In this document: positions 1 through 64,000 of the stretch, one piece after another
How the letters are laid out: each line of letters starts with the position of its first letter
Numbering within the stretch: the stretch's first letter is position 1
Origin: a candidate division TA06 bacterium B3_TA06
Lineage (GTDB): Bacteria; Hydrothermota; Tepidihabitantia; B3-TA06
DNA length: 64,000 nt
Reading direction: 5' to 3'
NCBI GenBank assembly: GCA_005223075.1
Contig: NJBO01000001.1
Location: 124,001 to 188,000 of the forward strand
Translations under genes and position numbers: made by a program
Notes under the pieces: model-generated
What the model was told of the DNA's origin: nothing
Databases searched by the model: none
The model's input: only the letters and a program-made list of their open reading frames with translations

Positions 1-13
1 GCTAAGGAGTAGA

Positions 14-772
14 ATGATGAAACGCACACCTCTTATTTTAGCAACGCTTCTTATCCTGACGGTGTTACTGCCCGGGTGCCGTGAGCGCATCGTCTACACC
101 GGCCCGGGCGACTGGCTGCTTCTTGTAGATGACCCGGACGACGGGAACGTACCCTATAACGGGCACTACCTCTACGTTGACGCGGACTTCTCAGACGAGA
201 TCCTGGGGTTTAAAGTAGAGAGCTACGGTTCGATCCCTGACGCGACGCGGGACGTCCAGTTCGCGGTCTACTTCGATACGGATCGAGATGCTACGACCGG
301 GCTTTCTACATCGACTCCGGGCTGGGGTGCTGAGGCGGTTCCCAACGACATCGGTGCCGACTACATGATGTTCGTGGGGTCCGACACAGCCGACGGCAGT
401 ATAATTAACGAGAATCTTGTGTTTGCATGGGACGCTACTCTTGTCACCCCAGGATGGTCAGAGGTTGGTCAGACGGGTTCACTCTATCAAGCTACCGATG
501 CCGATTCGGTCAAGGGAAGTGTTACCAAAGAAGACCTCAACAATCCTACCGGTCAAATTGACGTGGTGGCTATCCTTCTATGCGATCCGGACGGTGAGGC
601 TTACTACGACCACATTCCCGATCAAAACGAGGGGCACGCAACCATTGATCTGGAGAGTGGAAGCGCTACGCAGGCTTTCTCGCAATCGGCGGGTGTTACC
701 ATCAACCTAAGCTCAGGTAGAAGGGTTTCACTTATCACAGGCAAGGAATTAATCCTCGAGGAGGCTAGATGA
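14..772 (+). CDS. Exported lipoprotein, unknown function
   Basis: Predicted membrane-anchored lipoprotein of 252 residues. The N-terminus has Lys/Arg after the Met, a hydrophobic stretch and a lipobox ending LLPGC, with Cys22 as the lipidation site. The mature part is rich in Asp, Gly and aromatic residues and looks like an extracellular beta-sandwich; the stretch AVYFDTDRDATTGL (about residues 88-101) resembles loops of secreted carbohydrate-binding or calcium-binding sandwiches, but I do not recognise the family. An AAGGAG ribosome-binding site lies at 4-9; Met at 17 gives better spacing than the Met at 14, so either may be used. The stop TGA overlaps the ATG of the OmpA-family gene, so the two are co-transcribed and may act together at the outer membrane. 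The promoter lies left of the window. Confidence 0.8.
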   Translation: MMKRTPLILATLLILTVLLPGCRERIVYTGPGDWLLLVDDPDDGNVPYNGHYLYVDADFSDEILGFKVESYGSIPDATRDVQFAVYFDTDRDATTGLSTSTPGWGAEAVPNDIGADYMMFVGSDTADGSIINENLVFAWDATLVTPGWSEVGQTGSLYQATDADSVKGSVTKEDLNNPTGQIDVVAILLCDPDGEAYYDHIPDQNEGHATIDLESGSATQAFSQSAGVTINLSSGRRVSLITGKELILEEAR

Positions 773-2592
773 AAAGGCCTATCGCCCTTCTTCTAATTGC
801 TGCAAGCCTTAGCTTTGCCCTGCCCACCCTGCAAGGCACCCGAGGCACGGACTTCGTTTACTCGGCACGCTGCGAGAACATGGGCTACCTTTGGTTCTAT
901 ATGGCTTCAGAAGGCTACAAGGATCACGTCATCTTCCAGGACTCCGCCGGAGCAGTCCAGAACACATACGACATCTGGGCGGCAAAGCCCGTGGTCTCAC
1001 TGGGATTCACCCCATGGCACTACCTTGAGTTCTCAGCATACGGTTCCGGCTACTTCTACATGAACGTTGACCCCTCGGCCAACGCATTCGGACTTACCGA
1101 TGTAGGCGGACACGTGAAGGGAAGCATACCGTTCACGCCTCTGGATAAACCCCTGTCCATCGCGATGGCCTTGGACGGATTCTTCCTCATGTCTATCCCC
1201 TTCGAATTCGATGCAGGGGCCAACCAGACAATGAGTCAGTATCTGGGCTACTACCCATTTGAGGAGGCGGGTCCTGAGTTCGGCGGCAGGCTACTCTTCT
1301 CGCTCGAATCCCAGTACATATCTACTCACCTCAATGCAGGCTACTGGTACCGAAGCGCCCATAACTTTGGCCCCGATTCCACCGTCTCCTACCCCCAGAC
1401 CATCATCGGCGGCTTTGCTATTGAATCATCCCCGCTGAAATGGTTTAATCTGTTTGCGGAGTTCAATCTGAACTACGGCCTTACAATGGACTCACCTGAA
1501 GCCAGCCTAACCGGAATATCCACCCATGCCAGCGCAGGTTTGAGATTGCCGATCTACCTTGGAGAAAACTTTGCGTTCCTCTTACACGTTGGCGGCGGCG
1601 CCGACCCGATGAACTTCACTGCCACCTCCTCACTTTACGCAGGTCTGGGTATCGGCGGAGACCTGATCCGCCCCAAGGAGAAGCTGATTGAAGGTCTGGT
1701 CAAGAACGCTGAGACCGGACAACCAATCGAGGGCGCCAAGATTCAGCTCTCAGGGGCTCTGATAGACACCATCTTCTACTCTGATAGCACGGGCCGATTC
1801 GTTCTGCCTGAGCTTATGGAAGGCGACGAGATCAACGCAACCAAGGAAGGCTACCATCCTGAGACGGTTGCAGCCGAGGAGGTCGGCGAGGCACTCACCC
1901 TTACCATTGCTATGGATCCAATAAAGGAGTCCTTTATCGCAGGCATAGTCGCAGACGCCGAAACCGCAGATCCGCTGCGTGCGGTGGTAAGCTTCCATGA
2001 CATCGAGACGGGCGAGGTTCTCCCCTCTATCTCATCCGATGCTGTCACCGGTTACTTCCGAACCAAAATCGAACCCGCTACTTACCGTATGAAGACCAAA
2101 GCGCCAGGTTATCACGAAGACCACACCACCCTGACCATCGGAATTGCCGAAAACAAGATGGTGGACGTATTCCTTACCCCCATCGAGAAGCCCAAACCCG
2201 CAGAGCTTGAACCCATAACCATAGGCGGCTTCGGCAGGGGACACAGCGACATCGGTTTCGAACAGATGGTCGAGCTTGAGAAGGTGGCCGAACTCCTCGA
2301 AGAGAACCCAGATGCTACGGTAGTCATAACCGGACACACCGACAGCGTAGGCTCTGATGGTGTCAACCTGACGTTAGGCAAAAAGCGAGCCGAATCTGTA
2401 GCCGGCTATCTTCTGATGCGCGGTATCAAGGTAACCCGGATGCAGATCGCGACCGGCGGCGAACGTTATCCTGTGGGCGACAACCGCTACCGCAGCGGTC
2501 GCAGAGCCAACCGCCGGGTAGAGCTGCACTTCTCTCGAGAGGCTTCGGAGGAGATCTCAGAAGGAGGGGTAAGACCTCCTACGAGGAAATAA
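769..2592 (+). CDS. OmpA-family outer membrane protein with CarboxypepD_reg-like domains
   Basis: Envelope protein of 607 residues with a short signal peptide (MKRPIALLLIAASLSFALP). Residues about 25-300 alternate aromatic and small residues and look like a beta-barrel or porin-like domain. Two carboxypeptidase-regulatory-like sandwich repeats follow (about 305-380 and 390-475; each has a GxVxxAxTxxPLxxAxV-type opening). The C-terminus (about 485-590) is an OmpA peptidoglycan-binding domain, with GHTDSVGSDGVNLTLGKKRA and a terminal RRANRRVELHF. It should span the outer membrane and hold it to the cell wall. It overlaps the upstream lipoprotein gene by 4 nt and is followed by an intrinsic terminator, so this pair is the end of an operon. 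Confidence 0.9.
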   Translation: MKRPIALLLIAASLSFALPTLQGTRGTDFVYSARCENMGYLWFYMASEGYKDHVIFQDSAGAVQNTYDIWAAKPVVSLGFTPWHYLEFSAYGSGYFYMNVDPSANAFGLTDVGGHVKGSIPFTPLDKPLSIAMALDGFFLMSIPFEFDAGANQTMSQYLGYYPFEEAGPEFGGRLLFSLESQYISTHLNAGYWYRSAHNFGPDSTVSYPQTIIGGFAIESSPLKWFNLFAEFNLNYGLTMDSPEASLTGISTHASAGLRLPIYLGENFAFLLHVGGGADPMNFTATSSLYAGLGIGGDLIRPKEKLIEGLVKNAETGQPIEGAKIQLSGALIDTIFYSDSTGRFVLPELMEGDEINATKEGYHPETVAAEEVGEALTLTIAMDPIKESFIAGIVADAETADPLRAVVSFHDIETGEVLPSISSDAVTGYFRTKIEPATYRMKTKAPGYHEDHTTLTIGIAENKMVDVFLTPIEKPKPAELEPITIGGFGRGHSDIGFEQMVELEKVAELLEENPDATVVITGHTDSVGSDGVNLTLGKKRAESVAGYLLMRGIKVTRMQIATGGERYPVGDNRYRSGRRANRRVELHFSREASEEISEGGVRPPTRK

Positions 2593-2613
2593 TCAAACGG
2601 GTTTATAAGCTAG

Positions 2614-2642
2614 AAGCGCGGCCCCAGGTCGCGCTTTTTTTT
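2614..2642 (+). terminator. Intrinsic terminator after the OmpA-family gene
   Basis: A 7-bp perfect stem (AAGCGCG at 2614-2620, CGCGCTT at 2630-2636) with a 9-nt loop is followed by a T-run to 2642. It ends the operon begun by the lipoprotein gene. Confidence 0.85.
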
Positions 2643-2657
2643 AGGTGAATAATGCAA

Positions 2658-3302
2658 TTAATCTTGAAGGAAGGGATTAATCCTTAAGATGGTGCTGAAC
2701 TTCGCCCTGCCCCCGTGACCGGACAGAACCAGGGTCTCGGGTTCAAGAACTCCTTTGAGTTTCTCCAGGGACTGCATAAGGGTCTGCTCGTCACCTCCGG
2801 GAAGATCGCTGCGTCCGATGGAGTCTGCGAAAAGCGTGTCGCCGGTGAACGCCCAGCGCCTCTTGCGTTCGATAAAACACACGCTTCCAGGGGAGTGACC
2901 GGGGGTGGCGACAACCTCAAGCGTTATGCTGCCTATGTTAAAGCATACCCCATCCCACAAAGACATGGAGGGCTCAAAGGGTTCATCTACGTAGCCAAGA
3001 CCGGCAAAATCTGGCGAGACCCGATTGAGGAGGAATCTGTCCTCAGGATGCAGCGCCACCTTCCAGCCATTCTTCTTAAGCAAGGGGCACGCTGTGGTAT
3101 GGTCAAAGTGCCCGTGGGTAAGAAGGATCATCCGCGATTCAAGATAATTCAGGGATTCAACCCGCTCCACCAGCTCATCCTCAGGGAATCCTGGGTCTAT
3201 AAGGATCGCCGAATCCTCGGTTGTTAAAAGATAACAGTTGACCTCAAGGGTTCCAACTATGAATCGTTCCAGGGTTACGTCGTCAAACTGATTCTTCTGC
3301 AA
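2658..3302 (-). CDS. MBL-fold metallo-hydrolase (glyoxalase II-like)
   Basis: Metallo-beta-lactamase-fold hydrolase of 214 residues, most like the glyoxalase II / YcbL group of thioester hydrolases. The binuclear metal motif THGHFDHT is at residues 62-69, followed by ATPGHSPGS (next His), FTGDTLF (bridging Asp) and a C-terminal GHGG. No extra C-terminal domain is present, so it is the short cytoplasmic form. The start is a TTG with an AAGGAG site about 6 nt upstream. The substrate cannot be read from the sequence; S-lactoylglutathione, other thioesters and persulfides are all handled by relatives. Confidence 0.85.
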   Translation of the reverse strand: MQKNQFDDVTLERFIVGTLEVNCYLLTTEDSAILIDPGFPEDELVERVESLNYLESRMILLTHGHFDHTTACPLLKKNGWKVALHPEDRFLLNRVSPDFAGLGYVDEPFEPSMSLWDGVCFNIGSITLEVVATPGHSPGSVCFIERKRRWAFTGDTLFADSIGRSDLPGGDEQTLMQSLEKLKGVLEPETLVLSGHGGRAKFSTILRINPFLQD

Positions 3303-3560
3303 AAATTCTCCTTAATCCTACTTTGGAGTGCAACAACCATGTTGTTGCATCTGTAACGGCAATGACGCGGTCATTGCACTCCATAATATAATGCTCCTTT
3401 CGTCCGTAGAACGAAAGATCGCAGAAGTAAAAATCATTCAGGTGCCCTTCCAAAAATGACAGACAGCTTTTGAAGGATAATAGACATCCCCTCCCTTGAT
3501 GGGAGGGGCAAGGGGGAGGGTGAAAAAAATCTGCGTTAATCTGCGCAATCTGCGGTTTCA
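3303..3560. repeat. Repeat-filled intergenic region
   Basis: This gap holds no convincing gene. From left to right it contains a diverged copy of the 'rate of GTCATTGC' palindrome type (3344-3386), hairpin element A (3392-3423), a pyrimidine/purine inverted repeat around 3486-3522 of the CCCCTCCC...GGGAGGGG type, and a copy of the 'ATCTGCG..AATCTGCGGTTTC' repeat (3529-3560) that also occurs near 29.5 and 30.1 kb. An open frame covers the region but is made only of these repeats. Confidence 0.6.
3392..3423 (-). repeat. Hairpin element A, copy 1
   Basis: One member of a repeat family found 13 times in this window. The pattern on the RNA-like strand is TGCGATC, a variable inner stem starting TTTT and ending AAAA, then GGAGCA. 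TGC and GCA pair outside, leaving a GATC/GGA internal loop. Here the inner stem is CTTTCGT/ACGAAAG. It lies downstream of uvrC. Confidence 0.75.
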
Positions 3561-5351
3561 TCATCCCTTGTGAAAATGTCGGTAGATTGTCTCAGCTAAT
3601 GCAGGACCTATTCCAGGAGCAGCTCTTAACTCTTCGATAGAAGCCTTACGGATACGAGGCACCGAGCCGAAGAACTGCACCAAGTCTTTCGCGCGTTTGG
3701 GGCCCACTCCGGGGATCGCGTCAAGCTCGGAAGCAATGCCCGCCTTAAAACGAAGCTTGCGGTGGTAGGTCACGGCGAATCGGTGCGATTCGTTGCGGAT
3801 TCGTTTGAGAAGTTTAAGAACTGCCTCACTCCCCGGAATCACCACCTCCTTGCCGTCCCGACCGAACAGATGATCGTGGGTCTTGGCAAAGGCAAAGACA
3901 GAAAGGTCAACGTCTATCTTGTTAAGAAGCTCTCGGACCACGGAGAGCTGGGACTTACCGCCGTCTAGTATCAGGAGGTCAGGAAGGCTCTTGCCCTCCT
4001 TCTGAAGACGGTTAACCCTGCGCGCCACCACCTCGGCCATCATCGCCGGGTCGTTGGCGCCTTCAACCGTTTTTATCTTGAACTTTCTATAATGGGACTT
4101 GGCAGGACATGAGTTCTTAAACACAACGATGGAACCGGTAGGGTTGGTTCCCTGGATGTTGGAGATATCTATCATCTCTATGTGCTGGGGGGTGGCAGGA
4201 AGATGAAGATACTCCTGAAGTTTGATGAGCAAAGGATCAGTCCGCGTGGTCTCGGCATCCTGGACAAGTGCGAGCTTAGCGTTCTCATCGGCTATCCCCA
4301 AAAGATGGCGTTTCTCCTCGCGCACGTTTGCTGAAAGCTTTACCTTTTTATCACGGTAGTGGGCAAACCAGTCAATGAATACCTCAGGGTCTTCGGGAAG
4401 CAAAGGGAGCACGATCTCATCAGGCACGTCGTAGGTGTGGGTGTAGATGAAGCGAAGCACGGTGTGGATAAGATCGGCATCACTGGTGTGAGGGGGTACA
4501 GTAAGCATGAAGGTTTCTGATGCGTACATTCGTCTTTCCCTGAGCTTGAGAAGCACGGCGGCTGCACGTGACGCATGCCGAGCAACTGCAATGAAATCGC
4601 GCGGGGTGGCGTCCTGCGATGCTTCTTTAGCATAACGTTTTACTTCGCGAATTGCCAGAAGCTGATCTCTGAGGAGGGCTGCCACCTCGAACTGCTCGGC
4701 CTCGGAGGTCTCCCACATGCGGCGCTCGGTTTCCTCCTCGAGTTTTTCGGAGTGCCCCATGAGGAAGTCTATAAGTCCTTTAAGCTGGTTTGCATACTCC
4801 TCTTTGGGGAACCCCTTCTGACAGGGGGCGGAGCAGAGCTTGAGCTGGAACAAAAGACAGGGGCGTTCGGGATGGTCCTGAGGAAGATCGTAGTGGCAGG
4901 TGCGGATCTTGAAGATGCGCTTTACCGCATCCAGGGTGCGTTTAAGATTCTTGGCCGAGGAGTAGGGACCGAAGAGAAGGCTGCCGTCACGGCGCTCGTT
5001 GCGCGTAACAAAGATGCGCGGGAACGCTTCCTTGACGGTGACCTTGAGATAGGGATAGCGCTTGTCGTCGCGGTAGCGGATGTTGTAGCGCGGCCTTGAG
5101 AGCTTGATGAGGTTTTCTTCGTAGATGAGTGCCTCTGCCTCAGTCGCGGTAAGGGTTAGATCGAGAAGTGCCGCCTTATCAACAAAAGCCCTGGTCTTGG
5201 GTTCGGTTGGCGAGAGGTAGGAATGCAGGCGATTTGCCAGGTCGGACGCCTTGCCCACGTAGAGCACCCGGTTGCGGGCATCCTTGAATACATAAACCCC
5301 TGGCTTGTGTGGAGCGGCGTTTATGCGTTCGCGGACCGCAGGGTCGATCAC
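3561..5351 (-). CDS. uvrC: UvrABC excinuclease subunit C
   Basis: DNA-repair endonuclease subunit of 596 residues that cuts both sides of a lesion after UvrA/UvrB loading. The N-terminal GIY-YIG nuclease is clear (KPGVYVFKDARNRVLYVGKA, residues about 16-35). A UVR motif follows at about 200-235 (UvrB contact). The RNase-H-like nuclease half has IDISNIQGTNPTGSIVVF, and the C-terminus has tandem helix-hairpin-helix motifs (DAIPGVGPKRA and AAPGIGPALAE). The length is normal. The GTG start overlaps the rtcB stop (GTGA), so uvrC is translationally coupled to rtcB. Pairing these two nucleic-acid repair genes is a notable but unproven functional link. Confidence 0.97.
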   Translation of the reverse strand: MIDPAVRERINAAPHKPGVYVFKDARNRVLYVGKASDLANRLHSYLSPTEPKTRAFVDKAALLDLTLTATEAEALIYEENLIKLSRPRYNIRYRDDKRYPYLKVTVKEAFPRIFVTRNERRDGSLLFGPYSSAKNLKRTLDAVKRIFKIRTCHYDLPQDHPERPCLLFQLKLCSAPCQKGFPKEEYANQLKGLIDFLMGHSEKLEEETERRMWETSEAEQFEVAALLRDQLLAIREVKRYAKEASQDATPRDFIAVARHASRAAAVLLKLRERRMYASETFMLTVPPHTSDADLIHTVLRFIYTHTYDVPDEIVLPLLPEDPEVFIDWFAHYRDKKVKLSANVREEKRHLLGIADENAKLALVQDAETTRTDPLLIKLQEYLHLPATPQHIEMIDISNIQGTNPTGSIVVFKNSCPAKSHYRKFKIKTVEGANDPAMMAEVVARRVNRLQKEGKSLPDLLILDGGKSQLSVVRELLNKIDVDLSVFAFAKTHDHLFGRDGKEVVIPGSEAVLKLLKRIRNESHRFAVTYHRKLRFKAGIASELDAIPGVGPKRAKDLVQFFGSVPRIRKASIEELRAAPGIGPALAETIYRHFHKG

Positions 5352-6808
5352 CCTTTGATGACCCCCAGGGGACGCATCCGCGCGACCTTTGCCGAGATAC
5401 CTGCGTTATGGGTCACTTCCACCACTTCGTCCACGTCCTTGTATGCCTCGGGTGTCTCCTCTGCAAGGGTCTTGGTGCTGACGGATAAAACCAGGATTCC
5501 TTCGCGCTGGAGCCTGGATTTGACCTCGTAGCCGCGAACTTCCCGCAGCGCCCTGGAGCGTGACCATACACGACCCGCGCCGTGACAGGTTGAGCCGAAG
5601 CTCTCCTGCATCGCCTTCTCGGTGCCGACAAGCACGTAGGATGCGGTGCCCATGTCACCTGGGATGATGACCGGCTGCCCGATTGAGCGGTAGTCGGAGG
5701 GTATATCCGGATGTCCGGGGCCGAACGCGCGCGTCGCTCCCTTACGATGCACACAGAGTTTGCGTTTGCGACCATCCACCTCGTGCTCCTCGAACTTGGC
5801 GATGTTGTGCGCCACGTCGTAGACCAGTTGAAGACCCAGTTTTTCTGCGCCCATGCCAAAGGCTTGCTCGAACGCCTCTCTGACCCAGTGCATAATCGCC
5901 TGGCGGTTGGCCCAGGCGTAGTTTGCCGCAGCAGCCATACCACCGAAGTAGGCTTTGCCTTCAGGTGACGAGATCGGCGCGCAGGCAAGCTGCCGATCAG
6001 GTATGGAGAGATGATACTTCGCAACAGTGTGGCCCAGCTTCTTTACCGCGTCGTCGCAGACCTGGTAGCCGAACCCGCGCGAACCGGTATGGATCATCAC
6101 AACGACCTGACCTTTTCTTAACCCCATGACTTCAGCAGCTTTAGTGTCGTAAATCTCATCCACACGCTGAATCTCCAAAAAGTGGTTGCCCGCGCCCAGG
6201 GTGCCGATCTGAGGAAGGCCGCGTTCGTAAGCGCGAGGAGAGATCACGGATGGGTCGGCTCCAGCAAGACTACCTTCTTCCTCTGTATGAGCCAAATCCT
6301 GGCTCCAGCCGTATCCTTTATTTACCGCCCAGCGCGCGCCCTGTAGGAGAACTTTTTTCAGCTCCTCACGAGATATCCGGATGCGTCCCTTCTTACCCAC
6401 GCCTGCAGGAACCGCGGAGTAGATAGCCTGCAGCAGCTCGCGGAGTTTGGGCTTGACCTCATCTGTCTCAAGATTAGTCCGCAGCAGTCGAACACCGCAG
6501 TTGATGTCGTAGCCAACGCCTCCAGGGGAGATAACGCCTTCATTTACATCAAACGCGGCCACACCGCCTATGGGGAAGCCGTAGCCCCAGTGGATGTCAG
6601 GCATCGCCATCGAGTAGCCGACTATCCCGGGAAGATGTGCAACGTTTGCAACCTGCTGGGGCGCGTTGTCTTTGATTAGCGTGGAAAGAAGCTTCTCGCT
6701 CGTATAGATCACCCCGTCGGTCTTCATCCCTCCCTGGCGGGGGATACGCCAGCGGTTGGCATCCAACCGCTCCAGCCTACCCTGGTATCCTTGCTTATCG
6801 TTACTCAT
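5348..6808 (-). CDS. rtcB: RtcB RNA ligase
   Basis: GTP- and Mn-dependent RNA ligase of 486 residues, joining 2',3'-cyclic-phosphate or 3'-phosphate ends to 5'-OH ends in RNA repair or tRNA splicing. Family motifs are present: GGVGYDINCGVRLL (metal-binding Asp/Cys), GAGNHFLEIQ, HTGSRGFGYQ and CHGAGRVWSRSRA carrying the guanylated His. The length is typical. The ATG coincides with the predicted transcription start of the promoter at 6815-6843 and has no ribosome-binding site, so the mRNA is predicted to be leaderless. The gene leads an rtcB-uvrC operon. Confidence 0.96.
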   Translation of the reverse strand: MSNDKQGYQGRLERLDANRWRIPRQGGMKTDGVIYTSEKLLSTLIKDNAPQQVANVAHLPGIVGYSMAMPDIHWGYGFPIGGVAAFDVNEGVISPGGVGYDINCGVRLLRTNLETDEVKPKLRELLQAIYSAVPAGVGKKGRIRISREELKKVLLQGARWAVNKGYGWSQDLAHTEEEGSLAGADPSVISPRAYERGLPQIGTLGAGNHFLEIQRVDEIYDTKAAEVMGLRKGQVVVMIHTGSRGFGYQVCDDAVKKLGHTVAKYHLSIPDRQLACAPISSPEGKAYFGGMAAAANYAWANRQAIMHWVREAFEQAFGMGAEKLGLQLVYDVAHNIAKFEEHEVDGRKRKLCVHRKGATRAFGPGHPDIPSDYRSIGQPVIIPGDMGTASYVLVGTEKAMQESFGSTCHGAGRVWSRSRALREVRGYEVKSRLQREGILVLSVSTKTLAEETPEAYKDVDEVVEVTHNAGISAKVARMRPLGVIKG

Positions 6809-6814
6809 TCTTAG

Positions 6815-6843
6815 ATTATAGAACGCGATCGCGGCACTGTCAA
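6815..6843 (-). promoter_or_regulatory. Promoter of rtcB-uvrC
   Basis: On the minus strand TTGACA (6843-6838), a 17-nt spacer and a perfect TATAAT (6820-6815). The expected +1 is 6808, the A of the rtcB ATG. Confidence 0.85.
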
Positions 6844-6858
6844 GGATAACAAATTTTC

Positions 6859-6897
6859 GGGGGCCCCGCGCGGATGCGAAGTAGCCGTATGGGGTGC
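6859..6897 (+). repeat. Palindrome B, copy 1
   Basis: Member of a second repeat family: GGGG(T)CCCC at one end, a variable stem closed by a loop around NTGCGAAGN, and GTGGGGTG-like DNA at the other end. It sits between the divergent rtcB and aminotransferase promoters. Confidence 0.6.
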
Positions 6898-6905
6898 ATT
6901 AGGGG

Positions 6906-6933
6906 TTGTCAAGAAGATTTTTATGAGTAGACT
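6906..6933 (+). promoter_or_regulatory. Promoter of the PLP aminotransferase gene
   Basis: TTGTCA (6906-6911), 16-nt spacer, TAGACT (6928-6933). The expected +1 near 6940 rules out the upstream GTG at 6937 as start and supports the GTG at 6958. Confidence 0.7.
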
Positions 6934-6957
6934 CAGGTGAAAGAACAAGGAGGTCAC

Positions 6958-8175
6958 GTGCCTTTTGATGCAAACCATTTATTCTCCAATACAGCCAACC
7001 GGATGCGCCGTTCAGAAATACGTGAGTTGCTAAAACTCACGCGAAAACCGGACATAATCAGCTTTGCGGGTGGGCTGCCCGCACCCGACCTGTTTCCTAT
7101 CGAGGAGTTCAAGGATATCTCGGTCAAGGTCCTGGCAGAGAACGGGGCCAAGGCGCTGCAGTACGGCCCTACCGAGGGTGATCCAGGGTTGATCAACCAG
7201 CTGGTTGAATTCGAGAAGCGCGGCGGCGTTGAGGTAACGCCGGAGCAGGTGCTTGTAACCACCGCCTCCCAGCAGGGGCTTGATCTGCTGGGCAAGGCGT
7301 TCATCAACGAAGGCGACCCCATTGTGATGGGACTGCCCTCCTACCTTGGCGGCATACAGGCGTTCCGCTCCTACGGTGCCGACATGCACGGCGTCCAGCT
7401 GGATGAGCACGGCATGAAGGTCGATGCCCTTAAGGCCAAGCTTGCCGAACTCAAGAACGCAGGAAGGACCCCCAAGTTCATCTACGTGGTGCCCGACTTC
7501 CAGAACCCTTCCGGCGTAACCATGAACAAGGAGCGCCGGTTACAGGTGCTGGGGCTAGCGCGTGAGTGCAACACACTTTTGATCGAGGATACCCCGTACC
7601 GCGAACTCCGCTTCGAAGGAGAAGCGATCCCACCGTTCATTCTGCTTGATGACGAAGAACGCGTCATCACACTGCATACCTTCTCCAAGATTCTGATTCC
7701 CGGCCTCCGTATAGGCTGGTTAATCACCCGGAACAAGGCGGTCATGGATAAGCTGGTCATGGGCAAGCAGCCAGTCGATTTATGTACCTCACCATTCGGA
7801 CAGATGCTGCTTGCCGAGTACATGAAGCAGGGTCTCTTGGACAAACAGATAGCCGAAATCCGCAAGGCCTATCACCGTAAACGCGACGTGATCCTTGAGG
7901 CCTTTGAGAAGCACATGCCAAAACTTGAAGGACTTTCATGGACCAGGCCCGAAGGCGGATTGTTTCTGTGGGTCAAGCTACCCGAGTACATGAGCGCCAA
8001 CGAGATCTTCCCCAAGGCGATCGACAAGAAGGTGGCCTACGTTGTGGGTACGGCGTTCCACTGCGACGGAGGTGGCCAGAACGCCATGCGCATCAACTTC
8101 AGCTTCCCATCCGAGGAGCAGATACTTGAAGGCGCCAAACGGTTAGCCGAGCTCATCGCCGAAGAGGCAAAGTAG
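6958..8175 (+). CDS. PLP-dependent aminotransferase, class I/II (LysN/MocR-catalytic type)
   Basis: Fold-type I aminotransferase of about 405 residues, related to 2-aminoadipate aminotransferase LysN and to the catalytic half of MocR regulators. The opening NRMRRSEIRELLKLT...DIISFAGGLPAPDLFP is typical of this group. PLP contacts include VTTASQQGLDL, PDFQNPSGVTM and the Schiff-base lysine in HTFSKILIPGLRIGW. The C-terminus ends with RINFSFPSEEQI. An AAGGAGG site at 6947-6953 and the promoter position favour GTG 6958. The amino donor is not determined by the sequence; aromatic amino acids, aminoadipate and branched-chain substrates are all possible. Confidence 0.9.
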   Translation: MPFDANHLFSNTANRMRRSEIRELLKLTRKPDIISFAGGLPAPDLFPIEEFKDISVKVLAENGAKALQYGPTEGDPGLINQLVEFEKRGGVEVTPEQVLVTTASQQGLDLLGKAFINEGDPIVMGLPSYLGGIQAFRSYGADMHGVQLDEHGMKVDALKAKLAELKNAGRTPKFIYVVPDFQNPSGVTMNKERRLQVLGLARECNTLLIEDTPYRELRFEGEAIPPFILLDDEERVITLHTFSKILIPGLRIGWLITRNKAVMDKLVMGKQPVDLCTSPFGQMLLAEYMKQGLLDKQIAEIRKAYHRKRDVILEAFEKHMPKLEGLSWTRPEGGLFLWVKLPEYMSANEIFPKAIDKKVAYVVGTAFHCDGGGQNAMRINFSFPSEEQILEGAKRLAELIAEEAK

Positions 8176-8198
8176 CCGCCTCACCAAAGACAATATTG

Positions 8199-8230
8199 TA
8201 GGGGCAAGGCATGCCTTGCCCCTATTTTTT
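8199..8230 (+). terminator. Palindrome C, copy 1, acting as terminator
   Basis: A perfect 26-nt palindrome (TAGGGGCAAGG and its complement, 8199-8224) is followed by a T-run. It can end the aminotransferase transcript. The same palindrome type recurs at 26085 and 45877, so it is also a dispersed repeat. Confidence 0.65.
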
Positions 8231-8233
8231 GAG

Positions 8234-8267
8234 TGCTCCTTTTTGCCCTGCGGACAAAAAGATCGCA
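8234..8267 (-). repeat. Hairpin element A, copy 2
   Basis: On the minus strand TGCGATC, inner stem TTTTTGTCC/GGGCAAAAA, then GGAGCA. It contains a T-G (G-U) pair that would be an A-C mismatch on the other strand, which suggests the RNA is read from the minus strand. Confidence 0.75.
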
Positions 8268-8519
8268 GAATAATCGGGCCGACCTGAAGGTCGGCCCAAT
8301 TCCTATGCCGCAAATGAACAAAAAATCCCCCTCCCTTGACGGGAGGGGGTAGGGGGAGGGTGATTCACCCCCACCTACCTCTCCTACGGAGAGGCTTCCT
8401 CCCCCATCAAGGGGGAGGAAATATCTTTGTTATGCAACAACCGCCTTGTTGCTTATATCGTCGATAGAACTCGCAATGACACGGTCATTGCACTCCAAAG
8501 CAGACGCGTTGAGTGTACA
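8268..8519. repeat. Repeat-filled intergenic region
   Basis: No gene is seen. The segment holds a short inverted repeat (GGGCCGACC..GGTCGGCCC, 8276-8300), two inverted CCTCCC/GGGAGG blocks (about 8328-8420), and a GTTGC..GCAAC and AATGACACGGTCATTG palindrome pair (about 8435-8500) related to repeats at 3.35 kb. Confidence 0.55.
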
Positions 8520-8547
8520 TTGACATCGTGCAAATTCTGGCGTCAAT
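8520..8547 (+). promoter_or_regulatory. Possible promoter of the 8554 membrane-protein gene
   Basis: A perfect TTGACA (8520-8525) is followed after 16 nt by a weak GTCAAT (8542-8547). The predicted +1 falls on the ATG at 8554, as at other leaderless genes here. Confidence 0.45.
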
Positions 8548-8553
8548 TAGGGT

Positions 8554-9003
8554 ATGAAGTTCTTTAAGTTAAAATCGTGGATCGCCTTCCCTATCTTTGT
8601 TGTTCTGGATCTAATCTGCGTAGGCGCAGGGATGGGGGTTCCGGTCTTCTGCATATTCCTGGGATTCCCGATCGGGTGGTATCTGGCACGAAGGCATCTT
8701 TTACTCAACCTGGAGATCAAGGACGCTCTGGTGAAGATTCTCAGGGACTCGCTTATTACATCCGGGGTAACCTTTGTTTTTATGGCCGTGCTCTGGGGTA
8801 GAACGGTTTCCATGCTCTTCGATCCTGCCGCAGACTTTATCAACTTCGGCATCCCCATGATCCTATACGATCCCAAACTGAGCTTTGTAGGCTGGCTTGT
8901 GCTGATGATTGTCATATCTCCATTTCTTCAGCTTCTTGCCACGATCTTCGCCGCCTACTTGACTATTACCAGAAGACTGCGGCCCAAAACCAAGCAAGGT
9001 TGA
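8554..9003 (+). CDS. Small integral membrane protein, unknown function
   Basis: Membrane protein of 149 residues with four predicted membrane segments (about 9-28, 30-46, 66-88, 110-137), the second pair flanking a loop LDPAADFINFG-like stretch. Both ends are basic (KFFKLKSW at the start, RRLRPKTKQG at the end), suggesting a cytoplasmic C-terminus. I do not recognise the family. There is no ribosome-binding site before the ATG; a TTGACA box lies at the right distance for a leaderless transcript. It is read in the same direction as the glycosyltransferase gene 76 nt downstream, which has its own promoter. Confidence 0.75.
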   Translation: MKFFKLKSWIAFPIFVVLDLICVGAGMGVPVFCIFLGFPIGWYLARRHLLLNLEIKDALVKILRDSLITSGVTFVFMAVLWGRTVSMLFDPAADFINFGIPMILYDPKLSFVGWLVLMIVISPFLQLLATIFAAYLTITRRLRPKTKQG

Positions 9004-9016
9004 TCCCCATCACTCC

Positions 9017-9044
9017 TTGACACCCCATAGTTCCAGGGTATAGT
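9017..9044 (+). promoter_or_regulatory. Promoter of the glycosyltransferase gene
   Basis: TTGACA (9017-9022), 16-nt spacer, TATAGT (9039-9044). The expected +1 near 9051 gives a short leader with an AAGAGGAG site before the TTG start. Confidence 0.8.
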
Positions 9045-9079
9045 TAAGAGACGGCAATGACTAAGAGGAGCAGAATATA

Positions 9080-10225
9080 TTGAACGCTTTCTGGACTCCG
9101 CAGGCAGCTATTATTGTTTTCCTCCTGGTAGTTCTAGCTGTCGTCATAAGCAATCTCATTATCCTAAATCGAATGCGTTTAGGTAGATACCCCTTGCCCA
9201 AGCATCTCCCTCGGGTCTCGGTGATGGTCCCAGCGCGCAACGAGGAAAAAAACATCTCATCGTGCGTTGAGTCTCTCCTGAGCCAAGACTATCACGACTT
9301 CGAGCTACTGGTTCTTGACGACCACTCCACTGATAGGACGTGGGAGATACTGCAGGAACTGGCAAGGGAGAATAAAAAGCTGAGGATAATCAAGGGTAAA
9401 CCCTTACCTTCCGATTGGCTGGGCAAGCACTGGGCATGCCAGCAGATGGCTGAAGAGGCCTCAGGGGAGCTCTTTCTATTCACGGACGCCGACACCCAAC
9501 ACCATCACCTGGCACTGCGTGATGCGGTGGCCGCCCTGATCAGTGAAGACGCCGATCTCTTGACCGCTTTACCTGCAGAAGAGGTCGGCTCGTGGGGTGC
9601 GAAGTTAATCGTGCCTCTTCTGCCATCGGGTCTTTTGGCCTTACTTCCTCTGAGCATCGCATACCGGGTTCATTGGCCTGCACTCTGCGCTGCCATCGGA
9701 GGGTTCATGCTCTTCCGGCGCGAGGCTTACCAGAAGGTAGGCGGCTTTGAGGCGGTGAGAACCAATCCGGTTGACGACATAGCCATTGGAAGAATAATAA
9801 AAGCCCAAGGGTTCCGGTGGAGACTTGCAGACGGCCAGGACCGCATCAGTTGTTGGATGTACAGTAATTTCAGAGAAGCGTTTGAGGGCTTTGCGAAGAG
9901 CCTTTACGCCGCCTTCAATCGCAGTGTGCCGATATTTCTCCTGATCTGGCTCTGGCTTGCGATCGTGTTCTGGGAGCCGCTGGTGGTTCTTGCATTAAGG
10001 ATAGGCGGTGTGCCGATATCAGATCTTTCGCTCATCCTTGCGGGTGCTGCGATCGGAATCTCGCTCCTACTCTGGGGAATCTCCCTTTGGCGCTTTCGGT
10101 TCCCGATCCATCTCGCCTTTCTGTATCCCGTAAGTATGCTCATTGGTTTTGTGATCGCCATGTATTCGATGATCGTGACCCTTACAGGCCGTGCCGTATG
10201 GAAGGGACGCAGGGTAGGCATGTAG
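9080..10225 (+). CDS. Membrane glycosyltransferase family 2 (HpnB/CrtQ-like)
   Basis: Processive-type GT-A glycosyltransferase of 381 residues. One N-terminal membrane anchor (about 8-26) precedes the catalytic domain: MVPARNEEKNISSCVESLL, LVLDDHSTDRTWEIL, the metal-binding FTDADTQH and a later VDDIAIG motif. Three C-terminal membrane segments lie at about 288-375. This layout matches enzymes that glycosylate hopanoids or carotenoid acids (HpnB, CrtQ), although the lipid acceptor here is unknown. The start is a TTG preceded by AAGAGGAG at 9063-9070. The last 29 nt before the stop region are repeated exactly at 11830-11858. Confidence 0.87.
   Translation: MNAFWTPQAAIIVFLLVVLAVVISNLIILNRMRLGRYPLPKHLPRVSVMVPARNEEKNISSCVESLLSQDYHDFELLVLDDHSTDRTWEILQELARENKKLRIIKGKPLPSDWLGKHWACQQMAEEASGELFLFTDADTQHHHLALRDAVAALISEDADLLTALPAEEVGSWGAKLIVPLLPSGLLALLPLSIAYRVHWPALCAAIGGFMLFRREAYQKVGGFEAVRTNPVDDIAIGRIIKAQGFRWRLADGQDRISCWMYSNFREAFEGFAKSLYAAFNRSVPIFLLIWLWLAIVFWEPLVVLALRIGGVPISDLSLILAGAAIGISLLLWGISLWRFRFPIHLAFLYPVSMLIGFVIAMYSMIVTLTGRAVWKGRRVGM
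10185..10213 (+). repeat. 29-bp direct repeat, left copy
   Basis: Twenty-nine bases inside the 3' end of the glycosyltransferase gene (codons for TGRAVWKGR) are identical to 11830-11858. The repeats flank the beta-helix lipoprotein gene. Confidence 0.85.
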
Positions 10226-10240
10226 AGCTAGAGACGAAGA

Positions 10241-10261
10241 AAGGCGGCCTTGCGGCCGCCT
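10241..10261 (+). terminator. Hairpin between convergent genes
   Basis: An 8-bp GC-rich stem (AGGCGGCC/GGCCGCCT with a TTGC loop) lies between the convergent glycosyltransferase and beta-helix genes and is followed by ACATTTTC. It may work as a weak terminator on the plus strand. Confidence 0.45.
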
Positions 10262-10275
10262 ACATTTTCAATCTC

Positions 10276-10307
10276 TGCGATCTTTTGAGCTTCGCTCAAA
10301 AGGAGCA
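10276..10307 (+). repeat. Hairpin element A, copy 3
   Basis: TGCGATC, inner stem TTTTGAGC/GCTCAAAA, then GGAGCA. The next base starts the complement of the TAG stop codon of the beta-helix lipoprotein gene, so the element abuts that stop codon. Confidence 0.75.
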
Positions 10308-11738
10308 CTATGGACCTACATCGCCGTCTGCGTTGTCGTGGAAGGTGTTATTGGCCAGCAGCTCTGCCGGATCGAGTTCAGAGTAATAGAGGTAGATTCC
10401 CCACGTACTGCTATAGGCTATCTCGCAGTCGGTGATCGTTGGATCAGCATACCAACACTGGATGTTTCCGTAGCTGTTGCCGCCGCCGTATTGGATCAGG
10501 CAGTGGCTGAGCACAGTCGCCGGATCGATGGTATTGTCACTAAACTCAATCCCACCCCAGTCACCAGGTGAGGGTGGGGATTTGCTAGCGGTGAAGGTGA
10601 TCGAATCAGCGCTGCCGTCAGCGATTAGGGCCCCGGGATGGAAGGCGCCGACCCTGAGCCGCACATCCGGTGCGAACTTCAAGGTGTTGCCCGGAGCGAT
10701 TGTTATGGTTGGGTTTGCCGTTCCTTCGATACTCAGATCACCGGCGATGATGTAGGGAACACCCTGGCTGAGCCATGTGCCGGTGGTGGTGATGTAATCA
10801 CCTGCAACCTCTATCCCGTCATTTGTGTTGCCGGTAAGGGTGTTGTTCGATCCAAGGGTGCGGACATATTCACCATGAATCCTCAGCGGATATTCGGCGT
10901 TTGAGGTGATGGTGTTGCCACTGAACTCGGTGAAGCCATTCTCATAGGAGTAAACCCCGTAGCTGCTGCTGTGGCGAATGGCGCAGTTGGTGATGGTTGG
11001 TGATGCATAATAGCAGTAGATGTTTCCGTAGTACTCGCCACCGTATTCGATCACGCAGTTGTTAAGCTTGGTCGTGAGATCGATGTTTTCATCACCAAAG
11101 GCAATCCCATCCCAGTCACCAGGTGAGGCAGGACTCACATTGCTGGTAAAGGTAATGACTGCGTCAGCGGTTCCATCGGCAACAAGCGCCCCGGAATTGG
11201 AGTAACCTACCAGGAGGCCTTTGTCGGCGTTGAACTTGACAATAACCCCAGGCTCCAGGGTCAGGGTCGCCTCCACTTTAACACCACACGTAACTATATG
11301 AGGATTGTCTTTTGCGTACCAGGTCTCATCCTCTGAGATAGTTCCACAATGTTCCATACCTGGTCCTGCGCCCTCGGCGATCGTAACCGTGATAACCGAG
11401 GATTCACCTACGTTTTCAGCTTCGTCATATGCCTTGGCTTTAATCGTATGAGTGCTGCCCGGGTCCTCGCCGCTCGCATCCCAGGAATAGGAATACTCGG
11501 AATCGGTAGCCGAGTTGTCGGTGCCTTCAAGATTACCGTCCACATAGAACTCGACCTTTGTTACGCCTTCGTTGTCGTCTGCAGTGGCTTTGATCTCCAC
11601 AGTCCCTGAGACTACGGCGTTATCCGCAGGCTGGGTGATGGAGACCGTAGGCTCCTCGGTGTCCCCGAGGAGCTCACAACCCGACAGAAAGACAAAACCG
11701 AGGATCATCACGGATATTATAGTTATACGTTTGATCAT
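10308..11738 (-). CDS. Lipoprotein with Ig-like domain and parallel beta-helix, possibly 3' truncated
   Basis: Surface lipoprotein of 476 residues. The signal peptide ends in LSGC (Cys21). Residues about 28-125 form a bacterial Ig-like domain (VSITQPADNAVVSGTVEIKA, VEFYVDG, YSYSWDA). The rest is a right-handed parallel beta-helix made of two related halves: each starts near EPGVIVKF or APGNTLKF, passes through SPGDWDGI or SPGDWGGI and reaches NCVIEYGG or HCLIQYGG. The second half stops soon after NNTFHDN, where the first half continues for a further strand series, and the stop codon abuts hairpin element A. A 29-bp direct repeat flanks the gene. Ribosome-binding site AGGAGG is present. Such helices usually bind or cut polysaccharides, but no catalytic residues are evident. 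Confidence 0.85.
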   Translation of the reverse strand: MIKRITIISVMILGFVFLSGCELLGDTEEPTVSITQPADNAVVSGTVEIKATADDNEGVTKVEFYVDGNLEGTDNSATDSEYSYSWDASGEDPGSTHTIKAKAYDEAENVGESSVITVTIAEGAGPGMEHCGTISEDETWYAKDNPHIVTCGVKVEATLTLEPGVIVKFNADKGLLVGYSNSGALVADGTADAVITFTSNVSPASPGDWDGIAFGDENIDLTTKLNNCVIEYGGEYYGNIYCYYASPTITNCAIRHSSSYGVYSYENGFTEFSGNTITSNAEYPLRIHGEYVRTLGSNNTLTGNTNDGIEVAGDYITTTGTWLSQGVPYIIAGDLSIEGTANPTITIAPGNTLKFAPDVRLRVGAFHPGALIADGSADSITFTASKSPPSPGDWGGIEFSDNTIDPATVLSHCLIQYGGGNSYGNIQCWYADPTITDCEIAYSSTWGIYLYYSELDPAELLANNTFHDNADGDVGP

Positions 11739-11783
11739 CGCTCCTCCTTTTGAGATAGATCAACGTCTTTAGGAGTCTTTGGG

Positions 11784-11811
11784 AGTGTAGTCCAAATTAT
11801 TCCTCTGTCAA
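11784..11811 (-). promoter_or_regulatory. Promoter of the beta-helix lipoprotein gene
   Basis: On the minus strand TTGACA (11811-11806), 16-nt spacer, TACACT (11789-11784), leaving a leader of about 40 nt with an AAGGAGGAG site. Confidence 0.7.
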
Positions 11812-11829
11812 GAACCTGCCTCACCATTT

Positions 11830-11858
11830 CAGGCCGTGCCGTATGGAAGGGACGCAGG
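11830..11858 (+). repeat. 29-bp direct repeat, right copy
   Basis: Exact copy of 10185-10213. It is not part of a reading frame here. The rest of the gap to 11993 shows no gene or clear element. Confidence 0.85.
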
Positions 11859-11993
11859 ATCGAGGACTCTACACAAAAACCAACCGCTACCCCGCTCGCC
11901 CTCATCGTTATCAGCCTCTCCCCCTCCGATCCCTCCGATTGCTGAAACCCTCCCTTATAAAGTACACAAAAAATCCTGCGGGTGCGCAGCTCC

Positions 11994-14900
11994 TCAGCGC
12001 AGAAGGACGAGCTTTTCTACCGCGCTGTAGTCCGGGCTCTGCATCCTTAAAAGATATACGCCCTGAGGGAGCTGGCGACCTATATCGTCCTCGCCGGTCC
12101 ACAAGACGAGATGATAGCCGGGCTGAATGCTGCCGTCAACGAACGTACGAACCTTCTGACCGGTAACGTCGTATAGAGCAAGCGAAACCGCAGCCTCACG
12201 CGGAACCGCGAAGCGAATCAAGCACCGACCTCGAACAGGGTTGGGAGATACTTCCGAAAGCTCGAATACGGTTGGCAGCGCCTCCGCAATACCTGAGGTG
12301 CCGCCGATCTTAACCGGCTCTTCCCACTCAGGATTGTGGGTGTCGTTGGATTTGACAAGGACAATCCCCACAGGCGGCCCGGCTCCAACCTTGGAGGCAT
12401 CACCTATCATCGTCACATACGCGCTGTCCTGACCTCGAAGGATAAAGGACTTAGGATACAGAGCGTATATCCAGGGCGTTTCGGTGGAGATCTCCTTCAC
12501 AACCAGATCCCTCATACCGAGGTTATAGACCCAGAAGCTGCCCCGCATGGTTTGTCTGTCCATGACGGCGGTATCAGGTTTGCAGCAGATACGAGGTGGG
12601 ATCTCCTCTACAAGAAGCTTGACCGGTTCCAGCGCCATAGGCTCATCCGTGTCGTTGGAGTAAACACGGATGTGGGCGTTGTAGACACCCTGTCCGAGTT
12701 TCTCAGGCATAACCGTGACATACACGTCATGGGAGCCATCCGGTTCCACGTCAAATGCTGTGGGCGGTGAGACCGAGATCCACTGGCGGGTTGGGATAAC
12801 GTTGGTAACCTCGAGTATCCGGTCGCCCTCGTTGGATACGGTAAGATCATCCTCGGTTTTGTTCCGGCTCTGGTCTTCCCAGGAGAAGAAGAACTCGAGG
12901 GTATCCGGGGAGAGCGCTATATCCGGCGCACCCATATGTAACCGCACAGGTAACTTGCGTTCAAGCTCATCAGGATCGTCGGTAGAAAACACCACGTTCG
13001 CATCGAAGGTGCCGAAACCCAGGCCTGCGGTATCAACCGTGATCGCCACGGACTGGAGGCCACCCACCTCAAGGTTGAAGCTGGTGGGAGCGATGGTTTC
13101 GATCCAATGAGCCGAGGAGGTTACAGAAGAGACCTCAAGCTCTGCACGCCCCCCGTTTGTTACATCACAAGCCAGGGTTAGGGAATCGCCCGCCGGCATG
13201 TTGAAGGCCAGGGTGTCGGGGGTGATCTCTATGTCAGGCCAGTCACCCTTGATAAGCTTCACCGGATGATAAGCGATGGTTCTGTCGGGATCGTTGCTTA
13301 AGATGCGAATCTTGCCCAGATAGATATAGTCGGGGAGCCCGGTGGTGTCCACAAAGAACTCTATCTGGCGACCTTCGCCCGCTGCCAGAACACAATCCGT
13401 TGGGTAGATGGAGTCGATCCAGGTTGCCTGGTAGGGCGAGATCTGCGTGACAACCAATGAGTCGGTGCCGGTGCTGGAGATGGTAAACGAGGAGGAGAGG
13501 GGTTCTATCTCTGCATCTAACCAGGTGGTGTCAGGTGAGATAGTCAACTCGGCCCTCCTTACCCCTACCAGGATATTTTTATCTACCCAGTCATAATGAT
13601 TTGCTCCGGTTACCCTAAGTTCCAGGAAGCCAGGGGTAGGTGAGATCTCCAGGGCTGCTACACCTGATGCGTCCGTATAACCCCAAGCATAGACGTTTGG
13701 ATACTGCCGAGCGCAGACAAGCATCCCTTCAACAGGATAACCGGCCTGGGAGCTAACGGTGACGTAAAGGGTCTGGGGGCCTTCCACAATGGGCGGATGG
13801 CTGACTACAAACTCGGACGGCTCACGGGAATGCACGGGCATGGCAGGATCACCATGCAGGTTAAGCTCGTAGATGGACCAGCGACCATACGAGACGTTTC
13901 CCCACCAGGCATTCTCTTCCTTAGCTGTGGCCAACGCCGGGCCAATCTCGGGGTTGTCCAGGCCGTATACCTCCTCGAAGAAGGAAACGTCAAGGCACTC
14001 CGAGGGACCACGTGTGGGGGGAGTGCCCCAACCGTAGCGGGAGTTTCCAACCCACGCGACCGTGCCGCCGTGTTCGGCCCACTGGAAAGCCTCAACAAGA
14101 CACCCGCCGAACCCATCGTAGTCGAACGCACCAACGAGACAGGATATTGCAACGTATACAGGCATCTTCCCTGCGTTGATAAGTCCCCTGGCCTGCCAGT
14201 TGTAGAAAGACGGCTCACCATTCAAGTGCCCGCAAGAGATGGCGATCTCGTTACCGTGAGCGCAGTGATGAACAAGTCCTACCCCTGCGTTGAGTGAATC
14301 CTCTAAGGCGTTACGGGTGAGCGTACCCTGGGTCTCATACATCTTGGCAATACTCGTTCCCGGATGCGCCAGATCGGCGATCGCATCGTTGGTTCCGTCT
14401 CCAGAGTAGCCACGATCAGGCCAGAGGATCTCTGAAGGCAGCATCAGCTTGGAGGCAAAACCCTGTGGCGGATTATCCTGATACACCACCACCTTGCCCA
14501 CAAAAAGGCCAGCTTCCTGGACATCATTCACGCATGCCCTGCCCACTGTAACCTCGACTGAAAGATCAACCTCGTCGTTCATCTCGCCGAAGGTATTATT
14601 GGCGTTAGCGTCCCAGTCCCCATCAAGGCACCCGAAATACATATCCGTGGGGATCGTGTCTCTAGAGCTCCCATCATAGCTTGCGACAAAGCAATCCCTT
14701 GTGGGCACAAGCCCCTCGTCGCCTCCGAGCAGAAGATACTCAACTCCCCAGCGCTCGTGGGCAAAGATCACAAAGTTGCGAATCTGTTCTGCAAGATCCC
14801 TGCCAGAAAAGCTTGAGGCGATGGCCTCCAGAGCAACCACTGTATCGCGAACACCCCTTGCGGTGTTCCAATCGGCAAGCTTCTGAAACTCATCTCGAAG

Positions 14901-15605
14901 CAAGGAAGGTGTAACTATCGCATGCCGATAGTTTTTTTCAGCCGCAGGCTGGAACGTAACCCGTGGGGCTAGGATCTCCGGATTCTCGACCAGAGCCTTG
15001 ATCCTCACGTTGAGTCTGCGTTGCTGGCTTGGGGTAATACCCACGGGCGGTGTGTAGCCAGGATCGGGTTCATACCCTACGGTAAGCACCATCTGCTCTG
15101 CCACCTCCAACTTGCCCTCGGCAGGCGTGTAGCGCAGCGGACGAACCGCTATCAAGGCAACCCTCTCGCCCTCAAGCAATCCCTGGTATAGAACCTGGGC
15201 TTCGAAATCTGAAACCGGAGTGCTAGAAGCGTAGACCTCCTCACGTGGCCCCACAAACTCTACCTTCTGCGCGGTCAACGGTCTGGGGGGTTGCGCAGGA
15301 TAAACAGGGGCCTCTACGTAGGTTGTCTTCACGCTCAAAGCCTCAAGCCTAACATCTGCGACCTTCGTCCCCCTGGGAAGGAGATAGCGCTTCGTGATAA
15401 AAGGTATCAGAGGATAGCTTGGTGGAGCATCGTATGAGGCTCCCTCGAAGGAAACCAACGTATACTCTCCGGCCCTGTCTAAACTGAGCTCGCTCAAAGG
15501 CAGCTCAAGAACGTAGTGAAGTTCCCCAGCCTCAAGAGCCCCGTAGGACAGAACCGTCAAGCACACTCCCAAAAGGGCTCCAAGGCCGTAAGGCCTTGTC
15601 TTCAT
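11994..15605 (-). CDS. Secreted C25 (gingipain-type) cysteine peptidase with sorting domain
   Basis: Large secreted protease of 1203 residues. A signal peptide (about 1-26) precedes a propeptide-like region (about 27-225). The C25 catalytic domain spans about 228-600; the likely catalytic pair is His450 in HHCAHGNE and Cys489 in VAISCLVGAFDYDG, which match the His and Cys of gingipain R (assigned by motif). Then come an Ig-like domain (about 605-690), three or more HYDIN/ASPM-type sandwich repeats (about 690-1100, each with an ITPDTLxF-like opening) and a C-terminal FlgD-like/type IX sorting domain from about 1115 (SPNPVRGRCLIRF to EKLVLLR). It should be exported and attached to or released from the cell surface. 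Its ATG overlaps the stop of the upstream propeller gene. Confidence 0.93.
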   Translation of the reverse strand: MKTRPYGLGALLGVCLTVLSYGALEAGELHYVLELPLSELSLDRAGEYTLVSFEGASYDAPPSYPLIPFITKRYLLPRGTKVADVRLEALSVKTTYVEAPVYPAQPPRPLTAQKVEFVGPREEVYASSTPVSDFEAQVLYQGLLEGERVALIAVRPLRYTPAEGKLEVAEQMVLTVGYEPDPGYTPPVGITPSQQRRLNVRIKALVENPEILAPRVTFQPAAEKNYRHAIVTPSLLRDEFQKLADWNTARGVRDTVVALEAIASSFSGRDLAEQIRNFVIFAHERWGVEYLLLGGDEGLVPTRDCFVASYDGSSRDTIPTDMYFGCLDGDWDANANNTFGEMNDEVDLSVEVTVGRACVNDVQEAGLFVGKVVVYQDNPPQGFASKLMLPSEILWPDRGYSGDGTNDAIADLAHPGTSIAKMYETQGTLTRNALEDSLNAGVGLVHHCAHGNEIAISCGHLNGEPSFYNWQARGLINAGKMPVYVAISCLVGAFDYDGFGGCLVEAFQWAEHGGTVAWVGNSRYGWGTPPTRGPSECLDVSFFEEVYGLDNPEIGPALATAKEENAWWGNVSYGRWSIYELNLHGDPAMPVHSREPSEFVVSHPPIVEGPQTLYVTVSSQAGYPVEGMLVCARQYPNVYAWGYTDASGVAALEISPTPGFLELRVTGANHYDWVDKNILVGVRRAELTISPDTTWLDAEIEPLSSSFTISSTGTDSLVVTQISPYQATWIDSIYPTDCVLAAGEGRQIEFFVDTTGLPDYIYLGKIRILSNDPDRTIAYHPVKLIKGDWPDIEITPDTLAFNMPAGDSLTLACDVTNGGRAELEVSSVTSSAHWIETIAPTSFNLEVGGLQSVAITVDTAGLGFGTFDANVVFSTDDPDELERKLPVRLHMGAPDIALSPDTLEFFFSWEDQSRNKTEDDLTVSNEGDRILEVTNVIPTRQWISVSPPTAFDVEPDGSHDVYVTVMPEKLGQGVYNAHIRVYSNDTDEPMALEPVKLLVEEIPPRICCKPDTAVMDRQTMRGSFWVYNLGMRDLVVKEISTETPWIYALYPKSFILRGQDSAYVTMIGDASKVGAGPPVGIVLVKSNDTHNPEWEEPVKIGGTSGIAEALPTVFELSEVSPNPVRGRCLIRFAVPREAAVSLALYDVTGQKVRTFVDGSIQPGYHLVLWTGEDDIGRQLPQGVYLLRMQSPDYSAVEKLVLLR

Positions 15606-16741
15606 CGTAAACCTCCTTGTTCTCCCTTTGCCTCAATCTCGGCAAGCAACTGCTCGGCTGAGATCGGCTGATTAAGTGGAACGATATAACTACGTGGGCG
15701 ACCGTCGTCTCTGTTTGACTGGAACAGGAGCCAGTTACCGTCGTCCGAAAGATCAGGGGCTGTATCCATCTTCTCATTGTAGGTAACAGGTATAACCTCG
15801 CCAGTCCGCCGGTCGTAAACAAATACGTCAAACTGTCCGCCTCCGTTACGGTCCGAGACGAACGCTATCTTGCGGTCATGATCACCGAAGTCAGGATAAA
15901 TATCTGTCCCCGGCCAACTTGTAACCCTCTCTGTCACCCTCCCCCTGGAGTTCATGATGTATATATCGGGCTGTAGTCTACGGTAATTTGTGTAGACTAT
16001 CAGTTTACCGTTGCTGGAGTAACGCGGGTAACGATTCATATATGCGTTGTGGGTAAGCTCAATAAACTCACCCGCCTTGCGATCGTATAAACCGATCTCC
16101 ATCGACTTGGTATCCAAGGACATGTAGCCGAAGAGCACGGGCAATTCATCGCTGACCCAATCCGGCGATTCAAAGAATTGTGAGAACCCGCTGAACAGAA
16201 CTTCGGGTTCGCCACCGCCTTCGGCGTTATAATATACAAGCTCCATACCCGAGTTGTCGACGGTGTTACGGATATACAGGAACCGGTCCGGTGAACCGGC
16301 GAAGCACACCCCTCTATTGCGTCGCTTGTCGTTGGTAATCCAACGGAAGTTCTCTCCTGAAAAATCCATGGAGCCTATCTGATCATTCTTCAGCGAATGG
16401 AAGACGATCCTCTTGCCGTCAGGTGAAAAGCGCGGCGTCATAGCGATAGAGTCGGAGACGGGCTGGGGGAAGAAAGGCTCCACTCCAAGGTATACAGCGA
16501 CCTTCGTGCGAAGGAAAACATCCGAAGCGAGTTCTAAGTCAAGGTTCGCAAGACGCTTCCATGTTTCAACAGCCTGAACGGCTGAATCCTCTTCGCAGTA
16601 GCGCCTTGCAAGTTTGTATACGGCACGGGCTTTGTTTGGATTCCGAGCAACCTTCTCCTCAAGCGATGCAAGGCTTGCCTTGGCCTGCAGGCATCCTACG
16701 AGGAGCACAACTCCTATTGTAAGGAAGGCGATTCTATTCAC
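15602..16741 (-). CDS. TolB-like/PD40 beta-propeller lipoprotein
   Basis: Envelope protein of 379 residues with a signal peptide ending LLVGC (Cys17). Residues about 30-85 are helical and TPR-like (KVARNPNKARAVYKLARRYC). From about 100 onwards there are five PD40/WD40-like blades with the signatures FSPDGKRIVFHS, YSSNGKLIVYTN, FGDHDRKIAFVSDRNGG and LSDDGNWLLFQSNRDD. Related propellers act in protein-protein contacts, as in TolB. A GTG start with AAGGAG upstream is used. The stop overlaps the start of the C25 peptidase gene, so the two are translationally coupled and may form a secreted protease with its partner. Confidence 0.87.
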   Translation of the reverse strand: MNRIAFLTIGVVLLVGCLQAKASLASLEEKVARNPNKARAVYKLARRYCEEDSAVQAVETWKRLANLDLELASDVFLRTKVAVYLGVEPFFPQPVSDSIAMTPRFSPDGKRIVFHSLKNDQIGSMDFSGENFRWITNDKRRNRGVCFAGSPDRFLYIRNTVDNSGMELVYYNAEGGGEPEVLFSGFSQFFESPDWVSDELPVLFGYMSLDTKSMEIGLYDRKAGEFIELTHNAYMNRYPRYSSNGKLIVYTNYRRLQPDIYIMNSRGRVTERVTSWPGTDIYPDFGDHDRKIAFVSDRNGGGQFDVFVYDRRTGEVIPVTYNEKMDTAPDLSDDGNWLLFQSNRDDGRPRSYIVPLNQPISAEQLLAEIEAKGEQGGLR

Positions 16742-16778
16742 TCAAACTCCTTGGTTCAGTTTAAGATTCTTACCTATT

Positions 16779-16807
16779 ATTTTAGGCTGTGCATCATGCT
16801 TTGTCAA
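16779..16807 (-). promoter_or_regulatory. Promoter of the propeller-C25 operon
   Basis: On the minus strand TTGACA (16807-16802), 17-nt spacer, TAAAAT (16784-16779). Confidence 0.75.
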
Positions 16808-16940
16808 GGTCTTTGGGGGGGTGTTCGTGCGCCAAGAGATAGTTACCAGGTCAAGGGTAGAATAATGATGAAGACGGTCAAAGAAACGGTAAACTGGCCG
16901 GTAGTTCATTCCATTCTCTTGTATACTCTACATCTTACCC

Positions 16941-16968
16941 TTGACAAAACTCCATACAGGCCTATTAT
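16941..16968 (+). promoter_or_regulatory. Promoter of the 16986 lipoprotein gene
   Basis: TTGACA (16941-16946), 16-nt spacer, TATTAT (16963-16968). The mRNA would start near 16975 with GGAGGTGATGT before the ATG. Confidence 0.8.
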
Positions 16969-16985
16969 TTGGGTGGAGGTGATGT

Positions 16986-18251
16986 ATGAAACATCTAAAG
17001 CTTAGCGTTATCCTTTTAGGGGTGGTACTGATAATAGGGTGCAGCATGGAGCCTGACGCACCCAAGTTGATCTCCCCCCAAGATGGCGAGGTGTTCGATA
17101 TGATCCCGCCCACATTCATCTGGAGCTCGGAAGAGTACGCGGAAGGCTACGCAATTATAGTCGATGAAACCCCACCCGATCTAGGTGATCTCATCGGGTC
17201 GATGCCTTTCTCGGATGAGCTTGCCGATACCACCGTAACTATGCCTCAGGAGGCCTTTGATTTACTCAACAACATCACCTACTACTGGCACGTAGCCAGC
17301 ATGTGGACTGAAAATGGCGATACATCGTACGTCTGGAGCGAGTGGCGCAGTTTTGTGGTACAGAAACCAGGCGAACCTTCGCCTCCCATCCTGATCTCGC
17401 CTGAGGATAGTGCAGTGTTTGAGACAAATCCCCCCACTTTCATCTGGGGTTTTGACTCTCTGGCGAAAAGCTGCGTGATTCGTATTTCCACCGGCTCAAC
17501 CACCATTCTCCAGGATACACTCGAAGACACAACCTATACAATGTCAATCGAGATGTTCGATACATTGGAGAACGGAATTTACTTATGGGCTGTAGCTAAC
17601 CTCTCAAAATTGGATGAGTTATTCTGGTGCAATAGCCGTACATTTATCTTGAACAAGCCTGTAGACCTCGACACCACCTACTTCCCGTTCGGGCGAGGGT
17701 ATGAGTGGTGCTATGAAAAGCATCACTATGGGTATAGAGACCCTGATTCCCCAGAAGATACTACAGGATTGGAATGGGATAATTATGACACAACAACTCT
17801 TGGAATAACAGATTCTACATGGGAAGGAGATACTTTAGTATTTGGCCCTGACTGGTTCTACTGTATCGAACCTCGAATATGGCAAGATAGCATCCGAATT
17901 CACACTGGCTCTTATTTTAGTTATTGGTTTGGCTCTGTCAGCATATCAAAACCTGAACCTTATGAGAGCAACTACGGCTCGAACAGGATAACCATTCGAA
18001 ACGATACTATGTGTTTAGTAACTGGTGGGTATAATGGAGGCTATCGCTTTAACTCTAATCAACGCATTTCAGCCGAAACAAAAAATATGCCTGTAACCTG
18101 CCACAGTGTATTTGAATCAAGGGTAAAGCGGATTGGAACTATAACCCAAGGAGAATACTATTGGCAATCTAGCCCCCAGTATCATGATGGTACTGACTAC
18201 CGTCTCCTGTACTTCTACAACGGGCGGGATACGGTGTATAAGGCTGAGTAG
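16986..18251 (+). CDS. Lipoprotein with two fibronectin-like repeats, unknown function
   Basis: Lipoprotein of 421 residues; signal peptide MKHLKLSVILLGVVLIIGC with Cys19 as anchor. Two repeats of about 100 residues follow (about 24-130 and 132-218), each containing PKLISPQDGEVF or PILISPEDSAVF and PPTFIW, as in FN3/Ig-like domains of secreted proteins. The last 200 residues (from VDLDTTYFPFGRGYEW) have no family I recognise. The DNA for this last part is clearly AT-richer than the repeats and uses more A/T-ending codons, so the gene looks mosaic. It has its own promoter and a strong ribosome-binding site. Confidence 0.8.
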   Translation: MKHLKLSVILLGVVLIIGCSMEPDAPKLISPQDGEVFDMIPPTFIWSSEEYAEGYAIIVDETPPDLGDLIGSMPFSDELADTTVTMPQEAFDLLNNITYYWHVASMWTENGDTSYVWSEWRSFVVQKPGEPSPPILISPEDSAVFETNPPTFIWGFDSLAKSCVIRISTGSTTILQDTLEDTTYTMSIEMFDTLENGIYLWAVANLSKLDELFWCNSRTFILNKPVDLDTTYFPFGRGYEWCYEKHHYGYRDPDSPEDTTGLEWDNYDTTTLGITDSTWEGDTLVFGPDWFYCIEPRIWQDSIRIHTGSYFSYWFGSVSISKPEPYESNYGSNRITIRNDTMCLVTGGYNGGYRFNSNQRISAETKNMPVTCHSVFESRVKRIGTITQGEYYWQSSPQYHDGTDYRLLYFYNGRDTVYKAE

Positions 18252-18300
18252 CGAAACCTTTTAGAACCCCGGATACGTCTTATTCCACGGAATAAAATCG

Positions 18301-18328
18301 TTGACATCACGGTATTTCTTCTTAGACT
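18301..18328 (+). promoter_or_regulatory. Promoter of the DUF3108-manC-rdgB run
   Basis: TTGACA (18301-18306), 16-nt spacer, TAGACT (18323-18328), immediately followed by AGGAGT and the ATG at 18340. Confidence 0.75.
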
Positions 18329-18339
18329 AGGAGTGGACG

Positions 18340-19032
18340 ATGAAGTTACTCTTATTTATATATTTGGCGTCACTGCCTCACAAGGAGGTGCTGACCTACG
18401 ACGTTCACCTGGGGCCCATATACGCGGGCCAGATGGAGCTTTTCTTCTACGAGGCCACCTTCGAAGGACAGCCCTGCTACTCTCTCCGCTCGGTCCTGAA
18501 TTCGCTTGAGAGCCTTGCCTGGCTTTTTACAATCAACGATACCTTCTACTCATACGTAACCCGCGATTCATTCAAGGTGCTCTACTTCGAGAAGCGCATG
18601 CACGAGACCAACTATGATACCGTAATAAGGGTGCGTTTCGACTGGGAGGGTCAGCGCATCTGCTACGAGGACGGCTCCTCCTACCCGCTCCTGCCCGGCA
18701 CCCTGGATGTGGTCTCGATCTACTATTACTTCAGACTGAACTCCCTGGCAGTGGGCGAGGAACGCGACGTTGTCCTGCACGCGGACCGGATAACCGAGCA
18801 AGCAACGGTCAAGGCGGTGAAAGATGTTGCGGTGCGATCGCAAGCCTCACCAACCGGGAGCTTTGTCTGCACCAAGCTTGTGCCCGACGTTCGAGGCAAG
18901 GGCAGCTTTGGCTCAGGAGGGAACCTTATCTTCTATCTTACGAACGACGAGAACCTCTATCCTGCGTTAATCAGAACAGTTATGACCATCGGCTCCATCA
19001 ACGCGCGCCTGAAATGGGTATGGAGCGAATAG
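18340..19032 (+). CDS. DUF3108-type envelope protein
   Basis: Protein of 230 residues that matches the DUF3108 pattern: an opening KEVLTYDVHLGPIYAGQMEL, YSLRSVLNSLESLAWLFTINDTFYSYV, then LDVVSIYYYFR and a C-terminal PALIRTVMTIGSINARL. Members are periplasmic beta-barrel-like proteins of unknown activity in Gram-negative bacteria. The N-terminus is a short hydrophobic stretch (LLLFIYLASL) that may act as a signal peptide. It starts a run of same-strand genes continuing with mannose-1-phosphate guanylyltransferase 36 nt downstream, so a role in the cell envelope fits but is inference. Confidence 0.75.
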   Translation: MKLLLFIYLASLPHKEVLTYDVHLGPIYAGQMELFFYEATFEGQPCYSLRSVLNSLESLAWLFTINDTFYSYVTRDSFKVLYFEKRMHETNYDTVIRVRFDWEGQRICYEDGSSYPLLPGTLDVVSIYYYFRLNSLAVGEERDVVLHADRITEQATVKAVKDVAVRSQASPTGSFVCTKLVPDVRGKGSFGSGGNLIFYLTNDENLYPALIRTVMTIGSINARLKWVWSE

Positions 19033-19068
19033 TAACACACCTAATACAGAGCTACAGGAGGAATCTTT

Positions 19069-20115
19069 ATGCCACCTAAATCACCTGCCATCCATGCTGT
19101 TCTTCTGGTAGGCGGCAAGGGCGAGCGATTCTGGCCCGCAAGTACGCCACAGCGCCCCAAGCAGTTCCTGCGGATATTCTCGGATAAAACCATGGTGGCT
19201 GATACAGTGGAGCGCATCAGACCACTTGTGCCGATGGATCGAATGCACTTCGTGCTCCCACACCACCTGGTTGATCTCTTAAGTGACGAAATTAAAGGAG
19301 TTAAGCACAAGAACATAATCGTCGAACCCGAGGGACGCAATACCGCACTGGCCATAGCACTTGCCGCACGCGCCCTGCGCCATAAGCCGGACGCTATCAT
19401 GGCAGTGCTGCCCGCCGACCATCTGATCTCCCCCCGCAAGACCTTCCTTGCCGACCTCAAGACTGCTTCCAGGCTCGCAGAAAAAGGATATCTTGTGACC
19501 TTCGGCATCCCGCCCTCAAGACCCGAAACGGGCTACGGGTATATCGAGATTGACCGTAACACACCATTAGGCCAACGGGGGTTTAAGGTTAAGCGTTTCA
19601 GGGAGAAACCTGATAAGAAGACGGCTAATCGTTACGTGAAGTCGGGTAACTTCTTCTGGAACTCCGGGATGTTTACCTGGAAGGTTGAGGCCATCATTGA
19701 GGCGTTCTGCAAGCATCATCCCCAGATATATAAGGCTCTTCTTGCGAAGCGATCCAGGGAACCGACAAAAAGCTCCTACGCCAGGTTAGAGGCGACGTCT
19801 GTTGATTATGCCGTCATGGAAAAGGCCGAAAACGTGGCTGTTTTGCCTGCAAGATTCCGCTGGGACGACGTCGGCTCGTGGAGCGCTCTGGAACGTCACC
19901 TACCTCAAGGACTTGACAAAAACACTAGGATTGGTAAACTTATAGTATTGGAAAGCGAAGGATGTATCGTCTACACCCCCCAGGGCGAGGTAGCTCTGTT
20001 GGGCGTACGCGATCTTGTAGTTGTGAAAGCTAAAGATACAGTGCTTGTATGTGCAAAGGATCGGGCCGCCGATGTCAAGAAACTCCTTGCACGGCGGACT
20101 CCGCTGAAACCCTAG
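19069..20115 (+). CDS. manC: Mannose-1-phosphate guanylyltransferase
   Basis: Nucleotidyltransferase of 348 residues making GDP-mannose from mannose 1-phosphate and GTP, for glycans or lipopolysaccharide. The nucleotide loop LLVGGKGERFWPAS is at about residues 12-25, with RPKQFL directly after. ILPADH-type AVLPADHLI, the ETGYGYIE motif, KRFREKPDKKTA and FFWNSGMFTWK follow. Only the nucleotidyltransferase domain is present; the C-terminal isomerase cupin of bifunctional ManC/AlgA is absent and a short beta-helix tail ends the protein. AGGAGG precedes the ATG. The symbol is by function. Confidence 0.92.
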   Translation: MPPKSPAIHAVLLVGGKGERFWPASTPQRPKQFLRIFSDKTMVADTVERIRPLVPMDRMHFVLPHHLVDLLSDEIKGVKHKNIIVEPEGRNTALAIALAARALRHKPDAIMAVLPADHLISPRKTFLADLKTASRLAEKGYLVTFGIPPSRPETGYGYIEIDRNTPLGQRGFKVKRFREKPDKKTANRYVKSGNFFWNSGMFTWKVEAIIEAFCKHHPQIYKALLAKRSREPTKSSYARLEATSVDYAVMEKAENVAVLPARFRWDDVGSWSALERHLPQGLDKNTRIGKLIVLESEGCIVYTPQGEVALLGVRDLVVVKAKDTVLVCAKDRAADVKKLLARRTPLKP

Positions 20116-20126
20116 GAGGAGCAAAG

Positions 20127-20537
20127 ATGAAGCGTTTGATTGCAGTGGCTCTGGTGGCCGTTGTGTTAGGGTTAGGATTTGTGGGCTGTACTCCGCGTAA
20201 AACCACGAAGGTGGTCTCTCCTGGTCAGGACTACTCCCTCTACGAGATGGAGCAGACCGGGGACACGACTAAGGGGATTACCCCGAGTGCAGCTACAGTG
20301 CCCGGCTACCGGGTACAGATCTTTGCCTCAAGCACCAACGAAGGTGCCAACAAGGTCGCCAGCGAAGCGCGTTTCAAGTTCACCGAGCGGGTCTACGTCG
20401 AATACGACGTCCCCTACTACAAGGTACGTGTGGGCGACTACAAGAACCGCTCCGACGTCGAGATCCTGCGCGAGAAGGCAAAGAACCTTGGCTACGGCGA
20501 CGCCTGGATCGTCCAGACGGAGGTCAATGCCCAGTAA
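20127..20537 (+). CDS. SPOR-domain lipoprotein
   Basis: Lipoprotein of 136 residues. The signal peptide ends GFVGC (Cys20). After a linker of about 45 residues comes a SPOR domain (about 62-132: GYRVQIFASSTNEGANKVA, VYVEYDVPYYKVRVGDYKNR, LREKAKNLGYGDAWIVQTEV). SPOR domains bind denuded glycan strands of peptidoglycan at division or turnover sites. AGGAGGAGC precedes the ATG at 20127, 11 nt after the manC stop. The last 11 nt overlap the rdgB start, showing translational coupling. Confidence 0.88.
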   Translation: MKRLIAVALVAVVLGLGFVGCTPRKTTKVVSPGQDYSLYEMEQTGDTTKGITPSAATVPGYRVQIFASSTNEGANKVASEARFKFTERVYVEYDVPYYKVRVGDYKNRSDVEILREKAKNLGYGDAWIVQTEVNAQ

Positions 20538-21120
20538 GCTGCTTGTTGCAACGGGCAACGAGGGCAAGCTGCGAGAGTTTAAGAAGGTGCTCTGTGGGGT
20601 TGCAGATGTTGTGGCCCCACACGAGCTTTCTCTTCCCCTAAAAGAGGTAAAAGAAGGCACAAACTACGCAGAAAATGCACTTGCCAAAGCCAGAGCCTAC
20701 CGGGATCAGTTTGAAGGCCTTATCTGCGGCGAGGATTCAGGGTTGGAGGTGGATGCTTTGGGCACAAGACCAGGGCCCTTATCGGCAAGATACGGTGGAG
20801 AGAAAACTTCTTATCCTGAAAAGTGCAGGATGTTGCTCAAAGAGCTTAAGGATGTGCCGCTGTACGAACGAACCGCAAGGTTCAGGGCTACCATCGCTCT
20901 TATAGATGGGAAGGGGGTGAAAACGTTCGAGGGTGTGCTTGAGGGTTGGATCGGGTTCGAGCTAAGGGGGACCGAGGGGTTCGGCTACGATCCCATATTT
21001 ATACCTAAGGGTTTCTCGCAGACCAACGCCGAGCTGGGGCTCGTGATCAAGAATCGAATAAGCCACCGGGTAAAGGCGATCGGCAAGCTGGCCGAGTATC
21101 TCAGAAGTCTTAAAACCTGA
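20527..21120 (+). CDS. rdgB: XTP/dITP diphosphatase (RdgB/HAM1)
   Basis: House-cleaning pyrophosphatase of 197 residues that removes ITP, dITP and XTP from the nucleotide pool. Family motifs are all present: LLVATGNEGKLREFK at the N-terminus, EGTNYAENALAKA, CGEDSGLEVDALGTRPGPLSARY, EGFGYDPIFIPKG and a C-terminal KNRISHRVKA. Length is standard. The ATG lies inside the SPOR gene's end, in another frame. It is the last gene of the run that starts at 18340. Confidence 0.95.
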   Translation: MPSKLLVATGNEGKLREFKKVLCGVADVVAPHELSLPLKEVKEGTNYAENALAKARAYRDQFEGLICGEDSGLEVDALGTRPGPLSARYGGEKTSYPEKCRMLLKELKDVPLYERTARFRATIALIDGKGVKTFEGVLEGWIGFELRGTEGFGYDPIFIPKGFSQTNAELGLVIKNRISHRVKAIGKLAEYLRSLKT

Positions 21121-21428
21121 AGCCTTTTAAACCTCCAAGGTAATTATCCCAACGGACATTTTAAAGAGGTGGTAGTGCCTCCCCTTTGACGGGGCGGAGT
21201 GCCACCGTCTGGTAGAGGGGGGGGTGAATTACACCCTACGTTGTAGCTTCATCGCGTCGCGTGAGCTCCAAACGAGGATTAGTTCTTTTCTTTATTGCGA
21301 TCTTTTGTCGGTAAGGCAAAAGGAGCATGAATCACCCTCCACCTTACCCCCTCCCATCAAGGGAGGGGGAATTATCGGTGACCGCTCCACTGAAGGCACC
21401 AGGCATACCGTGCCCCTACTTTGACGGA
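21121..21428. repeat. Repeat-filled intergenic region
   Basis: No gene is seen. It contains CCTCCC/GGGAGG-type inverted repeats (about 21178-21225 and 21333-21375), hairpin element A (21296-21327) and a diverged palindrome C (about 21392-21420). Confidence 0.55.
21296..21327 (+). repeat. Hairpin element A, copy 4
   Basis: TGCGATC, inner stem TTTTGTC/GGCAAAA with a T-G pair, then GGAGCA. The wobble is compatible with pairing only when the plus strand is the RNA. Confidence 0.75.
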
Positions 21429-21456
21429 TTGACTCCTGTCAATCGAAGGTTATAAT
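21429..21456 (+). promoter_or_regulatory. Promoter of tRNA-Pro(TGG)
   Basis: TTGACT (21429-21434), 16-nt spacer, perfect TATAAT (21451-21456). Transcription should begin near 21463, giving a 32-nt leader. Confidence 0.85.
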
Positions 21457-21494
21457 TGAATCAGCACCACCTCTTAGGAGATGTGTGTTACGGA

Positions 21495-21570
21495 CGGGGA
21501 GTAGCGTAGTCCGGTTCAACGCGCCTGCTTTGGGAGCAGGAGATCGGGGGTTCGAATCCCCCCTCCCCGA
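21495..21570 (+). tRNA. tRNA-Pro (anticodon TGG)
   Basis: Cloverleaf of 76 nt: acceptor CGGGGAG/CTCCCCG with the C1-G72 pair typical of bacterial tRNA-Pro, anticodon stem CCTGC/GCAGG with loop TTTGGGA, T-arm GGGGG TTCGAAT CCCCC, discriminator A. CCA is not encoded. A run of six T follows at once and probably ends transcription. Confidence 0.97.
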
Positions 21571-21578
21571 CTTTTTTA

Positions 21579-21656
21579 ACCCCACGAAGCTGCTTCGCAT
21601 CTCCGTGGGGACCCCGATAGGAATGCTCCTTTTTCCGCAAGCGGAAAAAGATCGCA
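21579..21656 (-). repeat. Composite palindrome B + hairpin A (copies B2, A5)
   Basis: Read on the minus strand: element A (21656-21624; stem TTTTTCCGC/GCGGAAAAA), a short TTCCTATC-type linker and palindrome B (21617-21579; GGGGTCCCC...GTGGGG). The same order and spacing recurs at 56052-56127. The rest of the gap to 21832 shows no gene; it contains a 'GGCACTGGCT...CAGCCTGTGGAG' repeat trace. Confidence 0.7.
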
Positions 21657-21832
21657 TAATAAGATGTGGCACTGGCTCAACGTACCCCGTCAGGTGCTCC
21701 AGCCTGTGGAGTCCAGCGCGTCCTTTATATCCTCTGCTTCAGGCATCCATGGCTTCATGTTCGTCATCTCCGCCTTCCGTGTTCCCTGCTTGCCGAGGTC
21801 CCTGCGAACTCGCGAAGTGAGTTCATGGGGTA

Positions 21833-23617
21833 TTATTTAAGGGCGGTCTTGACAGGGTGAAGACTGCGGCGCAGGAGCAGCGGCCCCAGAAGATCTATAA
21901 ACCAGCCAAAGGCAAGCTCAACCCATGGCACAACCCACAGGAACCTGGGGACATACGCGAGCCTGCGCGGGCGGTTCAAAACACCCCAGATGCGCACCGC
22001 TACGCTGTCAGGGCTGACCGCCAGGCTCTCTGCCGGAACGCGGAAGCCCCCGGGCTGCCTCTCAGCGACCCTGAAAAGCTCGGTAGCCACCGCACCCGGC
22101 TTGATGACGCTTACGTTAACGTTGGTGCCACGCATCTCCCGGTAAAGCGAGGTGGTGAAGCTGTCTATAAAAGACTTGGTTGCGCTGTAAAGCATCACAC
22201 CCTGCTGAGGGAAGCTGCCAGCAATCGAGCCCACGTTTATGATGTGCCCCGAGTTGTAGGAACGCATCCGGCGGATCACGAGAAGCGTAAGGTGGACGAG
22301 GGAGCGAACGTTGAGCTCGATCATCTTCGAGGCCACGTCCCAGGGCATGTCGGCGCCGTATCCGTACCATGCGAATCCTGCGTTGTTTATGAGCACGTCT
22401 ATCTTTCCCCAGGCATTCCTGATCTCTTCGATTACGCGCAGCCGCTCGTCCTCATTGGTAAGGTCGGCTGAGATGACCATGGCCTGGCTACCTGCGGAGC
22501 GGATCTGGGAGGCGATCTCTTCGAGCTTTTGTTTGCGGCGCGCCACCAGTGCGACCTTGAGTCCTTTGGCGGCCAGGCATCGTGCGGTTGATTCGCCTAT
22601 GCCGCTGGAAGCGCCGGTAACGAGCGCCACTTTATCCTGCCAGTATGAGGGACGCTTTCGGCCCCATTCGGTGCCGGGCGGAAGGTAGGGCGAGTGTTTG
22701 AGTATTGCCCGGCGGACAAGGGGGCGAAGGAGGCTTATAAGGTGGCGCTTGAAGCCAAGGTTGGCCTTGAATGTCTCGAGGTAGTCGTCAAGGGAGTGTC
22801 GCTGATATTGGAGTATGCGCTGGGTTTCTTCAGAATCCATCCAGTCGGTGTAGAACGGTTCGGGACCGAACGCCTCGCATGGCAATCTGCCGATGCCGAC
22901 CGCTTCCAGGGTCTTTCCTACGTAGTCGCAGTATGAAAACTGGCAATCGGGACCTCCGCCCAGAAGCAGAATCTTACCCCAGACCTTCTCTGACGAGGCC
23001 GCGTTTGCCAGTGCCAGGCCGGCGTCGCGTGGATCGAGGAACTCGATGCGTGTATCGAGCGAGATCTTGAACATGATGGGGTCTAACCCCATGTCCTGCA
23101 ATGAAGGCATGGCCGGACATCTGAGTATTGACCATTCAAGCCCGGATTGGGTAATCATCTCCTCGCAGATGATCTTGTGCCGGCTGTAATTGTCCGAGGG
23201 CTGCAAGGATTCACCCACGCGTCGAGGAGGGGGCTCGTTAAACTTCCTTCCAAAGACCGAAACCGAGGAGGTAAATATCAGCCTGGGCGGATCGGCAAGG
23301 CCCTTGAGTGCCTCAATAAGGTTCCTGGTTCCACCGATGTTAGTATCCTCGGCCAGTTGAGGTTCCATCTCGCTGCGTGGTGGGATGATTGCCGCAAGGT
23401 GAATGACAACATCTTGATCCTTGAGGGCAACTGCAATATCCTCCCGGTTGCGCACGTCGCCCCACAGCAGTTTGACCTTATCCTTGAATCTCTTGGCGGA
23501 CCTTAATGTAGCCTTGTTCTTGAGATCAAGACAGGTAACCTGGTGACCCTGTTTAATCAACTCTCGAAGGGTATTTGACCCTATATTGCCGAAGGCACCT
23601 GTCAGTAAGACCTTCAT
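21833..23617 (-). CDS. Fused NAD-dependent epimerase/dehydratase and short-chain dehydrogenase
   Basis: Two complete Rossmann enzymes in one 594-residue chain. Residues 1-310 form an extended SDR (LLTGAFGNIGSNTLRE nucleotide motif, DVVIHLAAI, catalytic-type YSRHK). Residues about 325-594 form a classical SDR (VALVTGASSGIGESTA, NNAGFAWYG, Ser in NVGSIAGS and YSATK). Both halves keep their catalytic YxxxK, so both may be active. The C-terminal tail is hydrophobic (VVPWVELAFGWFIDLLGPLLL) and may touch the membrane. Such SDR pairs act in lipid, sterol-like or sugar modification; the substrate is unknown. AAGGAG lies before the ATG and the gene has its own promoter. Confidence 0.88.
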   Translation of the reverse strand: MKVLLTGAFGNIGSNTLRELIKQGHQVTCLDLKNKATLRSAKRFKDKVKLLWGDVRNREDIAVALKDQDVVIHLAAIIPPRSEMEPQLAEDTNIGGTRNLIEALKGLADPPRLIFTSSVSVFGRKFNEPPPRRVGESLQPSDNYSRHKIICEEMITQSGLEWSILRCPAMPSLQDMGLDPIMFKISLDTRIEFLDPRDAGLALANAASSEKVWGKILLLGGGPDCQFSYCDYVGKTLEAVGIGRLPCEAFGPEPFYTDWMDSEETQRILQYQRHSLDDYLETFKANLGFKRHLISLLRPLVRRAILKHSPYLPPGTEWGRKRPSYWQDKVALVTGASSGIGESTARCLAAKGLKVALVARRKQKLEEIASQIRSAGSQAMVISADLTNEDERLRVIEEIRNAWGKIDVLINNAGFAWYGYGADMPWDVASKMIELNVRSLVHLTLLVIRRMRSYNSGHIINVGSIAGSFPQQGVMLYSATKSFIDSFTTSLYREMRGTNVNVSVIKPGAVATELFRVAERQPGGFRVPAESLAVSPDSVAVRIWGVLNRPRRLAYVPRFLWVVPWVELAFGWFIDLLGPLLLRRSLHPVKTALK

Positions 23618-23696
23618 ATTCTCACTCCTTTCCCTAATTAAGGATAACCTTCCCTCTCCCCATTTTTGTCACGATCAGCCTGTGGTTCATACCCTG

Positions 23697-23724
23697 ATTA
23701 TAGGTAAATTTCACTAATTGTCAA
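23697..23724 (-). promoter_or_regulatory. Promoter of the fused dehydrogenase gene
   Basis: On the minus strand TTGACA (23724-23719), 16-nt spacer, perfect TATAAT (23702-23697). Confidence 0.85.
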
Positions 23725-23838
23725 GTTGCTTAACTATAACTGGGCTTAACTGTTAATCTCAAGATAGTTCTTGAGTGTTAACATCATGATCTAACCGGTT
23801 TTTCTTGCCATGATGCTGTTACCGCTAGAATGCAGTAA

Positions 23839-24630
23839 TTAAGCCTCAGGTTTGCGGCAGCGCACGATGAGGTACTGGGCAATAATCCTGGTATCGGCAA
23901 GGAATGGGCAGCGCTTCACCATCTCATCCGACGCAACCGGCTCGTGGAGACGTTCGATGATAAAGCCGGTATTAATCAGATGATTCAGCCAGCTCGCAAA
24001 GGTAAAGTGGAACCGAGGCACGCGGAATTTTTTAAGTTTTTTCTTCAGCTCAGGTGGTGTTAAGAAAAAGATCCACTCCTCGATCTCCACGAACCCCTCC
24101 TTGAAGTAGCCCCAGCACTGGCGGGCTATATGTTTGCCCTTTTGGTCTTCAACCCACTTGCTTGGCGGGCTTGTAAAACAGGGGTGGATGATGGAGAACT
24201 GGAAGAATCCGTCAGGCTTCAGGACGCGGTAGGCCTCCTTGATCGCACGCTGCGGATCGGCCATATCCATCAGGCTCATGAACGCGGCGACGAAGTCGAA
24301 GTGCTGATCCTCAAAAGGCAGCTCTGCAGCATTGGCCGTCTGGTAGAGGACACCCAGGGATTCTTCTTCTTCCTTCTCCTTCGCATGTCGAATAAAGGTT
24401 TTGGAGATATCTATACCCGTCATCTTCGACCCGAGCGAGGCAAGGATTCTCGTATTGTGCCCTTCGCCGCAGCCGATATCCAGGCCGGTTAAGCCCCTGA
24501 TGTCAGGAAGGATGGAAAGAAAGGCCGGTGTGTTTAGATTATCCCTGGTTACGTCCATTCCCATGCGTGATAGTTTTGTCCAGGTCTCGGCGTTCTCCTC
24601 CCAGTACCTTCCTACCTCTCTATCATCCAA
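23839..24630 (-). CDS. Class I SAM-dependent methyltransferase
   Basis: Methyltransferase of 263 residues. Motif I is LTGLDIGCGEGHNTRILA (about 47-64), with Asp of motif II in MTGIDIS, motif III-like AELPFEDQHFDFVAAFMSLMD and EAYRVLKPDGFFQFSIIHP. These are the marks of the UbiE/Methyltransf_11 group acting on small molecules. The N-terminal YWEENAETWTKLSRMG is common in this family. The last 60 residues carry family-specific substrate determinants I cannot assign. GGAGGG precedes the ATG. No partner genes adjoin it. Confidence 0.87.
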   Translation of the reverse strand: MDDREVGRYWEENAETWTKLSRMGMDVTRDNLNTPAFLSILPDIRGLTGLDIGCGEGHNTRILASLGSKMTGIDISKTFIRHAKEKEEEESLGVLYQTANAAELPFEDQHFDFVAAFMSLMDMADPQRAIKEAYRVLKPDGFFQFSIIHPCFTSPPSKWVEDQKGKHIARQCWGYFKEGFVEIEEWIFFLTPPELKKKLKKFRVPRFHFTFASWLNHLINTGFIIERLHEPVASDEMVKRCPFLADTRIIAQYLIVRCRKPEA

Positions 24631-24682
24631 ACGTCCCTCCCTTTAGAAACGATTTTATTTAATTGCTTACTTCTATATTGAT

Positions 24683-24721
24683 CGGGGTCTCCGAGGAAAC
24701 GCGAAGCGTTTACTTGGGGTA
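24683..24721 (+). repeat. Palindrome B, copy 3
   Basis: GGGGTCTCC end, loop region AAACGCGAAGCGTTT and TTGGGGT end. The central AAACGC/GCGTTT pairing differs from other copies while the outer parts are kept. Confidence 0.6.
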
Positions 24722-24977
24722 GTGCTTGTTTATCGTCCAAGAGACCTCCTTGCGAATGTTGTTGATTATTCCTAAGGGTATCGTGATCCCCTCTATTTGC
24801 AAGCCATTACCTGACGTGGGAGGGCGAGATTTTGTTGATACAACCCCTACCCTAGCAGGATAAACTTGTGAGTGCCACGGGCGGATGATGACATTTCGGC
24901 CTCAACCCTGATCATTTACCCTACCCGTCTGCTTTGCATCCGCGCGAACGTGGCACAGGCTCTCCAGCCTGTGCTTT

Positions 24978-25016
24978 AATATTAAACGGCCTGGAGAGGC
25001 CGTTTAATATTTTTTC
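24978..25016 (+). terminator. Strong hairpin with T-run (repeat family)
   Basis: A 15-bp perfect stem (AATATTAAACGGCCT and complement, GGAG loop) followed by eight T. The inner ACGGCCT..AGGCCGT part recurs at 26127-26151 and 41113-41140, so this terminator-like hairpin is also dispersed. No plus-strand gene ends here. Confidence 0.55.
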
Positions 25017-25113
25017 TTTCTGCTATGAGATTGCCACGATTTTGCTTCGCAAAATCTCGCAATGACATATTATCGAATCAACACCAACTTTTGAACAGAC
25101 GATGACGATCCGT

Positions 25114-25596
25114 TTATCCTCGCAGCTTCTTGCAAAGCTCAGCGACCCTTTTGCCCAACTTGGCACCGTTGGCAAGGGTTAGCTCATCAGGGACACCCTT
25201 GCACGAGGTGCCGTAGTGACCGGTGGCATCCATTGGATCGCCTGCGATAATCATGCCGTAGATCAGCATCGCCTGGATGATAGATATGATGGTTGTCTCC
25301 TTGCCGCCGGAGGTGGCGCCCGAGGTGGCGAACGCAGCGCCTATTTCCCCTTCCATCTGGCGGCGGATGCCCACGAAATCGTCGAACACCTTTTTGAGTT
25401 CGGCGGCCATGGTTCCGAAGTAAACTGGTGAACCAGCGATTACCCCGTCAGATTCAAGGAAATCCTCCCTGGTTACCTCCTGGGTAGACTTAAGGACGGC
25501 GTCAACACCCTCGACCTCCTCTACTCCTTTGGCAATCGCCTCGGCCAGCTTCTTGGTATTACCCGTTCTCGAGTGATACAACACCAGAACCTGCAA
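25114..25596 (-). CDS. Flavodoxin-family protein (NAD(P)H:quinone oxidoreductase-like)
   Basis: FMN-binding flavodoxin-fold protein of 160 residues. The phosphate loop is LYHSRTGNTKKLAEAIAKG (about 6-24). SPVYFGTMAAELKKVFDDF and ATSGATSGGKETT (about 75-115) match the WrbA/flavodoxin_2 flavin-contact loops. It could carry electrons or reduce quinones; the partner is unknown. The start is a TTG with AGGAGGAACG upstream. It stands alone with its own promoter. Confidence 0.87.
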   Translation of the reverse strand: MQVLVLYHSRTGNTKKLAEAIAKGVEEVEGVDAVLKSTQEVTREDFLESDGVIAGSPVYFGTMAAELKKVFDDFVGIRRQMEGEIGAAFATSGATSGGKETTIISIIQAMLIYGMIIAGDPMDATGHYGTSCKGVPDELTLANGAKLGKRVAELCKKLRG

Positions 25597-25622
25597 CGTT
25601 CCTCCTTGGTTACAACAGAGAG

Positions 25623-25650
25623 ACTATAGGGAAAGCTGCGATGGAGTCAA
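25623..25650 (-). promoter_or_regulatory. Promoter of the flavodoxin gene
   Basis: On the minus strand TTGACT (25650-25645), 16-nt spacer, TATAGT (25628-25623). Confidence 0.75.
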
Positions 25651-25678
25651 CCCCCCGGAACATACCATAACCACAACT

Positions 25679-25816
25679 CTAACGGATCAAAATGCCCTTT
25701 TGAAGGGATGCTGACGTTTCGGACTCAACCCTGAGGAAGTAAACTCCAGGTGAGAAGTCATGGTGTGTTACTGGCCAGGTGATGGTGCCGGACGTCAGGT
25801 TTGAGTGCAACTCGTC
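25679..25816 (-). pseudogene. Remnant of a sorting-domain C-terminus
   Basis: The minus strand reads DELHSNLTSGTITW, then SPGVYFLRVESETSASLQK, then GILIR and a stop. This is the last part of a type IX-like sorting domain, closest to the end of the subtilase at 26435 (VDELHSDQPSGTIEW...GVYFIRDAES). No protein precedes it: upstream there is only the 11-bp tandem array. It is the leftover of a deleted secreted-protein gene. Confidence 0.75.
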
Positions 25817-25826
25817 GCAAAAAAGC

Positions 25827-25892
25827 TGGACAAAAGATGGTCAAAAGATGGTCAAAAGATGGACAAAAGTTGGACAAAAGTTGGACAAAAAT
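25827..25892. repeat. 11-bp tandem repeat, six units
   Basis: Six units of TGGACAAAAGA with small changes (TGGTCAAAAGA, TGGACAAAAGT). It directly abuts the sorting-domain remnant. A G/T-rich stretch follows to about 25930. Confidence 0.85.
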
Positions 25893-26434
25893 GGGGCGAT
25901 TTTGGGGTTTTTTGAGGTGTTTTGGGGTAAATCCCCGCCCCCTTAATCCCCCTCCACCGAGGAGGGGGAATTTTTAAATGAAGAAGGTCGGCGGGCCGAC
26001 ATTACGCGAAGCGCACAACCGAAAGTTGTGAACGTCAGCCCATACGATCTTGTCCACCTTCGATTACAACTCACAAATTATCTGTAGGGGCACGGCATGC
26101 CGTGCCCCTACCTTAGGATGGAGATATTAAACGGCCTGAAGAGGCCGTTCTACATTCCCCCGCCCCCTTTATCCCCCTATCCTATGGGGTGCAGTAAAGT
26201 TAGCACCCCAAGGGGCACACTGTCCACCGGGGAGGGGGAAATCTCAATCGTCGCAAGTTCCCCTTCCCTTGTGGAAGGGGTCGGCAACTCGCAGAGTTGA
26301 CGGGGGAAGGGGGAGGAATTATTTTGATCCCTCCGACCACTCTTAGGAGCGGCCACCTCCCTTAAATCCCCCCGCCCTTCGGGCACCCCCCTTCAGAAGG
26401 GGGGCAAAGCAGTATCAATGAGGATACAGGGGGA
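25893..26434. repeat. Repeat-filled intergenic region
   Basis: No gene. It holds several CCCCCTT/AAGGGGG inverted repeats (about 25930-25965, 26155-26180, 26260-26310, 26370-26405), a perfect palindrome C (26085-26110), and the ACGGCCTGAAGAGGCCGT hairpin (26131-26148). Confidence 0.55.
26085..26110. repeat. Palindrome C, copy 2
   Basis: Perfect 26-nt palindrome starting TAGGGGCACGG. Compared with the copy at 8199, A/T and C/G changes are mirrored on both arms. Confidence 0.75.
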
Positions 26435-27964
26435 TCAACGAACCAGCACCGCCTTTTGGGTAGTTGAGCTTTCTGCGTCCCTGATGAAATACACCCCAGG
26501 CCCGTAACACTCACCCCACTCGATGGTGCCAGACGGCTGGTCTGAGTGCAGTTCGTCAACCTTGCGGCCTGTGGCATCGAAGACCGAAGCTGAGAAGCCT
26601 TGGGGGTAATCGGAATATCGCAGGGTGATTTGGCGTCCGACCGATGAAGTGATCTGCCAGCTAGATAGGTGCGTTACGGGTGTTACGGGTGTTACGGGTT
26701 CGGCGATGCTGACAGAGTCAATGCCCAGCGCCCTCATCGAGTTCATTCTTAAAACTTTTCCCTTATCGATTTGGATTGTGTCAGCTGAATTTAATATCCG
26801 ATCCCAGATTTGTTGATTTATCCAATCAGGATGAACATCCCAAATTAATGCAGCAAGTCCAGCCACATGTGGTGTTGCATCTGAGGTCCCAGAATGTGTT
26901 GCATAAGTTCCATCTTCCTCAGTTGTTAAAACATTTGCTCCTGGGGCATAAATATCAACACTTGATCCATAATTTGATTTTGACCATCTTGAATCTGAAG
27001 AAGTTGTAGCACCTATGCTCATAACATGTTCATAAGCTGCTGGATAAAGTTTATCGTTAGTGTTTTCATTTCCTGCTACAGCACATAAAAAAACACCATT
27101 TTCCCAAGCATAATCTGTTGCAGTTTTATATTCCTCCGAAAAATTATAACTCCCTAAACTTATATTAATTATTGGGATATTATTATCTGCGGCATAATAA
27201 ACAGCATTTATTACCCAACTAGTCTTTATAGCCCCGCTATTGTTAGATACTCTTAAAGGTATGATCAGACAATTTCCAGCAACACCAGCAATTCCTTTAT
27301 TATTATCTATTTTTGCTCCTGCAATTCCAGAAACATGGGTTCCATGCCCATTTCCATCTTCTATATTTATGTTATTATTATAAAAATTATAACTAAACTC
27401 AAAATTTATATTATCAACTAAATCTTCATGATCAGTATCAATTCCTGTGTCAATAATTCCAACCTTAACTCCATCGGCGGTCGAGACGTTCCAAGCCCAG
27501 TTGGTTTTTGTTATTCTCATGTTCCACTGCTGATTATATAAAGGGTCGTTTGGGGTGTATGGCTCAGAAAACGAATCCGGCATGAAGAAGTAGCTTTCGG
27601 TTTCCTCCTCAATGTCAGGTTCAACCTCTCTGGTGGGGATGGAATCCACATACTCCACCCCTTCAAGACCCTCCAACTCTTCAACTAAACTATCCTGAAC
27701 CTCTTGCAGTTCTTCAGGGAAGGTCACGATGTAGTAGCACCCGAATAACTCCAGCACCTCTTCAGACGGGTTGGGATAGGTAATCAAAGGGCCAACGCTA
27801 AGACCGTTCTCCTCAACAAACGCCTGAAGCGCCTCGGAATCCGGGGCCTTGATGATGAACTCGTTGGTTTCGATTGCATCTTCCGCTGCGCTTATTCCTA
27901 AAGGAATCAACAAGGCCAAGATCACCGCTCCCACTACTATCCTCAGAACTATTGAGTGACGCAC
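26435..27964 (-). CDS. Secreted subtilisin-family (S8) protease with sorting domain
   Basis: Secreted serine protease of 509 residues. A signal peptide (about 1-26) and a propeptide (about 30-125, containing EFIIKAPDSEALQAF) precede the S8 domain. The catalytic triad is Asp172 (IIDTGIDTDHED), His207 (GNGHGTHVSG) and Ser361 (SGTSDATPHVAG); AVAGNEN carries the oxyanion Asn. The last 75 residues form a type IX-like sorting domain, with a VTPVTPVT linker encoded by a GGGTGTTAC tandem repeat. The DNA for the catalytic core (about 26880-27440) is much richer in A/T than the parts for the propeptide and tail, suggesting a domain exchange. A GTG start with AAGGAGGC is used. Confidence 0.93.
   Translation of the reverse strand: MRHSIVLRIVVGAVILALLIPLGISAAEDAIETNEFIIKAPDSEALQAFVEENGLSVGPLITYPNPSEEVLELFGCYYIVTFPEELQEVQDSLVEELEGLEGVEYVDSIPTREVEPDIEEETESYFFMPDSFSEPYTPNDPLYNQQWNMRITKTNWAWNVSTADGVKVGIIDTGIDTDHEDLVDNINFEFSYNFYNNNINIEDGNGHGTHVSGIAGAKIDNNKGIAGVAGNCLIIPLRVSNNSGAIKTSWVINAVYYAADNNIPIINISLGSYNFSEEYKTATDYAWENGVFLCAVAGNENTNDKLYPAAYEHVMSIGATTSSDSRWSKSNYGSSVDIYAPGANVLTTEEDGTYATHSGTSDATPHVAGLAALIWDVHPDWINQQIWDRILNSADTIQIDKGKVLRMNSMRALGIDSVSIAEPVTPVTPVTHLSSWQITSSVGRQITLRYSDYPQGFSASVFDATGRKVDELHSDQPSGTIEWGECYGPGVYFIRDAESSTTQKAVLVR
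26671..26702. repeat. GGGTGTTAC tandem repeat inside the subtilase gene
   Basis: About three units of a 10-bp GTGTTACGGG motif encode the Pro-Val-Thr linker of the protease. Related arrays lie at 28062-28090, 35963-35976, 36583-36604, 58951-58965 and 59060-59085. Confidence 0.7.
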
Positions 27965-27985
27965 AGCGCCTCCTTGATTCAGAAA

Positions 27986-28013
27986 ATCATATACGGATTG
28001 CGAGAGATGTCAA
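27986..28013 (-). promoter_or_regulatory. Promoter of the subtilase gene
   Basis: On the minus strand TTGACA (28013-28008), 16-nt spacer, TATGAT (27991-27986). It is divergent from the tRNA-Pro(CGG) promoter. Confidence 0.75.
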
Positions 28014-28031
28014 GGCCACAAAATTTTGCTG

Positions 28032-28060
28032 TTGACAACTTCTCGCAGGCATCGTATAAT
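28032..28060 (+). promoter_or_regulatory. Promoter of tRNA-Pro(CGG)-hpt operon
   Basis: Perfect TTGACA (28032-28037), 17-nt spacer, perfect TATAAT (28055-28060). Expected +1 is about 28067, inside a GGTGTTAC tandem array. Confidence 0.9.
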
Positions 28061-28093
28061 TCGGTGTTACGGTGTTACGGTGTTACGGGATTG

Positions 28094-28168
28094 CGGGGCG
28101 TAGCGCAGCATGGTTAGCGCGCTTGGTTCGGGACCAAGAGGCCGGTGGTTCAAATCCACTCGCCCCGA
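28094..28168 (+). tRNA. tRNA-Pro (anticodon CGG)
   Basis: Cloverleaf of 75 nt: acceptor CGGGGCG/CGCCCCG, anticodon stem CTTGG/CCAAG with loop TTCGGGA, T-arm GGTGG TTCAAAT CCACT (one G-T pair), discriminator A. CCA is not encoded. Only seven bases separate it from the hpt ATG, so tRNA and mRNA share one transcript. Confidence 0.97.
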
Positions 28169-28175
28169 TTTCACG

Positions 28176-28709
28176 ATGGAGAGAGACCCTCAAATAATCC
28201 CGCTTTTCACTGCGGAGGAGATCGCCGACCGAGTGGCGGAGCTTGGTGCGGAAATCACCGAGGACTATGCAGGCAAGAATCCGTTGCTGGTTGGAATCCT
28301 CAAGGGGGCGTGGATGTTTCTGGCAGATCTTACGCGGGCGATGACCATCCCACATCAGTGCGACTTCATCCGGGTATCAAGCTACGGATCAGGGACCGAG
28401 TCCTCGGGTGAGGTGCGCCTCCTGACCGATCTTTCCACCCCAATTAGAGGTCGCCATGTGATCTTGATAGAGGACATCGTAGACACCGGCCACACACTTG
28501 CCAACATCGTAAATCGATTAAAGGAACGTGAACCTTCTTCCATCGCCGTGTGCTCACTGCTGGACAAGCCCGAGCGCAGGGAAGTGGCGGTTCATATAGA
28601 CTACCTGGGTTTCACCGTTCCCAACAAGTTCGTTGTCGGTTACGGGTTGGACTGGGACGAGCGTTTCCGGCATCTGCCATACATAGGTTACCTGGAGTTC
28701 GGGGAGTAG
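28176..28709 (+). CDS. hpt: Hypoxanthine phosphoribosyltransferase
   Basis: Purine-salvage enzyme of 177 residues making IMP/GMP from hypoxanthine/guanine and PRPP. The PRPP-binding motif is VILIEDIVDTGHTL (about 96-109), the pyrophosphate loop LVGILKGAWMFLADL and the base-contact KFVVGYGLDWDERFRHLPYIG. Length is standard. The ATG follows tRNA-Pro by 7 nt and has no ribosome-binding site; tRNA 3' processing would leave an almost leaderless mRNA. The genes downstream (LOG-like, acylphosphatase) are closely spaced, suggesting one operon. Confidence 0.95.
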   Translation: MERDPQIIPLFTAEEIADRVAELGAEITEDYAGKNPLLVGILKGAWMFLADLTRAMTIPHQCDFIRVSSYGSGTESSGEVRLLTDLSTPIRGRHVILIEDIVDTGHTLANIVNRLKEREPSSIAVCSLLDKPERREVAVHIDYLGFTVPNKFVVGYGLDWDERFRHLPYIGYLEFGE

Positions 28710-28713
28710 ATTT

Positions 28714-29178
28714 ATGGAAGAGAGCCGCAACATCCAGATAGGGGTGATAGGCGGCAGGTTCTGCAGAGATAAGGTCGCCCGGATTGCCGAGGAGTTGGGA
28801 CGACTGATCGCTGAACAGGGTTGGACGTTAATCTGCGGTGGACGCGGCGGTGTGATGGAGGCGGCGTGTAAGGGAGCGATCAAGGCAGGTGGAGTGACTA
28901 TAGGCGTGCTGCCGGACTCAAACGCCTCAAAGGCCAATCCATACCTTACCCATACGATTGTTACGGGCATGGGCGAGGGACGCAACATCATCATCGTTCA
29001 TTCGGCAGATGCACTGGTAGCGGTTGACGGCAAGTACGGAACGCTGTCAGAGATCGCCTTAGCACTCGCCCGCAAGAAGCCGGTGTTCGGGATAGGGACA
29101 TGGGATATATCAGGGGTAAAGATGGTCAAGGATCCAGCCGATGCAATCGAACGAATCAAGGAGGTGCTCGGTGAGTGA
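28714..29178 (+). CDS. LOG/TIGR00725-family nucleotide-binding protein
   Basis: Rossmann-like protein of 154 residues of the TIGR00725 branch of the LOG (lysine decarboxylase-like) superfamily. It has IGVIGGRFC near the start, the PGGxGTxxE-related loops LICGGRGGVMEAACKGA and ADALVAVDGKYGTLSEIALALA, and KKPVFGIGTW. Better-known LOG proteins release adenine-type bases from nucleoside 5'-phosphates; this branch has no proven activity. Placement just after hpt is consistent with nucleotide metabolism. The stop overlaps the acylphosphatase start. Confidence 0.85.
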   Translation: MEESRNIQIGVIGGRFCRDKVARIAEELGRLIAEQGWTLICGGRGGVMEAACKGAIKAGGVTIGVLPDSNASKANPYLTHTIVTGMGEGRNIIIVHSADALVAVDGKYGTLSEIALALARKKPVFGIGTWDISGVKMVKDPADAIERIKEVLGE

Positions 29179-29458
29179 TGCCAGAGTGCATACAGTGGTC
29201 TGCGGGGTTGTTCAGGGTGTGAATTTTCGCTACTTCACGGTTAGACTGGCGCAAAGGCTGAACTTAACCGGCTGGGTTCGTAACCTTGGATACGAGCGGG
29301 TGGAGACGGTTGCTGAAGGACCAAGGGACGCTCTTAATGCGTTTCTTGAGGAACTGAGAATTGGACCTTCATCTGCGCGCGTTACCAGGGTGGATGTGGA
29401 ATGGCAAAAACCCACCCACGAGTTCAGCGATTTCCGAGTCACCTACGAGGAATGGTAG
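29171..29458 (+). CDS. acyP: Acylphosphatase
   Basis: Small hydrolase of 95 residues cleaving acyl phosphates such as carbamoyl phosphate or acetyl phosphate. The signature VVCGVVQGVNFRYFTVRLAQ holds the catalytic Arg, GWVRNLGYERVETVAEG follows with the catalytic Asn, and the protein ends DFRVTYEEW. The GTG start overlaps the upstream stop by 8 nt, which indicates translational coupling to the LOG-like gene. This is the last gene of the tRNA-Pro-hpt operon. Confidence 0.93.
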   Translation: MSDARVHTVVCGVVQGVNFRYFTVRLAQRLNLTGWVRNLGYERVETVAEGPRDALNAFLEELRIGPSSARVTRVDVEWQKPTHEFSDFRVTYEEW

Positions 29459-29545
29459 AGATGAAACCGCAGATGAGAACTCCTGAGAAGTCGTTCTCGC
29501 CATAGGCGTTCGCAGATTACTCAGATTAATCTGAATAAGAAGTGA

Positions 29546-29953
29546 ATGGTGATAAAGGACAAGAGAACCTACGATATAATCGGTGCGGCAATGGAAGTTC
29601 ATCGCCAGTTAGGAAATGGTTTTCTCGAAGCAGTCTATCAGGAGGCCCTTGCGACAGAATTTACAGCCAGAGGCATTCCATTTAAGCGTGAAGTTGAATT
29701 ACCCGTATTCTATAAAAATCAGCAACTCAACACTTCTTATCGTGCCGACTTCATTTGTTACGATTCAATCATTGTTGAGCTCAAGACCGTATCCCATTTG
29801 GGGAAGATCGAAGAAGCTCAAGTAATTAATTATCTCAAAGCAACCGGATTGGAACTAGGAATCCTCCTCAATTTCGCCGCTCCCTCTCTCGAATACAAAA
29901 GGTTTATCAACTCAAAAGAAAAACCACAGATTACACAGACTAACGTAGAATAG
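29546..29953 (+). CDS. GxxExxY protein
   Basis: Protein of 135 residues of the GxxExxY family, which belongs to the PD-(D/E)XK nuclease-like fold (PDDEXK_3). The naming motif is GNGFLEAVYQEAL (about 24-36); the core nuclease-type residues are in YRADFICYDSIIVELKTVSHL (Asp ... Glu-x-Lys). The function is unknown. Both flanks carry the 'CAGATTACACAGAT' repeat type, and the last codons (KPQITQTNVE) are encoded by a repeat copy. No good ribosome-binding site is seen. It is likely a small selfish or mobile-repeat-associated gene rather than part of the hpt operon. Confidence 0.85.
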   Translation: MVIKDKRTYDIIGAAMEVHRQLGNGFLEAVYQEALATEFTARGIPFKREVELPVFYKNQQLNTSYRADFICYDSIIVELKTVSHLGKIEEAQVINYLKATGLELGILLNFAAPSLEYKRFINSKEKPQITQTNVE

Positions 29954-30120
29954 AAATAGATTAACCCAATCCGTGAAATCGGCGTAATCTGCGGTTAAAG
30001 AACCTTCCCTTTCACCCCACCGTTCCAAAGGGGAACAAATAAAACCACAGATTACACAGATGGACACAGATCAATTCGAATAGAACAATCCGTGAAATCG
30101 GCGTAATCTGCGGTTAAAGT
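29925..30120. repeat. Tandem pair of ~80-bp inverted-repeat units
   Basis: Two units (about 29921-30000 and 30041-30120) each begin ACCACAGATTACACAGA and end GGCGTAATCTGCGGTTAAAG; start and end are inverted repeats of each other. They lie directly after the GxxExxY gene. A single related copy is at 29505-29530 before it and another at 3529-3560. Confidence 0.7.
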
Positions 30121-30121
30121 C

Positions 30122-30622
30122 CTATCCCAATCCTAGTTTCTTGCGTGTCGCCGGGATCAATCCGCCCTGCCCGATGAGATCGAGGATGAAGCGAGGCAAT
30201 GGCTCAAACGATAGTCCCTTGCCCGTAGTAAGGTTCTTCAACTTGCCTTGAGCAAGGTCAACCGTGATCTCATCCCCTTCCTCAACATGCTCGCGGATGC
30301 CGGGCACCACAGCGATAGGCAGACCGAGGTTGATGGCGTTGCGGTAGAAGATGCGGGCAAACGAAGAGGCAACCACGCAGGCGATGCCGAAGTAGCGGAT
30401 GGCGGTGGCCGCCTGCTCGCGGGAGGAGCCGCAGCCGAAGTATTTGCCGGCAACGATCACGTCCCCCGGCTTGGCCTTTTGGCGGAAGTCAGGGTAGACC
30501 GTCTCGAACAGATACTTGGGGGTCTCCTCGGCGTCGGTTATGGACATGTAGCGACCAGGGTAGATAACGTCGGTGTTCACGTCGTCCGGGAATATCCATG
30601 CTTTTCCTTTAACAGGTTCCAT
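30122..30622 (-). CDS. Aconitase-family dehydratase small subunit (LeuD/DmdB-like)
   Basis: Swivelling-domain subunit of 166 residues of a two-subunit hydro-lyase. Motifs include FPDDVNTDVIYPGRYM, YFGCGSSREQAATAI (substrate-binding Ser-Arg loop) and ARIFYRNAINLGLPI. It pairs with the large subunit whose stop is one base upstream of this ATG. GGAGGCG precedes the start. The length fits the short archaeal/clostridial LeuD type. It could be isopropylmalate isomerase, but the neighbouring lyase points to another 2-hydroxyacid (see the lyase entry). Confidence 0.88.
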   Translation of the reverse strand: MEPVKGKAWIFPDDVNTDVIYPGRYMSITDAEETPKYLFETVYPDFRQKAKPGDVIVAGKYFGCGSSREQAATAIRYFGIACVVASSFARIFYRNAINLGLPIAVVPGIREHVEEGDEITVDLAQGKLKNLTTGKGLSFEPLPRFILDLIGQGGLIPATRKKLGLG

Positions 30623-30623
30623 G

Positions 30624-31898
30624 TTACGCCTCCAGATATCTGCGGGGGTCAGCCAGTTTGCCCTCGATTGCCGACGCTGCCACGGTAGCAGGCGACGCCA
30701 GATACAGGAACGCATCAGCCGAGCCCATTCGGCCCTGGAAGTTGCGGTTGGTTGATGTTACCGCCGCCTCACCCGGAGCAAGGCATCCCTGATGAGCGCC
30801 CAGACAGGGTCCGCATCCGGCGTTGACTATTACCGCGCCAGCGTCTATCAGGGTTTCGATGATTCCCCGCTTGAGCGCTTCGCGGTAGATGCTCCACGAA
30901 GCGGGAACAACCAGCAGGCGGACTTCAGGGTGGACATTTTTACCTTTAAGGATTCGGGCCGCCTCGCGTAAATCCTCCAGCCTGCCGTTGGTGCACGAAC
31001 CGATCACCGCCTGGTTGATCTTGGCGCCTCGGACTTCTGAGATGCCCTCGACGTTATCCACCTGATGGGGGCAGGCAAGCTGGGGTTCCAGGTCGGATAC
31101 GTCGAAGGTGTGCTCAGACAGGTAAGTGGCATCAGGATCAGGGGTAATCATCTCGTAGGGACCCTTGGCACGGGTCTTAACGTAGGACTCGGTAACCTTA
31201 TCCGGAATGATGAACGCTACCTTGGCTCCGGCCTCCATGGCCAGGTTGGAGATAACCATGCGGGAGGCGATGGACATGGAGGATATGGTATCCCCGGAGT
31301 ACTCCATCGCCTTGTAGTCGGCGCCGTCGGCACCGATGGTGCCTATGATGTTGAGAATCACGTCCTTGGCGTAAACACCACGAGGCAGCTTGCCCTCGAC
31401 GACAATCTTCAGGGTCTCGGGAACAAGAAGCCAGAGCTCTCCTGTGGCCCATACAGCGGCCATCTCGGTAGCGCCGATGCCGGTGGCAAACGCACTCAGA
31501 GCTCCGGCGGTGGTGGTGTGGGAGTCGGTTCCCACGAGGAGGATGCCCGGGCGGGAGAACCCCTCCTCCACGAGTACTTGATGGCAGACTCCAACGTTGA
31601 TGTCGTAAAAATTCTTGATACCCTGGGCCTTTACGAACTCGCGAAGCTCCTTCTGTCCGATGGCGGTGCGCTCCGATTCTGCCGGCACCCGGTGATCGAA
31701 GATGATGACGATCCTGTCCGGGTCCCACACTTTTTCTACACCGATCTTCTCGAAGGATTTCTTGACCATGCGGCCGTTCTCGTGCGACATGGCAACGTCC
31801 ACCTTGGCCTGCACGATCTCACCGGCGGAAACGGTATCTTTGCCTGACTTCTTTGCTAGAATCTTTTCGGCAAGGGTCAGCGGACTCGTCATTCCCAT
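30624..31898 (-). CDS. Aconitase-family dehydratase large subunit (LeuC/DmdA-like)
   Basis: Iron-sulfur hydro-lyase subunit of 424 residues, type-2 LeuC length. Motifs are IIFDHRVPAESERTA, GTDSHTTTAGALSAFATGIG, IGSCTNGRLEDLR (first cluster Cys) and NAGCGPCLGAHQG (the other two Cys), giving a labile [4Fe-4S]. Together with the small subunit it should shift a hydroxyl group through dehydration and rehydration of a C4-C6 dicarboxylic acid. Candidates are isopropylmalate, citramalate/2,3-dimethylmalate or methylcitrate-type acids. It sits 8 nt after the lyase gene in one operon. Confidence 0.9.
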   Translation of the reverse strand: MGMTSPLTLAEKILAKKSGKDTVSAGEIVQAKVDVAMSHENGRMVKKSFEKIGVEKVWDPDRIVIIFDHRVPAESERTAIGQKELREFVKAQGIKNFYDINVGVCHQVLVEEGFSRPGILLVGTDSHTTTAGALSAFATGIGATEMAAVWATGELWLLVPETLKIVVEGKLPRGVYAKDVILNIIGTIGADGADYKAMEYSGDTISSMSIASRMVISNLAMEAGAKVAFIIPDKVTESYVKTRAKGPYEMITPDPDATYLSEHTFDVSDLEPQLACPHQVDNVEGISEVRGAKINQAVIGSCTNGRLEDLREAARILKGKNVHPEVRLLVVPASWSIYREALKRGIIETLIDAGAVIVNAGCGPCLGAHQGCLAPGEAAVTSTNRNFQGRMGSADAFLYLASPATVAASAIEGKLADPRRYLEA

Positions 31899-31906
31899 GA
31901 TGACTC

Positions 31907-32818
31907 CTACTTACCTTTATACTTCTGCTCAACCACCGATTTAGGCAGGAAGCGCTTTTCCAGTTCCTTGTATTCTGGCAGACCAACGAACCGCTTGAAC
32001 TCATCGAACGTGCATAAGAGATCGGTGCGGTCGGGCATGATGCCGCGTTCTTTGAGCACGGATAAGTACTCGCGCAGCCACTTGGTAACCACAAATATGG
32101 TTCCCACGGGAACGGAAACACGGGCAACGCCCAGTTCTCTAAGCTCCTCGATAGGGATAAGCGGGGTCTTGCCGCCAACGACGGAATCAAACAGATTTAT
32201 GGATAGCGGCGCATTGATCTTGGAGACAGCATCTCTGATCATCTCCTTGTCGGTTGGCGCCTCGAGGAATATCATGTCCGCGCCCGCCCTGGCATAGGCG
32301 TTGGCGCGATGGATGGCGTCCTCGTAGCCGGTTACAGCGATGGCGTCGGTGCGGGCGTTTATTACGAAGTCAGGATCAAGGTCCTTGCGGACCTGGACCG
32401 CCGCCTCGATCTTTAAGACCATCTCCTCCTCGGATACCAGCTGCTTACCCTCCATGTGTCCGCAGCGTTTGGGGAATACCTGATCCTCCAGATTGACCCC
32501 TGCCGCACCTACCTGGATGAAATCCTGGACGGTGCGGATCACGTTCAGCGCGTTGCCAAACCCGGTGTCGCCGTCTCCCATCACCGGGATGCTAACCGCC
32601 TGGGCTATCCGCCAGGTGATGTTGACCACTTCGTTCCAGCCGAGCAGCCCCACGTCAGGTTTGCCTAAAAGGCACGCAGATACGCCGAAACCGGAAACCT
32701 GGGTAAGTTCGAACCCGGCCTCCTCGATCAGTTTGGCCGAAAGTACGTCGTAACAGCCCGGTGCAACCACCGCGCGGCGCTCGTTAATCATCTTTTTCAG
32801 CTGCGTTGTTTTCTTCAC
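31907..32818 (-). CDS. Isocitrate lyase/PEP mutase superfamily lyase (PrpB/Dml-like)
   Basis: TIM-barrel lyase of 303 residues. The superfamily motif FPKRCGHMEG holds the catalytic Cys (KRCGH), preceded by VMGDGDTGFGNALNV and VNLEDQ (Mg-binding acids). This type cleaves 2-hydroxy-acids: methylisocitrate (PrpB) or 2,3-dimethylmalate (Dml). Being first in an operon with a two-subunit aconitase-type dehydratase resembles the dimethylmalate dehydratase/lyase arrangement of nicotinate fermenters; a methylcitrate-type isomerise-and-cleave pathway is the alternative. The start is a GTG with GGAGGACGT upstream. Confidence 0.88.
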   Translation of the reverse strand: MKKTTQLKKMINERRAVVAPGCYDVLSAKLIEEAGFELTQVSGFGVSACLLGKPDVGLLGWNEVVNITWRIAQAVSIPVMGDGDTGFGNALNVIRTVQDFIQVGAAGVNLEDQVFPKRCGHMEGKQLVSEEEMVLKIEAAVQVRKDLDPDFVINARTDAIAVTGYEDAIHRANAYARAGADMIFLEAPTDKEMIRDAVSKINAPLSINLFDSVVGGKTPLIPIEELRELGVARVSVPVGTIFVVTKWLREYLSVLKERGIMPDRTDLLCTFDEFKRFVGLPEYKELEKRFLPKSVVEQKYKGK

Positions 32819-32853
32819 GTACGTCCTCCGATTCAGGTTTCAAATTCCCGGTG

Positions 32854-32881
32854 AGTATAGGCTTCGGGAATTGGAAGTCAA
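32854..32881 (-). promoter_or_regulatory. Promoter of the lyase-dehydratase operon
   Basis: On the minus strand TTGACT (32881-32876), 16-nt spacer, TATACT (32859-32854). Confidence 0.8.
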
Positions 32882-32892
32882 GAAACATATAC

Positions 32893-32920
32893 TTGACAGC
32901 GTCATCCTTGCTAGTATAGT
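32893..32920 (+). promoter_or_regulatory. Promoter of the VOC-protein gene at 32948
   Basis: Perfect TTGACA (32893-32898), 16-nt spacer, TATAGT (32915-32920). It is divergent from, and only 11 bp away from, the lyase promoter, so one regulator could act on both. Confidence 0.85.
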
Positions 32921-32947
32921 GCTGGATAAAGAATTAAGGAGGAGACT

Positions 32948-33316
32948 ATGTTCAAAAGCATTCACACCATCGCGGTGTACGTTTCGGACATGGAGCGGGC
33001 CAGGAGGTTCTACACCGGGACCCTCGGTTTCGATGTCAGGGTGGATCTCGGTCCTACCCTCTGTTTCCTTATCTCCAAATCAGGCAATATCAATATCTAC
33101 CTTGAGGCCGGTCATAAACCCAATCCGGTAGATAACAAGGGTACCCATTTGAGTTTTTTCCTCGAGACCGATAAGTCGGCTCAGAAGACGTTCGACGCGC
33201 TCAAGGCGGCGGGTGTAGAAATCCTGAACGATGCGCCTGAGGAGGTAGGAGACGGGGTTTTTGCCTTCCAGTTCCTTGACCCGGACGGAAATATACTGGA
33301 AGCAACCGGACACTGA
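32948..33316 (+). CDS. VOC-family (glyoxalase/dioxygenase-like) protein
   Basis: Single-domain vicinal-oxygen-chelate protein of 122 residues. It starts SIHTIAVYVSDMERARRFYTGTLGFDVR (first metal His in HTIAVYV), has a middle THLSFFLETD and ends FQFLDPDGNILEATGH with the metal-binding Glu in the usual place. VOC proteins use a metal to isomerise or open small substrates, or bind drugs; the substrate here is unknown. AAGGAGGAG precedes the ATG. Being divergent from the lyase operon it might process a related acid, which is inference. Confidence 0.85.
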   Translation: MFKSIHTIAVYVSDMERARRFYTGTLGFDVRVDLGPTLCFLISKSGNINIYLEAGHKPNPVDNKGTHLSFFLETDKSAQKTFDALKAAGVEILNDAPEEVGDGVFAFQFLDPDGNILEATGH

Positions 33317-33360
33317 CCGTTAAGAATATGCAGAGGCGACGCGTGCGTCCCCCCTGCAAC

Positions 33361-33389
33361 TTGACACCAAATCGGAAGTTGTGTATAGT
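33361..33389 (+). promoter_or_regulatory. Promoter of the 33513-37816 gene run
   Basis: Perfect TTGACA (33361-33366), 17-nt spacer, TATAGT (33384-33389). It leaves an unusually long leader of about 115 nt with an inverted repeat CTTTAAT...ATTAAAG (33470-33498) just before the AAAGGAGGAG site, so leader control is possible. Confidence 0.8.
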
Positions 33390-33512
33390 CAGACAAAATA
33401 AACATAATTTAGAAGGAGGCCGATCCAGACGTAGTCGGTTGCTAAAAGTGTAGAGTTGGTTCGGAACTTTCTTTAATCATATACGTCTTTTATTAAAGCA
33501 AAGGAGGAGATC

Positions 33513-35459
33513 ATGGGACCGCTAAAGCAAAAAAGGGGATTCGGCAAATGGGTCCTGGTAGGTGTAACCCTTCTCTTGTTGGCCGCCAACGTTGCTTCAG
33601 CGGATATGGAGGTAACAACACCTACATTTCTTTACCCTGAGACAACCTCGCTTTCTCTTGAGGTAAAAGAGAACCTTGAGGCCCTCTCGCATTTTGCCGC
33701 CGGCGACAGCCTGCCTCTTATGTTCCGATTCTACGACACCCTATACGAACACAAGCCAGGCGTTCTGTGCGTGCTCACCCACAAATCCACGAGATTCGAG
33801 GGCTTCTCAAACGATAAGGGAGAAGTGCTTTTCTGGGTGCCGCGAGCAAGGAACTACTCCAAGGTCAACTTCGTGGCATATTCCGATGAGCCGATAGAGC
33901 CGATCGTGCAAGTTAGTGGGTCCTTGCATGCATCCGGAGCTGCCGAAATCCTTGAGCTTTTATTAATGTGGTTTGGGGTCAAGAAGATGGATGTGGTGAC
34001 CGGCGAAGGGCTTCTTGTGTTAAAGTCCGGCATGATAGAGGTGCACTACCCCGAAGGACACGAGGAGGAGGCGCGGCAGCTCATGGCGGAACTTAAGAAG
34101 GGCGAGAGGGTTATAGACAGCCTTACCCACATGAGATTAAAGCCGCTTTCGATCATTATGAGAGATAGTTTTTATGTGGGTGTAAGCGTCGGAGGGATGT
34201 GCACGTCTTTTGAACCTGACAGCGCGAGGGTGTACGGCACTTTCCCCCACGAGTGGGTAGAAGGGGGTATAGAAGAGTGCTACGGAGCCTACCAAGACTC
34301 AACCAACCGCTGGATCGGCGACGGCATCGCAAACTACATCGCCTTCGAGATATGCAAGCGGTTTTACCCTAGGTCTCTTTTAGATAGAGGCGGAAGCTTC
34401 TACAAAAACCCTGAGAGGGTTTACGACCTTAGGACCTGGACAACGGCTACCATTGCAAAACCTTTGGGCGGATGGAACGTAAGTTTTAAGGGTTATGACA
34501 TCGCGCCTTACTTCTGGGCAAAGGTGGTGGATAAATCCGGGGATTCCTTAATCATCGCCCGGTTCCTTGCCGAGTTCCTAGAGACGGAAGATAAAAGCCA
34601 GCAAAACGCCATCGCTATACTTGAGCGCCTCTCAGGCCTGGACATAGACTCCGAGCTGGTCATCACCGGCAAGGAGTTCTTAGAGAACGTTGGCCGCTAC
34701 TGGCCCCTATTCATAATCCCTTCCGAGATAGCTCATATCTACGGGAAGGACTTCTTCCTGCTAGGAAACGCTCTGGATACTACCTCCTCCCCCGCCATCA
34801 AGATCAAGGTAGACGATTTTTGCATCGAACGCCACGAGGTCAGCAACAGGCAATTCTGTGAGTTCCTGAACGCTGCAGGCAACCAGGAGGAAGGCGGTTC
34901 ATACTGGTTCGATGATACAAATGATCCCGAAATAGACATGGTGGATGGTAAGTATCAGGTTAAAGAAGGGTATGAGAGCTACCCTGTCCGTTACGTTACA
35001 TGGTATGGAGCCCAGGCTTACGCTAAATGGAAAGGCAGACGACTCCCAACGGAAGCGGAGTGGGAGCTTGCTGCAAGGAGCGGAGGTTCATTAAGTCGCC
35101 GTCCCTATCCCTGGGGCAACCGGTGGAATAGCAGATACTGCAACTGGTCTAAGCGCGACAGGTATAAGGAGACCGCTCCTGTAGACGCCTTCCCTAAGGG
35201 GGTCAACAATTACGCATGCTTCAACCTCGCAGGCAACGTTTCGGAGTGGGTGGCGGACTGGTACGCGCCTTATGATCCGGCGGATACGCTTAATCCCAAA
35301 GGTCCCCAGGCCGGCACCGAAAAGGTCTACCGCGGGGGAAGTTACGCCGACGAGAAGGAGTGGATGAGCACTTACAGCCGTCGTGGCGCTAACACTTCCG
35401 AAGTCTCGCCCTACATAGGCTTCCGCTGCGCCATGGACATACCAAAGCCAAAGAATTGA
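33513..35459 (+). CDS. Secreted protein: degenerate gluzincin-like region + formylglycine-enzyme (FGE/SUMF1) domain
   Basis: Exported protein of 648 residues. A signal peptide (about 11-31) is followed by a region with HEWVE at 246-250 and [12 protein letters not shown] at 268-279; this resembles the HExxH and glutamate-zincin helix of M1-type peptidases, with the second His replaced by Glu. Residues about 428-645 form an FGE-sulfatase domain: [66 protein letters not shown] and GFRCAM. True FGE converts Cys to formylglycine; most secreted relatives lack that activity and bind or modify glycans. The combination of the two regions is unusual. Confidence 0.85.
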
Positions 35460-35471
35460 TTAGGAGGCAAG

Positions 35472-36041
35472 ATGCATAAAACAGATGAACAAGAACCTTC
35501 CTTCCACTACATAGCCACGAGGAAAGAGGGGCGGGCGATAATTGATGCCCACGACCGATTCTGGGTCTCCAACTGCGGGTGCCGTGAGGGCGGACCGGGG
35601 TGCAAACGCTCCCGGATGGACCTCTGTCTGTTCTTCGACGATCAAGAGATGCAGGGCACAGGGTCTGACTGGAAAGAAGTCGACCGTGCCTTCGTCGAAG
35701 ATATCTTAAAAGAAGCGGCAGAAAAGCACCTGGTCACCCGTCCCTTCAGATACGATAAAGACCGCACCCGGGACCAGGGCATCTGCTTCTGCTGCGACGA
35801 CTGCTGCGCCTACTTCAAAGGTGACGAGTGGGGCTGCGACCCGGGAAAATACATCGAGCAAACCGACATGGAAGCATGCACTCAGTGCGGCGACTGCGTG
35901 GATGTCTGCTACTTCAAGGCGCGTAAGATGATCGATGGGAAACTAGTAATTAATCCGGAGGGGTGTTACGGGTGCGCTGGCTGTGGATTGTGCCTTGACG
36001 TATGTCCTGCCGACTGTATAGAAATGGTGCCGCGCACATAA
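35472..36041 (+). CDS. Cysteine-rich ferredoxin-like 4Fe-4S protein, copy 1
   Basis: Protein of 189 residues with three Cys clusters. The N-terminal part has WVSNCGCREGGPGCKRSRMDLC; the middle has CFCCDDCCAYF; the C-terminus has two 4Fe-4S motifs, CTQCGDCVDVCYF and CAGCGLCLDVCP. The last two are standard ferredoxin clusters; the first two may bind another Fe-S cluster or zinc. It is likely an electron carrier or a subunit of an unknown redox enzyme. AGGAGGC precedes the ATG. The next gene is a tandem duplicate. A short GGGGTGTTACGGGTG tract lies inside the second cluster. Confidence 0.85.
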   Translation: MHKTDEQEPSFHYIATRKEGRAIIDAHDRFWVSNCGCREGGPGCKRSRMDLCLFFDDQEMQGTGSDWKEVDRAFVEDILKEAAEKHLVTRPFRYDKDRTRDQGICFCCDDCCAYFKGDEWGCDPGKYIEQTDMEACTQCGDCVDVCYFKARKMIDGKLVINPEGCYGCAGCGLCLDVCPADCIEMVPRT

Positions 36042-36051
36042 GGAGGAAACC

Positions 36052-36657
36052 ATGAACGAACAAGAGCCTACTCTCCATTATGTTTGCACCCGTGATGAGG
36101 CCCGAAAGCTGACAGCCCAACATGATAAGTTCTGGGTGTCCAACTGCGGTTGCCGGGAAGGCGGCCCGGGATGTAGGAGATCCCGTATTGACGTCTGTCT
36201 TATCTTTTCGGAGTATGATCAGGGTTCTGGTTCCGGGCTTCACGAGGTTTCCAAAGAGTTCGTAGAAGGCATATTCAAGGAAGCCGAAGAAAAATATCTC
36301 GTGACCCGACCTTTTCGTAATCCGGAAGATAAGACCGTAACTGACGGTATCTGCTTCTGCTGCGACGACTGCTGCGGCTACTTCAAGAACCCCGAAGAGG
36401 TCTGCGATAAGGGCCGCTTCATGCAGCAGACCGACATGGAGACCTGTACCCAGTGCGGCGACTGTGTGGAGGTATGCTACTTCAAGGCGCGTAAGATGAT
36501 TGATGGGAAACTGGCAATTAATCAGGAGGGGTGTTATTTCCTTAAAGACGGTTCAACCAATTATGGAAATGCCCCGAAGGGGTACGGGTGTTACGGGTGC
36601 GGGCTGTGCCTTGACGTGTGCCCGGAAGACTGCATCGAGATGGTGGAAAGAACTTAA
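36052..36657 (+). CDS. Cysteine-rich ferredoxin-like 4Fe-4S protein, copy 2 with in-frame insertion
   Basis: Tandem paralog of the preceding gene, 201 residues, with the same order of Cys motifs (SNCGCREGGPGCRRSRIDVC, CFCCDDCCGYF, CTQCGDCVEVCYF, CYGCGLCLDVCP). Relative to copy 1 it has an extra 57 nt (19 codons) just before the last cluster, from about 36538. The inserted DNA is flanked by GGGTGTTA and its right end (CCCCGAAGGGGTACGGG) matches the intergenic repeat at 59050-59070. The four cluster Cys are kept, so the protein may still work. AGGAGG precedes the ATG. Confidence 0.85.
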   Translation: MNEQEPTLHYVCTRDEARKLTAQHDKFWVSNCGCREGGPGCRRSRIDVCLIFSEYDQGSGSGLHEVSKEFVEGIFKEAEEKYLVTRPFRNPEDKTVTDGICFCCDDCCGYFKNPEEVCDKGRFMQQTDMETCTQCGDCVEVCYFKARKMIDGKLAINQEGCYFLKDGSTNYGNAPKGYGCYGCGLCLDVCPEDCIEMVERT

Positions 36658-36667
36658 AGGAGGAAAG

Positions 36668-37057
36668 ATGCCCAAAATCTGCGTTATCCAGTTCAACGTG
36701 TCCGACATGGATGCGGCTATCGATTTCTACTGCTCGAAGCTGGGGTTTAGTATCAAGGGTAAGGAGTACTACCCTGACATCGTACTTTTGGATCATGAAG
36801 GCCCGTCGGTTCTCCTCTACAAAGTGGATAAACCCTTCAAAATCGACTATCCCAACGTTGCCCAGACGCTTGTCAACATCCAGGTAGACGATCTGCGCAA
36901 GGTAATGGCCGATCTTAAGGCCAAGGGCGTGGAGTTCATCCACGATAAACCGCAGCCCTGCCCTGCCGGCATCTACGCCGCCATCCGCGACCCATCCGGC
37001 AACGTGCACGAACTGCTTGAATTCGGAGGCAGTGTAGACGACCAAGGAACCTCATGA
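36668..37057 (+). CDS. VOC-family protein
   Basis: Single VOC domain of 129 residues: CVIQFNVSDMDAAIDFYCSKLGF at the start, LVNIQVDDLRKVMADLKAKGVEF in the middle and AAIRDPSGNVHELLEF at the end with the metal Glu. The first metal position is Gln rather than His, as in some bleomycin-resistance-like members. AAGGAGG precedes the ATG. Its stop overlaps the ATG of the next VOC gene (ATGA), so both are made together and might form a heterodimer. Confidence 0.85.
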   Translation: MPKICVIQFNVSDMDAAIDFYCSKLGFSIKGKEYYPDIVLLDHEGPSVLLYKVDKPFKIDYPNVAQTLVNIQVDDLRKVMADLKAKGVEFIHDKPQPCPAGIYAAIRDPSGNVHELLEFGGSVDDQGTS

Positions 37058-37419
37058 GTAACGAAGAAAACCTTATCCTGGGCAGGTTCGAATTCTGCCT
37101 GAACGTTGCCGATCTTGCCAAATCCCTGGAGTTCTACGAGAAGCTGGGATTCGAGGTGATCGACAGCGATATCGAAGCGGGCTTTGCTGTGATAAAGCAC
37201 CACGACTGCACCCTGGCGCTGTATCAAGGGCATATCAAAAGCAACATGCTGAACTTCCGTGGAGGAGACGTGTTCAAGATCGCCACAGCGCTCAAGGCAC
37301 AAGGTCTTACCTTCGCCGAGGACACCCGCATCGAGGAGGACGACTCGGCAGGCGCCGTTATTCATGACCCGGACGGCAACGTTATATATTTCAACACCGC
37401 TCCAGGTGAGGAGGTATAA
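37054..37419 (+). CDS. VOC-family protein
   Basis: Single VOC domain of 121 residues: RFEFCLNVADLAKSLEFYEKLGFEV, then HDCTLALYQGH, and VIHDPDGNVIYFN near the end. First-position His is replaced by Glu/Phe-type residues, so metal binding is uncertain. Translationally coupled to the upstream VOC gene. Sequence similarity between the two suggests an old duplication. Confidence 0.82.
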   Translation: MSNEENLILGRFEFCLNVADLAKSLEFYEKLGFEVIDSDIEAGFAVIKHHDCTLALYQGHIKSNMLNFRGGDVFKIATALKAQGLTFAEDTRIEEDDSAGAVIHDPDGNVIYFNTAPGEEV

Positions 37420-37816
37420 CATTGCTATAGCCACAAAGCATAACCAAGACCTTTTGGAGGGGATAGAGAGGTGTCCAAGATGTGGTAAAGGACTTGAGAG
37501 AGGATGGATCTACAACAGCGGCTTCTATACCCACGGGATGCTCTTTTGGTACAAGGAAAAAAGATGGTTCGGGAAGTTCGAACGGCTTTTGTATCCAAGG
37601 TTCCTGGTCCGCTGGATAGCGGCACGAAGATGCCGCAACTGCTCACTTGTCCTGTTTCGCTCCGAGAACCCAACCGCTAAAGAAGTGCGTCGCTACATGT
37701 TGAAGTTCATTCTCATCTTTTTATTGATTGTGATCCTCATCCTGGTGATTTTTCTCGGTATCCCCATGCTGCGCTGGTGGATTCGATACGGGGCCGATTA
37801 TCTCTCCTTGGCTTGA
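37406..37816 (+). CDS. PF20097-like zinc-ribbon protein with C-terminal membrane segment
   Basis: Small protein of up to 136 residues. A zinc-ribbon pair (CPRCGKGLERGWIYNSG and RRCRNCSLVLFR) surrounds GMLFWYKEKRWF, the pattern of the PF20097/DUF6487 family. One membrane helix follows (FILIFLLIVILILVIFLGIP). Start choice is open: GTG 37406 overlaps the VOC stop but lacks a ribosome-binding site, while a GAGGAGGT site sits 5 nt before an ATT at 37421, which would be a rare AUU start; TTG 37454 is a third choice. Function unknown. Confidence 0.7.
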   Translation: MRRYNIAIATKHNQDLLEGIERCPRCGKGLERGWIYNSGFYTHGMLFWYKEKRWFGKFERLLYPRFLVRWIAARRCRNCSLVLFRSENPTAKEVRRYMLKFILIFLLIVILILVIFLGIPMLRWWIRYGADYLSLA

Positions 37817-37890
37817 CAGGATGGGCCGTAGACAGATAATGGGGCTGGGGAATATGCGGTAGGGAATGAAAGACAAGAAGGAGGTGCCCA

Positions 37891-38049
37891 ATGTCAGACA
37901 GGGTGAAGTTCCGCGAACTGGGAGAGGCGAGGTTAAAGATAGCCACGCAAGCGAAGAGCCGCGAGGATTTCTCTCAAGGTATATACGCGGCATTCCGCGA
38001 CCCTGCAGGCAACGTGCTGGAGAAGAACTTATCCACGGCCAGCTTGTAA
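37891..38049 (+). pseudogene. VOC-gene remnant (52 codons)
   Basis: A strong AGGAGG site precedes ATG 37891. The frame reads MSDRVKFRELGEARLK..., then GIYAAFRDPAGNVLE, which copies the end of a VOC domain (compare GIYAAIRDPSGNVHE in the gene at 36668), and stops after a further 10 codons. Most of the VOC domain is missing, so this is a deletion remnant, although it could still be translated. Confidence 0.6.
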
Positions 38050-38205
38050 TCTACGATGCTTTGGGTCGAGAGGTTTACAGGCGTTCGGTTAATTCAGGAG
38101 CACGGGAGATTTTATGCTCTACGGATGCCGTGCCTTCCGGACTTTACTTCTACAGGTTTAGCTCTTCTGATTTAACCGTCAGTAATAAACTAGTAACACT
38201 AGGTA
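38034..38205 (+). pseudogene. Sorting-domain remnant
   Basis: In the frame overlapping the VOC remnant, the sequence reads HGQLVIYDALGREVYRRSV, then AVPSGLYFYRFSSSDL and a terminal VTL. This is the end of a type IX-like sorting domain without its protein. It was joined to the VOC remnant by a deletion. Confidence 0.65.
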
Positions 38206-38446
38206 CTTCCTTGTTTGTCATTGCGAGGACGGTTGAGCTTGTGCGGGGCCGGATGAAGCTCCGAAGGGCGACGAAGATGGGGCAATCTCATATGTGGCAT
38301 AATCCGAGAACTCATCTCTAGATGTTTCTCACCCGCCTATCCACCTTGATGGCGGCCAACGGTCGCTTCACATCAACACGCGTCAGATATATTAGATCGC
38401 CACGTTCCCTTCGGTTACTCGCGATGACACGTTTCCTTGATAGTCT

Positions 38447-38484
38447 CGGGGTCCCCGGCCGAATACGAAGTATTCGGTTGGGGT
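38447..38484 (+). repeat. Palindrome B, copy 4
   Basis: GGGGTCCCC end, central CCGAATAC/GTATTCGG stem with GAA loop, and GGGGTG end. Confidence 0.65.
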
Positions 38485-38493
38485 GAAGATAAG

Positions 38494-38517
38494 GGGCGCT
38501 TTCGCGCCCATCTCTTT
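38494..38517 (+). terminator. Intrinsic terminator-like hairpin
   Basis: Stem GGGCGC/GCGCCC with a TTTC loop and TCTCTTTTT downstream on the plus strand. It could end transcripts of the 33.5-38.2 kb run. Confidence 0.6.
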
Positions 38518-38589
38518 TTGAGTAGTTTAATTATCGCAGCAGGACGGTCTTCCGGCTTGCCTGGTAGCTATGATACCTTTAGCCCCGGG

Positions 38590-40971
38590 TTACTCCTTTG
38601 TTTCTTTAAGCACCTCGAACATCTGGGTCAGGCGTTTTTGCACCTTTGCGAAGATCTTGGAGGCCGGCTGGCCGGAGAGTATCTCGATCCCCTCCTCAAC
38701 AGTGGATACCGCGTAGATGTGGAACTTACCTTCGCTTACCGCATCACGCACATCATCACGCAGCATGAGGTTTGGAAGGTTCGATGCAGGAATCATCACC
38801 CCCTGCTCGCCTGAGAGCCCCTTGGCCTTGCATAAGTGGAAGAACCCCTCGATCTTCTGGTTGGCCCCGCCTATGGGCTGCACTATGCCGAACTGGTTCA
38901 CCGACCCGGTTACGGCCACAGACTGGGTCAGAGGCACCTGGGCCAGGCTTGAAAGGAGCGCATAAAGCTCGGCACTCGATGCGCTGTCGCCTTCCACCTC
39001 GTCGTAGAGCTGCTCGAAGGTCAGGCTTGCCGAGAGCGGCAGCGGGTGTTTGGCGGCGAACTTGGCGCCCAAAAAGCCCGTGATAATCAAAACACCTTTG
39101 TTATGGATAGGGCCGCTCATCCGGGTCTCACGCTCGATCTGCAGAACGCCCTTGCGACCGAGCCAGGTGCGCGCGGTGATCTTTACCGGCTTGCCGAACG
39201 AGTAGTCGCCCAGGGAGAGGACGGTGAGTCCGTTGATTTGCCCTACCTTTTCACCCTCCACATCAATTAAGAGGGTGCCGCGCAGCATGAGGTCTTGAAT
39301 CTTTTCTTCAATCATGCGGCTGCGGTAGACCTTTTCCTCAAGCGCCTTTGCCACGTGTTCTGCGCGTACCACCGGTGAGTTGGTGTCCATTGCCCAGAAG
39401 CTTGCTTCGCTGGCAAGTTCGGCTATCTGCGAGAAGCGGGTGGAGAGTCGTTGCTGATCCTCTGCAAGACGGGAGCCGTGTTCGATAATTCGGGCCACCG
39501 CCTGTTTGGTAAAGGGACGCAAGCCGTCGTATTTGCACCGCGCCGAGATGAAACGGGCGTAGGCAAGCTCGTTCTGAGGTGTGCGCGGCATATCCACGTC
39601 GAAGTCAGCGCGGATCTTAAACAGCCGCCGGAAATCCTCGTCAAGCTCGTGAAGCAGTCCATATATCCTTGCAGAACCTATAAGTATCACCTTGAAGTCG
39701 ACCGGGATAGGTGTGGGGCGCAGGGTCTCGATGATCGCACCTCTGACCTTTTCTGAGATGTTTTCGACCTTGGCCTCGTTGGAACGTAGGGTGCGCTTGA
39801 GCGCATCCCATGCAAATGGTTCTGAGAGGAGCTCCCGTGCGGGCAGGATCAGGTATCCGCCGTTGGCTCGGTGCACCGCGCCCGGTTTGATCTTGGAGAA
39901 GTCGGTGACCATGTTCCCCGAGACGTTGCGGTACTCAATCGCACCGAAGAGGTTGTAGTAGGATGGGTTGTCCTCGAAGATCACCGGGGAGCCGCTGAGA
40001 TTGGAGTTGTCCACGAAGACGTTTACCCGATACCGCTCAAGAAGCGCACGAAGACGAGCCTGAGTCTCCGCATCCTCGGTCTTCTTAAAGAGGTCTATGT
40101 GGCGTACCACATCGCGCTTGACCCAGTTGAAGTAGCGGTTTATTCTGGCTTCGTCCTTGTGCTTCTCGATGAGGGGATCGAGGAGCAGCCCCAGCGTGTA
40201 ATAGGCCACCTTGCGGTCGTATTCGGTAAGAGCCTCGATCTGTTGGGTTTCTATCCTGCGTACCTCCCCGAGAATGGTCTCCATGACCTTGGTAAGCTCC
40301 TTGCCTTTCTTCTGGATTTTTTCCTTTTCTCCATCGGGCAGTGCCTGGAACTCCTCCTGCTCCAGTGGCTTACCTTCGCGAACCGGGATTGGGAAGAGGC
40401 CTGTGGGGCCTCTTTTTATAACGAATCCGCGTTTCTGCGCCTCCTCGGAGAGCTTCTTGAACTCGGCCTCCTTGCGTTGCTCGAACGAAGCGGTTACCTT
40501 TACGCGTTCCTCGGCATACTCCTCGCTTTCGAATACCTTGGGGATCTGCTCTCGACAGGCCTTGATGAAGGAGTCCATCGAGGAGGCGAAGTTACGCGCC
40601 GTGCCGTTCTTTAAGCCTATGGAGAGCGGTTCTGACGGTTTCTCGAAGTTGTAGACATAAACCCAGTCAAGCGGTTTTTTTTCTTCGCTTGCACGGCGGC
40701 GCACCAGGGACATGGTTGTTGTCATGCGGCCGGTGCCCAAGGGCCCTGACACGTAGCAGTTGAAGCCAGGGGTGCCGTGGGCCAGTGCAAATCTTATGGC
40801 GCGCACCCCGCGTTGCTGGCCTATCGTGCCGTGCAAGGGTTCGATCTCGTCTGTCGTTTCAAAGGAAAACTTCTCCGCCTCCATCCTTGCCCGCAGCCGC
40901 TCTGCGGATACGCGCTTTTGCGCCCTCAAGTGGTTTTTCTCTTTTTGGGGCTCGGCTTTCTTCGCGTTCAT
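38590..40971 (-). CDS. Lon-like ATP-dependent protease (AAA_32, LonB-type)
   Basis: Cytosolic protease of 793 residues. The P-loop is GPLGTGRMTTTMSL (about 62-75), with Arg where most AAA proteins have Lys, as is usual in this AAA_32 group. A long helical insertion follows (about 140-270). ADFDVDMPRT and ISARCKYDGLRPF belong to the AAA part. The S16 protease domain is C-terminal: catalytic Ser in EGDSASSAELYALLS and Lys in GGANQKIEGFFHL. It should degrade damaged or regulatory proteins. The ATG coincides with the predicted transcription start and has no ribosome-binding site. Confidence 0.93.
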   Translation of the reverse strand: MNAKKAEPQKEKNHLRAQKRVSAERLRARMEAEKFSFETTDEIEPLHGTIGQQRGVRAIRFALAHGTPGFNCYVSGPLGTGRMTTTMSLVRRRASEEKKPLDWVYVYNFEKPSEPLSIGLKNGTARNFASSMDSFIKACREQIPKVFESEEYAEERVKVTASFEQRKEAEFKKLSEEAQKRGFVIKRGPTGLFPIPVREGKPLEQEEFQALPDGEKEKIQKKGKELTKVMETILGEVRRIETQQIEALTEYDRKVAYYTLGLLLDPLIEKHKDEARINRYFNWVKRDVVRHIDLFKKTEDAETQARLRALLERYRVNVFVDNSNLSGSPVIFEDNPSYYNLFGAIEYRNVSGNMVTDFSKIKPGAVHRANGGYLILPARELLSEPFAWDALKRTLRSNEAKVENISEKVRGAIIETLRPTPIPVDFKVILIGSARIYGLLHELDEDFRRLFKIRADFDVDMPRTPQNELAYARFISARCKYDGLRPFTKQAVARIIEHGSRLAEDQQRLSTRFSQIAELASEASFWAMDTNSPVVRAEHVAKALEEKVYRSRMIEEKIQDLMLRGTLLIDVEGEKVGQINGLTVLSLGDYSFGKPVKITARTWLGRKGVLQIERETRMSGPIHNKGVLIITGFLGAKFAAKHPLPLSASLTFEQLYDEVEGDSASSAELYALLSSLAQVPLTQSVAVTGSVNQFGIVQPIGGANQKIEGFFHLCKAKGLSGEQGVMIPASNLPNLMLRDDVRDAVSEGKFHIYAVSTVEEGIEILSGQPASKIFAKVQKRLTQMFEVLKETKE

Positions 40972-40977
40972 GGCCTC

Positions 40978-41005
40978 AGTATAGCAGCGGTTTGTGGAAT
41001 GTCAA
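40978..41005 (-). promoter_or_regulatory. Promoter of the Lon-like protease gene
   Basis: On the minus strand TTGACA (41005-41000), 16-nt spacer, TATACT (40983-40978). The expected +1 is 40971, the A of the ATG. Confidence 0.85.
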
Positions 41006-41014
41006 ACAGTTCAA

Positions 41015-41103
41015 TGCTCCTTTTGGATTACGTCCAAAAGATCGCAGAAAAGAGGGGTGCCCTTCGGGGTCCCCGCGCGTATGCGAAGCAGACGTGTGGG
41101 GTG
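41015..41103. repeat. Hairpin A + palindrome B (copies A6, B5)
   Basis: Element A (41015-41046; minus-strand TGCGATC, stem TTTTGGA/TCCAAAA, GGAGCA) lies next to palindrome B (41065-41103; GGGGTCCCC...TGCGAAGCA...GTGGGG). Their relative orientation is the reverse of the pairs at 21.6, 51.7 and 56.1 kb. The remaining gap to 41288 holds an ACGGCCTCTCCAGGCCGT hairpin (41113-41140) and CCTCCC inverted repeats, no gene. Confidence 0.65.
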
Positions 41104-41288
41104 CGTAAGAATGTAGAACGGCCTCTCCAGGCCGTTTGATAATATATGCGACTTCAGATTACCCTCAATTCGGATAGGTGGGTGACTGACACCTAGAGGT
41201 AAGTCCCAAGATTGTGCCACATATGAGATCGCCACCCTCCCCCTACCCCCTCCCATCGAGGGAGGGGAGATAACTTTTTCAAGGTGTG

Positions 41289-41708
41289 TTAATGTACAAT
41301 CAAAACCGGGCAGACCGCCGACTCGATCACACGCATCGAGGTACTGCCCAGTGCCTTGCGCTTTTGGGCATCAAGCCCACGGGAACCGAGGATTACCAGA
41401 TCATAATCTCTTTCTTTAAGCAGACGTAGTATTCCGTCTTCAGCCTTCTCGTCGAAGAGAAGCTCTCGGCGAGGCTCTAACCCCGAGCCATCAAAGAGCC
41501 TCGCGGTGGCCCCAAGTATGCGCCGACCCTCCTCTCGCAGCGCCTCCCTTATCTCCGACCCCAGGTCAGCGGAATACATTGCCGGAACGTAGGCTGCATA
41601 GACTAACGTCACCTCTGCGTTCATGCACGCAGCTATGTCCCTTCCCACCTCAGCCGCACGTAGTGAGTTTTCCGAACCGTCGGTGGCTATCAATATCTTC
41701 TTAAACAT
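41289..41708 (-). CDS. Universal stress protein (UspA family)
   Basis: Single Usp domain of 139 residues: KKILIATDGSENSLRAAEVG at the start and the ATP-binding GSRGLDAQKRKALGSTSMRVI near the end (G-2x-G-9x-G-S/T pattern), then CPVLIVH. It is likely an ATP-binding cytosolic stress protein. AAGGAGAGG precedes the ATG. It lies downstream of the alcohol dehydrogenase gene on the same strand but separated by 74 nt including element A. Confidence 0.92.
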   Translation of the reverse strand: MFKKILIATDGSENSLRAAEVGRDIAACMNAEVTLVYAAYVPAMYSADLGSEIREALREEGRRILGATARLFDGSGLEPRRELLFDEKAEDGILRLLKERDYDLVILGSRGLDAQKRKALGSTSMRVIESAVCPVLIVH

Positions 41709-41782
41709 ATCCTCTCCTTGTAGAAGTTGATGTCAACCTCTATTGTCTTAAATCTGCCAGATCTCTTCACAAAACCACAGCC

Positions 41783-42811
41783 TCAATTTTGCGATCTTTT
41801 GCGCGGAGCGCAAAAGAAGCATTGAAGAATCGCTCCGCCTTGAATTTTACTCTCTTTCATCGCCCGTAACACCTTGTTCGCGTCCTCTAACGGAAACTCC
41901 GTAACCTCAGTTTTGATCGGTATCTTGCCAGCGTACTCAAGGAGCTGGCGAACGTCCTCGTGCGTGCTGTTGGCTACCGAGCGCAGTGCTCGCTCCCGGT
42001 AGATCAGCTCGTAGGGGAAGCTGGGGATGTCGGTCATGGTAATCCCGGCAAGGGCAAGCGTTCCGCGAGGTCTCAGATGCTTCAAGGCTATGGGGACAAG
42101 AGGGCCGGAAGGTGCGAAGATTATGCCTGCGTGGAGGGGCTCAGTCGGTTTCTCGTCTGCGGTTCCGGTCCACTCCGCGCCCAAACGCTTTGCCAGCTTG
42201 CGGTTGGCAGGTGTCCGTGAAAAAACGAACACCCTTATCCCTAAGTATCTGGCTACCTGCATGGTTACGTGCGCAGAGTTCCCGAACCCGTAAAGGCCAA
42301 GTATCTGGCCCGCCTTTGCACGCGATAGAACCAGCGCACGGTATCCGATCACACCCCCGCACATCAGCGGCGCGGCCTCGGCGTCTCCTATACCCTCAGG
42401 TATCTGATAGGCAGAATCCTGAGGGACCACCAGGTACTCCGCATAGCCTCCGTCAACGTGGTAGCCTGTAAATCTTGCATTCGCACAGAGGTTCTCTTTT
42501 CCTTCTCTGCAGAAGGAGCACTCACCACACGTCGAGTAGAGCCACGGAACGCCAACGCGCTCGCCTAAGCGTTCTCTAGATACCCCTTCACCTACCTTAT
42601 CTATCCTGCCGATTATCTCGTGGCCTGGAACGATCGGCAGCCGGGGCAGCGCAAGATCGCCTTCCACCGTGTGCAGGTCGGTATGGCAGACCCCGCAACG
42701 AGAGACCTTTACCCGCACCTGGCCTTCTTCGGGTTCTGGAATCTCCAGATCAACGAGCTTCAAGGGATCTTTTTCAATCCCGGCAGTTGATTGCAGTTGC
42801 ATCGCTCTCAT
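41783..42811 (-). CDS. Zinc-dependent alcohol dehydrogenase (TIGR02822-type)
   Basis: Medium-chain dehydrogenase of 342 residues oxidising or reducing alcohols/aldehydes with NAD(P). Catalytic-zinc residues are Cys42 (RCGVCHTDLH) and His64-Glu65 (VPGHE); the structural zinc is held by Cys95, 98, 101 and 109. The coenzyme loop is GLYGFGNSAH, as in the TIGR02822 subfamily, instead of GxGGxG. The family normally ends soon after IQGGAIL; here about 13 more residues are encoded by hairpin element A. The ATG coincides with the predicted transcription start, with no ribosome-binding site. Confidence 0.92.
   Translation of the reverse strand: MRAMQLQSTAGIEKDPLKLVDLEIPEPEEGQVRVKVSRCGVCHTDLHTVEGDLALPRLPIVPGHEIIGRIDKVGEGVSRERLGERVGVPWLYSTCGECSFCREGKENLCANARFTGYHVDGGYAEYLVVPQDSAYQIPEGIGDAEAAPLMCGGVIGYRALVLSRAKAGQILGLYGFGNSAHVTMQVARYLGIRVFVFSRTPANRKLAKRLGAEWTGTADEKPTEPLHAGIIFAPSGPLVPIALKHLRPRGTLALAGITMTDIPSFPYELIYRERALRSVANSTHEDVRQLLEYAGKIPIKTEVTEFPLEDANKVLRAMKESKIQGGAILQCFFCAPRKRSQN
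41790..41821 (+). repeat. Hairpin element A, copy 7, inside the adh 3' end
   Basis: TGCGATC, stem TTTTGCGC/GCGCAAAA, then GAAGCA (GGAGCA in other copies). Its complement encodes the last residues of the alcohol dehydrogenase (CFFCAPRKRSQ). Confidence 0.75.
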
Positions 42812-42817
42812 GATCTT

Positions 42818-42845
42818 AAAATAGTCCCTTTAGCTGCGAAGTCAA
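42818..42845 (-). promoter_or_regulatory. Promoter of adh
   Basis: On the minus strand TTGACT (42845-42840), 16-nt spacer, TATTTT (42823-42818). Expected +1 is 42811, the A of the ATG. Confidence 0.8.
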
Positions 42846-42848
42846 GGC

Positions 42849-42876
42849 TTGACAGTTGCAATCTTGTCGCTAAAGT
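42849..42876 (+). promoter_or_regulatory. Promoter of the HExxH-protein gene
   Basis: TTGACA (42849-42854), 16-nt spacer, TAAAGT (42871-42876). The expected +1 at 42883 is one base before a GTG start. It lies back to back with the adh promoter, 3 bp apart. Confidence 0.7.
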
Positions 42877-42883
42877 GAGGAAG

Positions 42884-44104
42884 GTGATATATCTTTTTCT
42901 CTTAACGGTTGGCATGCCTCAAGACTCTTTGCAGGCCGAGTTCCGGTCTCTTGCACACGAATGGGTAGAGAACGCAGAAAATGAGGGTTGGGCGATTGAT
43001 GCGGTTGACGCCTTGGTCTTTGAGCGCACCATACAGGAGTTCGGGCTTTATCTTGAGCAGGAGGTGGGGCCGAAAAAACGCAATAAAGTATTTCGGCGCG
43101 TGAATACCCCAAACGATCTTTCTTCCGCCCTTGAGGGGGTCCTGGGCAAGCGCTTCGGGGAGTTCTTCTTCGGTTTCTACGACTTCTGTGAGCGCCAAAG
43201 CACGGCCCAGCCTGGCTGGCTTGAGGCGGAGAGCGAGCATTTCATTTACCTTTATCATCCAGGAAGTGCAGCCCAAAAGGACATCAAGCTCATCGAGGCT
43301 GTGGCCGAGCAGTCATTCAACCAGATCACAGATATCCTTGCGCCCGATTCCAGCGCCCGCTTGCGGCTTTCCCACCTCGTAAGAACAGATAGTCTCCCTC
43401 CTGGATTCAGCGGAAAGATCCTTTTAAGGCTTCACCCCACCCGCAAGGATCTGGGTGCGTTCGAGAGCACCTCAGGGGGCCAGACCGGATTCAGACCTAT
43501 ATGGCACGATGACACGGTGGGTTATGCACTCTGGATAGATCTTGCCTATCCCGGTCCGGTGGGTCTTTTTGGGATTCCGCACGAGGTCGCACACGCTTTG
43601 GCTTTACTCTACCTGTCTAACGAACCCCTGCTCGCCGAACTGCTTTCTTCTGGAGAACACGTCCCGGCGAATCTCCTGCGTGAGGCGGTCCTCCCCGAGG
43701 ATGTCCTTCGTCTGGAGGGCTGGGCCTACATGGTGCAGCACAACCACTCCACCTTTGTTCGGCTGGGGCTTTGGCGCTCAACGAGTCAGTCAATGGCAGA
43801 GATGACGAAACACTATGATTTCCCTGACGCTTACCTGTTGCTAAATGGAGAGATGAGTAAGAGTTTCATGGAACAAACACTTGCCCTGCTTGGCTTCAGG
43901 CGAGCCGCTCGTCACAGTGAGATGATTCGTTATCTTTTCGCATCGGCTGACCTGATACGATTCCTTCACGAGCGCTACGGTTCTGAAAAGCTCAAGCTGT
44001 TCCTTGCCGATCAATCTGCTCCCATGGACGCCCTGCTCGAAGTCTACGATCTGACGCCCTATGCGCTTGAGGAAAAGTGGAAGAACGACGTTCTCCAGGA
44101 ATAG
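42884..44104 (+). CDS. Putative zinc metallopeptidase-like protein (HEVAH motif)
   Basis: Protein of about 406 residues. The PHEVAHALALLY motif (about 228-239) fits a gluzincin HExxH site, and a conserved-looking EGWAYMVQHNHSTF follows about 45 residues later as a possible third zinc ligand region. The end (ASADLIRFLHERYGSEKLKLFL...APMDALLEVYDLTPYALEEKW) resembles the helical C-terminal part of peptidase MA-like proteins. No signal peptide is convincing. GTG 42884 is chosen because it matches the predicted transcription start; ATG 42914 is the alternative. The GIY-YIG gene follows after 1 nt. Confidence 0.7.
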   Translation: MIYLFLLTVGMPQDSLQAEFRSLAHEWVENAENEGWAIDAVDALVFERTIQEFGLYLEQEVGPKKRNKVFRRVNTPNDLSSALEGVLGKRFGEFFFGFYDFCERQSTAQPGWLEAESEHFIYLYHPGSAAQKDIKLIEAVAEQSFNQITDILAPDSSARLRLSHLVRTDSLPPGFSGKILLRLHPTRKDLGAFESTSGGQTGFRPIWHDDTVGYALWIDLAYPGPVGLFGIPHEVAHALALLYLSNEPLLAELLSSGEHVPANLLREAVLPEDVLRLEGWAYMVQHNHSTFVRLGLWRSTSQSMAEMTKHYDFPDAYLLLNGEMSKSFMEQTLALLGFRRAARHSEMIRYLFASADLIRFLHERYGSEKLKLFLADQSAPMDALLEVYDLTPYALEEKWKNDVLQE

Positions 44105-44105
44105 C

Positions 44106-44372
44106 ATGAAACCACCAGATTCCTTCTACGTTTACATACTGCAGTGCGCCGACGGCTCGCTCTACACAGGCATCGCAAGGGACGTCATGAAACGTTTAGC
44201 CGAGCACAACCGAGGCAAGGGCGCGCGTTACACCCGTACTCGTCGTCCCTGTCTCTTGCGTTTCATGGAACGCCACGCCACCCGGTCCAGCGCGCAGAAG
44301 AGAGAGGCGGAGATCAAAAAACTCTCCCCCGAACAAAAGCGAGCACTCATTCGAGGGTGTCCGATCCCGTAA
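44106..44372 (+). CDS. GIY-YIG nuclease-superfamily protein (YhbQ-like)
   Basis: Single-domain nuclease-like protein of 88 residues: FYVYILQCADGSLYTGIARDVMKRLAEHN carries the GIY-YIG (here YIL-YTG) motif and catalytic Arg, GARYTRTRRPCLLRF follows, then REAEIKKLSPEQKRALI. It belongs to the UPF0213/YhbQ group, linked to DNA repair but poorly characterised. It begins 1 nt after the metallopeptidase-like gene without a clear ribosome-binding site, so it is probably translated by coupling. Confidence 0.9.
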   Translation: MKPPDSFYVYILQCADGSLYTGIARDVMKRLAEHNRGKGARYTRTRRPCLLRFMERHATRSSAQKREAEIKKLSPEQKRALIRGCPIP

Positions 44373-44394
44373 GCCCTTTTCAAAAATCACTTCC

Positions 44395-44422
44395 TTGACA
44401 ATCTGACGTTTGGGATTATTAT
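44395..44422 (+). promoter_or_regulatory. Promoter of the first tandem paralog
   Basis: TTGACA (44395-44400), 16-nt spacer, TATTAT (44417-44422); AGGAGG follows before the ATG at 44453. Confidence 0.8.
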
Positions 44423-44452
44423 CCTGAAAACCATTAAGTAGGAGGTACGATT

Positions 44453-45871
44453 ATGAAAAGGATCGCTTTGATGGTCCTGGCAGGAGTCCTTGCACTCTCT
44501 GCCGCAGAGTGGGAAACCGTGCAGATCACAGATGAGGCGGATCTGTGGAGCACTGATCCTATCCTTGTCCTCGATGCCCAGTGGCATCCGCACATACTCT
44601 TCACTCAGTGGAACGAGGAAGTTCACATAAAGGTTGCCTCTCACGATACCGATCTATGGATCATAGATGACGTGGCAACTGTGAGCGAGGATTTCATGCC
44701 TTATTACAGCATCGACGTGGATGCCCAGGGGAATACCTACATAGCCTACTTTGACTTGGTAGGAGTAGGGAACTCTGATCTCTTTTTTGCCTCGGATAAA
44801 GATGGCCCGTTTGCACCAGTCAACATCACTGATGATGAACTGTTTCAGGTAGCACCGCATGTTCGGGTATCCTTTAACGGAGTCCCCTTTATACTCTACG
44901 CTGAGGCCCTTACGCCTGATGATTCTATGAGGCTTTTCATTGGATCGATTGACGAAGAAGGTTTGCATAGCCCTGAACTGATTGCTAAGAATGTGTATCA
45001 GGAGGAGTATCTAGGTTACGATCTCGTATTTGAGCCGCGTGTGCTAATATCGCCACACGTTTTCTACATCGGTGACGACGGCTATCTCTGGCACGTTACG
45101 CTTGATGAGGATGATATTATATGGAGAAAGGAACCGCTTAACGAACTCTCAAGCGAGTGGCCTTCGGCAGTGGCCGATCCTTTAGGTTCGTTCCACGTGG
45201 CCTACGATGTGGGAGGCGCGAGCATCCACTATATCACCAATATGAGCGGCACCTGGCAGGATGAGCTGGTTTCTGACCTCGGCGATCCGGAAGGCGGTAA
45301 CGAAAGGCCCTCGCTTGCTCTTGAGATTGTTTACGGAGGTTACCTGGGAATAGGCAATCCCCATGTGGTCTGGATGCATGCCGATGCGGAGGGGCCATAC
45401 GATTTCTACTACGCTCGCAGACCCGAAGACAACTGGCTTGAAGAGTCCGTTTTCGTTACGCCTGAAAAAGACGAGTTGCCAGGTTACGGACGCTACTTTG
45501 CATTAGATGCTGAAGGTTACGGACATCTCGTCTATCATGCCGAGGATGAGAACTATGTCACCCAGATCTTCTACGCCAGGAGCAAAGAGCCTTTGATTGG
45601 AGGGATTACCGAAAACCCTCCTCAGTCAACACCTCTCAGTCTAAAGGTTAGAGGAGGAGCAGTTTGCTTCAGTTTACCGCAGACTGGTCTGATCCGCCTC
45701 GATCTCTACGATGCTGCAGGCCGCAGGGTTACCTGCATCGCGTCAGGGGCCTATCCTGTGGGCGAGCACTCGATCCCCTTGAATCTCGCAGAACTTCCGG
45801 CAGGGGTTTACTTCGTGCACCTTGAATCAACCAATCAGCAGGCTAGCGCCAAGTTTGTGGTGATGCGCTAG
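44453..45871 (+). CDS. Secreted propeller-like protein with sorting domain, paralog 1
   Basis: First of four tandem paralogs; 472 residues. A signal peptide (about 1-18, MKRIALMVLAGVLALSA) precedes EWETVQITDE, the shared mature N-terminus. The body has repeated blade-like units of about 50-60 residues with HVAYD, HxVW and GYGHLVYH elements, like sialidase/BNR-type beta-propellers, without identifiable catalytic residues. Residues about 395-472 form a type IX-like sorting domain (LIRLDLYDAAGRRVTCIASG to LPAGVYFVHLESTNQQASAKF). It is likely displayed on the surface and may bind glycans; this is inference. AGGAGGT precedes the ATG. Confidence 0.85.
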   Translation: MKRIALMVLAGVLALSAAEWETVQITDEADLWSTDPILVLDAQWHPHILFTQWNEEVHIKVASHDTDLWIIDDVATVSEDFMPYYSIDVDAQGNTYIAYFDLVGVGNSDLFFASDKDGPFAPVNITDDELFQVAPHVRVSFNGVPFILYAEALTPDDSMRLFIGSIDEEGLHSPELIAKNVYQEEYLGYDLVFEPRVLISPHVFYIGDDGYLWHVTLDEDDIIWRKEPLNELSSEWPSAVADPLGSFHVAYDVGGASIHYITNMSGTWQDELVSDLGDPEGGNERPSLALEIVYGGYLGIGNPHVVWMHADAEGPYDFYYARRPEDNWLEESVFVTPEKDELPGYGRYFALDAEGYGHLVYHAEDENYVTQIFYARSKEPLIGGITENPPQSTPLSLKVRGGAVCFSLPQTGLIRLDLYDAAGRRVTCIASGAYPVGEHSIPLNLAELPAGVYFVHLESTNQQASAKFVVMR

Positions 45872-45876
45872 AGCAG

Positions 45877-45903
45877 TAGGAGGCGAGGCATGCCTCGCCC
45901 CTA
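45877..45903. repeat. Palindrome C, copy 3
   Basis: Near-perfect palindrome TAGGAGGCGAGGC and its complement between paralogs 1 and 2. Arms differ from the other C copies in matched pairs. Confidence 0.7.
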
Positions 45904-45929
45904 CAAAAGACCAACCGAGGAGGTTGACA

Positions 45930-47351
45930 ATGAAGAGGATAGCTTTGATACTGCTCGCGGCGGTGCTTCTGCTCCCCGCTGTCCAGTGGGAGACAGAGCA
46001 AGTGACCAACGAAAGATGGGCAGATAGCTACGAGCCGGTTATTGCCGTCGCCCCTGACGGAAGCGTAAGGATTCTTTTCAACCAGTGGGATAATAATGAG
46101 GAACGGCTGTATCTCAAAGTGGCTTATGGCTCAGCCGGTGATTGGGTTATTAAGGATGTAGCCCAGGTGAGCGAAGAAGCTTCAATGTTCTATAGTATAG
46201 ACGTTGATGCTGAGGGTAACACTTCCCTAGCTTATAGCGATTGGACGAGCATGGAAAACTCAGATATCTTCTACGCTACTGATGAGGGTGGCGTTTTCTC
46301 ACCCACTAATCTCACCAACGACGTGGACATTCAGATGTGTCCGATGTTGCGGCTGGATACCCAGGGTACACCCCATCTGATTTTCATTGAATTACTGGAA
46401 GGTGAAGGAGTAGTCCAGATCTATTACGGTTGGATTAGTGGGACCTCATTGGTGGACAAGGAGCCAGTGACCGACACCTTCTCCCTTTGGGATTTCTACG
46501 GCTACGACCTTGTACTTTCCGGGAATGAAGCACCTTTTGGCCGCCATGTATTCTACATCGGAGAGGGCGGTTATCTCTGGCACGCGTATACTCTCCCTAT
46601 ATCTGCCACTTCTCCTCAGTTCTGGGCTCAGGAAGCGATAAACGATATTCCCAGCGAGTATCCTTCGGCTCGGATCGATGCATCGGGAACCATCCACATA
46701 GCCTACGATGCCGATGAGACAAGCATCCATTACGTTACCGGAGATATCGGGAATTGGCATGATGAGATCGCCGTGCTTGCCGATACGGAGACCACCTGGG
46801 TGTTTGCCCCCCGTATCGATCTCGATCCCAACGGCGATCCTCACCTCGTGTGGATAAAATCGGTAAACGACTGGTACGATCTGGCATACGGTAACAAGCT
46901 GAGCGGTTCATGGATGAGTGAAGACATAACCGACACCCCGGATGAGGATGAGTATCCGGGCTACGATCGCTACTTTGCCATAGACGCTGCCGGCTACGGA
47001 CATGTGGTCTACGATTTCCCCGACACTAATTACATGTGGCAGATATACCACGCCAAGTCCACCGAGCCTTTGACCGGGAGTGCGATCGCCGAACAGCCTG
47101 CTTCGTCCAACCCCCTCAATCTGGAAATTCGAGGATCATCAGTTCACTTCAGCCTGCAGGTGACCTCCCCTCTCCGCCTCGATCTCTACGACGCCTTGGG
47201 CCGCAGGGTTACCTGCATCGCGTCAGGGACTTATGCTGCTGGCGAGCACTCAATCCCAATCAACTCCACCGATCTTTCGGCAGGGGTTTACTTCATCAGG
47301 ATGGAGGCCGGGGGGTACTCGGCATGCGCTAAGTTTGTAGTTACGCACTGA
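45930..47351 (+). CDS. Secreted propeller-like protein with sorting domain, paralog 2
   Basis: Second paralog, 473 residues. The signal peptide is MKRIALILLAAVLLLPAVQ; the mature start is WETEQVTNERW. Blade-like repeats and the sorting domain (PLRLDLYDALGRRVTCIASG, LSAGVYFIRMEAGG) match paralog 1 closely. ATG 45930 is preceded by AGGAGGTTGAC; the TTG two codons upstream is unlikely. No separate promoter is obvious, so it is probably transcribed with paralog 1 through palindrome C. Confidence 0.85.
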   Translation: MKRIALILLAAVLLLPAVQWETEQVTNERWADSYEPVIAVAPDGSVRILFNQWDNNEERLYLKVAYGSAGDWVIKDVAQVSEEASMFYSIDVDAEGNTSLAYSDWTSMENSDIFYATDEGGVFSPTNLTNDVDIQMCPMLRLDTQGTPHLIFIELLEGEGVVQIYYGWISGTSLVDKEPVTDTFSLWDFYGYDLVLSGNEAPFGRHVFYIGEGGYLWHAYTLPISATSPQFWAQEAINDIPSEYPSARIDASGTIHIAYDADETSIHYVTGDIGNWHDEIAVLADTETTWVFAPRIDLDPNGDPHLVWIKSVNDWYDLAYGNKLSGSWMSEDITDTPDEDEYPGYDRYFAIDAAGYGHVVYDFPDTNYMWQIYHAKSTEPLTGSAIAEQPASSNPLNLEIRGSSVHFSLQVTSPLRLDLYDALGRRVTCIASGTYAAGEHSIPINSTDLSAGVYFIRMEAGGYSACAKFVVTH

Positions 47352-47362
47352 TCATCCGGGGA

Positions 47363-47390
47363 TTGACAGACTAAGTTATTAGCTTATCCT
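47363..47390 (+). promoter_or_regulatory. Promoter of paralog 3
   Basis: TTGACA (47363-47368), 16-nt spacer, TATCCT (47385-47390), then AGGAGGT before the ATG at 47423. Confidence 0.7.
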
Positions 47391-47422
47391 GTATAAGCAA
47401 ACTCAACCAGAGGAGGTTGGAC

Positions 47423-48838
47423 ATGAGAAAGATCGTATTGATCTTACTGGCAGGTGTATTAATGCTGTCTGCCGTGGAGTGGGAGATAGAGCAGGTGACT
47501 GATGATCTTGACAGGTATAACTATGAGCCGTCGATCATATTGGATGGAGAGAATCCACTCATTCTGTTCGAACAATTTGACGATGCTGATTATGATTTTC
47601 TCAAGCTGGCTTATAAGGATAACGGCTCATGGGTTACCGAAGAGGTCTTGGATTTCGATGCAGCTTTGTATAACTTTGCCATGGACTCTGAAGGAAACCT
47701 CTATATAGCCTTTACTGACAGGGTCGGAGAGTACGAAGAAAATGACTTATTCCTTGCCACCGACACCAGCGGAGAGATGGTAGTCCATCGTTTAACCGAA
47801 CAGGCCGTTAACTATAGATTTCCTGTGATCAGACTCGATGAAAATGACAATGTTCACATAGCCTATTCAGAAGGCGAAGTGGGTGAATTTCACGAGGACT
47901 GGATCCATTACGGGTATTTTGAAGAAGGTGAGTTCAGATCTGAGGTTGTGGCTGAACACATGATCGGAACCTACAATTTTGATTTTGTGCTTTCCTCAGA
48001 CGGAATACCTCATGTATTTTATGGGTTCTATACCGATAGCGATGGAAAAGGTTTAATGCACAGTTTCCGTTCGGTTTCAGCAGAGTGGCGTGAAGAAATA
48101 ATCCTACAGCATCCCCGGGTGGTGCCTTATAACCCGTCCGCAGCTATAGACGAACACGGTAAGTTTCACGTGTCCTGGGATCTCAATTCGAGTTACATAC
48201 TCTATGCTACTGATAAAAGCGGGTCTTGACAGGATGAGTGGGTGTCGGACAGCTTCGAAACCTATGGGTATAATCTTGAATCGTGTGTTGCTTTAGATCC
48301 CACAGGTAATCCCCACGTGGTCTGGTCTTTTGCCCCGGAAGAGGATGATTTTTACGATATCCACTATTCAAGAAAGATTTCTGGCATCTGGACAGAAGAG
48401 CCGGTAACCGAGACACCGGAAAGATACGAAGAATCTGAGGACAACCACTACTTCCTGATCGATGCTGCAGGTTATGGACATATGGTTTTTACAGGCTATG
48501 AATTAGCAGGTGAAGACGAGATTGCGGAAATATACTATGCTAAGAGCACCGAACCCCTTGAAAGCAGTTTCATTTGTGAAGACATTCCAATTCAATCTTT
48601 GGATAATCTAGAAATCTGTGGTTCATCCGTTGTGTTGGCTTTGATGCGGGAATCAAACGTTCAGATAAATCTATATGATGCGTCGGGACGTTTAGCTGAG
48701 ATGGTTTTCTCCGGAACCTGTTCCCCCGGCAGTCAATCAATCCCCATTGAGGCTACTGGATTGTCCTCCGGTGTTTATTTCGTGCAAGCCAGAATCGAGG
48801 AAAAGAAAACTACTGCCAAGTTTCTACTGATTCGTTGA
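47423..48838 (+). pseudogene. Paralog 3, interrupted by an in-frame TGA
   Basis: Third paralog. It has an intact signal peptide (MRKIVLILLAGVLMLSAVE) and would give 471 residues, but codon 48227-48229 is TGA. The frame is unchanged on both sides: ATDKSGS, stop, then QDEWVSDSF. Paralog 1 has SGTWQDELVSDL at this place, so a conserved Trp codon TGG became TGA. Downstream the blades and the sorting domain (VQINLYDASGRLAEMVFSGT) are intact apart from divergence. Recent nonsense mutation, readthrough or a sequencing error are all possible. The gene is also AT-richer than paralogs 1 and 2. Confidence 0.8.
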
Positions 48839-48855
48839 TTTAGAGGGACTTGTAT

Positions 48856-50250
48856 ATGTCATTGAGAGTATTGCTTTCATCATTGCTTCTGATAGGCATA
48901 TCTGTTGGTGTAGAATGGGAAACACAGTACATTCTGGAAGACCCAGACTATTATTACTACAATCCGATGGTGACTTTAGACAATCAAGGCAAGGTGCATA
49001 TTGCATACATCCATTGGGATCATGCCGTTGATACGGGTAATTTGAATGTCATCTCCAATCAAAGCGGTGAATGGATATCTGAGACTGTTGCATCCGTTAA
49101 TTATCCCATTCTATGGGGTGACCTTTACGATATCGAAGTGGACAGCCAGGGTAACCGATACCTTTCTTACATTGAGTATATCAGCAAGTTCCGGATCTAT
49201 CTTTGGTTAGCCACCGATACCTCCGGGGAATTTGAAAGTGAACGGATAGGAACCCCCTTTCCCTATTCTCAAGGTTCACAAAGTATTGAATTAGATGGGA
49301 ATGATAATCCCTTCATAGCCTTTCTGCAATTCAACTATAACACTTTTGAACTTGAACTACGTTTCGGTTGGTTTGAGCAGGATAGCTTTGTATCCGAAAG
49401 GGTAGTTTTAGATAGCGTAGATAATGAATCTTTGGGAAACCTGCTTTTGGAAAAGGACGGCACGCCTCATATCATCTACGTAGGTTATGAACACCGATTA
49501 TATCATGCGTTTAAAACTGACGAGGTCTGGGATAAGGAGAGAATCTGGTATTTCCTTCCGTTACGGCCTTCAGCAGTGATGGATACCGATGATTTTATTC
49601 ACGTCATCTACAGGTCAGGGGATTGGTCCATCCGCTACGCCCACAATAGAGAGGGAGAATGGATTGACGAACACATCATAGCTACTTTCAGGTGGGGCTA
49701 CGACATAACCTGTATAGATATAGATCCTGATGGAATCCCTTGTTTTGTCTGGACACACGGTACTTCAAATGAAAATAGGCAACAAACCGATATCTCTTAT
49801 GCACGTCAGCTTGAAAATGGCTGGTTCGAAGAAACAGTTACAGAAACCCCTAATGTTGTTGAGATTCCCGGAGAACATAACTTTTTCAAAATAGATAAAG
49901 CAGGGTACGCTCATTTGGTGTACGAGTACTGGGACAGAGAATTCAGTAAATTGGCATATGCCAAATCGAAAGCCCCCTTGTTTGTAGCCGAGCAGCCGAA
50001 TGAGGTCAATCCGTTTGATCTGAGGGTTCGTGGATCGACTGTCCACTTTAGCTTACCTGAGGCTTCCTTGATCCGCCTTGACCTCTACGACGCCGTAGGC
50101 CGCAGGGTGCGGTTGCTTGCGTCAGGTGTCTATAACTCAGGCCAGCATTCGATTCCTATCAACTCCACCGGGCTCCCGGCAGGGGTTTATTTCATCCGTC
50201 TTGAATCGGCGGATCGCACCTCAAGCGCCAAGTCCGTACTTAGCAGATAG
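48856..50250 (+). CDS. Secreted propeller-like protein with sorting domain, paralog 4
   Basis: Fourth paralog, 464 residues. Signal peptide MSLRVLLSSLLLIGISVG, mature start VEWETQYILEDPDYYYYNP. Blade motifs (KVHIAYIHW, NPFIAFLQF, HVIYRSGDW, GYAHLVYEYW) and the sorting domain (LIRLDLYDAVGRRVRLLASG, LPAGVYFIRLESADR) are present. The body is AT-rich whereas the sorting domain is close to that of paralogs 1-2, so the tail may have been exchanged by recombination. GAGGG lies before ATG 48856; a TTG two codons earlier is less likely. Confidence 0.85.
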   Translation: MSLRVLLSSLLLIGISVGVEWETQYILEDPDYYYYNPMVTLDNQGKVHIAYIHWDHAVDTGNLNVISNQSGEWISETVASVNYPILWGDLYDIEVDSQGNRYLSYIEYISKFRIYLWLATDTSGEFESERIGTPFPYSQGSQSIELDGNDNPFIAFLQFNYNTFELELRFGWFEQDSFVSERVVLDSVDNESLGNLLLEKDGTPHIIYVGYEHRLYHAFKTDEVWDKERIWYFLPLRPSAVMDTDDFIHVIYRSGDWSIRYAHNREGEWIDEHIIATFRWGYDITCIDIDPDGIPCFVWTHGTSNENRQQTDISYARQLENGWFEETVTETPNVVEIPGEHNFFKIDKAGYAHLVYEYWDREFSKLAYAKSKAPLFVAEQPNEVNPFDLRVRGSTVHFSLPEASLIRLDLYDAVGRRVRLLASGVYNSGQHSIPINSTGLPAGVYFIRLESADRTSSAKSVLSR

Positions 50251-50280
50251 TATCGCTGACAATCAAATTCGGGGGCGCTT

Positions 50281-50634
50281 CTAGGGACTTGCCTTTACCT
50301 CAAGGGAGATGCTTTCAGAGTCTATCCACCCCTCCCCATCGCTCACGGTTACGGTAATCGTCACGATTAAGTTGCTGGTTACCGATTCAGGGGCTGTCCA
50401 ACGAGCCAACTCGCCGAAATTCTCGATCTTCCCCCAATCGGCCTGCCAAACATAGGTTAACTCAGCCCCCAGCGGATTGTAAACGTAGCAGTGCAGGAGT
50501 GTGCTTTCACCCGGCGCAAGAGAAGGGTTATCAGCCGTGACCCTTTCGATCTCAGGACCCACAGGCTCGCAGAAAAGCACAAAAAGAAGCACACTCAAAA
50601 GAGCAAGGATCATCCAAACTTGCTTTTGTCTCAT
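50281..50634 (-). CDS. Small Ig/PKD-like lipoprotein
   Basis: Lipoprotein of 117 residues. The signal peptide ends LFVLFC, with Cys22 or so as the anchor. The mature part is one Ig/PKD-like sandwich (NPSLAPGESTLLHCYVYNP, LTYVWQADWGKIE, ITVTVSDGEGWIDSESISL). ATG 50634 is preferred over the GTG one codon upstream because GGAGGAAGTG then has normal spacing. It follows the next entry's gene by 15 nt, in one operon. The role may be surface adhesion or complex assembly. Confidence 0.8.
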   Translation of the reverse strand: MRQKQVWMILALLSVLLFVLFCEPVGPEIERVTADNPSLAPGESTLLHCYVYNPLGAELTYVWQADWGKIENFGELARWTAPESVTSNLIVTITVTVSDGEGWIDSESISLEVKASP

Positions 50635-50649
50635 CACTTCCTCCTTCCT

Positions 50650-51528
50650 TCACTGAGGGTAGGTTGAGACAAGCACGGTATAAGGATCGAGATAGTTGAA
50701 CGCTACCTCGCCCTCGCCGTATGTTGGATAGAAACCTCTGGCGTCCGTTACCTCAAGGAACCAGTCGCCTGGCGAAAAGCCAGAACCGGTAAGATCAAAG
50801 ACCGCTACAGTATCCTTGATTTCCTCGAACAGCTCTCCATCGGGCAGATAAAGACTCATCAAAGGCTTGCAGTCGCCTCCAAGGTCTTTGATTGTTACGT
50901 AAAGATAGGTGGTATCCTCAAGCTCCAAGCGGTAGAAGTCAGGAAGTGAAGCCATAGGCGTAAGGGTGTCTGAGAAGGCATCGCAAAGATAAGCTCCGGT
51001 TGTTTCTATTCCCAAAAGCACCGGCGTGGCCGATGCGGTGTCGTCGTCAGGTTCAAGGGGATCGTTGATGTTGGATGAGGTTATCTCGAGGCTGTATCTA
51101 TAACGGTCGCCTGCAGGATCGCCAATCGGGGTTATGCGAAGGTAGTAGGTCTGGCTGGGGCGGCTGGCAACCCAGGCTGAGGGCAGGAGTTTAGAATCAC
51201 GTGAAGATACAAGCGGGGTCTGGTTTTCACTTAAGAGTTCAGCTTTAAGGTAGAAGGAGGTGCCGGTCGGTTCGAGGAGTTTGACCTTTACAACGATTAC
51301 TGAAGCGAAGGCCTTTTTTGGGCCGATGCCGAAGTGAAAGACCTCTGCAGGGTCGTCTGCCGGAATGGTAAATTCCTTTACATAGGGCAGATTGACGTCC
51401 CAGGCGGTCTCGATGGTGTTGTTGTCAGTAGGATCAGGCGGCGTAGTAGAGTCGTCGTTATCGCAGGCCAGGACAAACAAGCCGGTTGCCAAGACAAAAC
51501 TTATAAAAAGCGAGACTTTCCTTTGCAA
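50650..51528 (-). CDS. Lipoprotein with PPC-like sandwich domains
   Basis: Lipoprotein of 292 residues; the signal peptide ends GLFVLAC. Two related sandwich domains follow (about 38-150 and 155-285), each opening NTIETAWDVNLPYV or DDTASATPVLLGI and containing YYLRITPIGDPAGDRYRYSLEI or WFLEVTDARG, as in bacterial pre-peptidase C-terminal (PPC) domains. These usually aid secretion or binding. The start is TTG; the second of two adjacent TTG codons fits the AAGGAGGCC spacing best. It heads a two-gene operon. Confidence 0.8.
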   Translation of the reverse strand: MQRKVSLFISFVLATGLFVLACDNDDSTTPPDPTDNNTIETAWDVNLPYVKEFTIPADDPAEVFHFGIGPKKAFASVIVVKVKLLEPTGTSFYLKAELLSENQTPLVSSRDSKLLPSAWVASRPSQTYYLRITPIGDPAGDRYRYSLEITSSNINDPLEPDDDTASATPVLLGIETTGAYLCDAFSDTLTPMASLPDFYRLELEDTTYLYVTIKDLGGDCKPLMSLYLPDGELFEEIKDTVAVFDLTGSGFSPGDWFLEVTDARGFYPTYGEGEVAFNYLDPYTVLVSTYPQ

Positions 51529-51557
51529 CAAGGCCTCCTTTTACCGATTAACGAGAA

Positions 51558-51585
51558 AGGATACCCTCTGCTTCTTTGCTGTCAA
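51558..51585 (-). promoter_or_regulatory. Promoter of the lipoprotein pair
   Basis: On the minus strand TTGACA (51585-51580), 16-nt spacer, TATCCT (51563-51558). Confidence 0.75.
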
Positions 51586-51643
51586 GGGGATCACTCCTTT
51601 ATAAGTGAGGCTGAGTTAACGTCGGCCCCTACGTTTTTTATCC

Positions 51644-51720
51644 TGCGATCTTTTGACCTCTGGTCAAAAGGAGCATTTATTCTCGGGGTCCCCGCGGCGT
51701 TACGAAGTAACGGCGTGTGG
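51644..51720 (+). repeat. Composite hairpin A + palindrome B (copies A8, B6)
   Basis: Element A (51644-51675; stem TTTTGACC/GGTCAAAA), linker TTTATTC, palindrome B (51684-51720; GGGGTCCCC, central CGTTAC/GTAACG, GTGTGG). It sits just 3' of tRNA-Leu. Confidence 0.7.
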
Positions 51721-51728
51721 TAATTAAA

Positions 51729-51812
51729 TGCCGAGAGGGGGAGTTGAACCCCCACGGGGTTGCCCCCACTAGCTCCTGAAGCTAGCGCGTCTGCCTGTTC
51801 CGCCATCTCGGC
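51729..51812 (-). tRNA. tRNA-Leu (anticodon CAG)
   Basis: Class II tRNA of 84 nt on the minus strand: acceptor GCCGAGA/TCTCGGC, anticodon stem CTAGC/GCTAG with loop TTCAGGA, long variable arm GGGG GCAA CCCC, T-arm GGGGG TTCAACT CCCCC, discriminator A. CCA is not encoded. The first 14 nt of the gene and the flanking leader are repeated upstream (see the array). Confidence 0.97.
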
Positions 51813-52320
51813 ATTATTACAAATCTTTTCGGTAGATGGCTCCTTTTTAGTTCAGGCAACTTCGTCGCCTGCGTTCGCTGCGACCTTCGTCCGCAGCTCA
51901 TGTCCGCCATCTCGGCATTATTACAAATCTTTTCGGTAGATGGCTCCTTTTTAGTTCAGGCAACTTCGTCGCCTGCGTTCGCTGCGACCTTCGTCCGCAG
52001 CTCATGTCCGCCATCTCGGCTATTATTAAATCTTTTTATGTTGATGGCTTCACCCTTTGGTCAAGCAACTGCGTCGCTTGCGTTCGCCACGACTTATACC
52101 CGTGGCTCACGTCCTGCCATCTCGGCTTCTATCAGCTTCGAGAAAAGAAGTCTATACAATCATGCCGGAAAGTCAAGCAGCTTAGCCGGTTGCACTCGCC
52201 TCGACCTACGGCCCATACTCACGACCTCCATCTCGGCAAGTTCGATGTCGGCACTCTTTGATAAAGCAACTACGTCGCTTCCGCTCGCTCCGACCTTCTC
52301 CCAGAGCTCGCGTCAACCCT
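51813..52320 (-). repeat. Tandem ~104-bp structured repeat array upstream of tRNA-Leu
   Basis: Units begin at about 51800, 51904, 52008, 52114 and 52225 (spacing 104, 104, 106, 111). Each carries the first bases of tRNA-Leu (GCCGAGATGG). Units 1 and 2 are identical; 3 and 5 are diverged but keep two hairpins read on the minus strand: one with a 6-bp stem and 9-nt loop (51897-51877, 52001-51981, 52106-52086, 52307-52287) and one with a 7-8-bp stem and 3-nt loop (51871-51853, 51975-51957, 52080-52062, 52280-52264). Stem changes are compensated. Unit 4 is decayed and holds a promoter. Confidence 0.8.
52149..52176 (-). promoter_or_regulatory. Likely promoter of tRNA-Leu
   Basis: On the minus strand TTGACT (52176-52171), 16-nt spacer, TAGACT (52154-52149). 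The transcript would start near 52142 and carry three repeat units (about 330 nt) before the tRNA. Confidence 0.7.
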
Positions 52321-52347
52321 TGCGTTCGCTCCCCTCTTGAATACAAT
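52320..52347 (+). promoter_or_regulatory. Promoter of the alpha/beta hydrolase gene
   Basis: TTGCGT (52320-52325), 16-nt spacer, TACAAT (52342-52347). The expected +1 is 52354, the A of the ATG. Confidence 0.65.
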
Positions 52348-52353
52348 AAATCA

Positions 52354-53346
52354 ATGTTCCGTGCTTACTCCCGGCGTGTAGATCGACGCCTATTCAGCGC
52401 TATCAACCGATGGCTTGCCCAGCGTGGTGACCGCACCGATCCCATAAAGCTTCGCCGCTTCACCGCAAGCGCTGAGAAAGCGAGCCCTGAGGAGTTCTTC
52501 TCTCTATCCAAACGAACCCGTGTTGAACTCAAAAGAACCTCGGAGTATCCCCTAAGCTATACGTTCCGTTTCGACTCCCCCTTGTCTTCAGGATACGGTG
52601 AGAACGACTTGGCGCAAGGAGAGTTTTTTCCCAAACATCACCTCTCTGCTCCGGCGGTGATAGTGCTTTCAACCTGGCTTGAGGGAGCGACCGATTACTC
52701 GCGTTTGGCGCATTGGATCGGACTTTCCGGCCGCAATCTGTGGGCGATGGACCTTCCCTACCATGGGCGCCGCGCACCTCGAGAAACCCGTTCCGGCGAG
52801 CTTGCCATCACCGCAGATGTAGTGCGTACCCTTCGAGCCGTCAGACAGGCGGTTTGCGATGCGCGCGTTTTAATAGGCACACTTTGGGAGTTGGGATCAA
52901 GGGATATAGCGATTCTGGGTTTCAGCCTGGGCGGCTGGGTTGGTTCTTTGCTTGCACTTGCAGAACCTAAGGTTTCAAAAGCACTGCTCCTCACCCCGGT
53001 CGTGCGGCCTGAGGAGCTCTTTCTTAATTCGCCTCTCTTTAGTGCCCTGCGCAACGGCGTGCGAGAGCAAGACAGGGTTCAGGTCTTCAACAAGCTCCGC
53101 CACCTCTTTTTACCTGTGCATGGAATGCCGGTGATAGATCCAGAGCAGATCCATCTTATCGGCGCGCACGAGGACCCGCTTGCGCCACCGGACTCTTTAA
53201 GGGAACTTTCGTTGGGTTGGGGGTGCGGCGAGGATATACTTCCCGGCGGACACATAACCGTTTATCTCACCGGCCGGCTCTGGCGCAGGATATTCAGCCT
53301 CCTACACCCCAACCAGTCGCTACGCAACTGGTCGGGGATCCCTTAA
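52354..53346 (+). CDS. Alpha/beta hydrolase
   Basis: Serine hydrolase-like protein of 330 residues. The nucleophile elbow is GFSLGGWVGS (Ser at about 192), preceded by LWAMDLPYHGRRAPRETRSG with an oxyanion region and ending with an acid loop (LIGAHEDPLAPP) and His in GGHITVYL, giving a full catalytic triad. The fold resembles the ABHD18-type family. The substrate is unknown; it is probably a lipid or ester. The last dozen residues (HPNQSLRNWSGIP) are encoded by palindrome B. The ATG coincides with the predicted +1 and has no ribosome-binding site. Confidence 0.85.
   Translation: MFRAYSRRVDRRLFSAINRWLAQRGDRTDPIKLRRFTASAEKASPEEFFSLSKRTRVELKRTSEYPLSYTFRFDSPLSSGYGENDLAQGEFFPKHHLSAPAVIVLSTWLEGATDYSRLAHWIGLSGRNLWAMDLPYHGRRAPRETRSGELAITADVVRTLRAVRQAVCDARVLIGTLWELGSRDIAILGFSLGGWVGSLLALAEPKVSKALLLTPVVRPEELFLNSPLFSALRNGVREQDRVQVFNKLRHLFLPVHGMPVIDPEQIHLIGAHEDPLAPPDSLRELSLGWGCGEDILPGGHITVYLTGRLWRRIFSLLHPNQSLRNWSGIP
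53305..53342 (-). repeat. Palindrome B, copy 10, in the hydrolase 3' end
   Basis: ACCCCAACCAGT and ACTGGTCGGGG arms around GCTACGCA. Read on the minus strand it is the usual GGGG...loop...TTGGGGTG form. It supplies the last codons of the hydrolase. Confidence 0.65.
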
Positions 53347-53348
53347 AA

Positions 53349-53414
53349 TGCTCCTTTTGCCTACGGGCACACTTGTTATCTTAGTGCACGGAGTGCACTA
53401 AGATAAAAGATCGC
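53349..53414 (-). repeat. Hairpin element A, copy 9, enlarged by a 14-bp palindrome
   Basis: TGCTCCTTTTGCC...AAAAGATCGC ends match element A, but the centre holds a perfect 14-bp stem (TTATCTTAGTGCAC/GTGCACTAAGATAA, 3-nt loop). This looks like one palindrome inserted in another. The remaining gap to 53462 contains a diverged B-like copy (about 53424-53455). Confidence 0.65.
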
Positions 53415-53462
53415 GATTAAATCCACGTGGCGTTGTCTAGCGACGGCGTGGGGTAGGTTCGG

Positions 53463-53491
53463 TTGACATACGCGCCTTCCCTGGCTAGACT
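53463..53491 (+). promoter_or_regulatory. Promoter of rocD
   Basis: Perfect TTGACA (53463-53468), 17-nt spacer, TAGACT (53486-53491), then AAGGAGAG before the ATG at 53530. Confidence 0.8.
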
Positions 53492-53529
53492 TTGCAGGCT
53501 CACGAAAGTCCCTAAATCAAGGAGAGAAG

Positions 53530-54735
53530 ATGTCAAAGACACAAGAAATTCTTGCCCAGACAGAAAGATACAGTGCCAACAACTACCACCCGCTGGATGT
53601 GGTTTTAAGTAAGGGCGAAGGCGTATGGGTGTGGGACGTAGATGGTGCGAAGTACATGGACATGCTGGCCGCCTACTCCGCGCTCAATCAGGGACACAGA
53701 CACCCCAAGGTCCTTAAGGCGATGATCGAGCAGACCGAGCGCATCACCCTTACCTCGCGGGCGTTCCACAACGACATAATGGGAGAATTTCTCGAAAAGC
53801 TTTGTAAGGTCGCAGGTAAAGAGAAGGCCCTGCCCATGAACACCGGTGCCGAGGCGGTGGAGACCGCGATCAAGGCGGCCCGAAAGTGGGGATACAAGAT
53901 CAAGGGCGTTCCCCCGGGCGCAGCCGAGATCGTAACCTGTGCAGGCAACTTCCACGGCCGCACCACCACGATCGTCGGCTTTTCCACCGAGCCTCAGTAC
54001 CGCGACGGATTCGGCCCCTTCACCCCTGGATTTGTGACCATCCCCTACGGTGACATCGAAGCACTCAAGAACGCGATCAATGAGAACACGGTCGGCTTTC
54101 TCGTAGAGCCCATCCAGGGCGAGGGCGGGGTTGTGGTTCCACCTGAGGGATATCTAAAAGAAGCGGCTGAACTCTGCAAAAAGCACAACGTTCTCTTCAT
54201 CGCCGACGAGATCCAGACCGGACTGGGCCGCACTGGTAAGATGTTCTGCTGCGAGCACGAAAACGTTGTTCCCGATATCTACATCCTGGGCAAGGCCCTA
54301 GGCGGCGGGGTCTATCCGGTTTCCGCTATCATCTGCAACGACGACATCATGCAGGTCTTTACCCCGGGCGATCACGGTTCCACGTTCGGGGGGAACCCCC
54401 TCGGCTCCGCCGTCGGCTTGGCAGCGCTGGATGTTCTTATAGAAGAAAAGCTCCCCGAGCGCGCGGCTGAGCTTGGCTCCTACTTTATGGACGAACTCCG
54501 CAAGATCGACTCCCCACACGTTGACCATGTGCGCGGCAAGGGTTTGATGATCGGTGTGGTCATCAAGGAAAGCTCGGGCACAGCTCGTCCCTTCTGCGAG
54601 AAGCTCAGAGATGAGGGCATCCTGGCCAAGGAGACCCATCACCAGGTGATCCGGTTCGCGCCGCCTCTGGTTATCACCGCCGAAGAGATCGACTGGGCGC
54701 TGAAAAGAATCAAAGAAGTGCTCCTTTTGTCCTAA
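53530..54735 (+). CDS. rocD: Ornithine--oxo-acid transaminase
   Basis: PLP enzyme of 401 residues converting ornithine and 2-oxoglutarate to glutamate-5-semialdehyde and glutamate. Motifs: [20 protein letters not shown] (typical RocD start), [62 protein letters not shown] lysine in [15 protein letters not shown] and [10 protein letters not shown]. Length is standard. The stop codon and last codons (LLS) lie inside hairpin element A. It has its own promoter; a role in arginine/ornithine-proline exchange is expected. Confidence 0.96.
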
Positions 54736-54751
54736 CGGACAAAAGATCGCA
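54719..54751 (-). repeat. Hairpin element A, copy 10, over the rocD stop
   Basis: Minus-strand TGCGATC, stem TTTTGTCC/GGACAAAA, GGAGCA. The rocD stop TAA is in its loop. Confidence 0.8.
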
Positions 54752-54774
54752 GACAAAACAATCTGGAGTGTCTG

Positions 54775-55740
54775 ATGAACCGATTTGTATCTTCCGTTAG
54801 AGCCGCGTTTGTTTTTCTGCTGCTCGCAGGATGCGGGGATGATCTTCCCGATCTTGACTTTCGCCAGGAGATGGTGGATTTCGTTATCGAGATCTCTGAT
54901 TACGCTGAGTCAGAAGACTCTACCTTCCTCATCTTCCCCCAGAACAACCCTGATCTTTGGTCCGAAGAGGGCTATCTTGACGCAGTGGACGGCATCGGAC
55001 AGGAGGAGCTCTACTACGGATACGACGGTGACGGCGTTGCGACACCTGCCGAGGTCACATCAGAGTGGGAACAGGAACTGAGACACTTCCGGGATGCGGG
55101 CAAGCTGGTGCTGACCGTGGACTATCCATTCGACGATCCAGAGACTCCATCCTTCACCCCCCAGATCAGATCAAAGATAGACAGTGCCTACTCCAGATCG
55201 CAGACTCAGGGTTTCGTTTCCTACTGCGCGGTGCGTGAATTGATCTCGATCACCGTAAATCCCGGACACGAGCCGGAGCCGAATATGGAACCGATCACCT
55301 CCCTTGACGACGTTAAAGACCCCATCTACATCCTTCAGCATGGGGAATCGTTAAGCCGATCAAAGTTCTTGGACTCTTTGGCTTCTTTGTGGTTCGACCT
55401 CATAGTTATGGATCATGCGGACGACGACGGACTTTACACATCCGCTGAGATCTCTGGTCTCAAAGAGAAATCCGGCGCCATAATCTTGGCATATATGTCC
55501 ATAGGCGAGGCCGAGGACTACCGCTTCTACTGGAAGGAGGAGTGGGACCGCAAACAGGATCGGCCGGAGTGGATCGAGGAGGAAAATCCCGACTGGGAAG
55601 GCAACTATCTGGTGCGCTACTGGGAGGATGCCTGGAAGCAGATAATCTTCGGTACCGACTCCTCGTATCTAGACGTAATCATGGCCCAGGGTTTCGACGG
55701 GGTGTACCTGGACAAGATCGACTCATATAGCTCCTTTTAA
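54775..55740 (+). CDS. GH114/TM1410-type lipoprotein with swapped domain halves
   Basis: Lipoprotein of 321 residues; signal peptide ending LLLAGC (Cys20). Sequence pieces match the MJ1477/TM1410 putative glycoside hydrolase family (endo alpha-1,4 polygalactosaminidase-like TIM barrel), but their order is reversed. Residues about 28-165 (RQEMVDFVIEISDYAESED, IFPQNN, DGIGQEELYYGYDGDG, VLTVDYP, FVSYCAVREL) normally form the C-terminal half. Residues about 175-321 (IYILQHGESLSRSKF, DLIVMDHADDDG, AYMSIGEAEDYRFYW, NPDWEGNYLVRYW, GFDGVYLDKIDSY) normally form the N-terminal half. The stop lies in hairpin element A. It is either a circular permutation or the remains of a tandem duplication. GGAGTG precedes the ATG. 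Confidence 0.8.
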   Translation: MNRFVSSVRAAFVFLLLAGCGDDLPDLDFRQEMVDFVIEISDYAESEDSTFLIFPQNNPDLWSEEGYLDAVDGIGQEELYYGYDGDGVATPAEVTSEWEQELRHFRDAGKLVLTVDYPFDDPETPSFTPQIRSKIDSAYSRSQTQGFVSYCAVRELISITVNPGHEPEPNMEPITSLDDVKDPIYILQHGESLSRSKFLDSLASLWFDLIVMDHADDDGLYTSAEISGLKEKSGAIILAYMSIGEAEDYRFYWKEEWDRKQDRPEWIEEENPDWEGNYLVRYWEDAWKQIIFGTDSSYLDVIMAQGFDGVYLDKIDSYSSF

Positions 55741-55760
55741 CCTCCGGTTAAAAGATCGCG
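55728..55760 (-). repeat. Hairpin element A, copy 11, over a stop codon
   Basis: Minus-strand CGCGATC, stem TTTTAACC/GGTTAAAA, GGAGCT. The TAA stop of the lipoprotein gene is in the stem. Confidence 0.75.
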
Positions 55761-55813
55761 GGTTGTTGGAAAACGAAAATGACCGGTTGTTGCGGCCATT
55801 ACCGATTTTATCC

Positions 55814-55894
55814 TGCGATCTTTTTCGTCCCTTAAAAGGGCGAAAAAGGAGCATTATATAGTCCCCGCGGTGTTAGGTCCTAACACCGCGGGGC
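55814..55894 (+). repeat. Composite hairpin A + palindrome B (copies A12, B7)
   Basis: Element A (55814-55853; long stem CTTTTTCGTCCC/AGGGCGAAAAAG) then, after TTATATA, palindrome B (55861-55894; perfect CCCCGCGGTGTTAG and complement). Confidence 0.75.
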
Positions 55895-56051
55895 AAAGGA
55901 AGCGGCCTATTCCCGCAATCCCACGTCACCCTGCGGCCGCCTCCCGACTCCTCTATCCTAGTTAAGCTTCAAGGAATGTCAAGGCTTGAATGTTCCTTAT
56001 ACCCTGAGAAGGAATCACGGTTTTCTGGCAATAAACAGCATCTCGCCCTTC

Positions 56052-56127
56052 ACCCCACACGGCTGCTTCGCATCCATGCGGGGACCCCGATTTTATGCTC
56101 CTTTTTGCCTGTGGCAAAAAGATCGCA
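56052..56127 (-). repeat. Composite palindrome B + hairpin A (copies B8, A13)
   Basis: On the minus strand element A (56127-56096; stem TTTTTGCC/GGCAAAAA), linker TAAAATC, then B (56090-56052; GGGGTCCCCGC...GTGTGGGG). Same order as at 21.6 kb. No gene lies between 55741 and 56139. Confidence 0.75.
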
Positions 56128-56139
56128 GATAGAAATAAT

Positions 56140-56901
56140 TCAAGGTTTTCTGGCGATGAATAGCATTTCCCCATCGTGTCTGAATTCAGACCGCTCATAA
56201 TCGCCGTAGAGGACCTCGACCTCCAGCCCTGCTTTCTCAAGCAAGAGCTCCGCTTCGAACCGCCACAGGTAGCGAACCGGGAAACGCCATACTTTACGGC
56301 GCAGATTGCCATCCTTGTCAGTCCAGTCGTAGATACGTTCTACGTTAATCATCTGGTTGACGTGGTCACGGGTTACCCGCTCGATGCGGGTGAGGAATCC
56401 ATTGTCCGTTTCTTTGGTCCCTAGTGAGTAAAACATCCTCTTGTTGACCAGCCGCTCGTATGAGGGGGCAAACAGGGAGAGAACGAAGCGTCCGCCCACC
56501 TCAAGATGTTTTGCCACGCATGCTAGACAAGCCTCCTGATCGGCCCGGGGTTCCAGATGCTGGAAGGAGCGGAATGGGATGATCACTAACGGGAAAGTCC
56601 GACCCAGATCGAACTCCCTCATGTCACCCTGTACCCAGGTCAGAAGCTTTTGAGCGTCTTCAGACAGTTCATGAGCCTTCTTACGGGCAATCTCAAGCAT
56701 CCCTTCGGATATCTCCAATCCCACCACCTCGAAGCCTGCCCTGGCAAGCTCTGTTGATACCCTGCCCGTGCCAGATGCCAACTCAAGCACTGGCGAGCCT
56801 TGTTCCCGCGCTAAATCCAGGTAGAAATCGACGTCACCCACATCGCCGGTTTCAACATCGTATACCTCTGCTACGCGGTCAAACACATGTTCTTGTTCCA
56901 T
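56140..56901 (-). CDS. Class I SAM-dependent methyltransferase
   Basis: Methyltransferase of 253 residues. Motif I SPVLELASGTGRVSTELARAG (about 36-56) and VVGLEISEGMLEIARKKA; then VQGDMREFDLGRTFPLVIIPFRSFQHL and a later LFAPSYERL. This is the Methyltransf_25 type. The C-terminal half is beta-rich (RIYDWTDKDGNLRRKVWRFPVRYLW). It begins 2 nt after the next methyltransferase gene and is probably translated by coupling; both may act on one product. Confidence 0.87.
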   Translation of the reverse strand: MEQEHVFDRVAEVYDVETGDVGDVDFYLDLAREQGSPVLELASGTGRVSTELARAGFEVVGLEISEGMLEIARKKAHELSEDAQKLLTWVQGDMREFDLGRTFPLVIIPFRSFQHLEPRADQEACLACVAKHLEVGGRFVLSLFAPSYERLVNKRMFYSLGTKETDNGFLTRIERVTRDHVNQMINVERIYDWTDKDGNLRRKVWRFPVRYLWRFEAELLLEKAGLEVEVLYGDYERSEFRHDGEMLFIARKP

Positions 56902-56903
56902 GC

Positions 56904-57644
56904 CTACTCCTTTATAGCCAGAACCTTCTGCCGGCGATTGTCCCAGGTTAAGGGTTCCTTATCCAGGGTTCCCCACGCATCTTTGAATTTCAAGCCATGT
57001 CGTGCAAACAGATCAACGAGCTCGTGCAGGGAGTATATCCTGTGTTTGATCTTTCGTTCGACCTTCCTGCCCTTGCCCATAAAGGTCCAGATTGCGGTGG
57101 CGTAAGAGGTTGCGAGGTCGAACTCTCGTTCTTCCAGAATGTAGTCGCCTTCGTATTCAGACCAGCCGCGCCTTTGGAAGTTTCTCACGATCCAGTCCCG
57201 GTTCACGATATCCATGAGGAAACGACCGCCCGGCTTGAGTGCACGAAAGACACCGGCTATCACCTTCTCGTTCTCCTCACGAGAGCGGAAGAAGCCGAAC
57301 GAGGTGTAGAAGTTGAAGACCGCGTCCAGTTCCTCGTTAAAGGGCATATCCCGCATGTCGGCCTGCACGAAGTCAACGTTCAGCCCTTCGTTCTTTGCCT
57401 CGAGCCCGGCATTTTCGATATAGAGCCCAGTCAAGTCCAGGCCGGTAACGTGCGCAAAACCTCTGCGTGCCAGCTCCAGAGCATGACGACCCATACCGCA
57501 AGCCAAGTCAAGGACCTTTGAATCCTTATCTATCTCTAATACGTGGACTATGAAATCCGTCTCCTTTTTGGTTTGTTCGGGGTCGATGGATTCAAGGCCA
57601 AGTCTGCCCCATCGTTCATCGAACACTTCTTCCCACCACGCCAT
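56904..57644 (-). CDS. Class I SAM-dependent methyltransferase
   Basis: Methyltransferase of 246 residues, first gene of a two-gene operon. Motif I VLDLACGMGRHALELARRGF (about 44-63), VTGLDLTGLYIENA, FVQADMRDMPFNEELDAVFNFYTSFGFF and GVFRALKPGGRFLMDIVNRDWI. These are typical of small-molecule methyltransferases. AGGAG precedes the ATG. The two neighbours share their fold but little sequence, so this is not a recent duplication. Confidence 0.88.
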   Translation of the reverse strand: MAWWEEVFDERWGRLGLESIDPEQTKKETDFIVHVLEIDKDSKVLDLACGMGRHALELARRGFAHVTGLDLTGLYIENAGLEAKNEGLNVDFVQADMRDMPFNEELDAVFNFYTSFGFFRSREENEKVIAGVFRALKPGGRFLMDIVNRDWIVRNFQRRGWSEYEGDYILEEREFDLATSYATAIWTFMGKGRKVERKIKHRIYSLHELVDLFARHGLKFKDAWGTLDKEPLTWDNRRQKVLAIKE

Positions 57645-57694
57645 ATTTATCTCCTTTCGGTTAGGTGGTTTGTTTGTCTTCCCCGACTTCCGAT

Positions 57695-57733
57695 CGGGGT
57701 CCCCACACGAGTGCGAAGCAATCGTGTGGGGTG
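57695..57733 (+). repeat. Palindrome B, copy 9
   Basis: GGGGTCCCCACACGA, loop GTGCGAAGCAA, then TCGTGTGGGGTG, a 10-bp perfect stem (CCCCACACGA/TCGTGTGGGG). Confidence 0.7.
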
Positions 57734-57772
57734 AAAAAAATTACCCCCGCCGGTTTTCATCGCCGGCGGGGG
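57734..57772 (-). terminator. Intrinsic terminator of the 37-aa gene
   Basis: A perfect 10-bp GC-rich stem (CCCCCGCCGG/CCGGCGGGGG, 57744-57753 and 57763-57772) is followed on the minus strand by TAATTTTTTT. Confidence 0.85.
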
Positions 57773-57793
57773 CAGAATCTCCTTACTATCCCG

Positions 57794-57907
57794 TTAAGGA
57801 GCCTCGACCTGACCGGCGCCAGCGGTGGTGATTACCACCACAGCAAGGCACAGCCCAAAATTACCGTCGGACGGCATCTGAAGCCTGGTCAAGTCAATAC
57901 TTCTCAT
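57794..57907 (-). CDS. Leaderless 37-residue peptide gene (or small RNA)
   Basis: A complete small transcription unit: promoter at 57915-57942, ATG at +2, 37 codons, stop, 20-nt gap and a strong terminator. The peptide reads MRSIDLTRLQMPSDGNFG, then LCLAVVVITTAGAG and QVEAP; the centre is hydrophobic. The coding DNA contains a GTGGT/ACCAC hairpin (about 57825-57842). No ribosome-binding site exists, but leaderless starts are common in this window. I do not recognise the peptide. It may be a small membrane peptide, a secreted signal or simply the reading frame inside a ~170-nt sRNA. Confidence 0.6.
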   Translation of the reverse strand: MRSIDLTRLQMPSDGNFGLCLAVVVITTAGAGQVEAP

Positions 57908-57914
57908 AGCCCGA

Positions 57915-57942
57915 ATTATACCTAAGGGATGTACGTTGTCAA
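57915..57942 (-). promoter_or_regulatory. Promoter of the 37-aa gene
   Basis: On the minus strand perfect TTGACA (57942-57937), 16-nt spacer, perfect TATAAT (57920-57915); expected +1 at 57908. Confidence 0.9.
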
Positions 57943-58014
57943 CGTAAATATCTGTATGTTGGAAGGCTCTTGAGTGATTATTCATATCCCACTCGTTAAA
58001 GGGTGAAGACAGTG

Positions 58015-58042
58015 TTGACAAACAAGTCGAGTTAGGTAGACT
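58015..58042 (+). promoter_or_regulatory. Promoter of purQ
   Basis: TTGACA (58015-58020), 16-nt spacer, TAGACT (58037-58042); expected +1 about 58049, at the GTG start of purQ. Confidence 0.8.
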
Positions 58043-58047
58043 CGGGT

Positions 58048-58842
58048 GTGGAGGCATCCTCACTCAAGGTTCTTGTTCTTGCCGGACCCGGCACAAACTG
58101 CGACGCGGAGACGCTCTTTGCGTTCCGTCATCTTGGCTGTAATGCCGATGAAGAGACCCTGCGTATGCTCTCTCGTCACCCTGAAAAGCTTGCCGAGTAT
58201 CAAATCTTGATCTTACCCGGCGGATTCACCTACGGCGACTACGTGGGTGCCGGGATGCTTTTCGCCGCGGATCTGCGCCACACTATAGGCGATGAGATCT
58301 TAAGGTTTCTTGCGGAAGGCAAGTTTATCCTCGGAATCTGCAACGGCTTCCAGGTGCTTGTTAAAAGCGGACTGCTGCCGACTTTTGAAAAACCGTTCGA
58401 GAAGCCTTCGGTCACGCTTGAGGCAAACAAATCCCTGCGTTTTGAGGATCGCTGGGTGCATCTTAAGTCCGAAGGCAAGAGCTTCTGGACTTGTGGTTTG
58501 CCCAAGATAATCACTTTGCCTGTGGCGCACGCCGAGGGGCGCTTTCTTGCCCGTGACAAGAAGGTGTTGCATCGTTTGCAAGCTGAAGGTCGGGTTTTAC
58601 TCCGCTACTGTGGCGGAGATGGTGCCTCACCTAAGTACCCTGAGGACCCCAACGGATCCGAGGATCACATTGCAGCGATTACCGACTCCACCGGCCAGGT
58701 TATGGGCATGATGCCTCATCCCGAGAGGTTCATGCTGCCCCAGCAGCATCCTTCTCACACGCGGGGGGAGTCTCGTGGCAAGCCGGACGGGTATCTTCTC
58801 CTATCCAATCTTGTGAAGGAAGCCTGCAGCCGATTCAGCTAG
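58048..58842 (+). CDS. purQ: Phosphoribosylformylglycinamidine synthase, glutaminase subunit
   Basis: Class I glutamine amidotransferase of 264 residues that supplies ammonia to PurL in purine synthesis. The start VLVLAGPGTNCDAET is typical; ILPGGFTYGDYVGAGML follows, then the nucleophile Cys98 in LGICNGFQVL, and the His/Glu pair in GMMPHPERFML. Length is standard. GTG 58048 has no ribosome-binding site and lies at the predicted transcription start. purL is 1.5 kb away on the opposite strand, with two unrelated genes between. Confidence 0.95.
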   Translation: MEASSLKVLVLAGPGTNCDAETLFAFRHLGCNADEETLRMLSRHPEKLAEYQILILPGGFTYGDYVGAGMLFAADLRHTIGDEILRFLAEGKFILGICNGFQVLVKSGLLPTFEKPFEKPSVTLEANKSLRFEDRWVHLKSEGKSFWTCGLPKIITLPVAHAEGRFLARDKKVLHRLQAEGRVLLRYCGGDGASPKYPEDPNGSEDHIAAITDSTGQVMGMMPHPERFMLPQQHPSHTRGESRGKPDGYLLLSNLVKEACSRFS

Positions 58843-59080
58843 GCGCTCTTGAGGAAAGCATGATCGTTTGCTGTAGATATAAGTGAGGCCGCCATCACCC
58901 GCTCTAAAAAATAGGTGGGGGGGCCTAAAGGGCTAAGGGATATCTGGGGTGTTACGGGTGTTATATCCTTAGATGTTCTGGAGCGTTAGCTCCAAGTAAT
59001 AATGAGAATACCCTATGAGATACAATAAGTATCTCAAGGGGCAGACTCTGCCCCGAAGGGGTACGGGGTGTTACGGGGTG
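58843..59080. other. Intergenic region between convergent purQ and roadblock genes
   Basis: No gene. It contains small hairpins (GGAGCGTTAGCTCC at 58980; GGGGCAG/CTGCCCC at 59039-59054), a GAGATAC/GTATCTC inverted repeat (59016-59036) and GGGTGTTAC arrays at 58951 and 59060. The second array provides the stop codon of the roadblock gene. Confidence 0.55.
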
Positions 59081-59503
59081 TTACCCTGGGTATGTAGGCG
59101 GCGATGCGGATTGATCCGATGCATCCAAAAGATGCAGGAACGTATGAGTGATCTCCTTCGCCGCCAGTTTGATGTGAAGGAAGATGAGGCCCAGCTTGAC
59201 GTTTTCGTCTGTTACCACCACCAGCACGTTATCCTGACCGGTGTTGGTTATGATGGTATAGCCCCTATCGCCTTTCACGTAGACCTGTTGAAGTTTCCCA
59301 TGCCGGAACTCCTGGACAGTTCTGTCGCCAAGCCCCAGAAGGGTAGCGGCTATGGCGGCTATGTCGTCGTCGTTCGTTCCTGGCAGCAGGGCGGATGCAA
59401 GCATCAACCCGTCCATACTTACCACCGCGGAGGCCTGAATCTCAGGGGCAGCCTGATTGAGTCTTAATAGAAGACCGCGCAGTTTCCCTTCTAGTCCGAG
59501 CAT
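59081..59503 (-). CDS. Roadblock/LC7-domain protein
   Basis: Protein of 140 residues with a roadblock/LC7 domain (about 5-115): LRGLLLRLNQAAPEIQASAVVSMDG, IAAIAATLLGLGDRTVQEF, YVKGDRGYTIITNTGQDNVLVVVT. In bacteria these are regulators or partners of small GTPases (MglB-like), but no MglA-type GTPase gene is in this window. The last codons (SPPTYPG) and the stop are encoded in a GGTGTTAC repeat tract, so the natural C-terminus may have been altered. GGAGG precedes the ATG. Confidence 0.87.
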   Translation of the reverse strand: MLGLEGKLRGLLLRLNQAAPEIQASAVVSMDGLMLASALLPGTNDDDIAAIAATLLGLGDRTVQEFRHGKLQQVYVKGDRGYTIITNTGQDNVLVVVTDENVKLGLIFLHIKLAAKEITHTFLHLLDASDQSASPPTYPG

Positions 59504-59526
59504 CTATCCTCCACTTTTAAGGACTC

Positions 59527-59555
59527 ACTATATTGAAGTATACCTGCTTTGTCAA
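59527..59555 (-). promoter_or_regulatory. Promoter of the roadblock gene
   Basis: On the minus strand TTGACA (59555-59550), 17-nt spacer, TATAGT (59532-59527). Confidence 0.8.
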
Positions 59556-59608
59556 GTGGGGCTTTCAGGTTTCCAGACGAGGATGTTTGAACGTCTGGTG
59601 AACGAACC

Positions 59609-60397
59609 CTATCCCAAACGGTAGCAATCCGGCCGACGGTCATAAAATAGATGGTTGCAGGAGGTAACATATTTGTCTCCGGCAATGGAAGGATCAATCT
59701 CTGCCGTTATCAGCGCCTCCTCCTCGCCGAGCGACGCCAGTATCTCTCCTTTAGTCCCCAGTATTCGGCTCTGTCCAATAAAACGCAGCTCTTCACCTTG
59801 GCTTTGTTCTGCACCTATACGGTCTGAGAGCAGATAGAAGACGTGGTTTTCAATCGCTCGTGTCAGGGCGGCTCGAGGGCAGTATGGCAGGACAAGGTTC
59901 GCCGGGTGGCAGATGATCTCGGCCCCAGCAAGAGCCAGGGAACGGGCTGACTCCGGGAATATCCAGTCAAAGCAGACCATCATTCCGATCTTGGCTTCCC
60001 CCAGATCAAATACAGGAAAGCCCACGTTGCCCGGCTCAAATAGCTCCTTCTCCTTATCAAACAGATGCACCTTGCGGTAAGTCCCCAGATGTCCTTGTAG
60101 AGAAAAGAGCACCGCCGAGTTGTAAAGAATCTCTTTCTCCTTCTCAGCCACCCCGCAGACTACATGCCCACCGATCGTTCCGGCAAGTTCGGTAAGGAAC
60201 TCGCTCGTTTGGCCTCCTGGGAAGGCCTCTGCCAGGAGGGCAAGCTCGGCTTTGGAACCGAAGAGATAGCCGGTTGTGGCAAGCTCCGGTAACACAAGCA
60301 GATCAAGTTGTGTGCTTCCACACAGCTTTTTAATCTTTCTAAAGTTGGATTCCTTATCCCCCCGGATTGGCGCAAACTGCAGGAGGGCTGCGTGCAT
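59609..60397 (-). CDS. Carbon-nitrogen hydrolase (nitrilase superfamily)
   Basis: Amidase/nitrilase-fold enzyme of 262 residues. The Glu-Lys-Cys triad is visible: Glu in LLVLPELATTGYLF, Lys in TYRKVHLFDKE, Cys in IGMMVCFDWIFPESARSL. It should hydrolyse an amide, carbamoyl or nitrile group. The ATG overlaps the purL stop by one base (TGATG), so it is translationally coupled to purL; a link to glutamine or purine-derived amides is possible but not shown. Confidence 0.9.
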   Translation of the reverse strand: MHAALLQFAPIRGDKESNFRKIKKLCGSTQLDLLVLPELATTGYLFGSKAELALLAEAFPGGQTSEFLTELAGTIGGHVVCGVAEKEKEILYNSAVLFSLQGHLGTYRKVHLFDKEKELFEPGNVGFPVFDLGEAKIGMMVCFDWIFPESARSLALAGAEIICHPANLVLPYCPRAALTRAIENHVFYLLSDRIGAEQSQGEELRFIGQSRILGTKGEILASLGEEEALITAEIDPSIAGDKYVTSCNHLFYDRRPDCYRLG

Positions 60398-63249
60398 CAG
60401 TCAAGAAACCGCGCAAGCCCCTGGGTCCATGCTGCGCGTATCTCATCAACGGAGGCGGTTGCCACCGTGCGGCGACCGTCGTCGGTAAACACAAGACGTT
60501 GATCGTTGGTTGTCTCGCCTATCTGCGCGAAGGCCTCTCCTGCCATGATCTTCTCGAACTCCGCAGCGTTGGCTTCTGCGACCTCAAGGAGCATCCGACT
60601 CTGGGTTTCTGAAAACAACAGGTAATCTGCACGATCAATCTTCTTTTCGGTGGAAATCGAAGCAAGATGTATGCGCGCACCCCGCTCCCCCCCCATGCAC
60701 ATCTCAGCGATCGCCACCCCCAGCCCGCCGTCGGAAAGATCGTGTGCCGCAAGCACAAGAGCAGCTCGTATAGCTCGCTCGATCTTGCGGTAGAGCTTGC
60801 GTGCACCTTTCATATCGACCACGGGCACCCTCGTGCCCAGCTTCTTGTGCATACGCAGATACTCCGAGCCTCCCAGCTCCAGCCTTGTCTCGCCAACAAG
60901 ATAGATGCGCGAGCGCGGTTGTTTGAAGTCAGTGGTAAGGGTTTTGTGGACGTCGCGTACAAGTGCGAGGCCTGAGATAAGAAGGGTGGTTGGGATGTTT
61001 ATCTTCCCGTCTTTGGCGGAGGCAAAGAAGTTGTTAAGGCTGTCCTTGCCAGAGATAAAGGGCGTTCCGTAGGCTCTTATCCCGTCCCTGCATGCTTTTG
61101 CGGCTTGAACCAGTTCGTAGAGTATGCGTTCGTCCGAGGCGTCGCCTGCGCAGAAGTTATCAAGCAAGGAGATGCGATTAAGGCGTCCTCCCACCGCGAT
61201 CAGATTGCGGATCGCTTCGTCTATTGCCGCCGCGGCCGAAGCGTATGCGTTAATGAGTGCGTAGCGCGGCGCGAGCCCTGCGGCAACTGCGATTCCTGAA
61301 TTATCATCCAGCAAGGGCTGGACAACGGTCGCGTCCGAAGGAGCGTCGTGCTTTGTGCCTATAAGAGGTTTGAGAACCGTCCCGCCCTTGACCTCGTGGT
61401 CGTACTGCCGAATCACCCATTCCTTGGAAGCAACGTTGATCTGACCCAGAAGGCGCAGGAGCGCCTGGCCCAGATCCCGAGGTGCCACGACATCGCTCTC
61501 CTTGCACGGCTTTTGTCCAGGTGGCTTCAACTTGAAGCTTCTTGAAGGTAATCCATTGTGCAGAAAACCCATATCAAGAGCAGCCACTTCTTTATTCCGG
61601 TAGCGCAGGTGCAAGACCTTGTCGTCGGTGACCTCCCCGATCACGGTTGCCTCTATCCCTATCTCGTCTGCCAGGCTCATGAACCCCTCGACCTTATCAG
61701 GCTTAACGAATATAACCATGCGTTCCTGGGACTCGGAGATCCATATCTCGTGGTGGGCAAGACCGGCATACTTCAGTGGTACGCGGTCCAGATCAACAAC
61801 GCAGCCTTTGTTTTTGGTCATCTCGCCCACCGCGGATGAGAGTCCGCCGCCACCGCAGTCGGTGATCGAGGCAATCAATCCGCGATCCCTCGCAGCTATC
61901 ACCAGATCACGCAGTAGCTTCTCCTCTATAGGATTGCCTATCTGGACAGCGGAGCCGTGCTTGGCATGTGAGGAGCCGGCAAGCGAGATCGAGGCAAAGG
62001 TCACCCCGTGCACCCCGTCCCTGCCGGTACGCGCACCTGCAAGGATTATTACGTCCCCTTTGGAGACCTTCTTTGCAACCTTTGCTTTCGGTATAATAGC
62101 AAGTGTCCCGCAGTAGACCAGCGGGTTTGCAAGGTAGAGTTCATCGAAGTAAAGAGCACCTGATGCAGTGGGGATGCCCATGCGGTTTCCGTAGTCGCGT
62201 ACCCCTCTCACCACCCCTTCAAGTATGCGGCGCGGCGGGAGCACTCCCTTGGGGAGCTTTCGCGATGGGAAGCCGGGTGGGCCGAAGCAGAAGACGTCGG
62301 TGTTGAGGATGGGATCAGCCCCCTGCCCCGTTCCCAAGGCGTCCCTTATAACACCTCCGATTCCCGTAGCCGCGCCGCCGTAAGGCTCGATCGCCGAGGG
62401 ATGGTTGTGGGTCTCTACCTTGAACGCCACTGCTACGTCAGCAGAAAACTCCACCACCCCTGCATTGTCGGTAAACAGCGAAAGGCACCATGGACGATCG
62501 AGTTCCCGCGAGGGCTTCATGATGGTATCAGCAAGGAGGTTGCCGAACTTCTCACCCTCCACCTCAAAGGCGGCGTTAAATGTCTTATGCACGCAGTGCT
62601 CTGACCACGTCTGGGCCAAGGTCTCCATCTCGGTAAGGGTCGGATTGCGTTCGAGCTTTGCGAAGTGATTCCTTATCGCCTTTATCTCGGTAAGATTAAA
62701 GTGCCAGTCGCGCTTTGTGGAAAGTTCGAGGAGTTCTTTATCCGAAAGCCCGGCAAGTTCGATTTCTTCTATCTTGAATCTTGTCCCTCTATGCCTTGGG
62801 AATGGCTCCTCGCCCCTTACAGCCAGATGCTGGATCAACGGATTGAAGAGATGGCGCTCCGCAAATCGCACAAGCTTTGCCCTGGGTACCGACGCCGGGA
62901 ACATAAAGCGCGTGGCCCTGCGAACATCGTCTACCGCGATCTGGCGGTTCCTAAGGTGGTTTAAGACCCAGTTTGATTCAGGATCGGTTACGCCAGGATG
63001 GTACCAAACCTCAACCGCACGCATGCCCGGTGGCTGGGAGCGCCCGAGGGAAACCACCTCGCTTACAGGGTCGGCGAAAAGTTCTGCAGCAAGGGCTTCG
63101 ATCTCCTTCTTCTCAAGTTTGCTCTTAAGGAAGTATACGCGTATGATGGAAAGCCCTTTTGAGGGTAGCCCCTCCTCGGAGAGCAAGCGTGCAAGACCCT
63201 CCACCTGAGGATCGGCGCCTTTTTTGGAAACCTCGATCCTGTAAATCAC
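60397..63249 (-). CDS. purL: Phosphoribosylformylglycinamidine synthase with N-terminal PurS-like domain
   Basis: Purine-synthesis ATP-dependent amide ligase of 950 residues. Residues about 1-80 (IYRIEVSKKGADPQVEGLARLL, VYFLKSKLEKKEIEALAAELF) resemble PurS. The PurM-like halves follow: LTEMETLAQTWSEHCVHKTF, AVAFKVETHNHPSAIEPYGGAATGIGGVIRD, GARTGRDGVHGVTFAS and DCGGGGLSSAVGEM in the first; GISFGKDS-type PFISGKDSLNN and LVLAAHDLSDGGLGVAIAEM in the second. The glutaminase PurQ is separate. GTG 63249 matches the predicted transcription start (63248); the open frame upstream would run through the -35 box. Confidence 0.94.
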   Translation of the reverse strand: MIYRIEVSKKGADPQVEGLARLLSEEGLPSKGLSIIRVYFLKSKLEKKEIEALAAELFADPVSEVVSLGRSQPPGMRAVEVWYHPGVTDPESNWVLNHLRNRQIAVDDVRRATRFMFPASVPRAKLVRFAERHLFNPLIQHLAVRGEEPFPRHRGTRFKIEEIELAGLSDKELLELSTKRDWHFNLTEIKAIRNHFAKLERNPTLTEMETLAQTWSEHCVHKTFNAAFEVEGEKFGNLLADTIMKPSRELDRPWCLSLFTDNAGVVEFSADVAVAFKVETHNHPSAIEPYGGAATGIGGVIRDALGTGQGADPILNTDVFCFGPPGFPSRKLPKGVLPPRRILEGVVRGVRDYGNRMGIPTASGALYFDELYLANPLVYCGTLAIIPKAKVAKKVSKGDVIILAGARTGRDGVHGVTFASISLAGSSHAKHGSAVQIGNPIEEKLLRDLVIAARDRGLIASITDCGGGGLSSAVGEMTKNKGCVVDLDRVPLKYAGLAHHEIWISESQERMVIFVKPDKVEGFMSLADEIGIEATVIGEVTDDKVLHLRYRNKEVAALDMGFLHNGLPSRSFKLKPPGQKPCKESDVVAPRDLGQALLRLLGQINVASKEWVIRQYDHEVKGGTVLKPLIGTKHDAPSDATVVQPLLDDNSGIAVAAGLAPRYALINAYASAAAAIDEAIRNLIAVGGRLNRISLLDNFCAGDASDERILYELVQAAKACRDGIRAYGTPFISGKDSLNNFFASAKDGKINIPTTLLISGLALVRDVHKTLTTDFKQPRSRIYLVGETRLELGGSEYLRMHKKLGTRVPVVDMKGARKLYRKIERAIRAALVLAAHDLSDGGLGVAIAEMCMGGERGARIHLASISTEKKIDRADYLLFSETQSRMLLEVAEANAAEFEKIMAGEAFAQIGETTNDQRLVFTDDGRRTVATASVDEIRAAWTQGLARFLD

Positions 63250-63358
63250 CACAGATAATAGTCCGCTTGCAGAGGATGTCAACAGGTAAAAGTAGATCGT
63301 CGGCTAAATCGGCCTCGCAGACTGGTTTCTTCTTTTTGCGCTTCCGCTTCTTTGCCAT
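63125..63358 (-). CDS. Doubtful small basic ORF upstream of purL
   Basis: A 77-codon frame starts MAKKRKRKKKKPVCEADLADD and overlaps the 5' part of purL in another frame. The only reason to list it is a promoter (63367-63393) placed so that its ATG would be at about +3 of a leaderless mRNA, the pattern of real genes here. The part overlapping purL has no sign of a protein fold. It may be a short leader peptide upstream of purL or just chance. Confidence 0.25.
   Translation of the reverse strand: MAKKRKRKKKKPVCEADLADDLLLPVDILCKRTIICGDLQDRGFQKRRRSSGGGSCTLALRGGATLKRAFHHTRILP
63255..63282 (-). promoter_or_regulatory. Promoter of purL
   Basis: On the minus strand TTGACA (63282-63277), 16-nt spacer, TATTAT (63260-63255); expected +1 about 63248, at two adjacent GTG codons. 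Confidence 0.8.
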
Positions 63359-63366
63359 TGGCCTCG

Positions 63367-63393
63367 ATTATAAAGGGGTTGGGGGTAAGTCAA
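63367..63393 (-). promoter_or_regulatory. Second minus-strand promoter upstream of purL
   Basis: TTGACT (63393-63388), 15-nt spacer, perfect TATAAT (63372-63367). It may serve the small ORF at 63358 or add to purL expression. Confidence 0.55.
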
Positions 63394-63416
63394 GCGTGAT
63401 GTACGACTGTCGAAGC

Positions 63417-63444
63417 TTGACAAGAAGGGTAGGTTCTATATATT
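63417..63444 (+). promoter_or_regulatory. Promoter of the XRE-family gene
   Basis: TTGACA (63417-63422), 16-nt spacer, TATATT (63439-63444); expected +1 is 63451, the A of the ATG. Confidence 0.8.
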
Positions 63445-63450
63445 TAAGTT

Positions 63451-64000
63451 ATGCCAACCATTGAGGTAAAGGTTGAACCTAAGGTCCTAATATGGGCCAG
63501 GGAAAGCATTGCCATGAAAGAAGAAGATGCTGCTAAACGGCTAAAGACAACACGGGAAGTAATAGAAGAATTCGAATCTGGGGCGCGGAAACCACGTTTA
63601 ACACAATTAGAGAAACTCGCCAACCTCTATAAGCGGCCGCTTGCTGCGCTCTTGTTATCTTCCCCTCCCAAGCCATACCCTATTCCAAAGGATTTTCGGA
63701 CCCTACCCTATAAAAAACCCTTCACTTCTGAAACTTTCCTTGCTCTTCGTCGCGCTAGGCGACTTCAAAATTTGGCGGCTGAATTAGTACGAGAACTTGA
63801 TTATGAGATAATACGTAACATCAGAGAAATACAGTTGCCTGACCGTGAGAATGTCGCTGAACGAGCGGAAATAATAGCAATTGAAGAAAGAGAGAGGTTA
63901 AGGGTCAAAGTAGAAGATCAATTTAATTGGGAGAGCAGTCTCAATGCCCTTGATGAGTGGCGAACTGTAATTGAACTTTTAGGGGTTTTTATTATCCAGA
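63451..64000 (+). CDS. XRE-family regulator, probably ImmA/IrrE-type, cut by the window edge
   Basis: The frame is open through the last base (183 codons seen). Residues about 10-65 form an HTH of the XRE type (LIWARESIAMKEEDAAKRLKT, then FESGARKPRLTQLEKLANLY), followed by KRPLAALLLSSPPKPYPIPKDFRTLP, a junction found in HTH-plus-ImmA/IrrE metallopeptidase proteins (COG2856). Such proteins control mobile elements or act as antitoxin-like regulators paired with a small toxin gene. The HExxH site would lie beyond the window. The ATG lies at the predicted transcription start, without a ribosome-binding site. Confidence 0.8.
   Translation, partial: MPTIEVKVEPKVLIWARESIAMKEEDAAKRLKTTREVIEEFESGARKPRLTQLEKLANLYKRPLAALLLSSPPKPYPIPKDFRTLPYKKPFTSETFLALRRARRLQNLAAELVRELDYEIIRNIREIQLPDRENVAERAEIIAIEERERLRVKVEDQFNWESSLNALDEWRTVIELLGVFIIQ

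Follow-up and report, generated by a model that had tools for sequence, protein, structure and literature searches.

Tandem copies of the tRNA 5' end in the predicted leaders of tRNA-Leu(CAG) and tRNA-Ser(TGA) in one Candidatus Stahlbacteria/WOR-3 family

The 5' leaders of bacterial tRNAs are usually short; RNase P, in its established role, trims them, and they are then discarded. Tandem repeats within a tRNA transcription unit are known from the tyrT operon of E. coli (rtT RNA), where they lie downstream of the tRNA and carry its 3' end. REP elements of the GTAG and CGTC superfamilies have a terminal unpaired GTAG or CGTC tag beside a short palindrome (PMC3733652). The E. coli 3'ETS-leuZ is a pre-tRNA spacer that acts as a sponge (PMC8166272). 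Here we describe pre-tRNA leaders of one WOR-3 family in which copies of the start of the tRNA precede the tRNA itself. These leaders look both real and undescribed; we found no published account of the kind in the open-licence literature.

The window, by which we mean the whole stretch of 64,000 nucleotides that was analysed, comes from a draft genome of 42 contigs (here G000) whose closest named relatives are metagenome bins of Candidatus Stahlbacteria/WOR-3. The features of the tRNA-Leu(CAG) locus are as follows.

51728-51813, minus strand: tRNA-Leu(CAG) gene (ARAGORN; Rfam tRNA, 54.6 bits)
51813-51916, minus strand: leader unit 1, with a tRNA-start copy (51904-51916), a two-hairpin module (51849-51904), the arm GCCATC (51835-51840) and an AT-rich linker
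51917-52020, minus strand: leader unit 2, identical to unit 1, with copy (52008-52020), module (51953-52008) and arm (51939-51944)
52021-52126, minus strand: leader unit 3, with copy (52114-52126, 1-2 mismatches), module with compensatory changes (52058-52113) and arm GCCATC (52043-52048)
52127-52237, minus strand: unit 4, degenerate, with a tRNA-start copy (52225-52237) and an eroded module (52170-52225) that overlaps the promoter
52149-52176, minus strand: promoter TTGACT-N16-TAGACT, inside unit 4
52238-52330, minus strand: unit 5, upstream of the promoter, with a module (52259-52314) and no tRNA-start copy
52345-53346, plus strand: divergent neighbouring gene, an alpha/beta hydrolase

A full Leu unit comprises an AT-rich linker, a 13-base copy of the tRNA start, a two-hairpin module of 56 nt and the GCCATC arm, and Tandem Repeats Finder describes the array at 51799-52087 as 2.8 copies with a period of 104 and 91% match. 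Exact copies of the tRNA start, GCCGAGATGGCGG, begin at 51916 and 52020, the same start being found at 51812 in the tRNA itself, and inexact copies, each with 2 mismatches in 14, begin at 52126 (GCCGAGATGGCAGG) and 52237 (GCCGAGATGGAGGT). A first-pass annotation of this DNA had described about five units that each open with the first bases of the tRNA; we count four copies besides the tRNA itself, and the fifth unit has the hairpins without the copy. Both here and at the tRNA-Ser(TGA) gene discussed below, the copies resemble the tRNA only as far as base 13-14, where the 5' strand of the D-stem finishes. No tRNA remnants past the 5' end were seen in the array, and ARAGORN and Rfam identify only one tRNA here.

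Compared with dinucleotide shuffles, units 1 and 2 (z -4.2) and unit 3 (z -3.8) fold well, while unit 4 (z +0.6) and unit 5 taken whole (z -0.3) fold no better than the shuffles, although both hairpins are retained in unit 5 despite this score. Hairpin 1 has an additional outer helix past a GA/GA internal loop. An additional helix is formed within one unit by pairing of the tRNA copy with GCCATC. For analysis of covariation we used 17 distinct leader copies of the module in an alignment fitted to the structure, in which 93% of the module cells are paired, as against about 30-35% in slid alignments. Both-sided changes are found in 12 of the 18 module pairs, and the covariation score of 0.427 (0.199 when shuffled) was reached by none of 500 shuffles. 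A covariance-model search of the relatives, proposed along with the first description, located the module in 6 of the 8 genomes of the family, and a lack of covariation in homologs, which would have spoken against the element, was not what we observed. In Rfam (cmscan) only tRNA passes at the curated threshold, with no cis-regulatory family (T-box and others) among the matches, and the idea of a structured, covarying and apparently undescribed element has therefore held up. In the variable columns, read on the tRNA strand, G-U occurs 16 times and A-C 6 times, and two other columns are nearly invariant G-U; the proposal that G-U pairs form only on the tRNA strand is accordingly right as a tendency but not exclusive. 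We take this excess, seen at the level of sequence, as a modest sign of RNA-level constraint, and covariation by itself cannot tell RNA function from a DNA palindrome.

No second promoter was seen near tRNA-Leu at this locus besides that at 52149-52176. Its -35/-10 boxes, TTGACW-N16-TAGACT, are kept in all six readable family genomes (our own, G001, G004, G005, G006 and G007), with the end of the -10 box 254-336 nt upstream of tRNA-Leu(CAG) across the three genera that they represent; the sequence of the spacer is identical within our own genus and diverged in G005-G007, its 16-nt length being the same throughout. By comparison, most own-genome tRNAs with a locatable promoter have one of the form TTGACA-N16/17-TATAAT-like that ends 5-15 nt upstream, a minority having longer leaders, and the promoter of tRNA-Leu(CAG) in other families lies mostly 7-57 nt upstream (at one such locus, L071, a close promoter was not recognised). 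Transcription at our locus is expected to start near 52142 and to give a leader of about 330 nt. Since the distant promoter is kept in relatives, promoter distances elsewhere are short and no other promoter was found, units 1-3 should be transcribed and are very probably part of the tRNA-Leu precursor, where the first-pass annotation had placed them. The opposing case, transcription starting directly at the tRNA, fails in silico. It was probably within this family that repeats came to separate the promoter from the tRNA.

Outside the family the module was found nowhere convincing among 147 genomes of the phylum; the one weak match, in G063, has flanks that look coding by eye. Within our own genus G001 shows 92% identity across the whole array, and G005, G006 and G007, which represent two further genera, share this plan, their units having diverged strongly. 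G004 has kept the promoter and modules and its tRNA copies are gone. In G002 only 12 nt of the contig precede the tRNA, as expected had an array broken the assembly. A relative of the hydrolase is found on the array-bearing contig in G001 and G004. The tRNA-Leu leader is the only module site that we found to be common to all three genera, and no tRNA-Leu copies were found in other families of the class. When 146 tRNA leaders were scanned for self-copies, the top twelve were all Leu(CAG) or Ser(TGA) leaders of this family, and the other tRNAs gave no clearly separated self-copies. What might be self-copies in leaders of family f10 (L062 and L067) is best taken, by eye, for the 3' end of a coding gene lying upstream.

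The tRNA-Ser(TGA) gene provides a second case. Its leader has 1-6 units derived from its own 5' end in 7 of the 8 family genomes (our own and 6 of 7 relatives), with six units in G003 and no copies in G005. The tRNA starts with GGAGGGTTAGCGTAAC and its leader units are typically GARAGGTTAGCRTACG. In our own genome the array is located as follows.

G000 contig C17 (L145, L159), 18287-18616, minus strand: tRNA-Ser(TGA) leader, two tandem units of ~57 nt each

The Ser promoter, TTGACA-N16-TAGRCT, could be recognised in five genomes, and the distance from its end to the tRNA is 83-249 nt; outgroup Ser(TGA) leaders have no comparable copies and, where a promoter was recognised, are 8-83 nt long. 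The Ser units have the self-copy without the two-hairpin module of the Leu units, and their copy-arm helix is weaker than that of Leu, being strong only in the last unit of G003, G006 and G007. Since folding of the Ser-unit consensus gave almost no structure and a hand-drawn Ser helix showed little covariation, we make no strong RNA claim for Ser. Judged from the sequences, the Ser case is independent of the Leu case, and the phenomenon is therefore a recurrent one rather than an isolated accident. The Leu array is conserved over three genera and the Ser array over two, with sequence and copy number varying.

Some other leaders and repeats may be recorded here. A tRNA-Ser(CGA) (L149; tRNA at 2364-2448 of G000 contig C20) comes directly after a long near-perfect hairpin, TATGCGGGCACG...CGTGTCCGCATA, and leaders of 40-140 nt, some of them hairpin-rich, precede several other tRNAs of the family. 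At 28062-28088, 3.4 copies of the octamer CGGTGTTA lie in tandem between the promoter and tRNA-Pro(CGG), and at 25821-25894 there are 6.8 copies of the 11-bp AAAAGATGGAC, a word that is also present in dispersed intergenic repeats of our own genome. Many such word-like intergenic repeats were seen in this genome (L005-L030), including GCGACGNAGTCGC palindromes, AGCTGGTCAAAAGATGGACA, CTCCGCAAGCGTCGCCCTCCGGTG, GACAGCTGACGGC and TGCAAAATGCAAAT, and these are often mixed.

Pairing between the Leu copies and arms, GAUGGC/GCCAUC, has a mean energy of -11.9 kcal/mol, compared with -7.4 kcal/mol when the arms are shuffled. In Leu unit 2 of G005 the copy is altered to GAAAUGGCGG and the arm is CCGACAUUUC. 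The arm of each Leu unit could instead pair in silico with the 5' end of the real tRNA, and in G004, where the arm has outlasted the copies, it does pair in silico with the 5' end of its tRNA. When whole precursors were folded with the copies shuffled, the tRNA 5' end paired more with the leader in all five copy-bearing genomes, and with the arms shuffled, acceptor-stem pairing fell in four of the five. In several genomes tRNA folding was likewise upset when other leader stretches of equal length were shuffled as a control, and for this reason the foldings are only suggestive of a neutralising role; they lend weak support to the view that copy and arm may be self-neutralising.

We lean, if only slightly, towards the reading that the arrays are tandem partial-tRNA duplications in a transcribed leader, with a REP-like module and RNA-level structure, in which mimic and arm probably neutralise each other. 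It takes as given the copies, the modules and their covariation, the conserved distant promoter, the parallel Ser(TGA) array and the restriction to one family. To these it adds that the leader would be transcribed and then removed by RNase P, that the mode of origin would be duplication instead of repeat insertion, which we infer, and that copy and arm would have the self-neutralising role. The leader and the 5' part of the tRNA would have duplicated in tandem, yielding the copies, and this would do no harm, since promoter and final complete tRNA survive and RNase P would trim the leader. An unpaired mimic could pair with the 3' acceptor strand of the tRNA, and an unpaired arm could do so with the tRNA 5' end; by pairing with each other the two would be neutralised, and RNA-level structure would be kept for this reason. 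The palindromic module would be one that also occurs in the family's REP-like intergenic repeats. Since G004 lost its Leu copies and G005 is without Ser copies, such copies are not essential. Active regulation of the tRNA by the leader is possible, and the first-pass suggestion that the element may control tRNA processing or expression is to that extent open to support, whereas its structured and covarying element in the precursor is supported here.

A stronger form of that possibility is that the leader is a functional regulatory RNA, its units serving as mimics or decoys of the tRNA and so timing its folding or its maturation by RNase P, or being released as small RNAs, a fate open to pre-tRNA spacers in E. 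coli. The same two tRNAs are kept across genera while sequence and copy number change, the module covaries strongly, and the alternative pairing of the arm with the real tRNA 5' end could act as a switch. Against these points stand a copy number that ranges from 0 to 6, with the losses in G004 (Leu) and absence in G005 (Ser), and our failure to see any loop conservation common to the Leu and Ser units, and we consider such a role possible but on the unlikely side. The specific proposal of a leader class peculiar to this lineage, in which tandem 5'-end mimics and antisense arms form a cis-acting switch or timer that governs how tRNA-Leu(CAG) and tRNA-Ser(TGA) fold and are matured by RNase P, and so set the supply for CUG and UCA codons, is a speculative one to which we would give rather little credence.

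A different view is that the arrays are selfish DNA, made up of REP-like palindromes that inserted and multiplied in tolerant tRNA leaders, perhaps through Y1/RAYT transposases, and whose structure is that of a DNA hairpin. In genus g3 many scattered intergenic sites carry the module, often head to tail (22 matches in G007 and 7 in G006), and since it is not leader-specific there, an origin as a repeat element is possible; the leaders may have acquired the module in the form of a REP-like repeat, or have been the source from which it spread. Our own genome has about 25 sites with palindromes like hairpin 2, GCGACGNAGTCGC; as tRNA-leader elements these were rejected, because only 1 of 26 scanned loci held a tRNA and most lie amid other repeat-rich intergenic DNA. 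Y1_Tnp genes are present in 7 of the 8 family genomes, and in G007 a Y1_Tnp domain in a 952-aa frame (contig C7, 99682-100986) lies about 1 kb from a two-hairpin module. However, the full module was found in our own genus at tRNA-Leu only, the dispersed modules of G006 and G007 have no tRNA-start copy, the Ser units have the self-copy but not the module, and G-U exceeds A-C on the tRNA strand, so that selfish DNA seems to us a distinctly unlikely account of the arrays. Attachment sites can be marked by repeated short tRNA segments, and the copies could be scars left by an element that integrates at the 5' end of the tRNA, but this is highly improbable given the regular spacing of 104 bp, the lack of an integrase among the five neighbouring genes examined, the same hydrolase neighbour in relatives and the same pattern at a second tRNA. 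An artefact of metagenome-bin assembly is scarcely credible: the identity of units 1 and 2 could cause copy number to be miscounted, and the G002 contig begins 12 nt from its tRNA, yet independent bins from other species and genera show the same architecture with diverged units.

This family of uncultured bacteria retains leaders of roughly 80-340 nt in which the 5' end of the tRNA itself is copied, at two class II tRNA genes and in the same places across genera, and the Leu units diverge yet keep their pairing. They would represent either a new control of tRNA maturation or a clear natural example of partial tRNA duplications that survive by self-folding. The likeness to REP elements and BIMEs lies in short palindromic units that are dispersed and partly tandem between genes in the sister genomes, and in the presence of Y1-type transposases. 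Unlike them, the module has two hairpins and 56 nt and is confined in our own genus to one tRNA leader; no conserved terminal GTAG or CGTC tag was visible by eye in the module alignment, CGTC occurring only inside a stem. As with 3'ETS-leuZ, a non-tRNA portion of a tRNA transcript could be freed by processing, but here it is a 5' leader that bears repeats. No match to the rtT RNA family was obtained with cmscan at gathering or permissive thresholds. The arrays resemble tyrT/rtT in being tandem repeats in a tRNA transcription unit that each contain a piece of that tRNA gene; they differ in lying upstream, in the leader, where they carry the tRNA 5' end, and in having self-complementary arms and occurring at two tRNA genes across genera.
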